From positions 1 to 53,296 of the forward strand of contig JADGQX010000005.1 of NCBI GenBank assembly GCA_017881445.1: a DNA stretch of 53,296 nucleotides, in the 5' to 3' direction. The position numbers and the translations under genes are program-made. The stretch is from Gemmatimonadota bacterium. GTDB taxonomy: Bacteria; Gemmatimonadota; Gemmatimonadetes; Longimicrobiales; RSA9. Positions 1-53,296 of the stretch are shown piece after piece. Position 1 is the stretch's first letter, and each line of letters opens with the position of its first letter. The notes below the pieces were generated by a model, which did no database searches, was not told the DNA's origin, and worked only from the letters and a program-made list of their open reading frames with translations.

Positions 1-310
1 CTCCGGCGGCACCCTCGACATCCGCTGATGCCTGGTACGTGAAGACCGAGTCGTGCAGCTCGGTGGTGACTCCCGTCCCCAGGTCCGTGAGCGTCACGGC
101 AGCGTGGAGCTTTTCGGGGGTCGTGAACACGGACTGCCGGACGGGGGTCACGCGAATCCACTGCGTGTCGGCGGACGCGTTCAGGTACCCGAAGATCGAG
201 AAATGCAGGTCGCTGGGCTTGAACGGCTCGAAGGTGTCATGGCAGCCGGAGCCGACGCTGAGGACGAGCAGAGCGAGCGCCAGGGTGCGCCCTGCCGGAG
301 CTGTGGTCAT
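1..310 (-). CDS. Lipoprotein partner of TonB-dependent receptor, N-terminal part only
   Basis: The 5' end of a minus-strand gene that runs off the left edge of the window; about 103 residues are visible. It opens MTTAPAGRTLALALLVLSV, a hydrophobic signal followed by SGC, a plausible lipobox with Cys near residue 24, so an outer-membrane or periplasmic lipoprotein is likely. The ATG overlaps the receptor stop codon as ATGA, so translation should be coupled to the receptor. Receptor-plus-lipoprotein pairs of this kind are known in Bacteroidota (for example DUF4249 proteins), but I cannot assign a family from this fragment. The body contains short hydrophilic beta-like segments and no recognisable catalytic motif. 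Function unknown; a ligand-capturing partner of the receptor is inference. Confidence 0.75.
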   Translation of the reverse strand, partial: MTTAPAGRTLALALLVLSVGSGCHDTFEPFKPSDLHFSIFGYLNASADTQWIRVTPVRQSVFTTPEKLHAAVTLTDLGTGVTTELHDSVFTYQASADVEGAAG

Positions 311-2682
311 CGGGCCGCTCCCGGTGACTTCAACCGAAGTGACAGGTACGGCACCAGTGGCAGCTGATCGATGCGCCGGCCTGTATAGATGTCGTAGAAG
401 AACATGTTGCGCCGGTCGTACGCGTTGATCACCCCGAGTTGCACGTCGAGAGTGCCCACCTTCGATCCGAAGCTCCGTTTGAGCGACGCGTCCAGCCGGT
501 GGACCGCCGGCATCTGGCCCTGGTAGGGCCGGTCGAGGAGCATCCGTGTGGTTCCCTGCCGGGCCCGGACATCCTCCAGGTCGTAGGGGATGGCCAGCCA
601 GTCGTCGATCCCGATGGGCTGGGTGTAGGGCAGCCCGCTGCCGAGCTGCCACCCCAGTTGTGCCGTGAAACGACCGATGTCCAGACTCGCCGAGGCATTG
701 ACCGTGTGCCGCCGGTCGTGAGGAGGATTGAACGATTGCACGGAATCCCCGAACCAGGCCTCGAAGTTGTCCTGGGCCGTCCTGTAACGGGTCTGCCCGT
801 AGCCGTAGCCGATGAACGCGTAGAGCGGTTTCCGGTCGTACTCGACCCGCGCGTCCACTCCGTACACCTGCCCGCTGGCCTTGGCCAGCACGGTGTTGTA
901 TTGCACGACCGCCTGCCACGCGGGCACCGGCACGTTCCGCAGACGCTTGTAGTATCCTTCGATCGACCAGTGGAGCGCCGACGCCAGCGTCTGCTGCCAA
1001 CCGAGCAGCAGGTGGGCTGCCTCCATGGGTTTCTGGTCCCGGGGGCGCATCCAGGCGACGAAGACGGACCCGGGGTCGCGCGTGTCGCTCACGCCGGTCA
1101 GGTCCTGATGGTACAACCCGAGTGCGGCCGTGACCTCCTCAGTCGAGCGGCCCCATGGTTGCCAGCTCGCGCGCAGGCGCGGCTCGAGCCTGGCGCCAGG
1201 GGCCAACATCACGACCAGCCCCGGGGTCACGGCCAGGCGGCGGGTAGGTTTCAGCCCGGCCTCGAAGTACGCGTTCGCGCCGAAGATGAAGTCGTCGTCG
1301 GCACGCACGTTCGAGAAGAGCTCCGCCAGGTCGAAGGTGGGCGTCTCCAGGTAGATATGGTAACCGGCCTCGATCGGAACCGCCCCGATCATGTTGGTGG
1401 TGTGCGCGTCGTGGCTGAGGCGAGAGACACTCGAACGGAATGCCGATGAGCCCCTCGTGACGGCGGCGTTCCGCACGGTCGAGTATCCGAAGTTCACCTC
1501 GAGCAGGCGGAGCATGGGCTCGTTGAAGAGCATGATGCATCGCCCTCCGGCAACGACGTTCTCCCAGCTCACCCGGGAAACGGCGTCCTCGGCGTCCATC
1601 CGCCCCTCGTCGTATGTGCGGAGTCCCATCACCGAGCAGCGCGAGCCCTCCTCGAGGAACGAGGTGAGCTTCAGGTACTGACTCTCGAATGCCAGGGGCT
1701 GCCGTTCGCCCGTGAGAAATGAGCTCGTCGGATCAATGAGGGACTTGCTGGCGGACGCGATCCACGATGCCTGCCCCCCGTTGAGCGGCCCCTCCACCGT
1801 CGCCTCGGCGAGGAAGGGACTCGCGCCTGCGGATGCTTCGTACCGGGACCGGTTCCCGCTGCGCATCTGGACGTCGAGGACCGAGGAGGTCCGGCCGGAG
1901 TAGCGGGCGCCGTAGCCGCCGGCGTAGAAGTCGGCATCGGCCACCAGCTCCTGGGGAAAGGCAGAGAAGAAGCCGACGATGTGGAACGGCTGGTAGATCA
2001 GGGTACCGTCCACCAGTGCCATGTTCTCGGCCGGAGTGCCGCCCCGGATGAAGAGCTGGCCGCCCCGGTCTCCCTCGGCTACCACCCCCGGCAGCCGCTG
2101 CAGGTAGGCGGCCACGTCCCCGCTCGCCGCCGGCATAACGACCCGCCCCAGGTCTGCCGGCCGGATCCGCTGCCGGCCCAAGGTGCGCTGGGTGGCTCCG
2201 CCGGCCTGGTCCTGCACGACGATGCCTTCGAGCGCGACGGGACTCACCTCGAGCTCCACGCTGATCGTCCGCTGCTCCCCACCCGCGAATACGATCTTCT
2301 CCTCGTGCGGGACGTACCCCAGGAAGGCGATGCGGAGAACGTAGGCTCCCGGGTCGATCAAGCCGATCTGGTAAAAGCCGTTCCGGTCGGTGAGCGCCGA
2401 CCGCTGGCCGCCCCCGGCGGCGTCGAGGACGACGCTGGCACCCTGCAGGAAGTTGCCGTTCGACGAGTCGGTGACGATCCCGTGGAGCGAAGCCGGAGCC
2501 ACAGCTCTGGCTGGCGCTTTGGGCCTGACAACGGTTGAATCCCCAGCGGCAACCTGTGCGCCCAGCGGAGCCCGGGCACCGGACAGCACCGCCATCAGCG
2601 CGACAGCCCAAAGCGCACGCAGGGCCATGGCAAAGTCGCGCCCAACGGGCACGATGGCCTCCCGCAACTCCATCCGCCTCAT
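307..2682 (-). CDS. TonB-dependent outer-membrane receptor with N-terminal carboxypeptidase-regulatory-like domain
   Basis: About 791 residues. The open frame extends upstream to 2811, but ATG at 2682 (MRRMELRE) is preceded by GGAG at good spacing and leads into a signal peptide (MALRALWAVALMAVLSGA). After the signal comes a carboxypeptidase-regulatory-like beta-sandwich (HGIVTDSSNGNFLQGASVVL, roughly residues 60-145), then a plug domain with RLPGV and FIRGG motifs at roughly 180-290, and a beta-barrel ending in a short aromatic-containing strand. The domain order matches CarbopepD_reg-type receptors, but it is shorter than typical SusC (about 1,000 residues) and has no SusD beside it. The next gene, a lipoprotein, overlaps by ATGA. 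The substrate is unknown. The distance from the xylan locus gives no reason to call it xylan-specific. Confidence 0.9.
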   Translation of the reverse strand: MRRMELREAIVPVGRDFAMALRALWAVALMAVLSGARAPLGAQVAAGDSTVVRPKAPARAVAPASLHGIVTDSSNGNFLQGASVVLDAAGGGQRSALTDRNGFYQIGLIDPGAYVLRIAFLGYVPHEEKIVFAGGEQRTISVELEVSPVALEGIVVQDQAGGATQRTLGRQRIRPADLGRVVMPAASGDVAAYLQRLPGVVAEGDRGGQLFIRGGTPAENMALVDGTLIYQPFHIVGFFSAFPQELVADADFYAGGYGARYSGRTSSVLDVQMRSGNRSRYEASAGASPFLAEATVEGPLNGGQASWIASASKSLIDPTSSFLTGERQPLAFESQYLKLTSFLEEGSRCSVMGLRTYDEGRMDAEDAVSRVSWENVVAGGRCIMLFNEPMLRLLEVNFGYSTVRNAAVTRGSSAFRSSVSRLSHDAHTTNMIGAVPIEAGYHIYLETPTFDLAELFSNVRADDDFIFGANAYFEAGLKPTRRLAVTPGLVVMLAPGARLEPRLRASWQPWGRSTEEVTAALGLYHQDLTGVSDTRDPGSVFVAWMRPRDQKPMEAAHLLLGWQQTLASALHWSIEGYYKRLRNVPVPAWQAVVQYNTVLAKASGQVYGVDARVEYDRKPLYAFIGYGYGQTRYRTAQDNFEAWFGDSVQSFNPPHDRRHTVNASASLDIGRFTAQLGWQLGSGLPYTQPIGIDDWLAIPYDLEDVRARQGTTRMLLDRPYQGQMPAVHRLDASLKRSFGSKVGTLDVQLGVINAYDRRNMFFYDIYTGRRIDQLPLVPYLSLRLKSPGAAR

Positions 2683-3317
2683 AGACGCTCCCGTGCGGGC
2701 GCCGGAAGGCCGGTGGCCAGAAATGCAGGCACCGCACGGGTGACGGCAGATGATCTCGTCACCTGAATCTACCTCGCCGGGTTCGTTACTACTTGAAGGA
2801 GAAAATTCCATCCTGAATCAGGTTCAGACTCAGGCAGGATGCGCGGAAGGATTGCCCCGGGTCAAGAGTCTGCTTCGCGCGTTCGCGCGCGCCCGCGCGA
2901 CCCTCCCGGACAAGCGCGGCCCTGCCGGTGCGGATGGAGGACAGCGACGTGCCCGGGGGGAGCAGAACGCAGGACCGAAACAGGACGGCAGCGGCATGGG
3001 GTCAATTGCTGAACTGCCGGAATCGGTCCGGTCGGTCTACGGAAGTCGAGGATGGCTATCTACCTATTCCGGGGCGGCCGGGTCTGGGGATGAGCTCAGC
3101 GGAGGATATCATTCGTGAGCACCCCATGGAGGACCTGCACTTCGACCTGTTCGCCGAAGACTGGCACCGCCGGATCGGGCGGGCCTGACGAGTGTGGACC
3201 TGTAACAGGCTGGCAGGACTGTGGCTCGCGGGCGGGTGGACCTAGCGGAACGGACACCGGGGAACGGCAGTGGTGGACCACCGTTCCCCGAGCTTGTGAG
3301 GCGGAACTGGCTACGAG
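2683..3317. other. 635-bp intergenic region
   Basis: No credible gene. Short open frames on both strands lack ribosome-binding sites and family resemblance. The right half is 3' of the small lipoprotein gene; the left part must carry the promoter of the TonB receptor operon. A CG-rich alternating tract lies at about 2875-2897. I could not identify -35/-10 elements. Confidence 0.6.
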
Positions 3318-3689
3318 CTATTGCTTATCGCGGCCGGGAGTCAGGCCCGTCGTGCTGGCCACATAGATCACCCCGCGCGCGTGGGCCAGCAGCCCCCAGC
3401 GCGCGGAGGCTTCGATGCCGTTGTAATAGTGGATGTAGGCGATCCCTTCGGTGGACATGTACTGCAGTTCCGCAACCCCGCCCACCTCCACTCCGTCGCG
3501 GAAGACTCCCGAGGAGAGCCACTTCGGACGCATCGTCTGCACCGCCAGGAACGCGTTCGAGAAGTTGGCGATCTGCTCGCCGGAGAGCTCGTTCAGATCG
3601 GCGGGGCCTGCTTGGATGGCATGTCCGCTCGCGCACGCCGCGAACATGATGAGGATCGCGGGTAGCACCAACCACATCCAGCGCTTCAT
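3318..3689 (-). CDS. Small plug-like lipoprotein (paralogue 1 of 3)
   Basis: 123 residues. Signal MKRWMWLVLPAILIMFAAC ends in a lipobox (FAAC), so the mature protein is a small lipoprotein of about 105 residues. The body has an N-terminal helix-like region with MRPKWL, then GVEVGGVAELQYM, YIHYYNGIEASARWG and GVIYVAS. The same order occurs in two tandem genes near 32.3-33.3 kb in this window (LRSNWL, RLGG/SxxEL, YIRH, ATxRWG, GVIY/F). The distal half resembles the conserved end of a TonB-receptor plug (strand, acidic/aromatic turn, YG, GVIxVxT). That resemblance is pattern recognition and not a verified homology. The gene stands alone: about 630 bp separate it from the receptor and 311 bp from the kinase. 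Function unknown. Confidence 0.8.
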   Translation of the reverse strand: MKRWMWLVLPAILIMFAACASGHAIQAGPADLNELSGEQIANFSNAFLAVQTMRPKWLSSGVFRDGVEVGGVAELQYMSTEGIAYIHYYNGIEASARWGLLAHARGVIYVASTTGLTPGRDKQ

Positions 3690-4001
3690 GCCGACCTCCG
3701 ATGGAGGAGAGGCGAAGCAGCAATCTCAAAGTAGTCTTCAACATGGGCGCGGCGTGCCGGCACCAGCAAGGATCGCTCTGCACCCGACCGACCGCCACCC
3801 GAGCTGCTCCAGCATCGGACGCCCGGCCCTGCTTCATAGCTTCTCCAAGGCGCCGGAGTCGCTGTCTATACGGCCGATGCCAGGACCCGGCGGCAGGAGC
3901 GGCTAGAGGCCAGAGCACAGACAGCTTGCCAGGGCCGCAGCCGCTCCTGCGCGACCCGGTGCGGGGTGCCTTCTACAACCGCCAGCGGAGCGCGCACGGC
4001 A
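3690..4001. other. 312-bp intergenic region
   Basis: Lies between the small lipoprotein (reading away to the left) and the 3' end of the kinase gene. It should carry the lipoprotein promoter and the trailing end of the kinase operon. I see no gene, no strong hairpin and no RNA gene. Confidence 0.5.
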
Positions 4002-5594
4002 TCACGTCCGCACCTCAACAACTCTGGCCTCCGCTGCCAGGCGCCGGAGCGATGGGAGCACGTCGCGGGCGGCGACTGCATCCGCCTCAGGATCACCGAA
4101 GCCGAAGTACAGCTTCCGGAACAGCGGATAGAGCTGCTGGTACACGCCGTGCGCCACCGGATCGGGCTCTACCGTACGGTATTTCGGACAGAGGGCGTCC
4201 TGAGCTTCCTCGATGGTGCTGAAGGTGCCGGCCGCCAGGAAGGCGAAAATGGCCGACCCCAGGCTGGTGACCTCGTCCACCGGCACCAGCACCGGCATGC
4301 CCAGCACGTTGGCATAGATGCGGTTCAGAGTATCGTTCTTCTGGGGAACACCGCCGCCATTGATGACCCGCCGGATGGGCACGCCGTATTCCGCCATCCG
4401 CTCGAGAATGATGCGGGTGTGGAAGGCCGTGCCCTCGATGGCGGCGAAAAGCTCGTCCTGCGCCGTGTGGGTGAGATTCCACCCGATCGTCAGGCCTCCC
4501 AGCGCCGCATTGACCAGGACTGTACGGTCTCCGTTGTCCCAGGTCAGGCGCAGCAGCCCGCTTTGAGCCGGGCCGTAAGCTTCCAGGCCGCGCGACAGCT
4601 CGGCCACGGTCGAGCCGGCACGCCGTGCAATAGCCTCGAAGATATCGCCCGTTGCGGACAGTCCGGCCTCGATGCCGTAGTAATCCGGATGGATCGATCC
4701 CTTGACGATGCCGCAGACTCCGGGGATGCACTCGATATCCCGGGCTATCGCCATGATGCAGGTCGAAGTGCCCACCACATTGACGACATCGCCTTCCCGC
4801 ACGCCCGCCCCGATGGCGTCCCAGTGCGCGTCGAAGGCGCCGATGGGGATGGGTATGCCAGCGCGCAGGCGCAACTTGGCAGCCCACTCGGGACAGAGGT
4901 GGCCGGCGATCTGGTCCGAAGTGCCGTATCGCCCCCGCAGCTTGTCGTGGGCTCCGGCCAGCAGCGGATCCACTTTCAGCAGCAGCTCTTCCGAAGGCAG
5001 TCCGCCCAGCTCGGGATTCCACAACCATTTGTGGCCCATCGCACATGCACTGCGCGGCACGCGGGCGGGGTCCGTGATGCCGCACAGCAGCGCGGCCACC
5101 ATGTCGCAGTGTTCGAGCACGGCGGCGAGACGTCCTCGGCGCTGAGGGTTGTTCCGCAGCCAGTGAAGCAGCTTGGAGAAGCCCCACTCAGAGGAATACA
5201 CGCCGCCCGACCATTGCAGGGCTTCCAGCCCCTCGCTCCGGGCAACCGAGGTAATCTCGGCGGCCTCCCGCTTGGCCCGGTGATCGCACCACAGGTAGTA
5301 GTCGTCGAGCGGCTGCAGGTTCTCGTCCACGGGAACCATGGTGGTCCCGGTCGTATCGACTGCGATCGCTTCGACTTCCTGGCCGGACAGTCCAGCCTGA
5401 TCGAGCGCGCCGTGTGTCGCCTCGACCAGGGCCCGCATGTGCTCCTGGTGTGATTGGGTGGCATGGTCCGGGTCGTCCTTCCTGCGCACCAGCGGATACT
5501 CCGCCGCCGCCGAGCCCAGCCTGCCGCGAACGCTGTCCACGATCGATACCCGTACGCTCAAGGTTCCGAAATCGACTCCCGCCACTATGGACAT
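4002..5594 (-). CDS. araB: FGGY-family carbohydrate kinase, ribulokinase type
   Basis: 530 residues, close to the 560-570 usual for AraB. FGGY kinases phosphorylate a sugar with ATP in the cytoplasm; ribulokinase makes ribulose 5-phosphate. Visible landmarks are the N-terminal phosphate loop (VAGVDFGTLSVRV), the second-strand AVDTTGTTMVPVD, the substrate-site region GAFDAHWDAIGAG, the ATP-site GTSTCIM and the C-terminal GGLTIGWNLTH and NGGGVPQKN. GGAG lies 8 bases before the ATG. Two genes lie upstream on the same strand, a sugar permease 40 bp away and a zinc dehydrogenase; no araA isomerase or araD epimerase is present. It could therefore serve L-ribulose or D-ribulose/xylulose made by the dehydrogenase. 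The family is clear and the exact pentulose is not. Confidence 0.88.
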   Translation of the reverse strand: MSIVAGVDFGTLSVRVSIVDSVRGRLGSAAAEYPLVRRKDDPDHATQSHQEHMRALVEATHGALDQAGLSGQEVEAIAVDTTGTTMVPVDENLQPLDDYYLWCDHRAKREAAEITSVARSEGLEALQWSGGVYSSEWGFSKLLHWLRNNPQRRGRLAAVLEHCDMVAALLCGITDPARVPRSACAMGHKWLWNPELGGLPSEELLLKVDPLLAGAHDKLRGRYGTSDQIAGHLCPEWAAKLRLRAGIPIPIGAFDAHWDAIGAGVREGDVVNVVGTSTCIMAIARDIECIPGVCGIVKGSIHPDYYGIEAGLSATGDIFEAIARRAGSTVAELSRGLEAYGPAQSGLLRLTWDNGDRTVLVNAALGGLTIGWNLTHTAQDELFAAIEGTAFHTRIILERMAEYGVPIRRVINGGGVPQKNDTLNRIYANVLGMPVLVPVDEVTSLGSAIFAFLAAGTFSTIEEAQDALCPKYRTVEPDPVAHGVYQQLYPLFRKLYFGFGDPEADAVAARDVLPSLRRLAAEARVVEVRT

Positions 5595-5634
5595 CGAGTG
5601 TACTCCGCGATCCTGGGTTAGCCCGGGTGCCGCC

Positions 5635-6681
5635 CTAGCGCGCGGCGTACAGGGGTGCGATAGAGACGACTGCCAGCCCGATAACGAACAGGGCGAACAT
5701 CAGCCCGATCAGGCGCATCACGAGCGGCGACCCTCCCGCGAACTCCTTCCACACCACCACGCCCCAGAAGGCACCTACCATCGTCGAGCCCTGTCCGAGG
5801 GCATAGGCGATGGCCGGACCCACTTGCAGCTCGGGCGGTGCACTGGCGGCCACGAAGCTGGAGAGGGTGCCGATGGCCCAGACCACGCCTCCCAGGATAC
5901 CGGCCGTGTGCGCCAGGGCGCTGCCCCGGAAGTAGTCGCTGAACTTCAGTGGCTCGCCCTGAACGGGCTTCTTCATGAAGAAGGCGTTGAACACGAAGGT
6001 GGACAGGAACACTCCTACGGAGAAAATGAAGCCGATGGCATACGGCCCCATGCCGCCCGGGTCTTTCTTGCCGATCTCGACCAGCGGGAAGAACATGCCC
6101 ATCATGATGCCGCCGACCACGCTCAGCAGAATGCCCTTCTTGATGCGCGCCTTCTGCTCGGCCCCGTCCGTCCTCTGTCCCGGATCCCTGGACGCTTTGG
6201 CGAGGGTGTGGACGCGGTAGGCGATCCCGTCCAGCACGATGGCGCAAACCACCAGCGCCACGCCCATGAACAGGAGCATGGGGTTGCCCTGAGGGTTGAC
6301 GAAGTAGTTCCAGATGACACCTACGACCAAAGCCAGGCCGACACCGATGGGGAAGGCCACGCCCAGCCCGGCGACCGCCATGGCGCCCACGACGAGGAAG
6401 TTGGAGAGGTTGTAGACCACTCCACCCAGGAAGCCAAAGGCCATGTTCCGCCAACCGGCGTTGGCCAGGTCCTGGAAGAAAGGCTGCCCGTAACTCCCCA
6501 TGGAGCCGAACGTCAACGCCGCGGCCGCGGAGGCCAGCAGGATGCCCAGCGCGTAATCGAAATACAGCAGCTCGAAGCGCCAGCCCTTCACCATCTTGAC
6601 GACGTTCGCCCAGGAACCCCAGCACAACATGGTCAGAACGGCCATCAGCAAGGCGACGACGTAGCTCTGCGGCACGATCAT
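5635..6681 (-). CDS. GRP/RhaT-type (DMT superfamily) sugar permease
   Basis: 348 residues with about ten hydrophobic membrane segments, beginning MIVPQSYVVALLMAVLTML and CWGSWAN. The N-terminal W-G-S-W-A-N and the paired five-helix layout are typical of the glucose/ribose uptake (GRP) and RhaT branch of the drug/metabolite transporter superfamily, which imports monosaccharides by proton symport. A strong AAAGGAG precedes the ATG. A charged cytoplasmic loop near residues 165-180 separates the two halves. It sits 40 bp upstream of the ribulokinase gene and about 80 bp downstream of the zinc dehydrogenase, so it probably brings in the sugar or polyol that these two process. The specific substrate (arabinose, ribose, pentitol or rhamnose) is not visible. 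Confidence 0.82.
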   Translation of the reverse strand: MIVPQSYVVALLMAVLTMLCWGSWANVVKMVKGWRFELLYFDYALGILLASAAAALTFGSMGSYGQPFFQDLANAGWRNMAFGFLGGVVYNLSNFLVVGAMAVAGLGVAFPIGVGLALVVGVIWNYFVNPQGNPMLLFMGVALVVCAIVLDGIAYRVHTLAKASRDPGQRTDGAEQKARIKKGILLSVVGGIMMGMFFPLVEIGKKDPGGMGPYAIGFIFSVGVFLSTFVFNAFFMKKPVQGEPLKFSDYFRGSALAHTAGILGGVVWAIGTLSSFVAASAPPELQVGPAIAYALGQGSTMVGAFWGVVVWKEFAGGSPLVMRLIGLMFALFVIGLAVVSIAPLYAAR

Positions 6682-6761
6682 CGTGGCTCCTTTCGTGATC
6701 CTCGCTTGGGTTCGGCATGATGGGCGGGCATAGCACTCAGCCGTTCAGCCGCGAGCGGCGT

Positions 6762-7865
6762 TCAGGCTTCCTGGACCACTCCGGGCGCTTCTCCCTGCGA
6801 CCCGACATCGATGATGGTTTTCACGACGTTGTCCCGATAGGCAGCATTCAGCGCGAACGCGTCCGCGGCGCGCGCCAGCGGAAAACGGTGACTGACCAGG
6901 CCCGACAAATCCACGAGGCCGCGCTCAGTCAGGGCAATGGCGCGCGGGTAGGCGTGTTTCATTCGCCGGCACAGCAGGATGGTCAGGCCCTTCCGGCGCG
7001 CGGTGGAGTGCTTGATCGCCAGCCGGTCATCCGAGGGTATGCCCACCAGCACGACGGAGCCGCCCAGCCGGGCCATCTCGCAGGCCTGCGCGACTGACAC
7101 CTCGCCCCAGGCCGCCTCGATGGCCACATCGACACCGCGACCGTGCGTCTCTCGTTGCACCCTCGCCACCGGGTCCTCGGCGCCGCAATCGATGGGAATG
7201 CCGCCCAGCCGCTCGGCCAGCGCCAGCCGCCACGGGAACCGGTCGGAAACGTAGACGGGGTGGGCGCCTGCGAGCCGCACCAGCTGCAGAATCAGCAGCC
7301 CGATCGGCCCCGCACCCAGGACCGCCACGCTATGCGCAACCCTTATGCGGGCGAGATCGGTGGCGTGGATCGCTACGCCCAGCGGCTCCAGCAATGCGCC
7401 CTGCACGTCATCGATTCCGTCGGGCAACGGAAAACAGGTCTCCGCAGGGACGAGCATCCACTCGCGCAGACAACCATCGTCCGGATAGTTGCTGCAGAAC
7501 CGGAGGTGACGGCACAGGTTGGGATGGCCGTGCGCGCACGGTTCGCAATGGCCGCAGGGTTGCGCCGGGTCGACGGCCACGCGCACTCCGGGCCGGATCG
7601 CTTCGAAGCAGCCGTCCAACGATCCCGGCCCAACCGCCTCCACCACCGCGGAGAACTCGTGTCCCAGCACGAGCGGGGCCTGCACTACCGTATCGCCGAT
7701 GCGGGCATCCGTGAACGAATGGAGATCGCTGCCGCATATGCCCATGGCTTGCACCCGCAGCAGCACCTGGGCAGCTCCGGGCGGACCGGGATGAGGCAGG
7801 GTTTCTACCCGCATATCGGATGGGCCGTGCAGGCGCGCTGCGGCCATGGAACGTGCATCGTTCAC
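6762..7865 (-). CDS. Zinc-dependent medium-chain dehydrogenase (polyol/threonine dehydrogenase type)
   Basis: About 367 residues. GTG at 7865 is the best start because AAGGGAG lies six bases upstream; the alternative TTG at 7871 would touch that site. Catalytic zinc motif MGICGSDLH near residue 45, GHEFSAVVE with the second zinc ligand, and a structural zinc cluster CGHCEPCxxGxxNLC. The Rossmann nucleotide-binding loop [11 protein letters not shown] follows at about residue 175, then VYVSDR, whose acidic residue at the end of the second strand favours NAD over NADP. The family oxidises polyols such as sorbitol, xylitol and arabinitol, or threonine. As first gene of a set with a sugar permease and a ribulokinase, it probably oxidises a pentitol to a ketopentose that the kinase phosphorylates. 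The substrate is inference. Confidence 0.87.
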
Positions 7866-8103
7866 TGGCAACTCCCTTGCTGGAAAGCGAGGGCCGGTTC
7901 AGTCCGGAAAGGCGGCCCGGCGAACGTCGGGATAACGGGGTAAAGCCGCGCTGAGCGGTGGGGGAGGGACGTCGGGACCCGCAGTGGTGTGTCCGGCATC
8001 GGACGCCCGGTCCTCTCGGCGCTAGCAGGTCAGTCGTGCGCTGCACTCATGAAACCTGCTCCAAGATGCCGCTGCGGGCGCCAGCCGTAAACAGCCATGA
8101 TGG

Positions 8104-9006
8104 GTGAAAAACGCGCGGCCTCCGGTGCTGGACGTGCTGCGGGGACGGGCGACGCCCGCCATGGAGCAGGCCGGGCTCTCCAACTGGGCGGTGACGCTGG
8201 GCCGCCAGAGGCTGGGCCAGCTCACGCTGCGCAACTACCCCGCGATCCTGCAGAACCTGCCCCTGCCGCGCATCGACTCGCGCACGCGCACCATCGACCT
8301 GGCGGCGCTGGACCTGATCCGCGACCGCGAGCGGGGCGTGCCGCGCTTCAACGAGTTCCGGCGCCAGTACGGGCTGCACAGCCTGACCTCCTTCGACGAC
8401 TTCATCGACCAGCACCTGCCGGCGGGATCCGCCGAGCGGGCGCGCCAGGAGGACGTCGTGCGCCGGCTGCGGCAGGTGTACGGCCAGCACCGCTGCGACG
8501 CAAGCAAGGTGATCACCGACGCCCAGCTGAACGACGATGGCAGCCCCATGAACGACTGCCTGGGGCACGCCAACGGCTCCACGGTGGACAACGTCGAGGA
8601 CCTGGACGTGGTGGTCGGCTTCCTGGCCGAGTCCACCCGCCCGCACGGATTCGCCATCTCCGAGACGCAGTTCACGGTATTCATCCTCAACGCGTCCCGG
8701 CGCCTGTTCAGCGACCGCTTCTTCACCTCCAGCTTCCGCCCCGAGTTCTACACTCGCCTGGGCGTCGATTGGGTGGACAACAACGGACCCGGCCCCAAGC
8801 AGTGGGAGAAGGGGACCCCGAACGGCCACACCGACGAGGTCTCGCCCATGAAGCGCGTGCTGCTGCGGGCGATGCCGGAGCTGAAGCCGGAGCTGGTCGG
8901 GGTGGTGAACGCCTTCGATCCCTGGGGGCGCGACCGCCGCACGTACTACGACCTGGAGTGGAAGCCCCGGCCGGGCGCCGAGTCGGACCCCGCGTTCAAG
9001 CAGTAG
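8104..9006 (+). pseudogene. C-terminal fragment of a bacterial animal-type heme peroxidase
   Basis: An open frame of 300 residues beginning at a GTG. The sequence matches the C-terminal half of bacterial members of the animal heme-peroxidase superfamily: TLRNYPAILQNL, DLIRDRERGVPRFNEFRR, VVGFLAESTRPHGFAISETQ, ILNASRRLFSDRFFT, FRPEFYTRLGVDW and VVNAFDPWG. Full-length relatives are about 600 residues, and the missing N-terminal half carries the heme-binding region with the distal histidine. No such sequence lies in the 240 bp upstream, where no signal peptide appears either. The frame is otherwise undamaged, so truncation may be recent. It ends beside a frameshifted regulator remnant on the other strand. 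I read it as a non-functional remnant; a heme-free role cannot be excluded. Confidence 0.75.
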
Positions 9007-9480
9007 GCGACGAGGGCGCCGCCGGCGCCCAGGGCCACGGCCTCGGTGCGGGTGGAGGCGCCGAGCTCGGCGAAGAGGGCGGCGACGTGCGTCTTCACGA
9101 TATGTCGGAGATGCCGAGGCGGCGGGCGATGCTCTTGTTGCCGAGGCCTTCGGCCATCATGGCCAGGACCTCCCGCTCGCGGGGAGTGAGGGGCGGCGCC
9201 CCGGTGCTGGTGCGCAGGCGCGGGCGGCCGAGCAGCTCGGCGGCCAGATCGGCGGGGAGCGCGACCAGACCCGCCGCGGCGGCATGAAGCGCCGCCACGA
9301 TCTCCTCGGGCGAGGCATCCCAGCGCAGCACGACGCGGGCGCCGGCGCGCAGCCCCTCGGCCGCCGCCGCGGCGTTGACGGCCTCGGCCAGCAACACCAC
9401 GGCGGGCGCCCGCGCCGTCGTGCGGTCGGCCAGGGCGGCCGGTATCGGCCAGATCGGCGAGCCCTCCCCTCCATTCGGGG
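8946..9480 (-). pseudogene. LuxR/NarL-type response-regulator remnant with a one-base frameshift
   Basis: Minus-strand remnant. One frame gives a receiver-like tail (VVLLAEAVNAAAAAEGLRAG and AAAAGLVALPADLAAELL) and then the start of a LuxR helix-turn-helix, LTPREREVLAMMAEGL and SIARRLGISD. At about 9099-9103 the frame breaks. The recognition-helix continuation (VKTHVAALFAELGASTRTEA) is in the next frame, with five bases between the D and V codons where six are expected, so a single base is missing. In the restored frame translation continues into the peroxidase fragment and stops at 8946, so the true C-terminus has also been lost or replaced. The receiver phospho-acceptor region is absent. 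Intact family members are two-component DNA-binding regulators; this copy should be inactive unless the deletion is a sequencing error. Confidence 0.7.
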
Positions 9481-9862
9481 GAGCCAGGCCCCGAAGCCGA
9501 AGGTTCCGGCGTGCGGTGCGTGGTCCCGAAGACGCGCCCCGGCCACCCGAGCTTACAGGGTCAACTCAGGTAAACGGAGGCCCGATGGCGATTTGGCTGC
9601 CGGGCCCTTCCGCGTTCACCCCCTCAGCGCCCACCTCGTCCCGGTTGCCGTGGCATGAGAGCCTTTCCAGCGTGGCGACGACGCGCTAACGTTGCCGTAC
9701 CGCCCCGAAAGTGACGGACATGGTGTGGCTCGATCGAGGATGGCCTTCCTCGCCTGGCCAGCCTCGGACATGCGACTCGCGGAGCACTGACGCGCCGGCG
9801 GCACTGGAAGCGGACCGCCGGCCTTGCGAGGCTGCGATCGCGCTGAATGGAGGCCCCACGGT
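9481..9862. other. Gene-poor stretch with one tiny open frame
   Basis: No established gene. A 34-codon frame at 9585-9689 (plus strand, begins MAIWLPGPSAFT) has GGAGG four bases before its ATG. It resembles nothing I know and could be a leader peptide or the start of a deleted gene. The right end carries GGAGG before the sugar-binding-protein gene. The stretch adjoins two gene remnants and looks like decaying DNA. Confidence 0.4.
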
Positions 9863-10759
9863 ATGAAGAAGCTCAAGGTCGTTCTGGCCCTCATCACGCA
9901 GCAAAACGACTACCAGCGGGAGCAGGCGTCGGTGGCAGAGGCCACGGCGCAACGTCTGGGAATGGACCTGCAGGTACTGTTCGCGGACAACGATGCCATC
10001 GTGCAGACGAGGCAGATCCTGGCCGCGATCCATGCCGAGACGGCGGCCCGTCCCGACGCGGTGGTGGTGGAGCCGGTCGGCACCGGGATGCTGCAGGTGG
10101 CCACGGCGGCCGCCAACGTCGGCATCGGCTGGGTCGTTCTGAACCGCGAGGCGGACTACCTGGTCCAGCTGCGGGGGACGGCGACCGTGCCGATCGGGAG
10201 CGTCGACTGCGACAACGTGGAGGTGGGCAGGATCCAGGGGCGGCAGTTCGCCGCACTGCTGCCGTCGGGCGGAACGGTTCTGTACATCGAGGGGCCGGCC
10301 ACCGACGTTTCCAAGCAGCGCCGGGCCGGGATGGAGGAGACGCTGCCGGCCAACCTCGAGATCAAGGCCGTACGGGGGAAGTGGACGGAGGAAAGCGCGT
10401 TCCAGGCGGTCACCTCGCGGCTGCAGCTGCAGGCGAACCAGCCGCCCAATGTGGGCATCGTCGGCTGTCAGAACGACGCCATGGCTATGGGCGCCCGCAA
10501 GGCGGTGGAGTCCCTGGCCTCCGCCCAGCAGCGCGAGCAGTGGCTGAAGATCCCGTTCACGGGCGTGGACGGCGTCTCCACGAGCGGCCTGGTCTGGGTG
10601 CAGAAGCACCTGCTGACCGCGACGGTGGTGACGCCCGCGCTGACGGGCCTCGCGCTCGAGATGCTGGCCAAGGCCGTCGCGACCGGAACCAAGTTCCCGG
10701 AGCGGACGCTGACCAAGCCGACATCCTACCCGCCGGTCGAGGATCTGCGCCGCCGCTGA
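9863..10759 (+). CDS. Periplasmic-binding-protein-like sugar-binding protein lacking a signal peptide
   Basis: 298 residues from ATG 9863 (MKKLKVVLALITQQNDYQRE), with GGAGG about ten bases upstream; the open frame extends to 9824 without a signal sequence. Features of the Peripla_BP_4 (ribose/galactose-type) fold: VVLALIT first strand, DAIVQTRQILAAI, AVVVEPVGTGM, the inter-domain segment GRQFAALLPSGGTVLYIEG and VGIVGCQNDAMAMGARKAV. Such proteins normally bind sugars in the periplasm for an ABC importer, but no export signal, lipobox, DNA-binding domain, kinase or ABC subunit is present here. It may be a cytoplasmic sugar-binding protein, or its N-terminus may be miscalled. It is transcribed alone towards a strong shared terminator. 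Ligand unknown. Confidence 0.75.
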   Translation: MKKLKVVLALITQQNDYQREQASVAEATAQRLGMDLQVLFADNDAIVQTRQILAAIHAETAARPDAVVVEPVGTGMLQVATAAANVGIGWVVLNREADYLVQLRGTATVPIGSVDCDNVEVGRIQGRQFAALLPSGGTVLYIEGPATDVSKQRRAGMEETLPANLEIKAVRGKWTEESAFQAVTSRLQLQANQPPNVGIVGCQNDAMAMGARKAVESLASAQQREQWLKIPFTGVDGVSTSGLVWVQKHLLTATVVTPALTGLALEMLAKAVATGTKFPERTLTKPTSYPPVEDLRRR

Positions 10760-10788
10760 TCGGGGGCGGGCACCATCCCGCCACGAAG

Positions 10789-10825
10789 AAAAGGCACCAC
10801 GCGCCTCCCGGCGGTGGTGCCTTTT
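10789..10825. terminator. Bidirectional rho-independent terminator
   Basis: A perfect 12-bp inverted repeat, AAAAGGCACCAC and GTGGTGCCTTTT, around a 13-base loop. The T and A tracts on the two flanks let it work in both directions. It lies between the convergent sugar-binding-protein gene (ends 10759) and the aconitase-type operon (ends 10864). Confidence 0.9.
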
Positions 10826-10863
10826 CCATTGCGCGACGTCGCGGCGCTCTCCTTTGCCCGCGG

Positions 10864-11361
10864 CTACACCTGCTTCGTCAGCAGCCGGCGCGTGTAGGGG
10901 ATCAGGCCGCCGGCGTCGATGATCGCCTGGCGAGCCTGGGGCAGGGCCTCGATGGGGAAGGACTTGCCCGAGGTGCGGTTCCAGACCCGGCCCTCGGCGA
11001 TCTCCAGCTCGTCCCCCTCGGCCGCGTCGATGGTCGGGCAGATGACCATGGCCAGCCCGACGTTGATCGAGTTCTGCAGGAAGATGCGGGCGAAGTGGCG
11101 GGCGATGACGATGATGCCGTAGCCCGAGATGCAGGAGGCGGCCTGCTCGCGCGAGGAGCCGCAGCCGAAGTTCTTGCCGGCCACGATGAAGGAGCCGGGC
11201 GGGATCTCGCCCGCCTTGAGCTTCGCGTTCAGCGCCTTGTCGTCGGCGAAGGCATACTGCGGCGTCTCGGTGGGCAGCACCGTGGCCATGAAGCGGCCGG
11301 GATAGATGATGTCGGTGGAGACGTCGTCGCCGAGCTTGCACACGACCCTGGCGATGGCCAT
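10864..11361 (-). CDS. Aconitase-family hydro-lyase small subunit (LeuD-like)
   Basis: 165 residues, the size of archaeal-type isopropylmalate/homoaconitate isomerase small subunits. It supplies the swivelling domain of a two-subunit iron-sulfur hydro-lyase. Motifs: DDVSTDIIYPGRFM near residue 12, GKNFGCGSSREQA near 62 with the substrate-binding Ser-Ser-Arg, and ISGYGIIVIARHFARIF. It follows the large-subunit gene with one base between, and GGGAGGG precedes the ATG. The partners of the operon (CoA-transferase, HMG-CoA-lyase type) and the absence of leuA argue that the substrate may be a C5 or C6 branched dicarboxylate such as citraconate/citramalate and not isopropylmalate. Family is firm, substrate is inference. 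Last gene of its operon, just before a strong terminator. Confidence 0.85.
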   Translation of the reverse strand: MAIARVVCKLGDDVSTDIIYPGRFMATVLPTETPQYAFADDKALNAKLKAGEIPPGSFIVAGKNFGCGSSREQAASCISGYGIIVIARHFARIFLQNSINVGLAMVICPTIDAAEGDELEIAEGRVWNRTSGKSFPIEALPQARQAIIDAGGLIPYTRRLLTKQV

Positions 11362-11362
11362 G

Positions 11363-12652
11363 TCAGTTCCCTCCCCTCGGGTCGGTGATCACGCCCGTGA
11401 GTGCGCTGGCGGCGGCAACCGCGGGCGAGCAGAGGTAGACCTCCGCGCTGGGGTTGCCCATCCGCCCCTTGAAGTTGCGGTTGGTGGTGGCGAGGGCGGT
11501 CTCGCCGTCGGCCAGGGCGCCCTGGTGCACCCCGAGGCAGGGGCCGCAGCCCGGATTGCAGACCACGGCGCCCGCGGCGATGATGTCGCCCAGGTAGCCT
11601 CGCTCCAGCGCCTGCGAGTAGATGCGCCAGGAGGCGGGGAAGACCAGCATGCGGGTGCCCGCCGCCACATGCTTGCCCTTGAGGATGCGGGCGGCGACCT
11701 CGAGGTCGTCCAGGCGGCCATTGGTGCAGGAGCCGATGACGACCTGCTGCACCTTCGTGCCCCGCACGTCCGCCACGGGCTTCACGTTGTCCACGGTGTG
11801 GGGGCAGGCGATCTGGGGCCCGAGCGCGGCCGCGTCGATCTCGATCACGCGCTCGTAGACGGCGTCGGCGTCCGGGCCGAAGAGGTCGAGGTCGTCCGTC
11901 ACCCCGGCTTCCTGGCGCAGGTAGCGCTCGGTCTCGGCATCGGGCGGCACCACGCCCGCGGTGGCGCCGGCCTCGACGCTCATGTTGCAGAGCACCAGCC
12001 GGCCCGACGTGGGCATGTTGCGGATCTCCTCGCCGTGGAACTCGATGACCCTGTAGTTGGCCCCCTCGGCGGTGAGCTTGCCGATGACGGCCAGGATCAG
12101 GTCCTTGGCGTAGACGCCGGGGCCGAGGCGCCCCTTCACCACCACCTTGATGGTCGCCGGCACCTCCACGTTCAGCACGTGTCCCAGCGCCCAGACGGAG
12201 GCCATCTCGGTGGCGCCGATGCCGAAGGCGAAGGCGCCCAGCGCGCCGTGGGTGGTGGTGTGGCTGTCCGTGCCCACCACCACGGCGCCCGGACGGACGT
12301 AGCCGTTCTCGGGCAGGATCTGGTGGCAGATGCCGCCCACGTCGCCGCGGATGTCGTGGAACTTGCCGATGCCCTGCTTGGCGACGAACTCGCGGATCTT
12401 CTTCTGGTTCGTCGCCGTCTTGGACGACTCGGCCGGGACGCGGTGATCGAAGATGATGGCGATGCGGTCGGGGTCCCAGACGCTCGAATCGCGGCCCGTG
12501 CCCTGGTAGATCTCGTTGAACTGGTTGATGACGAGCGCGCCGTTCTCGTGCGACATCGCCAGGTCCACCGGCGGCTCGACCACGTCGCCCACCGCGAGCG
12601 CGGGCTCACCGCAGGCCCGGGCCAGCAGCTTCTGTATGTAAGTCATGCCCAT
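11363..12652 (-). CDS. Aconitase-family hydro-lyase large subunit (LeuC/homoaconitase-like)
   Basis: 429 residues, the length of the short two-subunit LeuC/homoaconitase class. The protein carries a [4Fe-4S] cluster and moves a hydroxyl group by dehydration and rehydration. Cluster ligands are visible in VIGSCTNGRLDDL (Cys near residue 308) and CNPGCGPCLG (two Cys near 370). Other landmarks are GDVGGICHQILPE, VVGTDSHTTTHGALG and GIGATEMASVWALG. The start is at 12652 or, two codons later, 12646; AAAGGAAG lies upstream. It is 28 bp downstream of the CoA-transferase gene and one base upstream of the small-subunit gene. In this class substrate range (isopropylmalate, homocitrate, citramalate, dimethylmalate) cannot be told from motifs; the neighbours suggest a CoA-linked acid pathway. 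Confidence 0.87.
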   Translation of the reverse strand: MGMTYIQKLLARACGEPALAVGDVVEPPVDLAMSHENGALVINQFNEIYQGTGRDSSVWDPDRIAIIFDHRVPAESSKTATNQKKIREFVAKQGIGKFHDIRGDVGGICHQILPENGYVRPGAVVVGTDSHTTTHGALGAFAFGIGATEMASVWALGHVLNVEVPATIKVVVKGRLGPGVYAKDLILAVIGKLTAEGANYRVIEFHGEEIRNMPTSGRLVLCNMSVEAGATAGVVPPDAETERYLRQEAGVTDDLDLFGPDADAVYERVIEIDAAALGPQIACPHTVDNVKPVADVRGTKVQQVVIGSCTNGRLDDLEVAARILKGKHVAAGTRMLVFPASWRIYSQALERGYLGDIIAAGAVVCNPGCGPCLGVHQGALADGETALATTNRNFKGRMGNPSAEVYLCSPAVAAASALTGVITDPRGGN

Positions 12653-12680
12653 GAGACAGCTTCCTTTCTCTTCGACCGGG

Positions 12681-13877
12681 TCAGACGATGCCCCGTGATT
12701 TGAGCTCCGCCAGCTGGTCGGGGGTCACGCCGACACGGGCGAGGACCTCGGCGGTGTGCGCGGAGAGGCGCGGCGGTGGAGACGTGATCTCGCCCGGCGT
12801 ATCGCGGAACTTGGCCGTGAGGGCGAAGAGCGGCACGGTGCCGATGCCCTCCACGGGGATCTCCTTCAGCGTCTCGCGGTGCCGGACCTGCGGCTGGTGC
12901 AGCGCGTCCTCCAGGCTGAGGATCTCGCCGCTGGGGACATCCCGGGCGTTGAGCAGCTCCACCCACTCCCGGGTGCTGCGCTCCGCCAGCTTCGCCTCCA
13001 GCAGCGGGGTGAGCGCCTTACGGTTCTTCTTGCGGGTGTCGCGCTTCTGGAAGCGCTCGTCGGCCTTGAGCTCGGGCACGCCCAGCACGTCGCACACCGA
13101 CTCCCACTGCTCCTGCTTGTTGGCCGCGATGTTGACGTGGCCGTCCGCCGTCCGGAATACGCCCGAAGGCGCCGCCGTGAAGTTGTCGTTGCCCATGAGC
13201 ACCGGCTGCTTCTTGCCGATCAGCAGGTTGGCCGCGACCCAACCCATGAGGGGCATGATCGAGTCCAGCAGCGCCACGTCGATGAACTGGCCCACACCCG
13301 TGCGCTCGCGGTGATAGAGCGCCGCCATGATGGCGAAGGCCGCGTTCAGGCCGCCCACCGTGTCGCAGACGGGGAAGCCGGTGCGCAGCGGGCTCAACCT
13401 CTCATCGCCATTGACGGCCATCTCGCCGCTCAGCCCCTGGATGATCTGGTCGTAGGCGGGCTTGAAGGCGTCGGGGCCGGTCTGGCCGAAACCCGAGATG
13501 GCGCAGTAGACCAGGCGCGGGTTGATCTCCCGCAGCACCTCGTAGCCCAGCCCCAGGCGATTCATGACCTCGGGGCGGAAGTTCTCCACCAGCACGTCGG
13601 CGTCCTTCACCAGCAGCCGGAAGAGCTCCTTGCCCTCGACGCTCTTGGTGTTGAGCGTCACGGACTTCTTGTTGGCGTTCTGGGCCAGGAAGCTGGTGCC
13701 CATGAGCTGGTCGTTCAGCTCGGGCAGGATGCCCAGCTTGCGCGCCAGGTCGCCGTCCTTCGGGTTCTCGATCTTGATCACCTCGGCGCCCATGAGCGCC
13801 AGGTGCAGCGTGGCGAACGGGCCCGCCAGCACGTTGGTGAGGTCGAGGACCCGGACGCCGCTGAGGATGCCGCTCAT
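12681..13877 (-). CDS. CaiB/BaiF class III CoA-transferase
   Basis: 398 residues, the usual size. Class III transferases move CoA between carboxylic acids through an aspartyl-CoA anhydride, in the cytoplasm. Characteristic segments: GVRVLDLTNVLAGPFAT at the N-terminus, GAEVIKIENPKDGDLAR, NKKSVTLNTKS, LVENFRPEVMNRLGLGYEVL, YCAISGFGQTGP, AYDQIIQGLSGEMAVNGD with the region holding the catalytic Asp, and DTVGGLNAAFAIMAALYHRE. The ATG overlaps the stop of the lyase gene as ATGA, so the two are translationally coupled. Coupling to a lyase of the HMG-CoA-lyase family suggests that this enzyme makes the acyl-CoA that the lyase cleaves, for example succinyl-CoA plus citramalate giving citramalyl-CoA. 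That substrate is inference. Confidence 0.88.
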   Translation of the reverse strand: MSGILSGVRVLDLTNVLAGPFATLHLALMGAEVIKIENPKDGDLARKLGILPELNDQLMGTSFLAQNANKKSVTLNTKSVEGKELFRLLVKDADVLVENFRPEVMNRLGLGYEVLREINPRLVYCAISGFGQTGPDAFKPAYDQIIQGLSGEMAVNGDERLSPLRTGFPVCDTVGGLNAAFAIMAALYHRERTGVGQFIDVALLDSIMPLMGWVAANLLIGKKQPVLMGNDNFTAAPSGVFRTADGHVNIAANKQEQWESVCDVLGVPELKADERFQKRDTRKKNRKALTPLLEAKLAERSTREWVELLNARDVPSGEILSLEDALHQPQVRHRETLKEIPVEGIGTVPLFALTAKFRDTPGEITSPPPRLSAHTAEVLARVGVTPDQLAELKSRGIV

Positions 13878-14785
13878 CTAGACTCCTTCGGGGAGATCGG
13901 CCCCGACTTGTAGACGAACCCGGGCAGCTCCCGACCGAAATGCGCGGCCAGGTCGCGGGCGACGTCGATCAGCCCCTCCAGGTGGACGTCGAGGCGGTCG
14001 CCCTGCCGCTGCAGCGCGTGCACGAAGTCCTCGGTGGCGACGTTGCCCGCCGCGACCTTCGTGAAGGGGCAGCCACCCAGGCCACCGAAGGAGGTCTCGA
14101 CCACGCCCACGCCCGCCCGCAGCGCGGCGAAGATGCTCGCCATGCCCAGGCCGTAGGTGTTGTGAATGTGGCAAGTGCACTCCACCGCCGGATCCAGCCC
14201 GCGAATGGCCCCGAAGAGTCGCTCGACCTGCGCCGGGTGCGAATGGCCGGCCGTGTCCGCCAGGCTGATGGAGCGAAGCCCCGCGTCCAGGTAGGCGCGC
14301 ACCATCCCCAGCACCCGCTCCTCGGGGATCGCGCCCTCGAAGCCGCAGCCGAACGCCGACTGCACCGAGACCTGGACCGGCTTGCCCGCCGCCACGGCCG
14401 CCTGCGCCATGGCCACGATGCGGGTCGTGGCCTCGTCGGTCCCCATGCCCGTGTTCTTGCGGCTGTGCGTGTCGCTGGCGGACGCGCCCATGCAGACCAG
14501 GTCCACGCCGCAGGCCAGCGCCCGGTCCAGCCCCCGCTCGTTCAGCACCAGCCCCGAGAGGACGCCGCGCCCAGGCCGGTCCGCCACCAGCCGGCGCACC
14601 AGCTCGTCCGTGTCGGCCATCTGCGGCACCTTCTCCGGGTGCACGAAGGAGCCGACCTGCACGATGTCCACGCCGGCGTCCAGCACCCGGCGGATCCAGC
14701 CCTCCTTGACCTCGAGCGGCACGACCTGCTTTTCCATCTGCAAGCCGTCGCGGGGCCCGACCTCGTGGATCTTCACGTTCGCCAC
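13874..14785 (-). CDS. HMG-CoA-lyase-family enzyme (3-hydroxy-3-methylglutaryl-CoA or (R)-citramalyl-CoA lyase type)
   Basis: 303 residues from a GTG at 14785 with GAGGGC upstream. The TIM-barrel lyase family cleaves 3-hydroxyacyl-CoA esters to acetyl-CoA and a keto acid. Motifs include HEVGPRDGLQMEKQVVP near residue 6 (catalytic Arg-Asp), the metal-binding His-x-His in CTCHIHNTYG near 200, and the signature SFGGLGGCPFTKVAAGNVAT with the catalytic Cys near 236. All expected catalytic residues are present. The family includes HMG-CoA lyase (giving acetoacetate) and (R)-citramalyl-CoA lyase (giving pyruvate). No leucine-degradation genes adjoin it, whereas a CoA-transferase and an aconitase-type hydro-lyase do, which favours the citramalyl-type reaction. 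Ten bases separate it from the dehydrogenase gene upstream. Confidence 0.87.
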   Translation of the reverse strand: MANVKIHEVGPRDGLQMEKQVVPLEVKEGWIRRVLDAGVDIVQVGSFVHPEKVPQMADTDELVRRLVADRPGRGVLSGLVLNERGLDRALACGVDLVCMGASASDTHSRKNTGMGTDEATTRIVAMAQAAVAAGKPVQVSVQSAFGCGFEGAIPEERVLGMVRAYLDAGLRSISLADTAGHSHPAQVERLFGAIRGLDPAVECTCHIHNTYGLGMASIFAALRAGVGVVETSFGGLGGCPFTKVAAGNVATEDFVHALQRQGDRLDVHLEGLIDVARDLAAHFGRELPGFVYKSGPISPKESR

Positions 14786-14795
14786 GGGAGCGCCC

Positions 14796-15914
14796 TCACA
14801 GCCCGGCGGCGATGGCTTCCGCCATCTCGCGCGTCGTGGCGGAGCCGCCCATGTCGTAGGTGCGCACCCGGCCCTGCGCGATGACCGCCGCCGTGGCCTC
14901 CTCCAGCGCCCGGGCGCGGCTCGCCTCGCCCAGCCACTCCAGCATCATCTTCGCCGCCAGGATGGTGGCAATGGGATTGACCTTGTTCTGGCCCGCGTAC
15001 TTGGGCGCCGAGCCGTGCGTCGGCTCGAAGACCGCCAGCTTCTCCCCGATGTTGCCCGAGTAGCCGAAGCCCAGCCCGCCCACCATCTGGGCGCACAGGT
15101 CCGAGATGATGTCGCCGTAGAGGTTGGGCGCCACCAGCACGTCGTAGTTGAACGGGTTCTTCAGCAGCCACATCGTCATGGCGTCGATGTTGGCATCGTC
15201 CAGCTGGACCCCGGGATAGCCCTTCGCCACCTCTTTCGCGATCTCCAGGAACATCCCGTCCGTGGCCCGAACCACGTTCGCCTTGTGCACCACCGTGACC
15301 TTCTTCCGACCGAACTTCTGCGCGAAGTCGAACGCCGCCCGGACGATCCGCTCCGAGCCTTTGCGCGTGTTGATCTTGCACGAGATGGCGTACTCGTCCG
15401 GCGCCAGCCCGGCGAAGGGCGCGAAGTTCTTGCTCAGCGCACTCAGCGTCTCCGCCAGCCGCTGCGGCACGGGCGCGAACTCCACCCCCGCGTACAGGTC
15501 CTCCGTGTTCTCCCGGAAGACCACCAGGTCGATGCCGTCCCTGAAGTTCAGCGGGTTGCCCGGGTAGGCCTTGATCGGGCGCAGGCAGGTGTACAGATCG
15601 AAGAGCTGCCGCATGCGCACGATCGGCGACCGGTAGAGCAGCCCCGTGCCCCGCAGGCCGGGCACCAGCTCCGCCTCGGCCGTCTTCGCCGGCTTCGAGG
15701 TGATCGCCCCGAACAGCGCCGCGTCCACGTTCCCCAGCAGCTCGATCGTGCGGGCCGGGAAGGCGTCCCCCTCCCTGCACCAGCTATCCCAGCCGATGTC
15801 GCCGTGGATGTACTCGGCGTCGAAATCCAGTCTGTCCAGCACTATGCGTGTGGCGTCCATCACCTCCACGCCGATGCCGTCGCCCGGCAGCCAGGCGATC
15901 CTGAACTTCGCCAT
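14796..15914 (-). CDS. NAD-dependent isocitrate/isopropylmalate dehydrogenase family protein
   Basis: 372 residues from ATG 15914 (MAKFRIAWLPGDGIGVEVMD), with GAGGATTAT just upstream; the frame stays open far beyond but the family N-terminus fixes the start. The family oxidatively decarboxylates 2-hydroxy-3-substituted dicarboxylic acids. Motifs: GDGIG near residue 12, VFRENTEDLYAGVE near 130 (the isocitrate/homoisocitrate form; LeuB has a different segment here), KANVVRATDGMF, LYGDIISDLCA with metal-binding Asp residues, and EPTHGSAPKYAGQNKVNP. First gene of the five-gene acid operon. It may act on the hydro-lyase product (for instance 3-methylmalate), or be a isocitrate dehydrogenase unrelated to the neighbours. 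The AT-rich leader (TATATAAGAG region) is unusual for this window and probably holds the promoter. Confidence 0.87.
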   Translation of the reverse strand: MAKFRIAWLPGDGIGVEVMDATRIVLDRLDFDAEYIHGDIGWDSWCREGDAFPARTIELLGNVDAALFGAITSKPAKTAEAELVPGLRGTGLLYRSPIVRMRQLFDLYTCLRPIKAYPGNPLNFRDGIDLVVFRENTEDLYAGVEFAPVPQRLAETLSALSKNFAPFAGLAPDEYAISCKINTRKGSERIVRAAFDFAQKFGRKKVTVVHKANVVRATDGMFLEIAKEVAKGYPGVQLDDANIDAMTMWLLKNPFNYDVLVAPNLYGDIISDLCAQMVGGLGFGYSGNIGEKLAVFEPTHGSAPKYAGQNKVNPIATILAAKMMLEWLGEASRARALEEATAAVIAQGRVRTYDMGGSATTREMAEAIAAGL

Positions 15915-15993
15915 ATAATCCTCACTCTTATATGCGTAATCGTGTACGCGACCACAGCGATCCATGTTGAAACTGCTTGGGGCGGGTAGGTCG

Positions 15994-16087
15994 CCGCAAC
16001 AGCGGCAACAGCAACGGCAGCAACAGCAACGGCAGCAACAGCAACGGCGGCAACAGCAACAGCGGCAACGGCAACGGCAACGGCAAC
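15994..16087. repeat. Imperfect GGCAAC/AGCAAC hexanucleotide repeat
   Basis: About 94 bases made almost entirely of GGCAAC, AGCAAC and GGCAGC units, ending in four consecutive GGCAAC. It lies between the divergent dehydrogenase and GH13 genes. On the plus strand one frame would read as a Gly/Asn/Ser low-complexity segment (GNSNGSNSNGSNSNGG), but that frame is not the GH13 frame and has no clear gene start. It is a slippage-prone microsatellite, possibly the relic of a linker-coding region. Confidence 0.85.
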
Positions 16088-16226
16088 GAGCGCGAGATCG
16101 GCGGCGGGGTGGGGCGGGTCCCGCCGTGCCCGGCCCAGCCCGCTTGCCGGGCGGGGGCGGGGGGGAGAGCTTCGTGCGCGGCGGCGCCCCGGCGTGCGCT
16201 GCAACGCCTCGAGCGACAGGGTCAGG

Positions 16227-18191
16227 ATGCCCGTAGCGCAGGACCACATCGACGCCCTCACGCCCATGGGCGCCACGCTGGTGCCGGGTGGCGCGACCTT
16301 CCGGGTCTGGGCGCCCTCGGCCGAGGCGGTCTTCGTGCTCACCGCCGACCTGGCCGCGTCCCGGCTGCCGGGCTGGGCGGCGCGGGCGCAGGACGCACTG
16401 ACGTCGCGGCCGGACGGGAGCTGGACCGGGTTCGTGGCGGGCGTGGCCGATGGTGACCCGTACCGATTCTGGGTGGTGGGCACGGGCGGGGCGGGCTACA
16501 AGCGGGATCCCCACGCCCGGGAGCTGGGCGTCGAGCCGGCGTTCCCGGACTGCGACTGCATCGTGCGGCAGGGGGAGGCGTACCGCTGGCACGACAGGGG
16601 TTACCGGCCGCCGGACTTCCGCGACCTGATCATCTACCAGCTGCACATCGGGACGTACTACGCCGTGGATGCGGCAGGGGTGGACCAGCGGGCGGTGCGT
16701 CCGGCGCGCTTCCTGGACCTGCTCTTCCGGCTGGAGTACCTGCGCGAGCTGGGGGTGAACGCGATCGAGCCGCTGCCGATCCAGGAGTTCCCCTCGCAGT
16801 TCAGCATGGGCTACAACGGCACCGACTACTACTCGCCGGAGATGGAGTACCAGGTGACGGACCCGGCGGAGCTGCCCCGCTACCTGGCGCAGGCCAACCG
16901 GCTGCTGGCGGAGCGCGGCCTGCCGCCGCTGGAGGCGGCGCAGCTCGCATGCGGACCGGACCAGCTCAAGTGCGTGATCGACCTCTTCCACCTGAACGGC
17001 ATGGCGGTGGTGCTGGACGTGGTCTTCAACCACGCCGGCGGGGGCTTCGACGACCAGAGCCTGTACTTCTTCGACCGGCGCGCCTTCAGCTCCAACGAGG
17101 ACAGCCTCTACTTCACCAACCAGGGGTGGGCGGGCGGTCTCGTCTTCGCCTACTGGAACGGGGGGGTGCGCGACTTCCTGCTGGACAACGCCGAGTTCTT
17201 CCTGCGGGAGTATCACGCGGACGGGTTCCGCTACGACGAGGTGACGGTGATCGACCGCTTCGGCGGCTGGTCGTTCGCGCAGCAGCTGGCTGGCCGCGTG
17301 CGCTCGGTGAAGCCCGCGGCCATCCAGATCGCCGAGTACTGGAACGACGCGCGCTGGCTGGCGGTGGCCCGGCCGCCGGTGGGAATGGGCTTCGACGCGG
17401 CCTGGTCGGACCGGCAGCGCTCGGCGCTGCGGGGCGCCCTGAGCCAGGCCGCCGGCGGCGCCGGCGCGCGCATCGACATGGACGCGGTGGCGCAGGCGCT
17501 GCGCCCGCCGCCCAACTTCCCCGCGGCCTGGACGGCGGTGCAGTTCATCGAGGACCACGACACGGTGTACGCGGACCACGTGCCGCAGCAGCCGCGCGTG
17601 CCGCGGCTGGCGGACGCCGGCGACCCCCGGAGCTGGTACGCCCGCAGCCGCAGCCGCGTCGCCCTGGGGCTGCTGCTGACGGCGCCCGGGATCCCGATGC
17701 TCTTCATGGGGCAGGAGATCCTCGAGGACAGCAACTGGAGCGACAACCCCGAGGCGGACCCGGGGACGTTCGTCGCCTGGGACGCGCTGGATGCCGACAA
17801 AGGGCGGCGCGACTACCTGGCCTGCGCCCGGGACCTGCTCCGGCTGCGACGCAGCCGGCCGGCGCTGCGGGGCGAGGGCGTCAACCCCTTCCACGTGCAC
17901 GACGACAACCGCGTCGTGGCGTTCCACCGCTGGCTGGAGGGCAGCGGCCAGGACGTGGTGGTGGTGGCCAGCCTGAACGAGTCCACATACGCGGACTACC
18001 GCATTGGCTTCCCCTGGCCGGGGGCGTGGCGGGAGATCTTCAACAGCGATTTCTACGACGAGCTGCCCAACCCGCGCGTGGCGGGCAACGGCGGGGGCGT
18101 GGTGGTGGATGGCCCGCCCCTGCACGGCTTCGGGCAGTCCGCCGCCATCGTGATCCCGGCCAACGGCGTGGTGGTGTTCGCCAGGGATTAG
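16227..18191 (+). CDS. GH13 alpha-amylase-family enzyme with N-terminal CBM48-like domain (branching-enzyme/trehalohydrolase-like)
   Basis: About 654 residues from ATG 16227 (MPVAQDHIDALTP); a GTG at 16194 is an alternative. No signal peptide, so cytoplasmic. Residues 15-110 form a CBM48-like sandwich (ATFRVWAPSAEAVFVL). The barrel carries DLIIYQLHIGTY, region I DVVFNHAG, region II GFRYDEVTVID with nucleophile Asp 337, region III IQIAEYW with acid/base Glu 370 and region IV FIEDHDTV with Asp 445. All catalytic residues are intact. The layout is shared by glycogen branching enzyme and malto-oligosyltrehalose trehalohydrolase, but no glg or tre genes adjoin it, so the reaction is left open. The next gene begins 12 bases after its stop. 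The role is storage alpha-glucan handling, not xylan breakdown. Confidence 0.85.
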   Translation: MPVAQDHIDALTPMGATLVPGGATFRVWAPSAEAVFVLTADLAASRLPGWAARAQDALTSRPDGSWTGFVAGVADGDPYRFWVVGTGGAGYKRDPHARELGVEPAFPDCDCIVRQGEAYRWHDRGYRPPDFRDLIIYQLHIGTYYAVDAAGVDQRAVRPARFLDLLFRLEYLRELGVNAIEPLPIQEFPSQFSMGYNGTDYYSPEMEYQVTDPAELPRYLAQANRLLAERGLPPLEAAQLACGPDQLKCVIDLFHLNGMAVVLDVVFNHAGGGFDDQSLYFFDRRAFSSNEDSLYFTNQGWAGGLVFAYWNGGVRDFLLDNAEFFLREYHADGFRYDEVTVIDRFGGWSFAQQLAGRVRSVKPAAIQIAEYWNDARWLAVARPPVGMGFDAAWSDRQRSALRGALSQAAGGAGARIDMDAVAQALRPPPNFPAAWTAVQFIEDHDTVYADHVPQQPRVPRLADAGDPRSWYARSRSRVALGLLLTAPGIPMLFMGQEILEDSNWSDNPEADPGTFVAWDALDADKGRRDYLACARDLLRLRRSRPALRGEGVNPFHVHDDNRVVAFHRWLEGSGQDVVVVASLNESTYADYRIGFPWPGAWREIFNSDFYDELPNPRVAGNGGGVVVDGPPLHGFGQSAAIVIPANGVVVFARD

Positions 18192-18202
18192 AGGAGGGAA
18201 CG

Positions 18203-19660
18203 ATGTCGCCTGCTCGGATGTGCGCGGCCGCTATCCTGGTCGCGGTGATACCGGTGCTGGCCGGCGCGCGCTGCACGTCGCGCTCGGACGTGGCCAACGC
18301 GGCGGGTGGCGCCGCCGACACCACCCCGGCGCCGCCCGGGGTCGGGCCGGACTGGCCCATGTTCGGCTACGTCCCGGCGCGCACGAACGACGGCCCGGCC
18401 ACGACGGGGATCACGGCGGCGAACGCCTCCAGCCTGCGACGCCTGCAGGTGCAGCTTCCCGGCACCGTGGATGCCTCGCCCATCTATCTGCACCAGGTGA
18501 GCGTGAACAGTGGCACGCACGACGTGTTCGTGGTCACGACCACCTACGGCAAGACGCTGGCGCTGGACGCGGCCGGCGGCGCGATCCTCTGGACCTACAC
18601 GCCGGCCGGCTACGACTCCTGGGCGGGCACGCGCCAGATCACAACGGCGGCGCCGGTGGCGGACCCGGACCGGCAGAGCGTGTACGCGGCGGCGCCCGAC
18701 GGCCAGATCCGGAAGCTGGCCCTGGCGAACGGCCACGCGCTCTGGACAACGGCGATCACGACCCTGCCCGCGCGGGAGAAGATCGCCGGCGCGCTGAACC
18801 TGGACGGCGGGCACGTGCTGGCGGCCACGGGCGGCTACATCGGGGACGCCCCGCCCTACCAGGGGCACGTGGCCGTGCTCGATGCTGCGACGGGACGGCT
18901 GCTCGCCGTCTGGAATTCGCTCTGCAGCGACCGGGCCGGGCTGATCGCCCCGTCCTCCTGCGGCCAGAGCGGGTCCGCGATCTGGGCCCGGCGTGGCGTG
19001 GTGGTGGATCCGGAGACCCACCAGCTGCTGGCAGCGACGGGAAACGGCCTCTTCGACGGCCGCACCGACTGGGGCGACAGCGTCGTGGAGCTGGCGCCCG
19101 ACGGCAGCGCACTCGTGGGCCACTGGACGCCGACCGACTTCCAGGCGCTGGACGACTCCGACGGCGACATCGGCTCGACCGGGCCGGCGCTCATGGCCGG
19201 CGGCTACGCGGTGCAGGGCGGCAAGGACGGCAAGCTGCGGCTCTTCCAGCTCTCGCGCACCAGCGGCCAGGCCTCGGGGGGCGAGGCGCAGACGGTGCCG
19301 ACGCCGGGCGGCCAGGCGCTGCACGCCGACCCGGCCGTGGGGGCCGGAAGCTGGCTGTACGTCGCCGACCGGGGCGGCACCGAGGCGTGGCGCCTGGTGA
19401 GCGGCCAGCTGCAGAAGGCGTGGAGCAACGGCACGGCGGGGACCAGCCCGGTCATCGCCGGCGGACTGCTCTGGGTCTACGACCCCGGTGGCAGCCTGCT
19501 GGCCTACCAGCCCGACACCGGGCAGCGCGTCGCCTCGCTGCCCGCCGGCAGCGGGCACTGGCAGAGCCCCATCGTGAGCGACGGCCGCGTCGCCCTGGCC
19601 CAGGGGAACGCCAACGACCGCAGCGCCACGGGAGTGCTGAACATCTACACGCTGCACTGA
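18203..19660 (+). CDS. PQQ-like beta-propeller exported protein
   Basis: 485 residues from ATG 18203, with GAGGAGGG upstream. Signal segment MCAAAILVAVIPVLAGARC; the Cys is preceded by Arg, so a lipobox is not convincing and Sec export is likely. The mature protein is built of repeated propeller blades: PDWPMFGYVPARTNDGP opens like a quinoprotein, followed by KTLALDAAGGAILWTY, RQSVYAAAPDGQIRKLAL, GHVAVLDAATGRLLAVW, SVVELAPDGSALVGHW and GGSLLAYQPDTGQRVASL. Blade signatures of the PQQ-like family are present, but I see no vicinal-Cys or metal-site pattern of a true quinoprotein dehydrogenase, so a structural or binding role is more likely. It shares a transcript with the GH13 gene and is followed by a terminator hairpin. 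Function unknown. Confidence 0.8.
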   Translation: MSPARMCAAAILVAVIPVLAGARCTSRSDVANAAGGAADTTPAPPGVGPDWPMFGYVPARTNDGPATTGITAANASSLRRLQVQLPGTVDASPIYLHQVSVNSGTHDVFVVTTTYGKTLALDAAGGAILWTYTPAGYDSWAGTRQITTAAPVADPDRQSVYAAAPDGQIRKLALANGHALWTTAITTLPAREKIAGALNLDGGHVLAATGGYIGDAPPYQGHVAVLDAATGRLLAVWNSLCSDRAGLIAPSSCGQSGSAIWARRGVVVDPETHQLLAATGNGLFDGRTDWGDSVVELAPDGSALVGHWTPTDFQALDDSDGDIGSTGPALMAGGYAVQGGKDGKLRLFQLSRTSGQASGGEAQTVPTPGGQALHADPAVGAGSWLYVADRGGTEAWRLVSGQLQKAWSNGTAGTSPVIAGGLLWVYDPGGSLLAYQPDTGQRVASLPAGSGHWQSPIVSDGRVALAQGNANDRSATGVLNIYTLH

Positions 19661-19695
19661 CCTTCGCGGAGGCGGCCGGCCGGACCGGACGCTGC

Positions 19696-19729
19696 GGCCC
19701 CTCGCCGATCATTGACGAGGGGCCCCGTT
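19696..19729 (+). terminator. Rho-independent-type terminator
   Basis: Inverted repeat GGCCCCTCG and CGAGGGGCC (9 bp) around an 11-base loop, 35 bases after the propeller gene stop, followed by a short pyrimidine-rich stretch (CCCGTTCTTC). The T run is weak, so efficiency is uncertain. Confidence 0.65.
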
Positions 19730-19830
19730 CTTCGGTACGCTAGCGCAGGGCATCGGCGCGGGACCCCGATGTCCATTCCCGCAACTCCATCGAAACGCCC
19801 GGCAACCCGGGCAGGGCGAAGAGGCCAACC

Positions 19831-20355
19831 ATGAGCTCGCGTCGGAATGCGATCGCCTTCTGCGTTGTGCTGGTGCTGGCGGCGGCGTGCGGCAAGAAGG
19901 AGGAGAAGACGGCGGTACAGGGGACCGAGGCGGCACCGGCGGCCGCGGCGCCCGCTCAGCCGGCGGCCAACTGCGCGCTGATCACCGCGGCGGAGGTGCA
20001 GGAAGCGACGGGCCAGCCGGCTACCGGCCCGACGGTGAACGGTACCAACTCGACGGTCTGCGAGTTCAAGGTGTCGGAGGCGGGCGTACTCAACTTCTAC
20101 TCCAAGCGCGCCCGCGCCGACGAGACGCCCGATGCCATGATGGCGGAGCTGACCAAGCGGAACATCCCGGTGGCGGAGCACGCGGGCCTGGGTGACCGCT
20201 CCTTCTTCGCCAGCCCCGGCTACGGCATGACGCAGCTCAATAGCTTCAAGGGCCCCGACTACGTCATCGTCACGCTGCTCGTCCCGGGCCTGGGCGAGGC
20301 GAAGCAGAAGGAGGTGGCCGCCAAGGTCATGGCGAAGGCACTGTCCAGGCTGTGA
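19831..20355 (+). CDS. Hypothetical lipoprotein
   Basis: 174 residues. The signal MSSRRNAIAFCVVLVLAAAC ends in a lipobox (LAAAC) followed by charged GKKEEK and an Ala/Pro-rich linker to about residue 48, as in many outer-membrane-directed lipoproteins. The globular part starts NCALITAAEVQEATGQP and has a second Cys (VCEFKV). This Cys-flanked N-terminal layout recalls DUF3558-type or sensor-like lipoproteins that use a disulfide, which is weak evidence. It ends in a helical EAKQKEVAAKVMAKAL segment. It stands alone after a terminator, and 70 bp separate it from the GH3 gene. I cannot assign a function. Confidence 0.8.
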   Translation: MSSRRNAIAFCVVLVLAAACGKKEEKTAVQGTEAAPAAAAPAQPAANCALITAAEVQEATGQPATGPTVNGTNSTVCEFKVSEAGVLNFYSKRARADETPDAMMAELTKRNIPVAEHAGLGDRSFFASPGYGMTQLNSFKGPDYVIVTLLVPGLGEAKQKEVAAKVMAKALSRL

Positions 20356-20425
20356 GCGCGACTATCCTTGCGCGGTTCCCCATGCAACGGCCGCCCGATC
20401 GCGGCCCGGACCGGAGCTCAGGCCG

Positions 20426-22615
20426 ATGAGCGGTGCACCGACCCCGCCGACCGCATTTGGTGCGCTGGAGAGCGCGCAGGCACTGACGCCGGGGCAGATC
20501 GAGGCCCGGGCGCGGGAGCTGCTGGCGCAGCTCACGCCCGAGGAGAAGCTCGGGCTGATGGACGGCGACACGCCCTTCTGGCCGGGCCTCGCCGAGATGA
20601 TGAGCCCGGGTGGGTACAGCGGCCGCTGCTGGGTCGCGGGGGCGGTGCCGCGGCTGGGGATTCCCGGCATCCGCTTCTCCGACGGCCCGCGCGGAATCGT
20701 GCTGGAGGGCGCGACCACGTTCCCGGTCTCCATGGCGCGGGGCGCCACCTGGGACCCGGAGCTGGAGGAGCGCATCGGCGACGCCATCGGCCGGGAGCTG
20801 AGGGCGCTGGGCGGCAACTTCTTCGGCGGCGTGTGCATCAACCTGCTGCGCCACCCGGCCTGGGGCCGGGCGCAGGAGACCTACGGCGAGGACCCGCACC
20901 ACCTGGGTGCGATGGGCGCCGCCCTCGTGCGCGGGGTGCAGCGGCACGTGATGGCGTGCGCCAAGCACTTCGCCCTCAACTCGATGGAGAACGGCCGCTT
21001 CAGGCTGGACGTCACCGTCGACCCGCGCGCTCTGCACGAGATCTACCTGCCGCACTTCCGGCGCGCGCTGGAGGCGGGCGCGGCCTCGGTCATGAGCGCG
21101 TACAACAGCGTGAACGGCGAGTGGTGCGGCCAGAACCGCGCATTGCTGACGGACATCCTGAAGGACGAGCTGGGCTTCGAGGGCTTCATCATCTCGGACT
21201 TCATCTTCGGCATACGTGAGCCGGAGAGGGCGGCGCTGGCGGGGCTGGACGTGGAGATGCCGTTCGCCATGCACTTTCACGGCGCCCTCGAGCGGCTGGT
21301 CGCGGAGGGCACGGTGCCGGTCGAGCGCGTTGATGACGCCGCGCTCCGCATCCTGCGCCAGCAGGTCCGCTTCGGCCAGGGACGGGATGCTCGAGGCTAC
21401 GGGCCGGATGTCGTGGGCTGCGCGGCGCACCGGGAGCTGGCGCGCGAAGCCGCGCGCCGCAGCATCGTCCTGCTGCAGAACGAGGGCGGCCTGCTGCCGT
21501 TGAGCGAGCCGCGGCGCCTGCTGGTGGTGGGGGCGCTGGCGGACACGCCCAACACGGGCGACGGCGGCTCCAGCAACACCCGTCCGGCGCACGTGGTCAC
21601 GCCGCTGCAGGGGCTGCGGCAGGCGCTGGGCGACACGGCCGTGGTGGACCACGACGACGGCAGCGACCCGGCGCGGGCGGCGCTGCGGGCGCGGGACGCG
21701 GACGCGGTGCTGGTCGTCGTCGGCTACACGCACGCGGACGAGGGCGAATACATCCCGCCGGACATGCTGGCCATGTTCGCGCCGGGTTTCCCCGCGCCCA
21801 CGCCGGGGGAAGCGCCCCTGGCCGCGGCGCTCATGGAGGGGGCGATCGCGCCGGAAGCGGGCTTCTCCCCCGGCGGCGACCGCGAGCGGCTGACGCTGCA
21901 CCCGCGGGACGAGGCGCTGATCCACGCGCTGGCCGCGGCCAGCCCGCGTACCATCGTGGCCATCATGGCGGGCAGCGCCGTCATCACCGAGGCCTGGCGC
22001 TCCGAGGTCCCGGCGATCCTGATGCTCTGGTACCCGGGGATGGAGGGCGGGCACGCGCTGGCGGAGGTGCTGCTGGGGCGGGTGAACCCGAGCGGCCGGC
22101 TGCCCTGCACCTTCCCCGCGCGGCCGGAGGATCTTCCGTATTTCGACCGGAGCGCCACGTCCATCACCTACGACCTCTGGCCCGGCTACCGGAAGCTGGA
22201 CCGGGATGGCAGCGCGCCGGCGTTCCCCTTCGGCTTCGGGTTGAGCTACACCCGCTACGAGTACGGCCCGCTGCGGCTGGCGCGCGCGGAGTTGGGCGCC
22301 GCCGACACGGCGGTGGCCACGCTCGATGTGAGCAATGCGGGCGACATCGCCGGAGAGGAGGTCGTGCAGCTCTACGTCTCGGCCCTGGGCTCGTGCGTAG
22401 AGCGCGCGCCGCGGGAGCTGAAGGCGTTCGCCCGGGTGGCGCTGGAGCCGGGCGAGACCCGCGCGGTGCGCTTCGAGCTGCCCGCGGCCGACCTGGCCTA
22501 CTGGGCCGAGGGCACGGGCTGGGTGGTCGAGCCGATCGAATACGAGCTGGCGGCCGCGCGCCACGAGCGCGACGAGCAGGCGTCACGGGCGCGCTTGCGG
22601 GTGGTGGCGTCTTGA
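20426..22615 (+). CDS. Glycoside hydrolase family 3 beta-glycosidase
   Basis: 729 residues, no signal peptide, so probably cytoplasmic. GH3 enzymes remove terminal beta-linked glucose, xylose or arabinose by a retaining mechanism. The N-terminal barrel shows LTPEEKLGLMDGD, GIRFSDGPRGIVLEGATTFP, HPAWGRAQETYGEDPHHLG, MACAKHFALNSMENGRF and the nucleophile in GFEGFIISDF (Asp 258). The second domain has RRSIVLLQNEGGLLPL and the acid/base loop region, and the C-terminal fibronectin-III-like domain has YPFGFGLSYTRYEY-type sequence (FPFGFGLSYT) and GEEVVQLYVS. It is alone on its transcript and convergent with the FAH-family gene. It is distinct from the second GH3 in the xylan locus. Exact sugar preference cannot be read from the sequence. 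Confidence 0.88.
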   Translation: MSGAPTPPTAFGALESAQALTPGQIEARARELLAQLTPEEKLGLMDGDTPFWPGLAEMMSPGGYSGRCWVAGAVPRLGIPGIRFSDGPRGIVLEGATTFPVSMARGATWDPELEERIGDAIGRELRALGGNFFGGVCINLLRHPAWGRAQETYGEDPHHLGAMGAALVRGVQRHVMACAKHFALNSMENGRFRLDVTVDPRALHEIYLPHFRRALEAGAASVMSAYNSVNGEWCGQNRALLTDILKDELGFEGFIISDFIFGIREPERAALAGLDVEMPFAMHFHGALERLVAEGTVPVERVDDAALRILRQQVRFGQGRDARGYGPDVVGCAAHRELAREAARRSIVLLQNEGGLLPLSEPRRLLVVGALADTPNTGDGGSSNTRPAHVVTPLQGLRQALGDTAVVDHDDGSDPARAALRARDADAVLVVVGYTHADEGEYIPPDMLAMFAPGFPAPTPGEAPLAAALMEGAIAPEAGFSPGGDRERLTLHPRDEALIHALAAASPRTIVAIMAGSAVITEAWRSEVPAILMLWYPGMEGGHALAEVLLGRVNPSGRLPCTFPARPEDLPYFDRSATSITYDLWPGYRKLDRDGSAPAFPFGFGLSYTRYEYGPLRLARAELGAADTAVATLDVSNAGDIAGEEVVQLYVSALGSCVERAPRELKAFARVALEPGETRAVRFELPAADLAYWAEGTGWVVEPIEYELAAARHERDEQASRARLRVVAS

Positions 22616-22773
22616 GCGGCGAGGAGCGGGCGGGCCCGGCCGCCGCGCAGGGCCTGGTCTTCGGGGCGTTGGACCCTCCCGGCCACTACGGACTGCACTG
22701 GGTGGTCGGCATGAGCCTCGCCGGCGCCAGGCCGGCGTTCTCCATTACCGTGGCCATGTGACGGGCGACGTTG

Positions 22774-23592
22774 CTACTCGATGGGGTTCGCCAGCTCGCC
22801 GATGCCGCCGATCTCGATGCGGACCTCGTCACCGGGGCGCAGGGTGAAGCCGTCGGGCGGGACGACGCCCGTGCCGGTGAGCAGCACGCTGCCCTGGGGG
22901 AAGCTGGTCTCGCGATAGAGGTAGGCCACCAGCTCCCGCGGGTCGCGCCGCATCTGCTCCAGGGTGGTGCTGCCCTCGAAGACGACGTCGCCGCCGCGCA
23001 GGATGCGGATGCCGATGGGCGTGGCCGGCGGCAGCGGCGCCTCCGCCACCAGCAGCGCCGGGCCCAGGCCGCAGGAGCCGTCGTAGATCTTGGCCTGGGG
23101 CAGGTAGAGCGGGTTCTCGCCCTCGATGGCCCGGCTGCTCATGTCGTTGCCGATGGTGTAGCCGATGATCTGGGCGCGGGCGTTCACGTACAGCGCCAGC
23201 TCGGGCTCGGGGACGTTCCAGGCGGAATCGGCCCGGATGCGGAGCGGCATGCCCGGACCCCGCACCCGCCAGCCCGGCGACTTGAAGAACAGCTCGGGAC
23301 GCTCGGCCTCGTAGACGCGGTCGTAGAAGGAGCCGCCGCCGGCGACCTTCGACTCCTCCATGCGGGCCGTACGGCTGCGCCAGTACGTCACGCCCGCGGC
23401 CCACACCTCCTGCCCGGCAATGGGCGCGAGCAGGTTCTCGAGCCGGCTGACCGGGGGCGCGCCGGCGGCGGCGGCGCGGAGGTGCTCCGCCAGCCGCTCG
23501 CGGTTGATGAGCGCGTCCCACTCCTCCTGTATCCGCAGCAGGCTGCCGTCGTGCTCCAGCACCACGCCCGCCGTCGTGCGGTAGAGTCTCAT
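22774..23592 (-). CDS. Fumarylacetoacetate-hydrolase-fold 2-keto-3-deoxy-pentonate dehydratase (probable)
   Basis: 272 residues. The FAH fold is shown by [11 protein letters not shown] near residue 64, PEPELALYV with acidic metal ligands, [20 protein letters not shown], a [13 protein letters not shown] segment, and [19 protein letters not shown] near the end. The family contains hydrolases, isomerases and the 2-keto-3-deoxy-xylonate/arabinonate dehydratases of the oxidative pentose pathway, which yield 2-oxoglutarate semialdehyde. Its ATG overlaps the stop of the YjhG/YagF-type aldonate dehydratase gene as ATGA, and a semialdehyde dehydrogenase gene is divergent, so the dehydratase role is the best reading. 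The same family also serves aromatic degradation, but no such genes are nearby. Cytoplasmic. Confidence 0.82.
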
Positions 23593-25622
23593 GCCGGGTC
23601 TCTCCCCGTGGTGGTTCCCGGGCCCATGCCCAGGGCCCGCATCCCCGCCTCCAGCACTTCCTCGATCCGCTCCACGTCGTAGACGCAGCCGGCCCAGGTG
23701 CCGCCGCTGGCCCGCTGCAGCGCCGCCCAGAGGCGGGTGTCGTCCGGCAGCTCCGGGTCGGGTGCCAGCGCGGGGTGCGGCGCGCGGGACGCCAGCAGCG
23801 CCGCCGCGGCGCCCGGGTCCAGCGCCGCCCCGTCGCTCGCGACCAGGTTGACGGACCCGGTGAGCGTCCTGCGATCCACGACGATCTCGATGACGTCGTC
23901 GTCGCGTACGCGGCCGATGGGGCCGCCCTGCAGTGCTTCCGGACCGACATGGCCGATGCAGGCGCCGGTGGAGATGCCGGAGAAGCGGCCGTCGGTGACC
24001 AGCGCCACTTGCTTGCCCCAGGGCAGGTAGCGGAGCGCGGTGGTGATCTGCGCCGTCTCCTGCATGCCGGTGCCGGTGGGGCCGTTGCCGATCAGCACGA
24101 TGACGTCGCCGGGGCGGACGGGCCGCTCGGTCGCGCCTTTGACCGCCCGGATCGCCTCGCGCTCGTCGGCGAAGACGCGGGCGGGACCGCGGTGACGGTA
24201 AACCTCGTCGTCGCCCACGACGGAGGGATCCATGGCCGTGGCTTTGATCACCGAGCCCTCAGGGGCGAGGTTGCCGACCGGGAAGACCACGGTGCTGGTG
24301 AGCCCGCGCCGCCGGGCCGCGTCGGGGTCCATGATGACGTCGTCCGGGGCGACGGCGGCGCCGGCTGCCAGCCGGGCGCGCGCCTGCTGCCGGCGCTCGC
24401 CGGTTTCCCACCAGTCGAGGCTGGCGTCCAGCGTGTCACCGGTGACCGTGAGCACGTCCCCGTGAAGCAGTCCCATGCGACGCAGGTGCAGCATGACCTC
24501 GGGCACGCCGCCCGCCATGTACGCCTGCACCGTCGGGTGGCCCCTGGGGCCGTTGGGCAGCACGTCCACCAGCCGGGGCGTGGCGCGGTTCACCCGGATC
24601 CAGTCGTCCACGGTGGGCGGCGTCAGCCCGGCGGCGTGGGCGATGGCGGGGATGTGCAGCAGCAGGTTGGTCGAGCCGCCGAAGGCCGCGTGCACCAGCA
24701 TGGCGTTCTCGATGGCGTGCTGGGTCAGGATGCGCTCCAGCGGCACGCCCAGCGCATCGAGGCGCAGCAGGGCCAGGGCGGAGCGCTCGCCCAGCTCGAG
24801 CCAGGCCGGCTCCCCGGAAGGCGCGAGCGCGCTGTGCGGCAGGGCCATGCCCAGTCCCTCCGCCACCACCTGGGACGTCGCGGCCGTGCCCAGGAACTGG
24901 CAGCCGCCGCCGGCCGAGCCGCAGGCGCGGCAGCCCATCTCGGCGGCGTAGTCGAGGGTGATCAGGTCCCGGGCGAAGCGGGCGCCCAGGCTCTGGACCT
25001 GGCTGGCGTTCTCGGCGCCGTCCGCCGGCAGTGTCACGCCGCCCGGCACCACGATCCCCGGTAGCCGCTTCATCCCCGCCAGCGCGAGCATGGTGGCGGG
25101 GAGCCCCTTGTCGCACGTGGCCACGCCCATGACCCCGGCGGCCGTCGGCAGGGAGCGGATGAGCCGGCGCATGACGATGGCGGCGTCGTTCCGGTAGGCC
25201 AGGCTGTCGAACATCCCGGTCGTGCCCTGCGTGCGGCCGTCGCACGGGTCGCTGCAGTAGGCGGCGAAGGGAATGGCGCCCCGGGCCCGGAGAGTCTCGG
25301 CGGCGGCCCGCACCAGCAGCCCGATCTCCCAGTGGCCGGTGTGGTAGCCGAGGGCGATGGCCGTGCCGTCCTCGCCCCTCAGCCCGCCCAGCGTGCTGAC
25401 GATGAGGTACTGCGGCCCCGTCATGCGCGCGGGGTCCCAGCCCATGCCGGCGTTCTGGGTGAGGCCGAAGAGGTTGCCGCTGGGCTCGTCCCGCAGCAGC
25501 TCCGGGGTGACCGGAAGCCGACCGGCGGGTCCGGCCCCCGATAGCCGGCCGGCGGCGACGGCCGCGGCGGAGCCGAGCACCGACTCCAGCGGCGGCGTCG
25601 CGGAGGCGCGCTGCGCGTTCAT
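23589..25622 (-). CDS. IlvD/Edd-family aldonate dehydratase, YjhG/YagF (xylonate dehydratase) type
   Basis: About 677 residues from ATG 25622 ([17 protein letters not shown]); the E. coli xylonate dehydratases YjhG and YagF have 655. The frame extends upstream to 25670, but MNAQ matches the family start. The enzyme removes water from D-xylonate or a related sugar acid to give the 2-keto-3-deoxy acid. Cys residues that can hold the iron-sulfur cluster occur in [21 protein letters not shown] and [20 protein letters not shown]. Conserved VTDGRFSG lies in the C-terminal domain (near residue 565). A 21-base palindrome lies just upstream. The next gene, an FAH-family dehydratase, is coupled by ATGA overlap. 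L-arabonate or another aldonate cannot be ruled out as substrate. Confidence 0.87.
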
Positions 25623-25647
25623 GGCATCGACCGTGGGGGAAATCGAC

Positions 25648-25668
25648 GCGGGCCGGGATCCGGCCCGC
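25648..25668. promoter_or_regulatory. Perfect palindrome, candidate operator
   Basis: GCGGGCCGG, three central bases GAT, then CCGGCCCGC: a perfect 9-bp inverted repeat centred 36 bases before the start of the aldonate dehydratase gene, in the divergent region shared with the semialdehyde dehydrogenase. Position and symmetry fit a repressor operator. No linked regulator gene lies nearby, and GC-rich palindromes do arise by chance. Confidence 0.45.
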
Positions 25669-25845
25669 AAAGAATGGATAGCACGTCAGATAGGCCGTCG
25701 CCAGCACCGGCCGGGCACCTACCTGAATCCCGGCCGCCTCCGGCGCCCCGGGGTGTCGCTCCAGGGGCCGCCGAGCGATTGCCGCCTCAGCGGGTGGCGG
25801 CTAACGTCGCAGCGCGGAGCTGTGAACCCGAACGGGGGTGGACGG

Positions 25846-27441
25846 ATGGATCTGTCGGGAGAGAACCTGGTGGCCGGGGCGCCCGCTCGGGGGACGGGAC
25901 CTCAGGGGACGGGGCCGACCTTCCGCGCCCTCGACCCATCGACCGGTCTGGCGCTGGAGCCCGCCTACCGGGAAGCGGGCGCGGCCGAGGTGGACGCCGC
26001 GGTCGTGGCGGCGGAAGACGCCTTCCGCAGCTACGGCGGGTCCACACCGGGGGAGCGCGCCCGCTTCCTGCGCGCCATCGCCGACGAGCTGCTGGCGCTG
26101 GGCGACGCCTGGATCGAGCGCGCCCGCGCCGAGACGGCGCTGCCCCTCGCCCGGCTCCAGGGCGAGCGAGGGCGCACCGTGGGCCAGCTCCGCCTCTTCG
26201 CCGACCTGCTCGAGGAGGGCTCCTGGGTCGAGGCCCGCATCGACACCGCCGACCCGGGGCGCATTCCGGCCAAACCGGACATCCGGCGCATGCTGGTGCC
26301 GCTCGGGCCGGTGGCCGTTTTCGGCGCCAGCAACTTCCCCTTCGCCTTCTCCGTCGCCGGCGGGGACACCGCCTCGGCGCTGGCGGCCGGCTGCCCGGTC
26401 GTGTGCAAGGCGCACCCGGCGCACCCGGGCACCTCGGAAATGGCGGCGCGCGCCATCGGGCGCGCGGCGCGGGCGACCGGCATGCCCGCCGGCGTCTTCT
26501 CGCTGCTGCACGGCTGGGCGCACGAGCCGGGGCTGGCGCTGGTGCGGCACCCGCTGGTGTGCGCGGTCGGCTTCACGGGCTCGCTCCGGGGCGGGCGGGC
26601 CCTCTTCGACGCCGCCATGGCGCGCCCGCAGCCGATTCCCGTGTACGCCGAGATGGGGAGCATCAACCCCGTCTTCCTGCTGCCCTCCGCCCTGGAGGCG
26701 GGGGGCGAGGCCCTGGCCCAGGGGCTCGCGGCCTCCATCACGCTGGGTGTCGGCCAGTTCTGCACCAATCCCGGCGTCCTGCTGGGGGTGGGGGGCGAGG
26801 CGCTGGAGCGGCTGACCGGAGAGATCGCTCGCCGCCTGCAAGCCGCAGGGCCGGGCGTCATGCTCTACGGCCGCCTGTGCCAGAGCTACGCCGAAGGCGT
26901 GGAGCGCGCCCGGGCGAAGGGGGCGCGGGCGGTGGGCGAGGCTGCCGCGGAAACGGCGCCGGGGCGGGCCAGCCCCGCCCTGCTGGCGACGGACGCCGCC
27001 CACTTCCTGGAGGAGCCGGAGCTGTGGCAGGAGCTGTTCGGGCCCGCCTCCCTGGTGGTGGCCGCGCGCGACGTGGCCGAGCTGGAGCGCGTGGCGGAGG
27101 CGCTCGAGGGGCAGCTCACGGCGACGATCCACGGCAGCGAGCCGGAGCTGCGGCAGCATGCCCGCCTCGTCGAGATCCTGCAGCGCAAGGCGGGGAGGCT
27201 GATCTTCAACGGCTTCCCCACCGGGGTCGAGGTCGGGCACGCCATGCAGCACGGCGGCCCCTACCCGGCGTCCACGGACTCGCGCAGCACCTCGGTGGGC
27301 ACGGCCGCCATCTCGCGCTTCGCGCGCCCGGTCTGCTTCCAGGACTTCCCCGATGGCGCGCTGCCGCCCGAGCTGCGGCGCGCGAACGAGCGGGCGATCC
27401 TGCGCCTGGTCAACGGCGCGTATACGCGGGAAGGGGTCTAG
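25846..27441 (+). CDS. Alpha-ketoglutarate semialdehyde (2,5-dioxovalerate) dehydrogenase-type aldehyde dehydrogenase
   Basis: 531 residues from ATG 25846, with GGGGGTGG upstream. Aldehyde dehydrogenase landmarks: FGASNFPFAFSVAGGDTASA (GASNFP near residue 165), VGFTGSLRGGRAL in the nucleotide-binding domain, general-base Glu 269 in EMGSINPVF and catalytic Cys 306 in GVGQFCTNPG. These signatures and the length (500-530) match the longer ketoglutarate-semialdehyde dehydrogenase subgroup, which makes 2-oxoglutarate as last step of pentonate or glucarate oxidation. The C-terminal NGFPTGVEVGHAMQHGGPYP is also typical of this subgroup. Divergent from the two dehydratases that would make its substrate. 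Cytoplasmic. Confidence in the family is high; the substrate is supported by context. Confidence 0.88.
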   Translation: MDLSGENLVAGAPARGTGPQGTGPTFRALDPSTGLALEPAYREAGAAEVDAAVVAAEDAFRSYGGSTPGERARFLRAIADELLALGDAWIERARAETALPLARLQGERGRTVGQLRLFADLLEEGSWVEARIDTADPGRIPAKPDIRRMLVPLGPVAVFGASNFPFAFSVAGGDTASALAAGCPVVCKAHPAHPGTSEMAARAIGRAARATGMPAGVFSLLHGWAHEPGLALVRHPLVCAVGFTGSLRGGRALFDAAMARPQPIPVYAEMGSINPVFLLPSALEAGGEALAQGLAASITLGVGQFCTNPGVLLGVGGEALERLTGEIARRLQAAGPGVMLYGRLCQSYAEGVERARAKGARAVGEAAAETAPGRASPALLATDAAHFLEEPELWQELFGPASLVVAARDVAELERVAEALEGQLTATIHGSEPELRQHARLVEILQRKAGRLIFNGFPTGVEVGHAMQHGGPYPASTDSRSTSVGTAAISRFARPVCFQDFPDGALPPELRRANERAILRLVNGAYTREGV

Positions 27442-27455
27442 CGGCCGCGGCCGCA

Positions 27456-27498
27456 GGCCGGGGCGGGCGGCCGACCCCCGCGCGGGACTGCCCCGGCC
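27456..27498. terminator. Probable bidirectional terminator hairpin
   Basis: GGCCGGGGC and GCCCCGGCC form a perfect 9-bp stem around 25 bases that can fold further (CCCCGCGCGGG). It fills the 68-bp gap between the convergent aldehyde dehydrogenase and GntP permease genes. There is no T tract, so it may depend on Rho or act only as a transcript-stabilising hairpin. Confidence 0.5.
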
Positions 27499-27509
27499 CC
27501 GGCGTCGCT

Positions 27510-28889
27510 TCAGGCCATGGGCAGCACCAGCGCCAGGACGAGGGTCACGAGGAAGGCCGTGGTGCCCACGATGGCGGCCACCACGGTCCACGACTTCAGC
27601 GTCTCGACCTCGCTCAGCCCGCTCATCTTCGCGATCACCCAGAAGCCGCTGTCGTTCATCCAGTCGCCCACCAGCGCACCGCCGGCGATGGCCGTCGCGA
27701 TGTAGACCATGTGGAAGGGGAGCACCCCCGCCCGCGGCAGCATGGCCGAGAGCATGGCCGCCGCCGTGATCATGGCCACAGTGCTCGAGCCCTGGGCGAT
27801 CTTCATGAGGCTGGAAACCCCGAAGGCGAGGAAGAGGAAGGCGAAGCCGGAGCCGGGACCTGCCTCGCTGAACAGTCCCTGGATCGCGGGGCCGATGCGC
27901 GCGGCCTGCAGCATGGCGCCAAAGGCGCCGCCCGCCGACGTGATCAGGATGATGATGCCGCCGCTCATGAGCGACTCCTCGACCATGGTCGCCATCTGCT
28001 CCCGCGTGGGATGCCGCTGCCGGGCGTAGACCCCGATGGCGATGGCGGCGGCGAGGAGCAGCGCCAGGTTGGGATTGCCCAGGATGGCGGCGCAGGGCCG
28101 GAGCGCGAGCCAGAAGGCGCCGGGCGCGCCCGGCCCGGTGGTCTGCGCCGTCACGATGGTGTTGGCGGAGATCAGCAGCACCGGGAGCAGGATCGGCGCC
28201 AGCGACGGCACGAACGCCGGCAGTGTCCGGGGCGGCGCGCCCTCCATCACGGGAACGCCGTCGGCATCCCAGCGCAGCGCGATGGGCATGCGCCGGTCGA
28301 TCCAGCCCGCGTACAGCAGCCCCGCGATCGCGGCCGGCAGGGCCACGAGCATCCCCACCAGGATCATGGTCCCGAGATCGATGCCGAGGGTACCCGCCAC
28401 CGCCAGCGGGCCGGGCGTGGGCGGCACCAGCACGTGGGTCGCCGCCGCGCCGGCGGCGATCGCCATCACGTACTTGAGGTAGTGCCGCTCCGTTCGGCGG
28501 TACATCGAGCGGCCCAGCGGGATCAGCAGGTAGAAGACGGTGTCGAAGAACACCGGTATGGAGAGGATGTAACCGCTGGCCGCCAGGGCCGCGGCGCCCC
28601 GCTTCTCCCCCAGCAGGCGCAGGAAGGCGCTCACGATGGTGTCCGCGGCGCCGCTGTCCATCATCGCCTTGCCGATGATCGCCGCCAGCGCGATGACGAT
28701 GCCGATGGTGCCGGCCGTGCGGCCGAAGGCCTCCGCCACCCGCGCCACCCGGGTGGTCGCGTCGCCGGGCGCGAGCAGGCTCACCAGCAGCGCGGCGCCG
28801 ATCAACGCCAGGAAGGCGTTCAGGCGCAGCACCAGGATGGCCCCCAGCACCACGGCCATGCCCAGCAGCAGAATGACGATCGGGCTCAT
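27510..28889 (-). CDS. GntP-family gluconate/aldonate:proton symporter
   Basis: 459 residues, with about 12-14 hydrophobic segments; GGGAGC lies upstream of the ATG. It begins MSPIVILLLGMAVVLGAILV. Conserved family segments are GIVIALAAIIGKAMMDSGAA, SIPVFFDTVFYLLIPLGRSM, HVLVPPTPGPLAVAGTLGID and ISSAGGAFG-like ITSAGGAFGAML, with GDWMNDSGFWVIAKMSGL near the C-terminus. GntP carriers import gluconate and other sugar acids across the inner membrane. Lying tail-to-tail with the semialdehyde dehydrogenase gene of a pentonate pathway, it probably brings in xylonate, arabonate or a similar aldonate. It is transcribed alone. The exact acid is inference. Confidence 0.9.
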   Translation of the reverse strand: MSPIVILLLGMAVVLGAILVLRLNAFLALIGAALLVSLLAPGDATTRVARVAEAFGRTAGTIGIVIALAAIIGKAMMDSGAADTIVSAFLRLLGEKRGAAALAASGYILSIPVFFDTVFYLLIPLGRSMYRRTERHYLKYVMAIAAGAAATHVLVPPTPGPLAVAGTLGIDLGTMILVGMLVALPAAIAGLLYAGWIDRRMPIALRWDADGVPVMEGAPPRTLPAFVPSLAPILLPVLLISANTIVTAQTTGPGAPGAFWLALRPCAAILGNPNLALLLAAAIAIGVYARQRHPTREQMATMVEESLMSGGIIILITSAGGAFGAMLQAARIGPAIQGLFSEAGPGSGFAFLFLAFGVSSLMKIAQGSSTVAMITAAAMLSAMLPRAGVLPFHMVYIATAIAGGALVGDWMNDSGFWVIAKMSGLSEVETLKSWTVVAAIVGTTAFLVTLVLALVLPMA

Positions 28890-29133
28890 GCGCGAGCGCT
28901 CCCGGAGGCCCGGGCCGGCGATGCGGCGCGGCGGCGGCCCGGGCCTGGAGCTCCACGGCCTCGACCCACGCCGGCTGGCGGGCGATCACGATGGGTGGAA
29001 TGACGGCGCGCAGACTGGATGGCGGCGGAATGTAGGCGGCCGGCGCTCGCACCGGCAAGCCGTTTGCCCGCGCCGGACGCCGGCCCCCGCCGCCAGCGGA
29101 TCACCCGGCGATCGACGGCCGCACTGCCGGCCG

Positions 29134-29949
29134 CTACTGCCCTCGCCCTCGAGCGGCCGCCTGGTGCAGGGAGTCGATCCAGACGATGGAGCTGTCCACG
29201 AGCGCCAGGACCTGGCCGGTCCGGCGGCTGAAGCGGTGGTTGGGGGCGTCCACCGCGATGAAGTGCGTGGGCACGGGCGCCCTGGCGACGATGGCGCGGA
29301 CCTTGTCGATGGGGTCGTATTCGTCGTGCAGGGAGTGGATCACCACGAGCGGCACGCGCATGCCGACGAGGTAGTCCTCGGTTGCGGCCTCGGCCTCGTG
29401 CGGCTCCGCCTTGGTGATCCAGGACGGGAAATCGGTCCAGCGCCAGGCCAGCGCGGTGCGAACCGGGAGCCCCAGGCCGATGACGCCCCGGCACATCTCG
29501 CTGGCGCCGGACTGGCCCATGGCCAGGACCGCCAGCCCCGCCCCCTCCGAGACGCCGACGGATACGAACGAGGCCGGGAACAGGGAGTCGGCGCTGACCG
29601 CCTCCATGATGGTGTCGAAATCGCCGGGAATCTGGGCGGCGTCGAGGTGGGCGCCGTGGGGGCCGGTGAACGCGACCTCGTAGCTCTGGGCGTTCAGGCC
29701 GATGACCCGGTAGCCCCGCTCCTGCAGGTAGCCGGGCACATCGCCGGAGATCCCCAGCCAGCCGAGGTCGCCGCTGGTGACCAGCACCTGGACCGGGCGC
29801 CGGGGCGCGCCCGCAGGCGGATCGTAGATTCGCACCGTCTGCGCCTTGCCGCGCAGGTAGACGGTCACCTTGCGCGGTCCGCCCCCGCCCGGCGCGGCTC
29901 CCAGGAGCAGCACACAGAGTCCGGCAAGCGCGACGTAGGTGGATCTCAT
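29134..29949 (-). CDS. AcvB/VirJ-like alpha/beta hydrolase, exported
   Basis: About 271 residues from ATG 29949 (MRSTYVALAGLCVLLLGAAP, a Sec-type signal), with GAGAG upstream; the open frame extends to 30033. The body shows LVTSGDLGWLGISGDVPGYL and RGYRVIGLNAQSYEVAF, which match the VirJ/AcvB hydrolase pattern. The nucleophile elbow is GVSEGAG (Ser near residue 145), with Asp in SLHDEYDP and His in APNHRF completing a catalytic triad. AcvB/VirJ proteins hydrolyse lysyl-phosphatidylglycerol in the periplasm. No lysyl-PG synthase gene is adjacent, so the substrate could differ, for example an ester in plant polysaccharide. Transcribed on its own between a permease and a sugar-binding lipoprotein. 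Confidence 0.72.
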   Translation of the reverse strand: MRSTYVALAGLCVLLLGAAPGGGGPRKVTVYLRGKAQTVRIYDPPAGAPRRPVQVLVTSGDLGWLGISGDVPGYLQERGYRVIGLNAQSYEVAFTGPHGAHLDAAQIPGDFDTIMEAVSADSLFPASFVSVGVSEGAGLAVLAMGQSGASEMCRGVIGLGLPVRTALAWRWTDFPSWITKAEPHEAEAATEDYLVGMRVPLVVIHSLHDEYDPIDKVRAIVARAPVPTHFIAVDAPNHRFSRRTGQVLALVDSSIVWIDSLHQAAARGRGQ

Positions 29950-30094
29950 CGGGTCTCTCGCCTGTCCGCGAACGCGTTGATCGAGGGCGCATCCCGCCGG
30001 CGCCCGGCCGCTCTCACCCGGGGCATTCCGCATGCCCGACGAGAGCCGCGGCGCCGGCGGATGGCGACGTCGCCCCCCCCGGCGGCCGCCCGCG

Positions 30095-31114
30095 TCAGGG
30101 GGTCAGGTATGCCGCCGGGACCATGAACCCCCAGCTCTTCAGCTGCCGGGCCCACTCACCCAGGTTCTGCCGCGTCACCCTGACCAGCTCCATGGGGATG
30201 CGCGCGGGCACGGGCTTGTGAGCGAGGTGATCCACGATGCTCTGCACGCCCACGTATCCCCACTGGTAGACGGGCTGCGCCAGCAGCACGGGCGCAAAAC
30301 CGCGGTCCAGGTAGACGAGCTCGGCCGGGAGCGCATCCACCGCCACGATCTTCGTGCCCGCGGGGATCTGCCCGAGCAGCTCGGAAGTGAAGAGAGGCCA
30401 GGCGCCCACCATGGCCCAGCCCTTGATCTCGGGGTGATCCCGCTGCGCCTTCAACACCGCGGCCGTGGCGGCGCGGGGCGTCTCGACGTGCGTGTAGACG
30501 CCGACCACCTTGATCCCCGGATGCAGAGCCGCCTGATCCTGCACGCCCCGGGCGCGGTTCTTCAGGTTGGACGCGTCCGGGTTGCCAGCCAGAATCGCCA
30601 CGGCACCTTTCCCGCCCAGGACCGTGGCCAGCTCGGACATGACCGCCGCGCCGGTCTTCACGTCGTCCACACCGTAGAAGGAGAAGCGCTTCGACAGCGG
30701 CGCGTCGCTGTCGAACGTCATCACCTCCACGCCCTGGCTCACGGCCTCGTCGATGGCCGGGGTGAGCGTGGTCGCGTCCGAGCAGGAGATCAGGATCGCG
30801 TCGGCGTGTGACGCCACCGCGGCGCGGACCTTCTGCAGCTGCTCGGCGGCATCTTCCTGCGCGGGAGTCTGCCAGTCGAGGACCACTTCCGCGCCACCCT
30901 TGCGGGAGATCTCCGCGGCGGCGTCGTTCGCTCCCTTGCGCGCGGCCACGAAGACCGCGTTCGCCTCGCTCTTCGCGATCATGACGATGGTGATCTTCTT
31001 ACCGGTGGCCGGCGCGGCCTTGTCCCCGGCCTGCGCCGCACGGTCGCTGCCGCCACACGCCGCCGCGACAAGGACCGCGCAGACCAGGATCGTGCGTACG
31101 GTTCGGATGCTCAC
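30095..31114 (-). CDS. Sugar-binding periplasmic lipoprotein (Peripla_BP_4 type)
   Basis: About 339 residues from GTG 31114, chosen because GAGGAGC lies at proper spacing and the signal peptide (SIRTVRTILVCAVLVAAAC) begins there; longer versions to 31210 have no signal. Lipobox VAAAC, then CGGSDRAAQAG linker. The body has KKITIVMIAKSEANAVFVAA, AILISCSDATTLTPAIDEAV, VMTFDSDAPLSKR, GKGAVAILAGNPDASNLKNR and IKGWAMVGAWPLF, which match class B sugar-binding proteins (ribose, xylose, galactose type). Such proteins feed ABC importers or chemosensory/histidine kinase receptors, yet no ABC ATPase or permease is in the window. It is divergent from an esterase gene. The ligand may be a pentose from xylan; that is inference. 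Confidence 0.85.
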   Translation of the reverse strand: MSIRTVRTILVCAVLVAAACGGSDRAAQAGDKAAPATGKKITIVMIAKSEANAVFVAARKGANDAAAEISRKGGAEVVLDWQTPAQEDAAEQLQKVRAAVASHADAILISCSDATTLTPAIDEAVSQGVEVMTFDSDAPLSKRFSFYGVDDVKTGAAVMSELATVLGGKGAVAILAGNPDASNLKNRARGVQDQAALHPGIKVVGVYTHVETPRAATAAVLKAQRDHPEIKGWAMVGAWPLFTSELLGQIPAGTKIVAVDALPAELVYLDRGFAPVLLAQPVYQWGYVGVQSIVDHLAHKPVPARIPMELVRVTRQNLGEWARQLKSWGFMVPAAYLTP

Positions 31115-31445
31115 TTGGCGCTCCTCGTTGAGGGACGCAACCTGCGTCCACACGCCCTTGCAGCCGCCGCCCCTCTGGGCGCGACCGTGCTTCGTGAAGC
31201 CGTGCTGCATCGCAGATCGTGACCGCTCCGGGATAGCCCGAAGGTAGGAGCGCCCGGTCGCATCTGCCAGAGCGACGTCGGCGAGGCGACCGCCGCCTCC
31301 CGCACGCCGCGGCGTTTACCGGCGCGCCGGCAATGACCCCCGGGGGCGTGCCATGCGCCGATGCCGGTGCCATTATTCTACTTGTCGGGCGCGCGCGGCC
31401 GCGACCCGCGGTGCGCGCTCTTCACCTGCCTCGGAGAGAAGACCG
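31115..31445. other. 331-bp divergent promoter region
   Basis: Separates the sugar-binding lipoprotein and the esterase, so it must hold both promoters. It includes a CCCCCGGGGG palindrome at about 31337-31346 and a relatively AT-rich CATTATTCTAC at 31370-31380 that might be a -10 region for the esterase. No gene is apparent. Confidence 0.4.
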
Positions 31446-32297
31446 ATGACGGTTTCGATGCGGGTCCTGGCGCTCGCGGCCGCGCTCTCGCTGGCGATCC
31501 ACGCGGGCGCTGCAGCGCAGGGCGGCGGGGCCGCCGGCTACCCTGCCGTCACCATTCCCGGGAGCCAGCTCCGGTCCCTCCACTCCAGCGCCACCGGCCG
31601 GGACTACGACCTCTACATCCACCTGCCCGACAGCTTCGCCAGGGACGCGAATGCGCGCTATCCGGTCCTGTACCTGCTCGATGGGCAGTGGGACTTCAAG
31701 CTGCTGGACTCGGTCCTGGGCGGCCTGCTCTACGACAAGTTCGTTCCCGAGATGATCATCGTCGGCATCACTTACTCCGGCGCCAGCCCCAACTACGACG
31801 CGCTCAGGGCGGCCGACTACAGCCCCGTGGCGACGCCGTCGCTCCCCGGCTCCGGGGGCGCGGCCGCGTTCCTCGCCTTCCTGCAGCAGCAGGTCGCGCC
31901 GCTGGTCGAGTCCAGCTACCGCGGCGATCCCGCCCGCCGGCTGCTCATGGGCAGCTCCTTCGGCGGGCTGTTCACCCTCTACGCCATGCTGCGCCAGCCG
32001 ACGTACTTCGCCGGTTACGTCGCCGCCAGCCCCGCCGTTTCCTACGCCGACCGCGAGGCCTTCCGCCAGGAGGCGGAGTACGCCGCCGCTCACCGGGAGC
32101 TGCCCGCCCGCCTCTACCTCTCCGTGGGCGCCATTGAAGGGCTGGCCGGGCCCGTCCAGGACTACATGCGGCTCCTGGCCGGCCGCGGCTACGCCGGCCT
32201 GCACATGCAGACCCGCGTCATCGAGGGCGAGCGTCACTCCGGTAACAAACCCGAGGCGTTCAACCGGGGGCTGCGCTACCTTTTCGAGCAACCGTAG
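31446..32297 (+). CDS. Exported alpha/beta hydrolase, esterase-D/IroE-like family
   Basis: 283 residues from ATG 31446; a second ATG at 31458 would also give a signal peptide (MRVLALAAALSLAIHAGAAA). The mature protein starts near QGGG. Sequence landmarks are YDLYIHLPDSFA and RYPVLYLLDGQWDF (start of the core sheet), the nucleophile elbow LLMGSSFGGLFTLY with Ser near residue 176, and a C-terminal His in GERHSG. These match the putative-esterase family that includes IroE and feruloyl esterases. It acts in the periplasm or outside. Close to the xylan locus it may remove feruloyl or acetyl groups, though siderophore hydrolysis is the other family role and cannot be excluded. The next gene starts 31 bp downstream with its own strong ribosome-binding site. 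Confidence 0.82.
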   Translation: MTVSMRVLALAAALSLAIHAGAAAQGGGAAGYPAVTIPGSQLRSLHSSATGRDYDLYIHLPDSFARDANARYPVLYLLDGQWDFKLLDSVLGGLLYDKFVPEMIIVGITYSGASPNYDALRAADYSPVATPSLPGSGGAAAFLAFLQQQVAPLVESSYRGDPARRLLMGSSFGGLFTLYAMLRQPTYFAGYVAASPAVSYADREAFRQEAEYAAAHRELPARLYLSVGAIEGLAGPVQDYMRLLAGRGYAGLHMQTRVIEGERHSGNKPEAFNRGLRYLFEQP

Positions 32298-32328
32298 CGG
32301 GAGCGCTGGCGCCGGAGGTGGAGTCGCC

Positions 32329-32760
32329 ATGACAAGCCATGCGGAGATTGGTGGAGGGCGGGAACGCCGGCGGGCGCCAGGGCGCGGGCTGCCCGCCCTG
32401 CTGGTCGTGCTGCTGGGCCTGGGTTGTGCCGGTTCGGCCCGGCCCGGGCGGACGCACCCGGACCTGCAGGTGATCGACCAGGCCGATCTCGTGGCGAATC
32501 ATTTCCTGGACGCCTACGAGGCAGTGGAAGCGCTGCGCTCGAACTGGCTGAATGAGCGGCCGAACAGCCTGTTGGCGGCGAGCAAGAGCATAGTGCTGGT
32601 CTACTACGACAACATCCGGCTGGGCGGGGTATCGGAGTTGCGCGGCCTGAGACTCGAACCCGTGGTCTACATCCGGCACTTCAACGCGCTCGAGGCGACG
32701 GAGCGCTGGGGCGTCGGTCACACGCAGGGTGTCATCTATATCTCCACACACCCGGACTGA
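32329..32760 (+). CDS. Small plug-like lipoprotein (paralogue 2 of 3)
   Basis: 143 residues from ATG 32329 with GGAGGTGGAG upstream. A charged lead is followed by LPALLVVLLGLGC, whose LGLGC is a lipobox, so a lipoprotein of about 110 mature residues. Body: ALRSNWLNERPN near residue 65, VLVYYDNIRLGGVSELRG, YIRHFNALEATERWG and GVIYISTHPD at the C-terminus. It is closely related to the next gene (shared LRSNWLN, ATxRWGVGHxQGVI and terminal HPD) and more distantly to 3318-3689. The terminal half looks like the end of a TonB-receptor plug domain without a barrel. It is 31 bp after the esterase and 117 bp before its paralogue. Function unknown. Confidence 0.8.
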   Translation: MTSHAEIGGGRERRRAPGRGLPALLVVLLGLGCAGSARPGRTHPDLQVIDQADLVANHFLDAYEAVEALRSNWLNERPNSLLAASKSIVLVYYDNIRLGGVSELRGLRLEPVVYIRHFNALEATERWGVGHTQGVIYISTHPD

Positions 32761-32877
32761 GGCCAGGCGGGCGCCGGACCCCTGGGGCGCTTGCAGCTGC
32801 GGCAGGGTTGCGGCCCATGGGAGAGCGGCGCATTCTCCAGTGACTGCCTCATTCCTCACTCGCGCTGAAGGCGTGCC

Positions 32878-33267
32878 ATGAGAACCCGCCTGGGACCGTT
32901 GGCCTGCGTGACTCTGCTCCTGCTGGTCGGCGCGTGCGCTTCGACATTGAGGCGAAGCGGGCGGGACGCGGAGCTGCTGACGCAGCAGGAGCTGCTGGAC
33001 AACAACTTCATCAACGTGTTCGACGCAGTGACGGCCCTGCGCTCGAACTGGCTCAACGTCCGGCCCAACACGCTGGGCATGTCTGGGCCTCAGGCAGACG
33101 TGGTGGTCTACTTCGAGCAGACGCGGCTGGGCTCCCCGGCGGAGTTGAGGAACATCAGCGTGCGGGACATCGCCTACGTCCGTCACTACGACGCTGTTTC
33201 GGCCACGCAGCGCTGGGGGGTGGGGCACTCGCAGGGCGTGATCTTTGTGTCGTCGCATCCGGACTGA
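32878..33267 (+). CDS. Small plug-like lipoprotein (paralogue 3 of 3)
   Basis: 129 residues. The signal MRTRLGPLACVTLLLLVGAC ends in lipobox VGAC. Body: LTQQELLDNNFINVFDAVTA, LRSNWLNVRPN, VVVYFEQTRLGSPAELRN, YVRHYDAVSATQRWG and GVIFVSSHPD. Same domain plan and end point as paralogue 2, so a tandem duplication is likely. The first Asp-Asn pair (LLDNNFIN) is close to paralogue 2 (LVANHFLD). It ends 39 bases before a strong terminator, closing this transcript. No enzyme motif is visible. A periplasmic or outer-membrane binding role, perhaps with TonB-dependent receptors, is conjecture. Confidence 0.8.
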   Translation: MRTRLGPLACVTLLLLVGACASTLRRSGRDAELLTQQELLDNNFINVFDAVTALRSNWLNVRPNTLGMSGPQADVVVYFEQTRLGSPAELRNISVRDIAYVRHYDAVSATQRWGVGHSQGVIFVSSHPD

Positions 33268-33305
33268 GGCCGCCGGGGCGGTCGGGCCCCGAGCGCGGAC
33301 GGAAG

Positions 33306-33341
33306 GGAGGCCGGGCGTAAGCGCCCGGCCTCCTTTCGTTT
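33306..33341 (+). terminator. Rho-independent terminator
   Basis: Perfect 12-bp stem GGAGGCCGGGCG and CGCCCGGCCTCC with a TAAG tetraloop, followed by TTTCGTTTG. It closes the esterase/lipoprotein transcript and insulates the xylan locus downstream. Confidence 0.85.
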
Positions 33342-33360
33342 GTACCGGGTTCGGACCTTT

Positions 33361-33377
33361 CACGCGCGCGCGCGCGC
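33361..33377. repeat. Alternating CG tract
   Basis: Seventeen bases of strictly alternating pyrimidine and purine (CACGCGCG and so on), about 85 bases before the GH115 start. Such tracts can form Z-DNA under supercoiling; any role here is unproven. Confidence 0.7.
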
Positions 33378-33461
33378 CAGTAACTTTCCCCGGGTGGCAG
33401 CGCGGGGCCCCGGAAGCACGGGTGACGACGCGCCGAAGCACCTCCAACGGACGATGACAAC

Positions 33462-36400
33462 GTGGCCAGGATCTCGACCGAAAACGGCAAGCCCGCGCCC
33501 CGCGCCGGCCGCTTCGTCCCGGGCGCCGCGCTCGTCCTGCTGCTGGCGGGCTGGATCGCCTTCCCCGCTTCCGCCGCCGCTCAGCGCGCCCCGACCGCAG
33601 ATGCCACTCCCTACGTCAGTGCCAGTGCGGGCGCGGGCCGCTTCCCGCTGGCGGCGGCCGGCCGGCCGGCGTCGCTGGTCGTGTCCTCGCGGGACGACCC
33701 GGGTGTGGTCCGGGCGGCCGGAGACCTGCGCGCGGACCTGGGACGGGTGACGGGTGCGGAGCCGACGCTGATCCAGGCCGCGTCGGCCGGCGTCGACCCG
33801 GGGTCGGGCCCGGTGGTGCTCATCGGCACACTGGGCAAGAGCCCGCTCGTGGACGGCCTGGTGCGCGCCGGCAAACTGGACGTGGCAGGCATCACCGGCC
33901 GCTGGGAGACGTTCCTGGTGCAGGTGGTGTCGAAACCGTTGCCCGGGGTGGACCAGGCGCTGGTGATCGCGGGCAGCGACCGGCGGGGGACGATCTACGG
34001 CATCTACGACGTCTCGGCGCAGATCGGCGTATCGCCCTGGTACTGGTTCGCGGATGTGCCGGTGCGGCACCAGGCGGACCTCTACGTGCTGCCGGGACGG
34101 CACACGCAGGGGGAGCCGGCGGTGAAGTACCGCGGCATCTTCCTGAATGACGAGGCCCCCGCGCTCTCGGGCTGGACGCGGGAGAAGTTCGGCGGGGTCA
34201 ACAGCCAGTTCTACACGAAGCTCTTCGAGCTGATCCTGCGGCTGAAGGGCAACTACCTCTGGCCGGCCATGTGGGGCAACGCCTTCAACATGGACGACGC
34301 GCTCAACCCGAAGCTGGCGGCCGAGTACGGCATCGTCATGGGCACCTCCCACCACGAGCCCATGCTGCGGGCGCAGCAGGAGTGGAAGCGGGTGGGCAAG
34401 GGCGAGTGGAACTACGAGCACAACGACAGCACGCTGCGCGCATTCTGGACCGACGGCATCCGCAACATGGGCTCCCACGAGAGCATCGTGACCGTGGGCA
34501 TGCGCGGCGATGGCGACATGCCCATGGCCGTGGGCAGCAACATCGCGCTGCTGGAGAAGATCGTCGCGGACCAGCGCAAGATCATCGAGCAGGTCACGGG
34601 CAGGCCGGCGTCCGAGACGCCGCAGGACTGGGCGCTGTACAAGGAGGTCCAGGACTACTACGACAAGGGGATGCGCGTCCCCGACGACGTGACGCTGCTC
34701 TTCTCCGACGACAACTGGGGCAACATTCGGCGGCTGCCCTCGGCCAAGGACCGGAACCGGGCGGGCGGCTTCGGCATCTACTACCACTTCGACTACGTGG
34801 GCGGGCCGCGCAGCTACAAGTGGATCGACACGAACCCGATCGAGCGCGTCTTCGAGCAGATGCGCCTGGCGCACGAATACGGCGCCAACCGGATCTGGAT
34901 CGTGAACGTGGGCGATCTCAAGCCCATGGAATACCCGATCTCGTTCTTCCTCGACTACGCCTGGAACCCGGACCGCATCCCGGCCGCGCAGCTACCCGCC
35001 TACCCCGAGCGCTGGGCCCGGCAGCAATTCGGCGCCGCACATGCGGCGGAGATCGGCGACGTCGTGACCACGTTCCTCAGGTATGTCGGACGCCGCAAGC
35101 CCGAGCTGCTCGATACGGCCACCTTCAGCCTCATGAACTACCGCGAGGCCGAAACGGTGGTCGCGGATTGGCGGGCGCTGGAGGCGAAGGCGGAGGGACT
35201 GGCGAAGGCGCTGCCGGCGGCCGACCAGGACTCCTATTACCAGCTGGTGCTGCACCCGGTTCTGGCCGTGGCCAACCTGCAGGACCTGTACGTCACGGTA
35301 GCGAAGAACCGGATGTACGCCATGCAGGGTCGCGCCGCCGCGAACGACCTGGCGGACCGCGCCCGCAAGCTGTTCGAGCGGGATGCGCAGATCAGTGCCT
35401 TCTACAATGACACGCTCGCCGGCGGCAAGTGGCGGCACATGATGGATCAGACCCACATCGGCTACACCATGTGGTCGGACCCCCAGCGCAACGTCATGCC
35501 GCGCGTGGATGTCATCCAGGTCCCCGCCGGTTCCGAGATGGGTGTGGCCGTTGTGGAGATGAATCGCGCGCTGCCGCAGCGACGGCCGGGCATGGGCGGA
35601 CCGCCGATGAGGGGCGGCTTCGGCCCGTCCACGCTGCCGGCCTTCGATCCGTACCTGCAGCAGACGTATCACCTCGACGTCTACAACCGCGGCCAGGCGC
35701 CCTTCCAGTACAGCATCCAGGCCGGCCAGCCCTGGGTGACGGTGGAGCCCGCCTCCGGCACCGTGGACAAGCAGCAGCGGGTCGCCGTGAGCGTGGATTG
35801 GACGCGCGCACCCGCCGGGACGACGACGGTCCCGATCAGCGTGAGCGGCCCGAACGACAGCCGCGTCGTGGTCCAGGCGCCGGTGAACAACCCGGTGTCG
35901 CCGAGGCGGGACCAGGTGGTCGGCTTCGTGGAGAGCGGCGGCCTCGTCTCCATGGAGGCCGAGCACTACACGAAGGCGGTGGGGAGCAAGGGGATCGACT
36001 GGGAGGTCATCCCCGGTTTCGGCCGCACCCTCTCGGGCGTGGACGTGACGCCCGTGACCGCCGCCAGCCAGACCGCCGGTGGCTCCTCGCCGCACCTCGA
36101 GTACCGCGTCTTCATGTTCGACACGGGCGCCGTGAAGGTGCACGCCCTGATCTCGCCGACCTGGGACTTCACGGGCGGGAAGGGACTCCGGCTGGCCGTC
36201 TCGTTCGACGACCAGGCCCCGCAGGTCCTGAACATCCACGCCGACAATTCCAGCAACGGCATCACGGACGGAAACCCCGCCTTCGAGCAGGGCGTGGCCA
36301 GGAACATCAAGGACATCGTCTCGGAGCACCGGCTGTCCGTCCCGGGCGAGCACGTCCTGAAGTTCTGGCTGGTGGACCCCGGCATCGTGCTGCAGAAGCT

Positions 36401-36530
36401 CGTGGTCGCCGGCGGCGACTTGCCCGAGACCTACCTTGGTCCGCCCGAGAGCTTCCGCGGGCCCGCTACCCCGACGAAGGCGCCGGCGGCCCGTACGCTT
36501 TCCGCGCCCGGTCCAGCGGGTAGCAGATGA
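33462..36530 (+). CDS. GH115 xylan alpha-1,2-glucuronidase
   Basis: 1,022 residues from GTG 33462; the signal peptide FVPGAALVLLLAGWIAF ending ASAAAQ supports this start although the ribosome-binding site is weak. GH115 enzymes cut 4-O-methyl-glucuronic acid from internal or terminal xylose of glucuronoxylan. Family landmarks: IAGSDRRGTIYGIYDVS and GVSPWYWFADVP (N-terminal domain, to about residue 205), YRGIFLNDEAPALSGW near 225, LKGNYLWPAMWGNAF, GIVMGTSHHEPM, LLFSDDNWGNIRRLP and IWIVNVGDLKPMEYP (central barrel), then a C-terminal domain after about residue 820. Length is normal (950-1,050). Exported, probably periplasmic. First gene of the plus-strand xylan arm; its stop overlaps the GH9 start as ATGA. 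Confidence 0.92.
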   Translation: MARISTENGKPAPRAGRFVPGAALVLLLAGWIAFPASAAAQRAPTADATPYVSASAGAGRFPLAAAGRPASLVVSSRDDPGVVRAAGDLRADLGRVTGAEPTLIQAASAGVDPGSGPVVLIGTLGKSPLVDGLVRAGKLDVAGITGRWETFLVQVVSKPLPGVDQALVIAGSDRRGTIYGIYDVSAQIGVSPWYWFADVPVRHQADLYVLPGRHTQGEPAVKYRGIFLNDEAPALSGWTREKFGGVNSQFYTKLFELILRLKGNYLWPAMWGNAFNMDDALNPKLAAEYGIVMGTSHHEPMLRAQQEWKRVGKGEWNYEHNDSTLRAFWTDGIRNMGSHESIVTVGMRGDGDMPMAVGSNIALLEKIVADQRKIIEQVTGRPASETPQDWALYKEVQDYYDKGMRVPDDVTLLFSDDNWGNIRRLPSAKDRNRAGGFGIYYHFDYVGGPRSYKWIDTNPIERVFEQMRLAHEYGANRIWIVNVGDLKPMEYPISFFLDYAWNPDRIPAAQLPAYPERWARQQFGAAHAAEIGDVVTTFLRYVGRRKPELLDTATFSLMNYREAETVVADWRALEAKAEGLAKALPAADQDSYYQLVLHPVLAVANLQDLYVTVAKNRMYAMQGRAAANDLADRARKLFERDAQISAFYNDTLAGGKWRHMMDQTHIGYTMWSDPQRNVMPRVDVIQVPAGSEMGVAVVEMNRALPQRRPGMGGPPMRGGFGPSTLPAFDPYLQQTYHLDVYNRGQAPFQYSIQAGQPWVTVEPASGTVDKQQRVAVSVDWTRAPAGTTTVPISVSGPNDSRVVVQAPVNNPVSPRRDQVVGFVESGGLVSMEAEHYTKAVGSKGIDWEVIPGFGRTLSGVDVTPVTAASQTAGGSSPHLEYRVFMFDTGAVKVHALISPTWDFTGGKGLRLAVSFDDQAPQVLNIHADNSSNGITDGNPAFEQGVARNIKDIVSEHRLSVPGEHVLKFWLVDPGIVLQKLVVAGGDLPETYLGPPESFRGPATPTKAPAARTLSAPGPAGSR

Positions 36531-39013
36531 AGGTTGCCCGCGCCGGGCTGCTGGCCGCGATCCTCACGATCGCGGCTGGCGGCGGCGCCGCGGCCCAGGA
36601 CAGCCCTTTCAAGCTGAGCGATCGGGGCTACCTGGATGCCCGCGGCGCCAACGTGCTGGTGTTCAGCAACGCGCCCGGCGGTACGTTCAGCGATGAGAAG
36701 ATCAGCGGCATCGAGCTGATCCACCACGGGGTCCGCACCGCCACCAACGGCGATGTCCGCCTCTCCAACACGCCCGAGCAGTGGGACCCGATCGCCAGGA
36801 TGGTGGAGCGGAAAGTGGACACCGCCACCGCCCGCATCCGGGTCGCGCTCAGCTACCCGGCGTTCAATTTCCAGTACCGCATCGAGGCCGAGCCCCGCGA
36901 CGGCGGCGTGCTGGTCAGCATCAAGCTCGATCAACCGCTGCCGAAGGAGCTGGTCGGGCAGGCCGGCTTCAACCTGGAGTTCCTGCCCTCGGCCTACTTC
37001 GGCCACACGTACCTGGCCGACGGGCGCAGCGGCATCTTCCCGCGGGCTCCGGCCGGCCCGATGCAGCGCGAAACCAGCGGCCGAGTTGAAGCCTCGCCCC
37101 TGGCCAGCGGCGGCACGTTCGTGCTGGCGCCGGAGGACCCGGAGCGGCGCGTCACCATCCGGGCCCTCGACGGCGCCAGGATCTCGCTCTACGACGGGCG
37201 GAACAAGGCCCAGAACGGCTGGTTCGTCGTCCGGACGATCCTTCCCGCGAATCGGTCGGGCACCGTCGTACAGTGGCTGGTCACGCCCAACCGGTTGCGG
37301 GCGTGGACGAGGGCGCCCGTCATCGCCCACTCGCAGGTGGGCTACCACCCCGCCCAGGAGAAGGTGGCCGTCCTCGAGCTGGACCCCAACTACACCGGCC
37401 CCATGACGACGACGCTCTACCGCGCCGGCGCCGACGGCACGCGGACGGTGGCGCTGAAGGCCCCGGCCCGCCCATGGGGCAGGTACCTGCGCTTCAACTA
37501 CGCGCGCTTCGACTTCTCGCAGGTCCGGGATCCCGGGGTGTACGTCCTCGAGTTCGGCGGCGTCCGCTCCGAGCCGTTCCCCATCGCGAATGACGTCTTC
37601 GCCGGCATCTGGCAGTCGTCGCTGGACACGTTTCTGGCCGTCGAGATGGACCACATGTACGTGAAGGACGGCTACCGCGTCTGGCACGGCGCCGCTCACA
37701 TGGACGACGCGCGCCAGGCCCCCGCCGGGCACAAGCACTTCGACCTCTACGCCCAGGGACCGACCACCGACACCAGGTACGGGGACGGCGAGCACATCCC
37801 GGGTCTGAACGTCGGCGGCTGGTTCGATGCCGGCGACTTCGACATCCGCACCCAGAGCCAGTACGCCGTCGTCAGCACGCTCGTACACGCGCGCGAGGAC
37901 TTCGGCGTGGACTGGGACGACATGGCGGTGCACCGGAAGGAGAACCGGACCTACCTGCACACGCCCGACGGCGTCCCCGACGTGCTGCAGCAGATCGAGC
38001 ACGGCGTCCTGCAGCTGCTGGCGCAGTATGCGGCCGTGGGCCACGCCCTCAACGGCATCATCGACCCGACTCTCGCGCAGTACACGCACCTCGGCGACGC
38101 CATCACCGACACCGACAACCTGGTCTACACGCCCTCGCTGGACAGCCTGCAGTCGGACGGCCTCCACTCCGGACGTCCCGACGACCGGTGGGCGTTCACC
38201 AGCAAGTCCACCGCGCTGGACTACGGCTCCGCCGGCGCGCTGGCGGCCGCGAGCCGTGTGCTTCGCGGTTACGACGACGCCCTCGCCGATTCCTGCCTGC
38301 ACACGGCGCTGCGCGTCTGGGACGAGGAGCACGCGCGCCCGGCGCCGATCGTCTACCGCTACGGAAACACCACCGGTGGGCCGCTGGCGGCGGAGGAGCT
38401 GAGCGCCGCCGTCGAGCTGCTCATCACCACCAGAGGCGACCGGAAATACGCCGACCGGATCAACGCCCTCTGGCCCACGATCGCCCGGGGGTTCGACTTC
38501 TTCGCCGAGCAGGCCGTACGCGCCCGGCCGTACATGGATGCGGCCTACGCGTCCAGGCTCGAGGACGCGGTCCGCGCCTACAGGACGCGCATGGATGCCG
38601 AGCTGGCGAAGAACCCCTTCGGCGTCCCCATCACCGCCGGCGGCTGGGCCGGCAGCGGCGCCGTGCTTGCCTTCGCCGTGCGCAACTACGTTTTGTACAA
38701 GGCGTATCCGGCCATCATCGGGCCGGAGTACACGGTCCGTGCCCTCGACTACATCCTGGGCGCGCACCCGGCGTCGAGCACCTCGCTGGTCTCGGGCATC
38801 GGCGCGCACAGCCGCACCATCGCCTACGGCAATAACCGGGCGGACTACAGCTTCATCCCGGGGGGCGTGGTCCCGGGTGTCCTGATCGTGCGGCCGGACT
38901 TCCCGGAAATGAAGGAGGACTGGCCCTTCCTCTGGTACGAGGGCGAGTACGTCATTCCGGAAGCGGCTCTCATGGTCTACGCGGGCAACGCCGCCCACGA
39001 CCTCCTGCACTGA
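36527..39013 (+). CDS. GH9 glycoside hydrolase with CelD-type Ig domain and an extra N-terminal domain
   Basis: 828 residues. Signal MKVARAGLLAAILTIAAGGG, then about 235 residues of beta-rich sequence I do not recognise (residues 25-260). The CelD_N Ig-like domain begins APVIAHSQVGYHP (near 264), and the GH9 (alpha/alpha)6 barrel follows. GGWFDAGDFD (near 430) holds the catalytic Asp pair, and GEYVIPEAALM near 806 holds the catalytic Glu region. All key motifs are present. GH9 enzymes are inverting endo- or exo-beta-1,4-glucanases, and a few act on xylan-type or chitosan chains. Its ATG overlaps the GH115 stop, so the two are co-translated. Within a xylan locus it may attack accompanying glucan; the substrate is not certain. 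Exported. Confidence 0.87.
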   Translation: MKVARAGLLAAILTIAAGGGAAAQDSPFKLSDRGYLDARGANVLVFSNAPGGTFSDEKISGIELIHHGVRTATNGDVRLSNTPEQWDPIARMVERKVDTATARIRVALSYPAFNFQYRIEAEPRDGGVLVSIKLDQPLPKELVGQAGFNLEFLPSAYFGHTYLADGRSGIFPRAPAGPMQRETSGRVEASPLASGGTFVLAPEDPERRVTIRALDGARISLYDGRNKAQNGWFVVRTILPANRSGTVVQWLVTPNRLRAWTRAPVIAHSQVGYHPAQEKVAVLELDPNYTGPMTTTLYRAGADGTRTVALKAPARPWGRYLRFNYARFDFSQVRDPGVYVLEFGGVRSEPFPIANDVFAGIWQSSLDTFLAVEMDHMYVKDGYRVWHGAAHMDDARQAPAGHKHFDLYAQGPTTDTRYGDGEHIPGLNVGGWFDAGDFDIRTQSQYAVVSTLVHAREDFGVDWDDMAVHRKENRTYLHTPDGVPDVLQQIEHGVLQLLAQYAAVGHALNGIIDPTLAQYTHLGDAITDTDNLVYTPSLDSLQSDGLHSGRPDDRWAFTSKSTALDYGSAGALAAASRVLRGYDDALADSCLHTALRVWDEEHARPAPIVYRYGNTTGGPLAAEELSAAVELLITTRGDRKYADRINALWPTIARGFDFFAEQAVRARPYMDAAYASRLEDAVRAYRTRMDAELAKNPFGVPITAGGWAGSGAVLAFAVRNYVLYKAYPAIIGPEYTVRALDYILGAHPASSTSLVSGIGAHSRTIAYGNNRADYSFIPGGVVPGVLIVRPDFPEMKEDWPFLWYEGEYVIPEAALMVYAGNAAHDLLH

Positions 39014-39053
39014 GGCGAGCGGCGTTGGCCCGTCCACCTCGAAGGAAGCCGAC

Positions 39054-40829
39054 ATGAGCACGCACATCCGGACCGTGAAGGTCCTTCGGTACCTCGCGGC
39101 ACTCGGCGCCGTCGCCCTGGCCGCTCCCGGTGCCAGCGCGCAGCGCGCCAGCCAGCCCGCGGCCGCGAAGCCGGCCGTCGCCAGGTCCACCGCCCGCGCG
39201 GCGGCGACCGCCGACCCGCGCTTCGACTGGTTCCGCTACCAGGGGCAGGATCCGGTCTACCGCACCCACAAGGCCGGGCCGGGGCAGTATTACAATCCGA
39301 TCCTGGCCGGCTTCTACCCGGACCCCAGCATCGTCGGGGTCAAGGGCGACTACTACCTGGTCAACTCCACGTTCTCCTACTTCCCCGGCATCCCGGTCTT
39401 CCACAGCCGGGACCTGGTGCACTGGACGCAGATCGGGAACGTGCTGACGCGACCGTCGCAGATGGAGCTGGACACGATCGGCATCTCCCGGGGCGTCTTC
39501 GCGCCAACCATCCGGCACCACGACGGGTTGTTCTACATGATCAACACGCTCGTGGACGCTGGCGGCAACTACGTGGTCACGGCCAGGAACCCCGCGGGCC
39601 CGTGGTCGGATCCGGTCTGGCTGCGGTTCGATGGCATCGACCCGGACATCTTCTTCGACGACGATGGCAAGGCGTACGTCGTCAACAACGGCCCGCCCAT
39701 CGGGCCTCCGCTGTACAACGGTCATCGCGCGATCTGGATCCAGGAGTTCGACGCTGCCGCGAAGAAGCTGGTGGGACCGCGCTCGGTCATCGTGAACGGC
39801 GGCGTGGACATCTCGAAGCACCCCATCTGGATCGAGGCGCCGCACATCTTCAGGATCGACGGGAAGTACTACCTGATCTGCGCCGAGGGCGGCACCGGCG
39901 ATCAGCATTCCGAGGTGGTCTTCCGGAGCGATTCGGTACGGGGGCCGTACCTGCCGGGCCCCAGCAACCCGATCCTGACGCAGCGGCACCTGGACCCGAG
40001 CCGCCCCTTTCCCATCACGTCCACGGGTCACGCGGACTTCGTCCGCACACCGGGCGGCGAATGGTGGGCCGTGTTCCTCGGCACGCGCCCGTACTCCGAC
40101 GACACGTACAACACGGGCCGCGAGACCTTCCTGATGCCCGTGCGCTGGGAGAACGGCTGGCCCGTGATCACCGCCGCCAGCGAGACGGTGGCCTACGTGC
40201 ACGCGGCGGCCAGGCTCCCGGTCCAGCCGGCGCCGAAGGTCCCGCTCAGCGGCAACTTCGTCTACCGCGACAACTTCAGCGGCTCAGAGCTGGCGCCCTA
40301 CTGGGAGATGATCCGCACGCCGGGCGAGCGCTGGTGGGACCTGACCTCGGCGCCCGGCTGGCTCACGCTGCGCGCCCGGCCCGTGTCCCTGGCCCAGCAC
40401 CGGCAGCCCTCCTTCGTGGGCCGGCGGCAGCAGCACATGTTCGCCACCGCATCCGCGGCCATGAAGTACCGGCCGGCCGCCGCCGGTGACGAAGCGGGAA
40501 TCGCCGCGTTCCAGAACGACGACTTCAACTATCAGCTCGGCGTGACGCTCGACGGCGGCCGGCCCGTGGTCCGGCTGACGAAGCACGCCGGCCGGCAGAC
40601 GCCCGTCGAGGTAGTCGCCTCCACGCCGCTCGAGCCTTCGGCAAGCGGCACCACCTACCTCCGAATTGACGCCCGCGGCGACACCTACGCCTTCTACTAC
40701 GGCGTGGAGCCCGGCAAGTGGACGCTGTTGCGGGATGGTGTGGACGGGAAGATCCTGAGCACGAAGGTGGCCGGCGGCTTCGTCGGCACGATGATCGGCA
40801 TGTACGCGACCACCACAGGAGGAAAATGA
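39054..40829 (+). CDS. GH43 beta-xylosidase/arabinofuranosidase with C-terminal beta-sandwich
   Basis: 591 residues with a Sec signal (VLRYLAALGAVALAAPGASA). The five-bladed GH43 propeller has the catalytic base Asp near residue 90 in AGFYPDPSIVG, the pKa-tuning Asp near 197 in GIDPDIFFDDDG and the acid Glu near 261 in IEAPHIFRIDGKYYLI. The C-terminal sandwich from about residue 400 (FVYRDNFSGSELAPYWEM, DLTSAPGWLTLRARP) is the type found in XynB-like GH43 beta-xylosidases. GH43 acts by inversion on xylo-oligosaccharides or arabinosyl side chains. AGGAGG near the end of this gene serves the next gene, whose ATG overlaps its stop. The very C-terminus (DGKILS ending GMYATT) recurs in degraded form after the GH127 gene. 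Confidence 0.92.
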   Translation: MSTHIRTVKVLRYLAALGAVALAAPGASAQRASQPAAAKPAVARSTARAAATADPRFDWFRYQGQDPVYRTHKAGPGQYYNPILAGFYPDPSIVGVKGDYYLVNSTFSYFPGIPVFHSRDLVHWTQIGNVLTRPSQMELDTIGISRGVFAPTIRHHDGLFYMINTLVDAGGNYVVTARNPAGPWSDPVWLRFDGIDPDIFFDDDGKAYVVNNGPPIGPPLYNGHRAIWIQEFDAAAKKLVGPRSVIVNGGVDISKHPIWIEAPHIFRIDGKYYLICAEGGTGDQHSEVVFRSDSVRGPYLPGPSNPILTQRHLDPSRPFPITSTGHADFVRTPGGEWWAVFLGTRPYSDDTYNTGRETFLMPVRWENGWPVITAASETVAYVHAAARLPVQPAPKVPLSGNFVYRDNFSGSELAPYWEMIRTPGERWWDLTSAPGWLTLRARPVSLAQHRQPSFVGRRQQHMFATASAAMKYRPAAAGDEAGIAAFQNDDFNYQLGVTLDGGRPVVRLTKHAGRQTPVEVVASTPLEPSASGTTYLRIDARGDTYAFYYGVEPGKWTLLRDGVDGKILSTKVAGGFVGTMIGMYATTTGGK

Positions 40830-42817
40830 GCCAGGGCAGCCCCCCCGAGCTGACGCGCCGGGAGCTCCTCGCCCTTCTCGGGCTGGGCGCGGTCGGCGCC
40901 GCTCTGACCGGTGGCCTTCCGACGGAGCTGTCGGCCCGGCCGTCGCCAGCGTCCGCGGACGGCGCCGGACGCGCCGCGGGCGGCGCCCGCACCGCGGCGA
41001 CGAAGGCGGCGCCGTTTCCGCTCCCGGACGTGCGTCTGCTGGACGGGCCCTTCCGCGCGGCGCAGCAGAGGGATCTCGAATACCTGCTGTCGCTGCAACC
41101 CGACCGGCTGCTCCACAACTTCCGCCTGAACGCCGGGCTGCAGCCGAAGGCCCCGGTCTACGGCGGCTGGGAGTCGGAGGAGCCGTGGGTGGACATCCGC
41201 TGCCACGGCCACACGCTCGGCCACTACCTGGCCGCCGTTTCGCTCATGTACGCGTCCACCGGCGACGAGCGGATGAAGCAGCGTGTGGACTACATCGTGG
41301 CCGAGTTGCAGGAATGCCAGAGCGGCACGAAGAACGGCCTGGTCTGCGCATTCCCGGATGGTGCCACCCAGCTGGAGAATGCCGTCGCCGGCCGACCCTT
41401 CGTGGGCGTCCCGTGGTACACGATGCACAAGATCTTCGCCGGTCTGCGAGACGCCCACCTGCACGCCGGCAACCAGGCGGCCCTCGATGTGCTGGTGAAG
41501 CTGTCGGACTGGGCAGCCGCCGCCACGGCCGGCATGACCGACGAGCAGTTCCAGGTCATGCTGCGCACCGAGCACGGCGGCATGAACGAGGTGCTCGCGG
41601 ATGTGTCGGCGCTCACTCGCGATCCGAAGTACCTGGGCCTGGCCCGCCGCTTCTGCCACCAGGCCCTGCTCTCGCCCCTCGCCGGGGGCCGCGATCCGCT
41701 CGATGGACTGCACTCCAACACCCAGATCCCGAAGGTCGTCGGATTCCAGCGACTGCGGGAGCTGACGGGCGAGGAAAACTACGGGGGCGCGGCCCGCTTC
41801 TTCTGGCAGACGGTGGTCCAGCGCCGCTCGTTCGCCACCGGGGGACACGGCGACTACGAGCATTTCTTCCCGCCCACCGACTTCGCCAGGCACCTCGGCT
41901 CGGCGAAGACGATGGAGACGTGCTGCACGCACAACATGCTGCGGCTGACGCGCATGCTCTTCCAGCAGGAGCCGGGCACCGCCTACGCCGACTTCTACGA
42001 GCGCGCCCTGTACAACGGCATCCTGGCCTCGCAGGACCCGGACTCGGGGATGATGACGTACTTCCAGGCAACGCGCCCGGGGTACGTCCGGCTCTTCAAC
42101 ACACCCGAGAAGTCCTTCTGGTGCTGCACGGGCACGGGGATGGAGAACCACGCGAAGTACGGCGACTCCATCTACTTCCACACCCCGGACTCCCTCTACG
42201 TCAACCTCTTCATTCCTTCCGTGGTCACGTGGCGCGAGAAGGGGCTGACGCTCCGGCAGACGACCGCTTTCCCGCAGAGCCCGACCTCGCGCTTCGCGGT
42301 GACCGTCCAACGGGCCGTGCACGCGACTCTGAAGGTGCGGCAGCCGGGCTGGTGCCGCGGAGTGACCGTCCGGGTGAACGGCCGCCGCTGGACGCCGGGC
42401 AACCGGTCGAGCGACGGCTTTGTGGCCATCGAACGGGAATGGCGCAGTGGCGACGTCGTCCAGCTCCGCCTGCCCATGACCCTCCGGGCCGAGCCCCTGC
42501 CGGGCACGACCGACGCCGTCGCCTTCATGTACGGTCCAATCGTGCTGGCCGGACGGCTGGGCCGCGAGGGATTGGCTCCCGGGAATCAGATCATCGTGAA
42601 CGAACGGGAGTCGGGCAACATGCTGAATGGCGCCGTGGAGGTGCCGGTCCTGGTCGGTGACGCCGCGACGGTGCTCGGCAGGATCCGACGGGAGCCGCGG
42701 ATGCCGCTGAGCTTCCGGACCGTGGGGGTGGGACGCCCGCGCGAGGTGGAGCTCATCCCGTACTACCAGCTCGCCCACGAGCGGTACAACCTGTACTGGA
42801 GGCTGGTCCCGGCCTAG
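40826..42817 (+). CDS. GH127 beta-L-arabinofuranosidase (DUF1680), Tat-exported
   Basis: About 663 residues from ATG 40826; AGGAGG lies upstream and ATGA overlaps the GH43 stop. The N-terminus TRRELLALLGLGAVGAALTG has twin arginines and a Gly/Ala-rich h-region, so Tat export is likely, unlike the Sec signals of its neighbours. The (alpha/alpha)6 barrel contains LLDGPFRAAQQRDLEYLL, RCHGHTLGHYLAAVSLMYA and VPWYTMHKIFAGL. The zinc and nucleophile residues known from HypBA1 (Glu338, Cys340, Cys417, Cys418) correspond to Glu 364 and Cys 366 in ETCCTHNM and Cys 433/434 in FWCCTGTG. All are present. GH127 removes beta-L-arabinofuranose from arabinosyl chains, and related enzymes handle other sugars. 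Fourth and last gene of the plus-strand arm. Confidence 0.9.
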   Translation: MSQGSPPELTRRELLALLGLGAVGAALTGGLPTELSARPSPASADGAGRAAGGARTAATKAAPFPLPDVRLLDGPFRAAQQRDLEYLLSLQPDRLLHNFRLNAGLQPKAPVYGGWESEEPWVDIRCHGHTLGHYLAAVSLMYASTGDERMKQRVDYIVAELQECQSGTKNGLVCAFPDGATQLENAVAGRPFVGVPWYTMHKIFAGLRDAHLHAGNQAALDVLVKLSDWAAAATAGMTDEQFQVMLRTEHGGMNEVLADVSALTRDPKYLGLARRFCHQALLSPLAGGRDPLDGLHSNTQIPKVVGFQRLRELTGEENYGGAARFFWQTVVQRRSFATGGHGDYEHFFPPTDFARHLGSAKTMETCCTHNMLRLTRMLFQQEPGTAYADFYERALYNGILASQDPDSGMMTYFQATRPGYVRLFNTPEKSFWCCTGTGMENHAKYGDSIYFHTPDSLYVNLFIPSVVTWREKGLTLRQTTAFPQSPTSRFAVTVQRAVHATLKVRQPGWCRGVTVRVNGRRWTPGNRSSDGFVAIEREWRSGDVVQLRLPMTLRAEPLPGTTDAVAFMYGPIVLAGRLGREGLAPGNQIIVNERESGNMLNGAVEVPVLVGDAATVLGRIRREPRMPLSFRTVGVGRPREVELIPYYQLAHERYNLYWRLVPA

Positions 42818-42820
42818 CGC

Positions 42821-42910
42821 GGCCAGGACGGCACCATCCTGAGCGCGCGCGGGGCGAGTGTGTTCATGGGCGCCTTCCTCGGCCTGTACGCGTACTCACC
42901 GGGACGTTAG
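42821..42910 (+). pseudogene. C-terminal remnant of another GH43-type gene
   Basis: Thirty codons directly after the GH127 stop, in the same frame, ending in TAG at 42908. They read GQDGTILSARGASVFMGAFL then GLYAYSPGR and stop. The intact GH43 gene at 39054-40829 ends VDGKILSTKVAGGFVGTMIG then MYATTTGGK. DG-ILS, A, F-G, G-YA and the distance to the stop agree, so this is the tail of a second, diverged GH43-type C-terminal domain whose front was lost. It has no start or ribosome-binding site. Reading through the GH127 stop would add it to that protein, which is probably only coincidence. Confidence 0.7.
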
Positions 42911-42934
42911 GAGGGGACCGGCGTCGGCCCGTCC

Positions 42935-43648
42935 TCAGGCGGCGACGCCGTCGGCCTCCCAGCGCTCCACGGCCTCGCGCACGCCGGCGAGGTGGGCGCT
43001 CATGCGCTTCACGGCCAGCTCCTCGTCGCGCTTCTCCAGCGCGTCGAGGATGGCCAGGTGCTCCTCGTGGTCCCTCTTGCGCGAGCCGAAGATCCCCAGC
43101 ACCAGCCGTTGCTCGTCGGTGAACAGCTCCTGCAGCACGTCCAGCAGCTGCTCCACCACCGTGTTGCCCGACGCCACGGCGATCTGGCGGTGGAAGGCCA
43201 TGTTGACCTGGTTCAGCACGTCGTCGTCTTCCAGGCTCTCGGCCGCCGCGTTCAGCAGGCGACGCAGCTCCGCCAGGTGCTCGGCAGTGGCGTTGCGCGC
43301 CGCCTGCCCTGCCGAAAGCACCTCCAGCGGCGCGCGCGCCTGGATCAGGTCGAGCAGCAGCTTCTTCGTGACCGTGCCGGTGAAGTCGCGGCTGGCCAGC
43401 ACCAGCACCTCGTGGCTGCGGCTGACGTAAACGCCCGAGCCGTGGCGGATCTCCACCACGCCCATGGTCTCCAGCTTCTTCAAGGCCTCGCGGACGGTAG
43501 GGTGCCCCACGCCGAAGCGACGTGCCATCTCCATGATCGGCGGCAGGCGGTCGCCCTGGACGTAATCGGTCTGGATCAGACGCCGGATATGCCGAGCGAG
43601 CCGGTCGGACAGGCTCTGCTTGGATAGTCGTTTGAATGGGTCTGCCAT
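42935..43648 (-). CDS. FadR/GntR-family transcriptional regulator
   Basis: 237 residues from ATG 43648 (MADPFKRLSKQSLSDRLARH); GGAGCACACG precedes it, and the in-frame TTG at 43660 is less likely. The N-terminal winged helix-turn-helix covers about residues 15-75 (LPPIMEMARRFGVGHPTVRE, then ALKKLETMGVVEIRHGSGVYV). The C-terminal FCD ligand-binding domain runs from 95 to 228, with metal-coordinating His candidates in MAFHRQIA, DHEEHLAILDAL and SAHLAGV. FadR-type regulators respond to small acids or sugar acids, often glucuronate or galacturonate. It is the last gene of the minus-strand xylan arm, 51 bp after GH10, so it probably controls the xylan locus. I did not find its operator. A ligand such as aldobiuronate or xylonate is inference. 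Confidence 0.9.
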   Translation of the reverse strand: MADPFKRLSKQSLSDRLARHIRRLIQTDYVQGDRLPPIMEMARRFGVGHPTVREALKKLETMGVVEIRHGSGVYVSRSHEVLVLASRDFTGTVTKKLLLDLIQARAPLEVLSAGQAARNATAEHLAELRRLLNAAAESLEDDDVLNQVNMAFHRQIAVASGNTVVEQLLDVLQELFTDEQRLVLGIFGSRKRDHEEHLAILDALEKRDEELAVKRMSAHLAGVREAVERWEADGVAA

Positions 43649-43699
43649 CGTGTGCTCCAATTCGCGTCGGAGATTCCAACGGCCCGGGCGCAGGCCCGG

Positions 43700-44857
43700 C
43701 TACCTGTGCACGGCCCTTTCGCCGGCGGCGCGGACCACGGCGAAGAACGCGGGCTTCGGCTGGCGCTCGCGGTCGAAGAGCAGCGGGTACGCCGTGCGTC
43801 CCCGCATCGGCCAGTCGTTGAGCCAGGAGTCCCGGTCCGACACGCCCCAGAACGTCACCCTGCTGACGGTACCGCGATACTTCATGAAGACGCCGAACAG
43901 CTCGGCGTACCGCCGGGCCAGCGCCTGCTGCTGGGCATCGGGCAGCCCCTTCACGTAGGGGTTCGCCGAGTCGCGCCGCGCCACGGTCATGTTGACGTCC
44001 GCCCCCCGGTACATCGAGGCGGGCGGGAGCACGTCCAGGTCCAGTTCCGTGATCATGACCTTGACGCCCAGCGCCGCGAACGCGGCAATGGTCGAGTCCA
44101 CGGCGGCCACGGAGGGCCAGTCCATCTTGTAGTGACCCTGCGTGCCGATGCCCGACACGGGGATCCCCTGCGCCCGCAGCTCCTTGACCAGCTTGACGGC
44201 GCCGGCCCGCTTGGACGCGTTCTCCAGCGAGTAGTCGTTGTAGTATAGCTCGGCGGCGGGGTCCGCGTCGTGCGCGAAGCGGAAGGCGTCGGCGACGTAC
44301 TCCGGGCCGATGATCTTCAGCCACGGCGACGCCCGCAGCGTGCCGTCCTCGTTCAGCGCCTCGTTGACCACGTCCCAGCCCTTGATCCGGCCCTTGTAGC
44401 GCCCGACCACAGTGAAGATGTGGGCGCGCATGCGACTCAGCAGCGTGTCCCGGCTCACCGGCTGGCCGGCGGAGTCCTGGAACACCCAGCGCGGGGTCTG
44501 GGCGTGCCACACCAGCGTGTGCCCGATGACCTTCATGCCATTCTTCTGGCCGAAGGCTACGTAGCGGTCCGGCGCGGCGAAGTCGTACTTGCCCGGCAAC
44601 GGGTGCACTCTCTCCCACTTCAGCACGTTCTCCGGGGTCGTCGTGTTGAAGTGCTTGCGGATGAGGACGACGGCCTGAGAGTCCCGGCCTTCGAACTGAT
44701 CGGGGTTCAGCGCCGCGCCCACCAGGAACGCGCCCCTCAACGCGTCCTTGAGCGCGGGCACGGCCGCCTGGGCCCGCAGGGCGCCGGGGGCGGCGCCCCC
44801 GGCAAGCAGGGCGGCGAGGAGCAAGGCGCCGGGGCGCCGGTGTCTCCGGATCGACAT
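43700..44857 (-). CDS. GH10 endo-beta-1,4-xylanase
   Basis: 385 residues from ATG 44857 with GGGAGGG upstream; signal PGALLLAALLAGGAAPGALR, ending AQA. Single GH10 barrel without a binding module. Motifs: LVGAALNPDQF, FNTTTPENVLKWERVHP, GHTLVWHAQTPRWVF, WDVVNEALNEDG with acid/base Glu 166, YYNDYSLENASK, GIGTQGHYK and VMITELDLDVL with nucleophile Glu 271, then TFWGVSDRDSWL. All catalytic residues are present and the length is normal. It hydrolyses the xylan backbone with retention; exported. Its start is 14 bp after the stop of the GPH transporter gene, and the FadR-type regulator follows 51 bp downstream, so all three lie on one transcript. Confidence 0.95.
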   Translation of the reverse strand: MSIRRHRRPGALLLAALLAGGAAPGALRAQAAVPALKDALRGAFLVGAALNPDQFEGRDSQAVVLIRKHFNTTTPENVLKWERVHPLPGKYDFAAPDRYVAFGQKNGMKVIGHTLVWHAQTPRWVFQDSAGQPVSRDTLLSRMRAHIFTVVGRYKGRIKGWDVVNEALNEDGTLRASPWLKIIGPEYVADAFRFAHDADPAAELYYNDYSLENASKRAGAVKLVKELRAQGIPVSGIGTQGHYKMDWPSVAAVDSTIAAFAALGVKVMITELDLDVLPPASMYRGADVNMTVARRDSANPYVKGLPDAQQQALARRYAELFGVFMKYRGTVSRVTFWGVSDRDSWLNDWPMRGRTAYPLLFDRERQPKPAFFAVVRAAGERAVHR

Positions 44858-44870
44858 GTCGCGCCCTCCC

Positions 44871-46319
44871 TCACGAAGCCGTGGGAAGCGGCGTCTGCAG
44901 GCGCCGGCGCTCGAACAGCTCGTCGGTGATCCGGACTTCCGCCTCACGGTTGATGCTGTAGAAGAAGAGGATGCCCGCGCAGATCGCAAAGGTGACCGCC
45001 GGGAAGATGCTCATGGTCAGGCGAATGCCGTCCAGCGCGTGCGGCGTCTGGGGCACGTTGGGGACGTAGCCGTAGACCGAGAGCACCCAGCCCGTGATGG
45101 CGCCGCCGAAGCCGAGGCCGGCCTTGAGCGCGAACACGATGGCCGCGAACACGATCCCCGTCGCCCGGCGGTGGTTCTTCCACTCGGAGAAGTCCGCCAC
45201 GTCTGCCATCATGGCCCACAGCAGCGGGATCGTGAAGCCGTAAACGAACTGACGCACGATCTCGCTCGCGAACATGAGCCCGATCCCCGCGGGCGGCAGC
45301 ACGAGGAACGGCAGGCAGAACACGGCGGTCCCGAGCAGCCCGGCGATGAAGACGTTGCGCTTGCCGAACCGCGTCGCCAGCGACTTGGAGAAGAAGATGC
45401 CTATGATCGTCGCCGTCGTGCCCAGCACGTTGAAGAGGCTGAACGCCAGGGTGGCAGCGTCGGTGGAGCCGAGCAGCTTCTTCAGCGCCGGAGGCAGGCC
45501 GGCGACCGTGGCGGCCACGGCGTCCGGGTTGACGTAGTACTTGAAGTAGTACAGCACGTCGCTGCCGCGCATCGCCAGGGTGATGAAGAGCACGAGCGTG
45601 AGCGCGAACATGGCGAGCCACGGCCCGTTCCGGCTCAAGTCAGCGAAGTGCTCGCTCACCTTCGCCTTCTGCTCCTTCGGCGGCAGGATCCGCTCCTTGG
45701 TGGTCGCGAACGTGATCAGGAAGAGGACCACGGCCAGTGAGGAGAAGATCGCCATCGTGTACTTGTAGCCGACCGCGTTGTTGCCGTGGCCGAAGTAAAC
45801 GACCAGCGGCAGGGCCAGCCCCTGGATGATCATCTGCGCGATCATGGCGAAGACGAAGCGGTACTGCGAGAGGCTCGTGCGCTCGGCCAGGTCGCCCGTC
45901 ATGACGCCGCTCAGGGCGGAGTACGGCAGGTTGTTGGCCGAGTAGACCGTCATCAGCAGGATGTAGGTCACGTAGGCGTAGACCAGCTTGCCCGATGGGC
46001 TGAAGTCGGGCGTCATGAAGGTGAGGAAGCCCATGATGCCGAAGGGCACGGCCGTCCAGAGGATCCAGGGCCGGAACTTGCCCCAGCGGGTGTTGGTCTT
46101 GTCCGCGATCACGCCCATCATCGGGTCGAAGATCGCGTCCCAGAAGCGCACGACGAGCAGCAGCGTGCCCGCGGCGGCCGCGGTGATGCCGAAGGTGTCC
46201 GTGTAGAACACCAGCTGGAACATCACCATCGTCTGGAAGATGAAGTTCGCGGCGGTGTCGCCCAGCGCGTACCCCACCTTCTCGGTGACCGGAAGCTTCT
46301 CGAGCTTTTCTGGAGGCAT
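44871..46319 (-). CDS. GPH-family (MelB/XynP-type) glycoside symporter
   Basis: 482 residues, 12 predicted membrane segments. Begins EKLPVTEKVGYALGDTAANF, a signature of the glycoside-pentoside-hexuronide:cation symporters; also FWDAIFDPMMGVIADKTNTR and WGKFRPWI with the conserved loop, and YALGD near the N-terminus. XynP-like members import xylo-oligosaccharides or xylosides with sodium or protons. AGGGGCG precedes the ATG. It sits between the GH3 gene (25 bp away) and GH10, so it likely imports xylo-oligosaccharides made outside by GH10 for the signal-less GH3 to cleave in the cytoplasm. The inner-membrane position is inferred from the family. Confidence 0.9.
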   Translation of the reverse strand: MPPEKLEKLPVTEKVGYALGDTAANFIFQTMVMFQLVFYTDTFGITAAAAGTLLLVVRFWDAIFDPMMGVIADKTNTRWGKFRPWILWTAVPFGIMGFLTFMTPDFSPSGKLVYAYVTYILLMTVYSANNLPYSALSGVMTGDLAERTSLSQYRFVFAMIAQMIIQGLALPLVVYFGHGNNAVGYKYTMAIFSSLAVVLFLITFATTKERILPPKEQKAKVSEHFADLSRNGPWLAMFALTLVLFITLAMRGSDVLYYFKYYVNPDAVAATVAGLPPALKKLLGSTDAATLAFSLFNVLGTTATIIGIFFSKSLATRFGKRNVFIAGLLGTAVFCLPFLVLPPAGIGLMFASEIVRQFVYGFTIPLLWAMMADVADFSEWKNHRRATGIVFAAIVFALKAGLGFGGAITGWVLSVYGYVPNVPQTPHALDGIRLTMSIFPAVTFAICAGILFFYSINREAEVRITDELFERRRLQTPLPTAS

Positions 46320-46344
46320 TCGGCGCCCCTGTCTGTGAGCGTGG

Positions 46345-48657
46345 TTAGTCGACTCGCAATACCAGCTTCTGCAGGTCGGCGTCGCGGGACGAGCTGCCGA
46401 CCATGATCTCGAACTCGCCGGGCTCGACCACCCGGTTCATGTCCACGTCATAGAACGCCAGCCGGTCCGGCGTGATGTCCAGCGCCACGGTGGCGCTCTC
46501 GCCCGGCTCGAGCGTGATGCGCCGGAACCCCTTCAGCTCCTTCACCGGCCGCGTGACCGAGCTGACCAGGTCGCGGATGTAGAGCTGAACCACCTCGCTG
46601 CCCGCCCGCTGGCCCGTATTGGTCACGTCCGCGAGCACGCGTGTGGATCCATCCCGCGGGATGGCCGTCCGCTCCAGCCGCACGTTGCCGATCTCGAAGT
46701 GGGTGTAGCTGAGGCCGAAACCGAAAGGATAGAGGGGCGAGGCGTCGTCGAAGAGGTAGCCCCGCCGGGCCGACGGCTTGTGGTTGTAGTACGCGGGCAG
46801 GTGCCCCGCCGAGCGCGGCACCGAGATGGGCAGCTTGCCGCCCGGGTTCACGTCGCCGAAGAGCACCTCGGCCACCGCCCGGCCCGTCTCCTGTCCCAGG
46901 TACCAGCACTCGAAGATCGCCGGCACATGTCGGCGCAGGTGCTCGATCGCCAGCGGCCGGCCGTTGAAGACGAAGGCGACGATGGGCTTCCCCAGCGCCG
47001 CCATGGCCTCCACCAGCTCGTCCTGCCGGCCGATCAGCCCCAGGCTGGCGCGGTCCCCCATGTGCTGGAGGTTCCAGGCCTCGCGCGAAGTCTGCTCGTT
47101 GCCGCCGATGGCCAGCACGATAACGTCTGCCCGCTTCGCCACCTCCACGGCCTGGGCGATCTGGCGGCGATCCTCCGCCGGGTCGCTCGCCACCACGGCG
47201 TCCTGGTGCCAGGAGCCGCCCACCGTGATCTTGCAGCCCTCGCTGTACAGCACCTCGCAGCGGTCGCCCACACGCTGCCGGATGCCCTGCAGCACCGACA
47301 CCACGTGCGGCGGCACGCCGCTGTACCCGCCCAGCAGCGGCCGGTCGGCATTGGGGCCGATGACGGCGATGCAGCCGAGCTTCGCCGGGTCCAGCGGGGC
47401 GACGTCGCCCTCGTTCTGCAACAGCGTGATCGTCTCCCGGGCCGCCTGCAGCGCCAGCGCCGCGTGCTCCTCGCAGCCCACGATGCGCGCCGCCACGTCG
47501 GGATCGACGTAGGGGTCATCGAACAGGCCCAGCTCGAACTTGGCGCGCAGCATGGGCGCGACCAGCTCGTCCAGCTCCGCCTCCGCCAGCGTGCCCTCGC
47601 GCACCAGCTCCACGAGGTGCAGGTAGCAGTCGGGCTCGGGCAGCTCGATGTTCACGCCGGCACGCACCGCCAGCACGCACGACTGCTTCTTGTCCGCCGC
47701 CACGAAATGGCCGTGCGTGTCCGGACGGTAGCCCAGCTCCCAGATGGCGTAGTAGTCGGAGACGATGAAGCCGTCGAAGCCCCACTCCTTCCGCAGCACG
47801 TCCCGCAGCAGCCAGCGGTTGGCGTGGGGAGGGATGCCGTCCACCTCGTTGTAGGAGGGCATGAGGCTGCGGGCACCGCCTTCCTGGATCGCCGCCAGGA
47901 AGGAGGGGAAGAACACCTCCCGCAGCTCCCGCTCCGAGACGTTGGCCGGGCCGCAGTTCATGCCCGCCTCCGGCTGGCCGTGCGCGACGAAGTGCTTGAG
48001 CGTCGCCAGCACGTGCCGGCCATCGCGGAAGGTCGCGTCCCCCTGGAAGCCCCGCACGGCGGCGACGCCCATGCGCGAGACCAGGTACGGGTCCTCGCCG
48101 AAGGTCTCCTCCACGCGGCCCCAGCGCGGGTCCCGCGCCACGTCCACCACGGGCGTGAGCGCCTGATGCGCACCGCGCGAGCGCGCCTCCGCCGCCGTCA
48201 TGGTGTAGAGCGCTTCCACCAGCTCGGGGTCGAAGGTCGCCGCCAGGCCGATCGGCTGGCAGAAGCTGGTGCCCCCGGGCGCGGCCTGGCCGTGCAGGCA
48301 CTCCTCGTGGAAGATGACGGGAATGCCCAGCCGGGACCGCTCCAGGAAGAAGCGCTGGATGTCATTGGTGAGCACGGCCATGGCGCGGGCATCGCGCCCG
48401 CCGCCGGCATCGCTGGGGCGTCCGACCTGGCCCAGGCCGTGGCCCTCGCCAAAGGCGGCTTCCGCTTTGGCCCGGTCGAAGTTGCCGGCGGCGTCGACGA
48501 GCTGGTCCGCCTTCTTCTGCCAGACGCCCACCATCTGCGCGGCTTTTTCCTCCAGGGTCATGCGCGAGAGCAGGTCCGCCGCCCGCTCCCGCGGGGGGTG
48601 CGTCCTGTCCCGGTATGGCCACGTGGTTGACACGAATTCAGTCTCCGGGGCGTTCAC
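46345..48657 (-). CDS. GH3 beta-xylosidase/beta-glucosidase, cytoplasmic
   Basis: 770 residues from a GTG at 48657, no signal peptide. Landmarks: LLSRMTLEEKAAQMVGVWQ, IPVIFHEECLHGQAAPGGTS, GVAAVRGFQGD, LATLKHFVAHGQPEAGMN, the nucleophile in GFIVSDYYAI (Asp 301), ITLLQNEGDVAPL and PLYPFGFGLSYTHFEIGNVR in the C-terminal part with a fibronectin-III-like domain (GSEVVQLYIRDL). The EECLHG stretch is characteristic of the beta-xylosidase/multifunctional GH3 branch. Lying directly upstream of a XynP-type symporter, it should cut imported xylo-oligosaccharides to xylose in the cytoplasm. The specificity is inference from subfamily resemblance and context. It is 25 bp from the transporter gene and 138 bp from the SGNH esterase gene upstream. 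Confidence 0.9.
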   Translation of the reverse strand: MNAPETEFVSTTWPYRDRTHPPRERAADLLSRMTLEEKAAQMVGVWQKKADQLVDAAGNFDRAKAEAAFGEGHGLGQVGRPSDAGGGRDARAMAVLTNDIQRFFLERSRLGIPVIFHEECLHGQAAPGGTSFCQPIGLAATFDPELVEALYTMTAAEARSRGAHQALTPVVDVARDPRWGRVEETFGEDPYLVSRMGVAAVRGFQGDATFRDGRHVLATLKHFVAHGQPEAGMNCGPANVSERELREVFFPSFLAAIQEGGARSLMPSYNEVDGIPPHANRWLLRDVLRKEWGFDGFIVSDYYAIWELGYRPDTHGHFVAADKKQSCVLAVRAGVNIELPEPDCYLHLVELVREGTLAEAELDELVAPMLRAKFELGLFDDPYVDPDVAARIVGCEEHAALALQAARETITLLQNEGDVAPLDPAKLGCIAVIGPNADRPLLGGYSGVPPHVVSVLQGIRQRVGDRCEVLYSEGCKITVGGSWHQDAVVASDPAEDRRQIAQAVEVAKRADVIVLAIGGNEQTSREAWNLQHMGDRASLGLIGRQDELVEAMAALGKPIVAFVFNGRPLAIEHLRRHVPAIFECWYLGQETGRAVAEVLFGDVNPGGKLPISVPRSAGHLPAYYNHKPSARRGYLFDDASPLYPFGFGLSYTHFEIGNVRLERTAIPRDGSTRVLADVTNTGQRAGSEVVQLYIRDLVSSVTRPVKELKGFRRITLEPGESATVALDITPDRLAFYDVDMNRVVEPGEFEIMVGSSSRDADLQKLVLRVD

Positions 48658-48795
48658 TGTTCATCACGGTTGATTTCGGGTCACGAGCACCATCCGATGG
48701 CTCCAGGCTCCGAGGAGGATCTTTGCCCTCGGCCACCGGATGGGCCCGTGGCCCATTGTTCCAGCTTCTCGTGGCGCTCAGCTCCCGCGCGCCGC

Positions 48796-50055
48796 TCAGC
48801 CCCCCAGCAGGGCCAGGTCCACGGCGTCCGCCAGCAACCGGTGGCCCAGCTCGCTCGGGTGCAGATGATCGCCCGAATCCGCCCCCGGCTGCAGTCGCGC
48901 GGGCGCCTGCGGGTCCCGCAGCGCGGCATCCAGGTCGATCACGGCATCGAACCCGCCACCGGTCCGGATCCACTGGTTGACCGCCTGGCGGGCGGCCTCG
49001 TGCTCCGGACTGTCGTAGAACGAGCCGCCGAACGGCAGGATGGTCGCGCCGTAGACGCGGATCCCCCGGGCATGCGCCTGAGCGACGATCTGCTTGTAGG
49101 CGGCAATCAGGTCCGGCGCCACCGCGGCGGAGGCATCCGCGCCGCGGGCCCCGCCAATGTCGTTCACGCCCTCGAGCACGATCAGCCAGCGGACCCCGCT
49201 CTGCGCCAGCACGTCCCGCTCCAGCCGCTGGAGCGCGGCCGGGCCCAGGCACGCCTTCAGCACGCAGTTCCCGCCGATCCCCGCATTCAGCACCGCGACG
49301 TGGGCGGTGCGCGGGTCGGCCTGGAGCCGCCGCGCCAGGTTGTCGGGCCAGCGGTTGTTCCGGTCCGTCCCCGATCCCCGCCCATCGGTGATCGAGTTGC
49401 CCAGCGCGACGACAGCGGCGGCGCGAGCGCTCGCCAGCACGTCCACGCCGGACGCGATGTACCAGTGCTCCGTCCGCACCGCCCCGGGCAGCGCCGCCGC
49501 AGTGACCGCGTCTCCCGGCTGCAGGTACGACGTGGTCCGGGATCCCGGGTGGCCGGTGACATCGGACGGCGTGGCCCCGAAGTGCACGGTCAGCGCCAGG
49601 TCCGCCAGCGGAGCCAGGTCGTAGTCGAACGCATCCGAGACGACCGACGAACCCGCCGGGATGGTGACGGATGCCTGACCGCCGAAGGTCAGCGGTCGGT
49701 CGCTGGCCGGCCGGATCGCGCCGCCGCCGGCAGAAAGCGCGATGTGGGCCGAAGCCACGCTCACGGGCCCGTTGCCGAACACGTTGGACAATCGCACCCG
49801 CAGGCGCTTGCCGCCGATGGAGACGTGCAGGACCTGTCGCAGCGTGTTCCCGCTCAGGCCCGGCGCGGGCGGCAGGTTTCGCGGCTCCGTCAGCTGGGGC
49901 GACGCCGCCCACGTACCCACCCAGCCGGCGCCGGCGTCCCGCGAAGCAGTCGCCCTGGGAGCGCAACCCGAGCCGACGCTCGCCAGCAGTGCGAGCGCGA
50001 CGACGGCCCCGCGCCATCTGAGCGCCCCCGCGCGCACGGCGCCCTTCCCTACCAT
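48796..50055 (-). CDS. SGNH/GDSL-type esterase lipoprotein
   Basis: 419 residues from ATG 50055, overlapping the preceding gene by 7 bp. Signal LRWRGAVVALALLASVGSGC gives a lipobox-like GSGC, so an outer-membrane or periplasmic lipoprotein. An N-terminal beta region (GWVGTWAASPQLTEP, VRLSNVFGNGPVSV) of about 150 residues precedes the SGNH domain. Its four blocks are VALGNSITDGRGSG (Ser), NAGIGGN (Gly), LEGVNDIGG (Asn) and GDHLHPSELG (Asp and His). GTWAASP-type SGNH proteins are common in plant-polysaccharide loci and many act as acetyl-xylan or acetyl-rhamnogalacturonan esterases. All catalytic residues are present. Deacetylation of xylan is the likely role, from context. Confidence 0.87.
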   Translation of the reverse strand: MVGKGAVRAGALRWRGAVVALALLASVGSGCAPRATASRDAGAGWVGTWAASPQLTEPRNLPPAPGLSGNTLRQVLHVSIGGKRLRVRLSNVFGNGPVSVASAHIALSAGGGAIRPASDRPLTFGGQASVTIPAGSSVVSDAFDYDLAPLADLALTVHFGATPSDVTGHPGSRTTSYLQPGDAVTAAALPGAVRTEHWYIASGVDVLASARAAAVVALGNSITDGRGSGTDRNNRWPDNLARRLQADPRTAHVAVLNAGIGGNCVLKACLGPAALQRLERDVLAQSGVRWLIVLEGVNDIGGARGADASAAVAPDLIAAYKQIVAQAHARGIRVYGATILPFGGSFYDSPEHEAARQAVNQWIRTGGGFDAVIDLDAALRDPQAPARLQPGADSGDHLHPSELGHRLLADAVDLALLGG

Positions 50056-52034
50056 GAGTCCGTCCGGAAGGGGGCTGCCGGCAGCCCGTCCGCGTTGAAG
50101 AGGCTCGCGTTCTCCGGATCGTTCCCCCAGGCGTAGCGGATCGCCACCGGATTCGCAACGGCGTCACTCCAGACGACGACGTGGTTCCCTTCGATCCGCG
50201 CCTGCGCCCAGACGAAGCGCCGGTCCGCCCCGGCCACCGCGAAGCCACCGACGCCGGCGCCCCCACCGTGGGACACGAGCCCGCCGCCCACGTGGTCGAA
50301 CTCCACGATCACCCGGCCACCCTCCAGCGCGTGACGCCGGTACGTGGGGCCCGACGCAGCCAGCGCCTCGCCGTACGCCACCCTTCGCGCCACGCGGGCG
50401 AGGCGCTGCCCGACCGGCTCCTTGGCGCGTGGGTGGATGTCGTCCGGGTTCCCCAGGTCGATAATCACCACCTGCCCGGTCCGGGGCAGCGCCAGCGCGG
50501 CGGTCTGGGACTCCCGCAGCGTGGCCCACGCCGCCCGCGCCGGCGGTGCCGAATCGCGCGCGCCGAAGTTCGGGAGCTGCACCCAGAGGAACGGGAAGCC
50601 CGCGCTCGCGGGGTTCCACTCGCTGCGCCAGCTCCGGATGAGACCGGCGAACAGCAGCCGGTATGCCGCCGCCTGGGCGTCGCTGTCCGCGTTCGACTCG
50701 CCCTGGTACCAGATCACGCCCTTGATCGGGTACGGCAGCAGCGGGTGGATCATGCGGTTGTAGAGGACCGACGGGATCTTGTTGATCCGCTGTCCGTCGG
50801 GCTGGAACGAGACCGCGCCCACCCGGAGCTTCCACGTGCCGGCCAGCGGGTGTCGAGCCGAGCCTGCCTCGATGTAGAAGCCGGACGGGTCGCCGTAGGG
50901 GCCGCCGCCGCCGCCGCTATCCACGACCCGCACGGCGAGCACGTTGGTCCCGGCGTGCAGCGCCGTCGCCGGCACCGTGTACAGCCGGGGCCGGTTGTAG
51001 CCCTCGGTGCGACCCACCTCGGACCCGTTGACCCAGGTGATGTCGTCGTCGTCGATCATGCCGAGCGAGAGGCGGGCGCCCTGCCGGGCTTCCTCCTCCG
51101 TCAGCGTGAAGGACGTCCGGTACCAGACGATGCCATCCAGCCCAGGGAGGCCGGCGACTTCCCAGAGGGAGGGAACGGGCATCGGCATCCAGGCATCGTC
51201 GTTCAGCGCCGGATCGGCCCACAGGGCGCGTCCCTCGACGAGTCCGGAATCGGCGCTTGGGAGTCCGCCCAGCCGGGCACGGAGCGAGTCGCGAACCGCG
51301 TCGCTCTGCGCCCGCTCCTGCTGCGCCAGCGCGTTCCAGGCACTGTCACCGATCCCCAGCGCCCGACGACTCATCCACGTCTCGATGTTGCTGCCGCCCC
51401 AGGACGTATGGATGATCCCGATGGGCACGCCCGTGGCGGTGCGCAGATCACGGGCGAAGAAGTAGGCCACCGCGGAGAACCGGCCGGCGTGCTGCGAATC
51501 GGCGGCGGTCCAGCTCCCACCGACCAGGTCCTGCTGCGCGCTGTCGGACCAGGAATGCGGCACGGCGAACTCGCGCAGAAGCGGGTCGTGGGCCGCGGCC
51601 ACGGCGGCGGGGCCGTTCGCCGCGTTGGCCAGGGCGAATTCCATGTTGGATTGGCCGGACGCGACCCAGACGTCGCCGACCAGGATGTCGCGGACCTCGA
51701 TCCGCTTACCGGAGGCCTCCACGGTCAACGTGAGGGGCCCGCCCGCCTTCAGGGCGGGGAAGGTCGTGGACCACTGCCCGGCGGCATCGGCCAGCGCCTG
51801 CCGGGTGCGGCCGGCGAAGCCGACGGCCACGCGCGCGCCAGGCGCCGCCCGGCCCCGCACGGGAACGGGCACACCTCGCTGGACTACCAGGCCATCGGAA
51901 AAGAGACGGGGGAGCTGCAGCTCGGGCGGCCCGGGTGTGCCCGGGACCGGCGCGACCTGGGCCCACGCCCCGAAGGGCAGGGCGATGACCCCGAGACACA
52001 GGACCAGAAAGGCGGATGCGGCTCGTGATCTCAT
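50049..52034 (-). CDS. Sialate O-acetylesterase/acetyl-xylan esterase-type exported esterase
   Basis: 661 residues with a Sec signal (SAFLVLCLGVIALPFGAWAQ). N-terminal Ig-like region (LPRLFSDGLVVQRGVPVPVR), then the SASA/DUF303 hydrolase fold with nucleophile in VASGQSNMEF (Ser near residue 128), an inserted beta-sandwich (WYRTSFTLTEEEA, ITWVNGSEVGRTEGYN), WYQGESNADS in the second half and a catalytic Asp-x-x-His candidate in LGNPDDIHPRAK. Family members remove O-acetyl groups from sialic acid or, in plant-cell-wall loci, from xylan (CE6-like use). It follows SusD after a hairpin and precedes the SGNH esterase with a 7-bp overlap, so two deacetylases are co-translated. Substrate by context is acetylated xylan. 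Confidence 0.87.
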   Translation of the reverse strand: MRSRAASAFLVLCLGVIALPFGAWAQVAPVPGTPGPPELQLPRLFSDGLVVQRGVPVPVRGRAAPGARVAVGFAGRTRQALADAAGQWSTTFPALKAGGPLTLTVEASGKRIEVRDILVGDVWVASGQSNMEFALANAANGPAAVAAAHDPLLREFAVPHSWSDSAQQDLVGGSWTAADSQHAGRFSAVAYFFARDLRTATGVPIGIIHTSWGGSNIETWMSRRALGIGDSAWNALAQQERAQSDAVRDSLRARLGGLPSADSGLVEGRALWADPALNDDAWMPMPVPSLWEVAGLPGLDGIVWYRTSFTLTEEEARQGARLSLGMIDDDDITWVNGSEVGRTEGYNRPRLYTVPATALHAGTNVLAVRVVDSGGGGGPYGDPSGFYIEAGSARHPLAGTWKLRVGAVSFQPDGQRINKIPSVLYNRMIHPLLPYPIKGVIWYQGESNADSDAQAAAYRLLFAGLIRSWRSEWNPASAGFPFLWVQLPNFGARDSAPPARAAWATLRESQTAALALPRTGQVVIIDLGNPDDIHPRAKEPVGQRLARVARRVAYGEALAASGPTYRRHALEGGRVIVEFDHVGGGLVSHGGGAGVGGFAVAGADRRFVWAQARIEGNHVVVWSDAVANPVAIRYAWGNDPENASLFNADGLPAAPFRTDSW

Positions 52035-52083
52035 CGACCGGAGTGAGGTTCAGGGTGGTACGCGGACCGAGGCGGGGCCGGGA

Positions 52084-52103
52084 CCGGGAGCGCTTGCTCC
52101 CGG
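52084..52103 (-). terminator. Hairpin between SusD and the esterase genes, possible attenuator
   Basis: CCGGGAGC and GCTCCCGG form a perfect 8-bp stem with a four-base loop in the 96-bp gap after susD. There is no T tract. In Sus-type operons such hairpins can lower expression of enzymes relative to SusC/SusD; that role here is inference. Confidence 0.5.
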
Positions 52104-52130
52104 CCCGGTCCACACCTCACCCTCACTCGG

Positions 52131-53296
52131 TTACCAGCCCGTGTTCTGCGGATACGGCGTCCCGGTCACGCCATTGATCTGGGCCTGGGGGATCGGCCGG
52201 TAGTAGTGCTTGTCCCCGATGTTCGGCCGGGCAACCGCACTGTACTGCTTGATCCGGGCCAGGAAGAAGTCCTTCCCCGGCCGATGGAGATCGTCCCACC
52301 GGGTGAACTCGCCCGACATCTCGCGCTCGCGCTCGTCCATGATGAAGTTGATGTTCATCTGGCCGGCGTTCACGAGGATGGCGGGATCGCCCTTGTGGCT
52401 CGTGGCGCACAGCGGCGGACCGGCGCAGGCGGCGCGCACGCGCAGGACGTTGATGTCCGTCGCGGCCACCGCGGGCTGGTTCAGCCCGACAGCGGCTTCC
52501 GCCGCGATCAGGTAGGTCTCGCCCAGGCGGTACATGTAGCGGTCCTTGCCCCCGTTCGCATCGGACAGGCCGCCGATGCGGAGGTTGTCCTGGAACTTCT
52601 TGAGCGTCGGGTAGTGCTCGTAGCCGTATATGCCCTTGGCGTCGTTGTTCAGACCGCAGTCCGCCGTCGGGTCCGTCGTGCAGGGCGTCATGATGCGGTA
52701 CGCCTTGGACTGCCGGTAGCTATCGGGCACCTGGTAGCCCACGTACACCACGGTGGTGTCGGATCCCGCGCCCGCGCCGATGAGCGAGCCGCTCGCGTCC
52801 TTCAGCGTGTTGCGGGCTACGATGGCCGCGCCGCTGGTGCAGTTCGGGCAGGTGCCGGCGGCGTTGTTGCCGTTGGCGTTGGCGAACCAGACCGTCTGGA
52901 AGCTGGCGTCGAAGCGGGTGTCGAGCACGTCCACGCCCAGCCCCGGCGTCCCGGCGTAGCGGGTCTGGTTGAAGATGGCGATCGCCGCCGGGGTCGGACG
53001 GATCCGGCGGAACGGCCGGCCGTCGTCCAGGGAGCGGTTCATCCCCGCCGCCCAGCCGCTATTCGCATCGTAGTGGCTGAGGAAGATGAGGTGGAAGTAG
53101 TTCGTCTCGCCGCCGCCGTTATACTGCGACACGAGGTAGGAAAACTGCACCGGCATGATGACTTCCGTGTTCTGCCTCGACCAGTTCGTCAGGTCGCAGT
53201 AGCCCTGACGGCCCGGGTCCGCGGCCGCGGCCGCCCGGTGCGTGCCGCACCAGAGGTCCGCGAAATTCGCCACCAGTGAGTACTTGCCGGAATTGA
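52131..53296 (-). CDS. SusD/RagB-family outer-membrane glycan-binding lipoprotein, C-terminal part
   Basis: The last 388 codons of a gene that starts beyond the right edge. SusD proteins lie on the outer membrane and hand glycans to the SusC channel. Features: GGGETNYFHLIFLS, the late-domain segment RYMYRLGETYLIAAEAAVGL, LRVRAACAG, NINFIMDEREREMSGEFTRW then DDLHR (the typical SusD end motif, usually FLxERxRELxxEGxRWxDL) and YYRPIPQAQING. The stop is TAA-like at 52131 with the C-terminus ending PYPQNTGW. Its SusC partner is expected upstream outside the window. As head of the minus-strand arm with GH10, GH3 and deacetylases, it probably binds xylan or xylo-oligosaccharides. Confidence 0.9.
   Translation of the reverse strand, partial: NSGKYSLVANFADLWCGTHRAAAAADPGRQGYCDLTNWSRQNTEVIMPVQFSYLVSQYNGGGETNYFHLIFLSHYDANSGWAAGMNRSLDDGRPFRRIRPTPAAIAIFNQTRYAGTPGLGVDVLDTRFDASFQTVWFANANGNNAAGTCPNCTSGAAIVARNTLKDASGSLIGAGAGSDTTVVYVGYQVPDSYRQSKAYRIMTPCTTDPTADCGLNNDAKGIYGYEHYPTLKKFQDNLRIGGLSDANGGKDRYMYRLGETYLIAAEAAVGLNQPAVAATDINVLRVRAACAGPPLCATSHKGDPAILVNAGQMNINFIMDEREREMSGEFTRWDDLHRPGKDFFLARIKQYSAVARPNIGDKHYYRPIPQAQINGVTGTPYPQNTGW

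Follow-up and report, generated by a model that had tools for sequence, protein, structure and literature searches.

Small Gemmatimonadota lipoproteins whose mature part is predicted to be a shortened TonB-receptor plug

Three short open reading frames in a 53,296-nucleotide stretch of DNA from a Gemmatimonadota bacterium (contig JADGQX010000005.1 of assembly GCA_017881445.1, positions 1 to 53,296; hereafter the window) belong to a real, selected and lineage-specific family of lipoproteins. Judged from profile comparisons and structure models, the entire mature domain is a shortened plug of TonB-dependent receptors that lacks two loops as well as the TonB box and the barrel, and the closest plug type is that of SusC/RagA receptors. 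For about half of the members sampled, the gene lies near one for a SusC-type receptor, often directly beyond susD.

Results and Discussion

Three related lipoproteins in the window

The three proteins are encoded as follows.

32329..32760, plus strand: P0001, plug-like lipoprotein, 143 aa; lipobox ...LLGLGC, Cys codon at 32425
32878..33267, plus strand: P0002, plug-like lipoprotein, 129 aa; lipobox ...LVGAC, Cys codon at 32935
3318..3689, minus strand: P0003, plug-like lipoprotein, 123 aa; lipobox ...MFAAC, shortened RG loop

The initial annotation of this DNA had described three related lipobox proteins of 123-143 residues, and these are indeed present: inspection of each frame reveals an ATG start, a signal peptide and a lipobox. 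Local alignment of the mature parts gives a score of 296 for P0001 and P0002, and of 143 and 133 for P0003 against these two, far above the best score of 49 reached in 1000 shuffles. The motifs listed as shared are recovered overall, with small deviations: in P0003, MRPKWL stands for LRxxWL, ASARWG for ATxRWG and GVIYVA for GVIx(V/I)S, and P0002 carries the variant YVRH. The RG..S loop of P0003 is also shorter by about 15 residues.

A reduced plug domain

The AlphaFold2 model of P0002 (pLDDT 85.6, core >90) has plug topology, and that of P0003 (pLDDT 83.5) has the same topology. When the P0002 model was compared with the PDB using Foldseek, all of the 50 matches listed were TonB-receptor chains, the best being a dextran SusC (8aa4, probability 1.00 at a modest E of 1.7e-3). 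With the P0003 model, too, only TonB receptors occur among the matches listed, at weaker E-values of 0.13 and up. At the profile level, hhalign aligns the family with eight SusC plugs (97.8%, E 1.1e-12), relative to which the family has two gaps, of about 14 residues ahead of the RG strand and of about 12 past the DG turn. Together, the models, the structural searches and hhalign bear out the earlier proposal of a plug fold without a barrel. The proposal had likened only the last half of the proteins to a plug, which is too narrow: the entire mature domain aligns to full plugs.

Family-level searches point the same way. Pfam Plug (PF07715) matches 9 of 27 family members, with a best value of 1.1e-6; a paralogue in the window's genome (C20) scores 27.0 bits against the curated cut-off of 23.9, and three members match the NCBIfam SusC/RagA model. 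Searched against PDB sequences, the family profile retrieves mainly TonB receptors and aligns with the BtuB plug over its whole length (E 0.03). Taken singly, P0001, P0002 and P0003 gave no Pfam match at E 10, and NCBIfam and PADLOC scans of these three alone gave nothing useful. A single-sequence PDB search with P0002 returned nothing beyond weak matches to methyl-coenzyme M reductase (E 0.3 and above), a likeness that we judge to be chance because the family profile retrieves TonB receptors instead.

With the plugs of TonB receptors (PF07715; SusC/RagA, TIGR04056) the family thus shares the fold, the order of secondary structure, full-length alignment to SusC and BtuB plugs, and the end motif L..I...DI..I..L.A..A(T/S).(Y/W)G.....GVI.V.T. 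It differs from them in consisting of stand-alone lipoproteins of 123-146 aa that have no barrel, TonB box or N-terminal extension, and in the LRPxWL and R(W/Y)GxGH residues peculiar to it. The reading frames of P0001-P0003 stop at the plug, and the C-terminal 22-stranded barrel is absent from the same chain. The domain begins at the plug start, past where a TonB box would lie, and inspection of the alignments (A1, A3) found no GYG or TonB-box-like segment in the short linker from the Cys to the (L/I)(I/L)T.E(E/Q)(I/L) start.

This last observation bears on the roles first proposed. A barrel-less plug might act as a decoy that titrates TonB, and a second class of lipoproteins in the same genome does carry a SusC-like 'DSxSxGYG' before a full plug. 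The family of P0001-P0003, however, starts past the TonB box position and has no such segment, and for this reason we reject the decoy for this family as very improbable. Binding or plugging of receptor barrels and an adaptor role, also part of the first proposal, stay conjectural.

A family of the Gemmatimonadota

A single-sequence search finds eight family copies in the window's genome, including the three described here, in agreement with a 27-sequence profile (A1) whose next-best matches in that genome fall in the plugs of SusC-type receptors and in four further small lipoproteins of plug type. By the same kind of search, 55 of 61 related genomes hold copies; in the six genomes without any, Plug matches number 10-23, where the median is 26. 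The number of copies per genome follows the number of Plug matches (Spearman 0.63; 0.44 as a partial correlation on genome size).

In a scan of a genome collection, nearly all named relatives came from Gemmatimonadota metagenome-assembled genomes (MAGs). The family occurs in 132 of 200 sampled Gemmatimonadota genomes, as against one of 149 genomes sampled from the phylum of the sole outlying match, which supports the earlier suggestion of a lineage-specific expanded family. The outlier (L043) comes from a Vicinamibacterales MAG; because its contig is 6.7 kb long and no second match turned up among the 149 genomes, misbinning or transfer is the probable cause.

In a quick tree, which is indicative only given short sequences and few columns, one branch separates 70 family members from 33 SusC plugs and eight other plugs (SH-aLRT 90). 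Among four orthologues, omega is 0.09-0.14, which indicates purifying selection. Decaying fragments of TonB receptors could likewise present a plug without a barrel, but the proteins have a lipobox of their own, are constrained in sequence and form one phylum-wide clade; purifying selection and conservation lead us to reject decay, which is hardly credible.

In two further genomes, single open frames of 833 and 659 aa, stop to stop, hold two family matches each (G062:C87:494004-494771 and G218:C134:4584-5285), and these are possibly proteins with two plug-like domains.

Linkage to susC and susD

For 70 family genes we examined the surrounding DNA, up to 20 kb in each case, with 20 random regions of closed genomes as the control. 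A SusC-type receptor, sought with SusC-like seeds that other receptor types may escape, lies within 10 kb of 34 of the 70 family genes, compared to one of the 20 random regions (Fisher p 2e-4); from plug density, about 0.15 per region is expected. Restriction to closed genomes leaves 8 of 18 family genes near a receptor versus the same 1 of 20 (p 0.007). Many of the linked loci are from related genomes, so these events are not independent.

SusD genes, detected with confirmed SusDs as queries since the window's own SusD alone misses most, lie within 1 kb of 20 of the 70 family genes, and in each of the 10 loci scanned the family gene is separated from that of SusC by one for SusD. In locus L111 and on contig C111 of the window's genome, susC, susD and the family gene are contiguous on one strand; in L115, L182 and on C20 of the window's genome, the family gene is divergent from susC. 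Together with the plug models, this linkage leaves neither an unrelated fold nor a missing tie to TonB-rich genomes. The tie itself stands in part: copies track Plug counts and genes cluster with receptors, but for about half of the members sampled, no SusC-type receptor lies in the 10 kb to either side. The unlinked members sampled have varied neighbors, some of them cytochromes, peptidoglycan enzymes or oxidoreductases.

These unlinked genes are what a different function would lead one to expect, namely that of a periplasmic or outer-membrane lipoprotein, descended from a SusC plug, that binds or senses a small ligand or another envelope protein and shares only regulons with SusCD. The near-invariant W, R, R(W/Y)G and H residues, which are family-specific, could form its binding site. 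We nevertheless regard this reading as quite unlikely, as in many genomes the gene is found immediately beyond susD or in divergent orientation to susC.

Probable membrane face

In Bacteroidetes, lipoproteins are directed to the surface by an acidic motif that immediately follows the lipobox Cys, and the export motif of F. johnsoniae was derived using SusD homologues (PMC5080379). An acidic residue occurs at +2 to +7 after the Cys in 33 of 33 neighboring SusDs and in 11 of 55 family members, and the share of D/E at +2 to +4 is 46% versus 1%, a bias to which the N-terminal fold of SusD may add. The residues after the Cys are A/S/G-rich in family members. Because most members do not have the acidic, surface-export-like motif of the SusDs, the family probably faces the periplasm if the Bacteroidetes rule applies in Gemmatimonadota.

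The additional lipoproteins of SusCD systems (SusE/F, SGBPs, and those of the levan and dextran utilisomes; PMC7618045) are likewise lipoproteins encoded next to susC-susD, and the operon position of the family would suit a surface-exposed extra subunit of the utilisome, a glycan-binding lipoprotein like SusE/F. However, the acidic post-Cys motif of all 33 SusDs is mostly absent from the family, and the predicted fold is a plug, probably oriented toward the periplasm, rather than an Ig-like or carbohydrate-binding one. A surface subunit is therefore improbable.

Genes around P0001-P0003 and a fusion to GH115

The neighbors of the three genes are the following.

307..2811, minus strand: TonB-dependent receptor, CarboxypepD_reg + Plug, 834 aa, downstream of P0003 on the same strand
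4002-5594, minus strand: FGGY sugar kinase, on the other side of P0003
31353..32297, plus strand: putative esterase (PF00756), just upstream of P0001
33462..36530, plus strand: GH115 alpha-glucuronidase family protein, the next gene after P0002
36527..42817, plus strand: GH9, GH43 and GH127 glycosidases, after GH115
43700..44989, minus strand: GH10 xylanase
52131..53273, minus strand: SusD/RagB-family protein at the window end, in the same CAZyme cluster as P0001 and P0002

P0003 thus sits between the kinase and the CarboxypepD_reg/Plug receptor, all on the minus strand. By content, going by family names, the locus of P0001 and P0002 would be of the glucuronoarabinoxylan type. Positions 29134-53296 form a large xylan-type locus of GH115, GH9, GH43, GH127, GH10, GH3-like and esterase genes, which also holds an MFS sugar transporter, a GntR-like regulator and SusD.

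Seven relatives have surroundings of the same kind (GntR, GH10, SusD, GH3 and MFS xylan genes), and a GH115 gene directly follows both P0002 and the member in locus L039. In L044:7908-11249, the family domain, lipobox included, is fused in frame through a Pro/Thr-rich linker to a GH115 alpha-glucuronidase and stands where the GH115 signal peptide would be. These arrangements favor a periplasmic docking adaptor, in which the plug fold, reused as a module for protein interaction, holds periplasmic glycan-processing enzymes (GH115 and others) near the outer membrane and the SusC exit, outside the barrel. On the other hand, only a single fusion was found, most SusCD-linked members are without a demonstrated enzyme partner, and the keeping of a plug fold, and not any other, points to a barrel as the partner. 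We consider the adaptor unlikely, though it is the main rival to the accessory plug set out below.

A possible accessory plug for SusC-type transporters

Tentatively, and at less than an even chance, we favor an accessory plug or plug-return factor that acts at the periplasmic mouth of SusC-type transporters. The lipid anchor would tether the plug domain to the outer membrane on its periplasmic side, which we infer because the residues after the Cys are rich in Ala, Ser and Gly, without the acidic surface-export motif. The retained barrel-facing surface of the plug could dock at the periplasmic mouth of the 22-stranded SusC-type barrel. When TonB pulls the receptor's own plug out, the lipoprotein would limit leakage through the wide pore, aid the return of the plug, or both. 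The paralogues may be specialized for different receptors, with P0001 and P0002 serving the glucuronoarabinoxylan system to which the SusD at the right end of the window belongs. In its fullest form, the family would be a third lipid-anchored component of Gemmatimonadota SusC-type importers, a periplasmic mini-plug that guards or resets the barrel in trans, with paralogues matched to receptors; this wider version we hold to be doubtful.

Plugs acting apart from their barrels have precedents. The plug of FhuA was reportedly supplied in trans to a plug-less receptor in an engineered system by Braun et al. in 2003. Closed, empty SusC complexes shed the whole plug in detergent, and their reset has been called unclear (PMC7782687). 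For plug-less FpvAI, a plug supplied in trans restores function (PMC10994204). As in the family, that plug is separate from the barrel, and there it is able to act on it; it was engineered, whereas the family consists of natural, reduced plugs on a lipid anchor and exists beside receptors that keep their own plugs. The isolated plug of FepA is unfolded (PMC11658791), and a stand-alone plug would therefore need adaptation; the loss of the loops might be such an adaptation. The two missing loops contact barrel or substrate in plugs, so the domain may not be able to seal a barrel. The GH115 fusion, for its part, fits the adaptor at least as well as the accessory plug.

If the accessory plug proves true, a mini-plug acting in trans would be an undescribed step of TonB-dependent transport. 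For the sealing of SusC channels during plug removal, and for the return of the plug, a natural separate plug offers a testable handle. The family also shows that plug domains can lead an independent life. In the open-access literature, which omits most subscription papers, we found no description of stand-alone plug lipoproteins, and the novelty of the family is provisional. The plug fold is known; what would be new, equally provisionally, is a mini-plug that is separate by nature, carries a lipid anchor, occurs across the phylum and is encoded beside susCD.

Other barrel-less plug proteins

Plug proteins without a barrel number at least 17 in the window's genome (G000) and fall into three kinds, each of which is separate in the quick tree. 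Besides the family there are four lipoproteins (C174, C224, C183 and C96; loci L061, L062, L073 and L074) with a full SusC-type plug and the TonB-box-like 'DSxSxGYG'. These would be better candidates for TonB binding or for decoys. The C224 gene lies directly after a SusD gene. In another locus (L127:9811-10794), the gene for a full-plug lipoprotein stands directly before a family gene on the same strand, and the 20 kb fetched hold no SusC-type receptor. The third kind comprises five proteins of about 300-350 aa (C252, C358, C60, C216 and C364; L186-L190) that join a CarboxypepD_reg-like domain, recognized by eye, to a plug without a barrel. Several of these five have paired cysteines near the DG turn and before the last strand.
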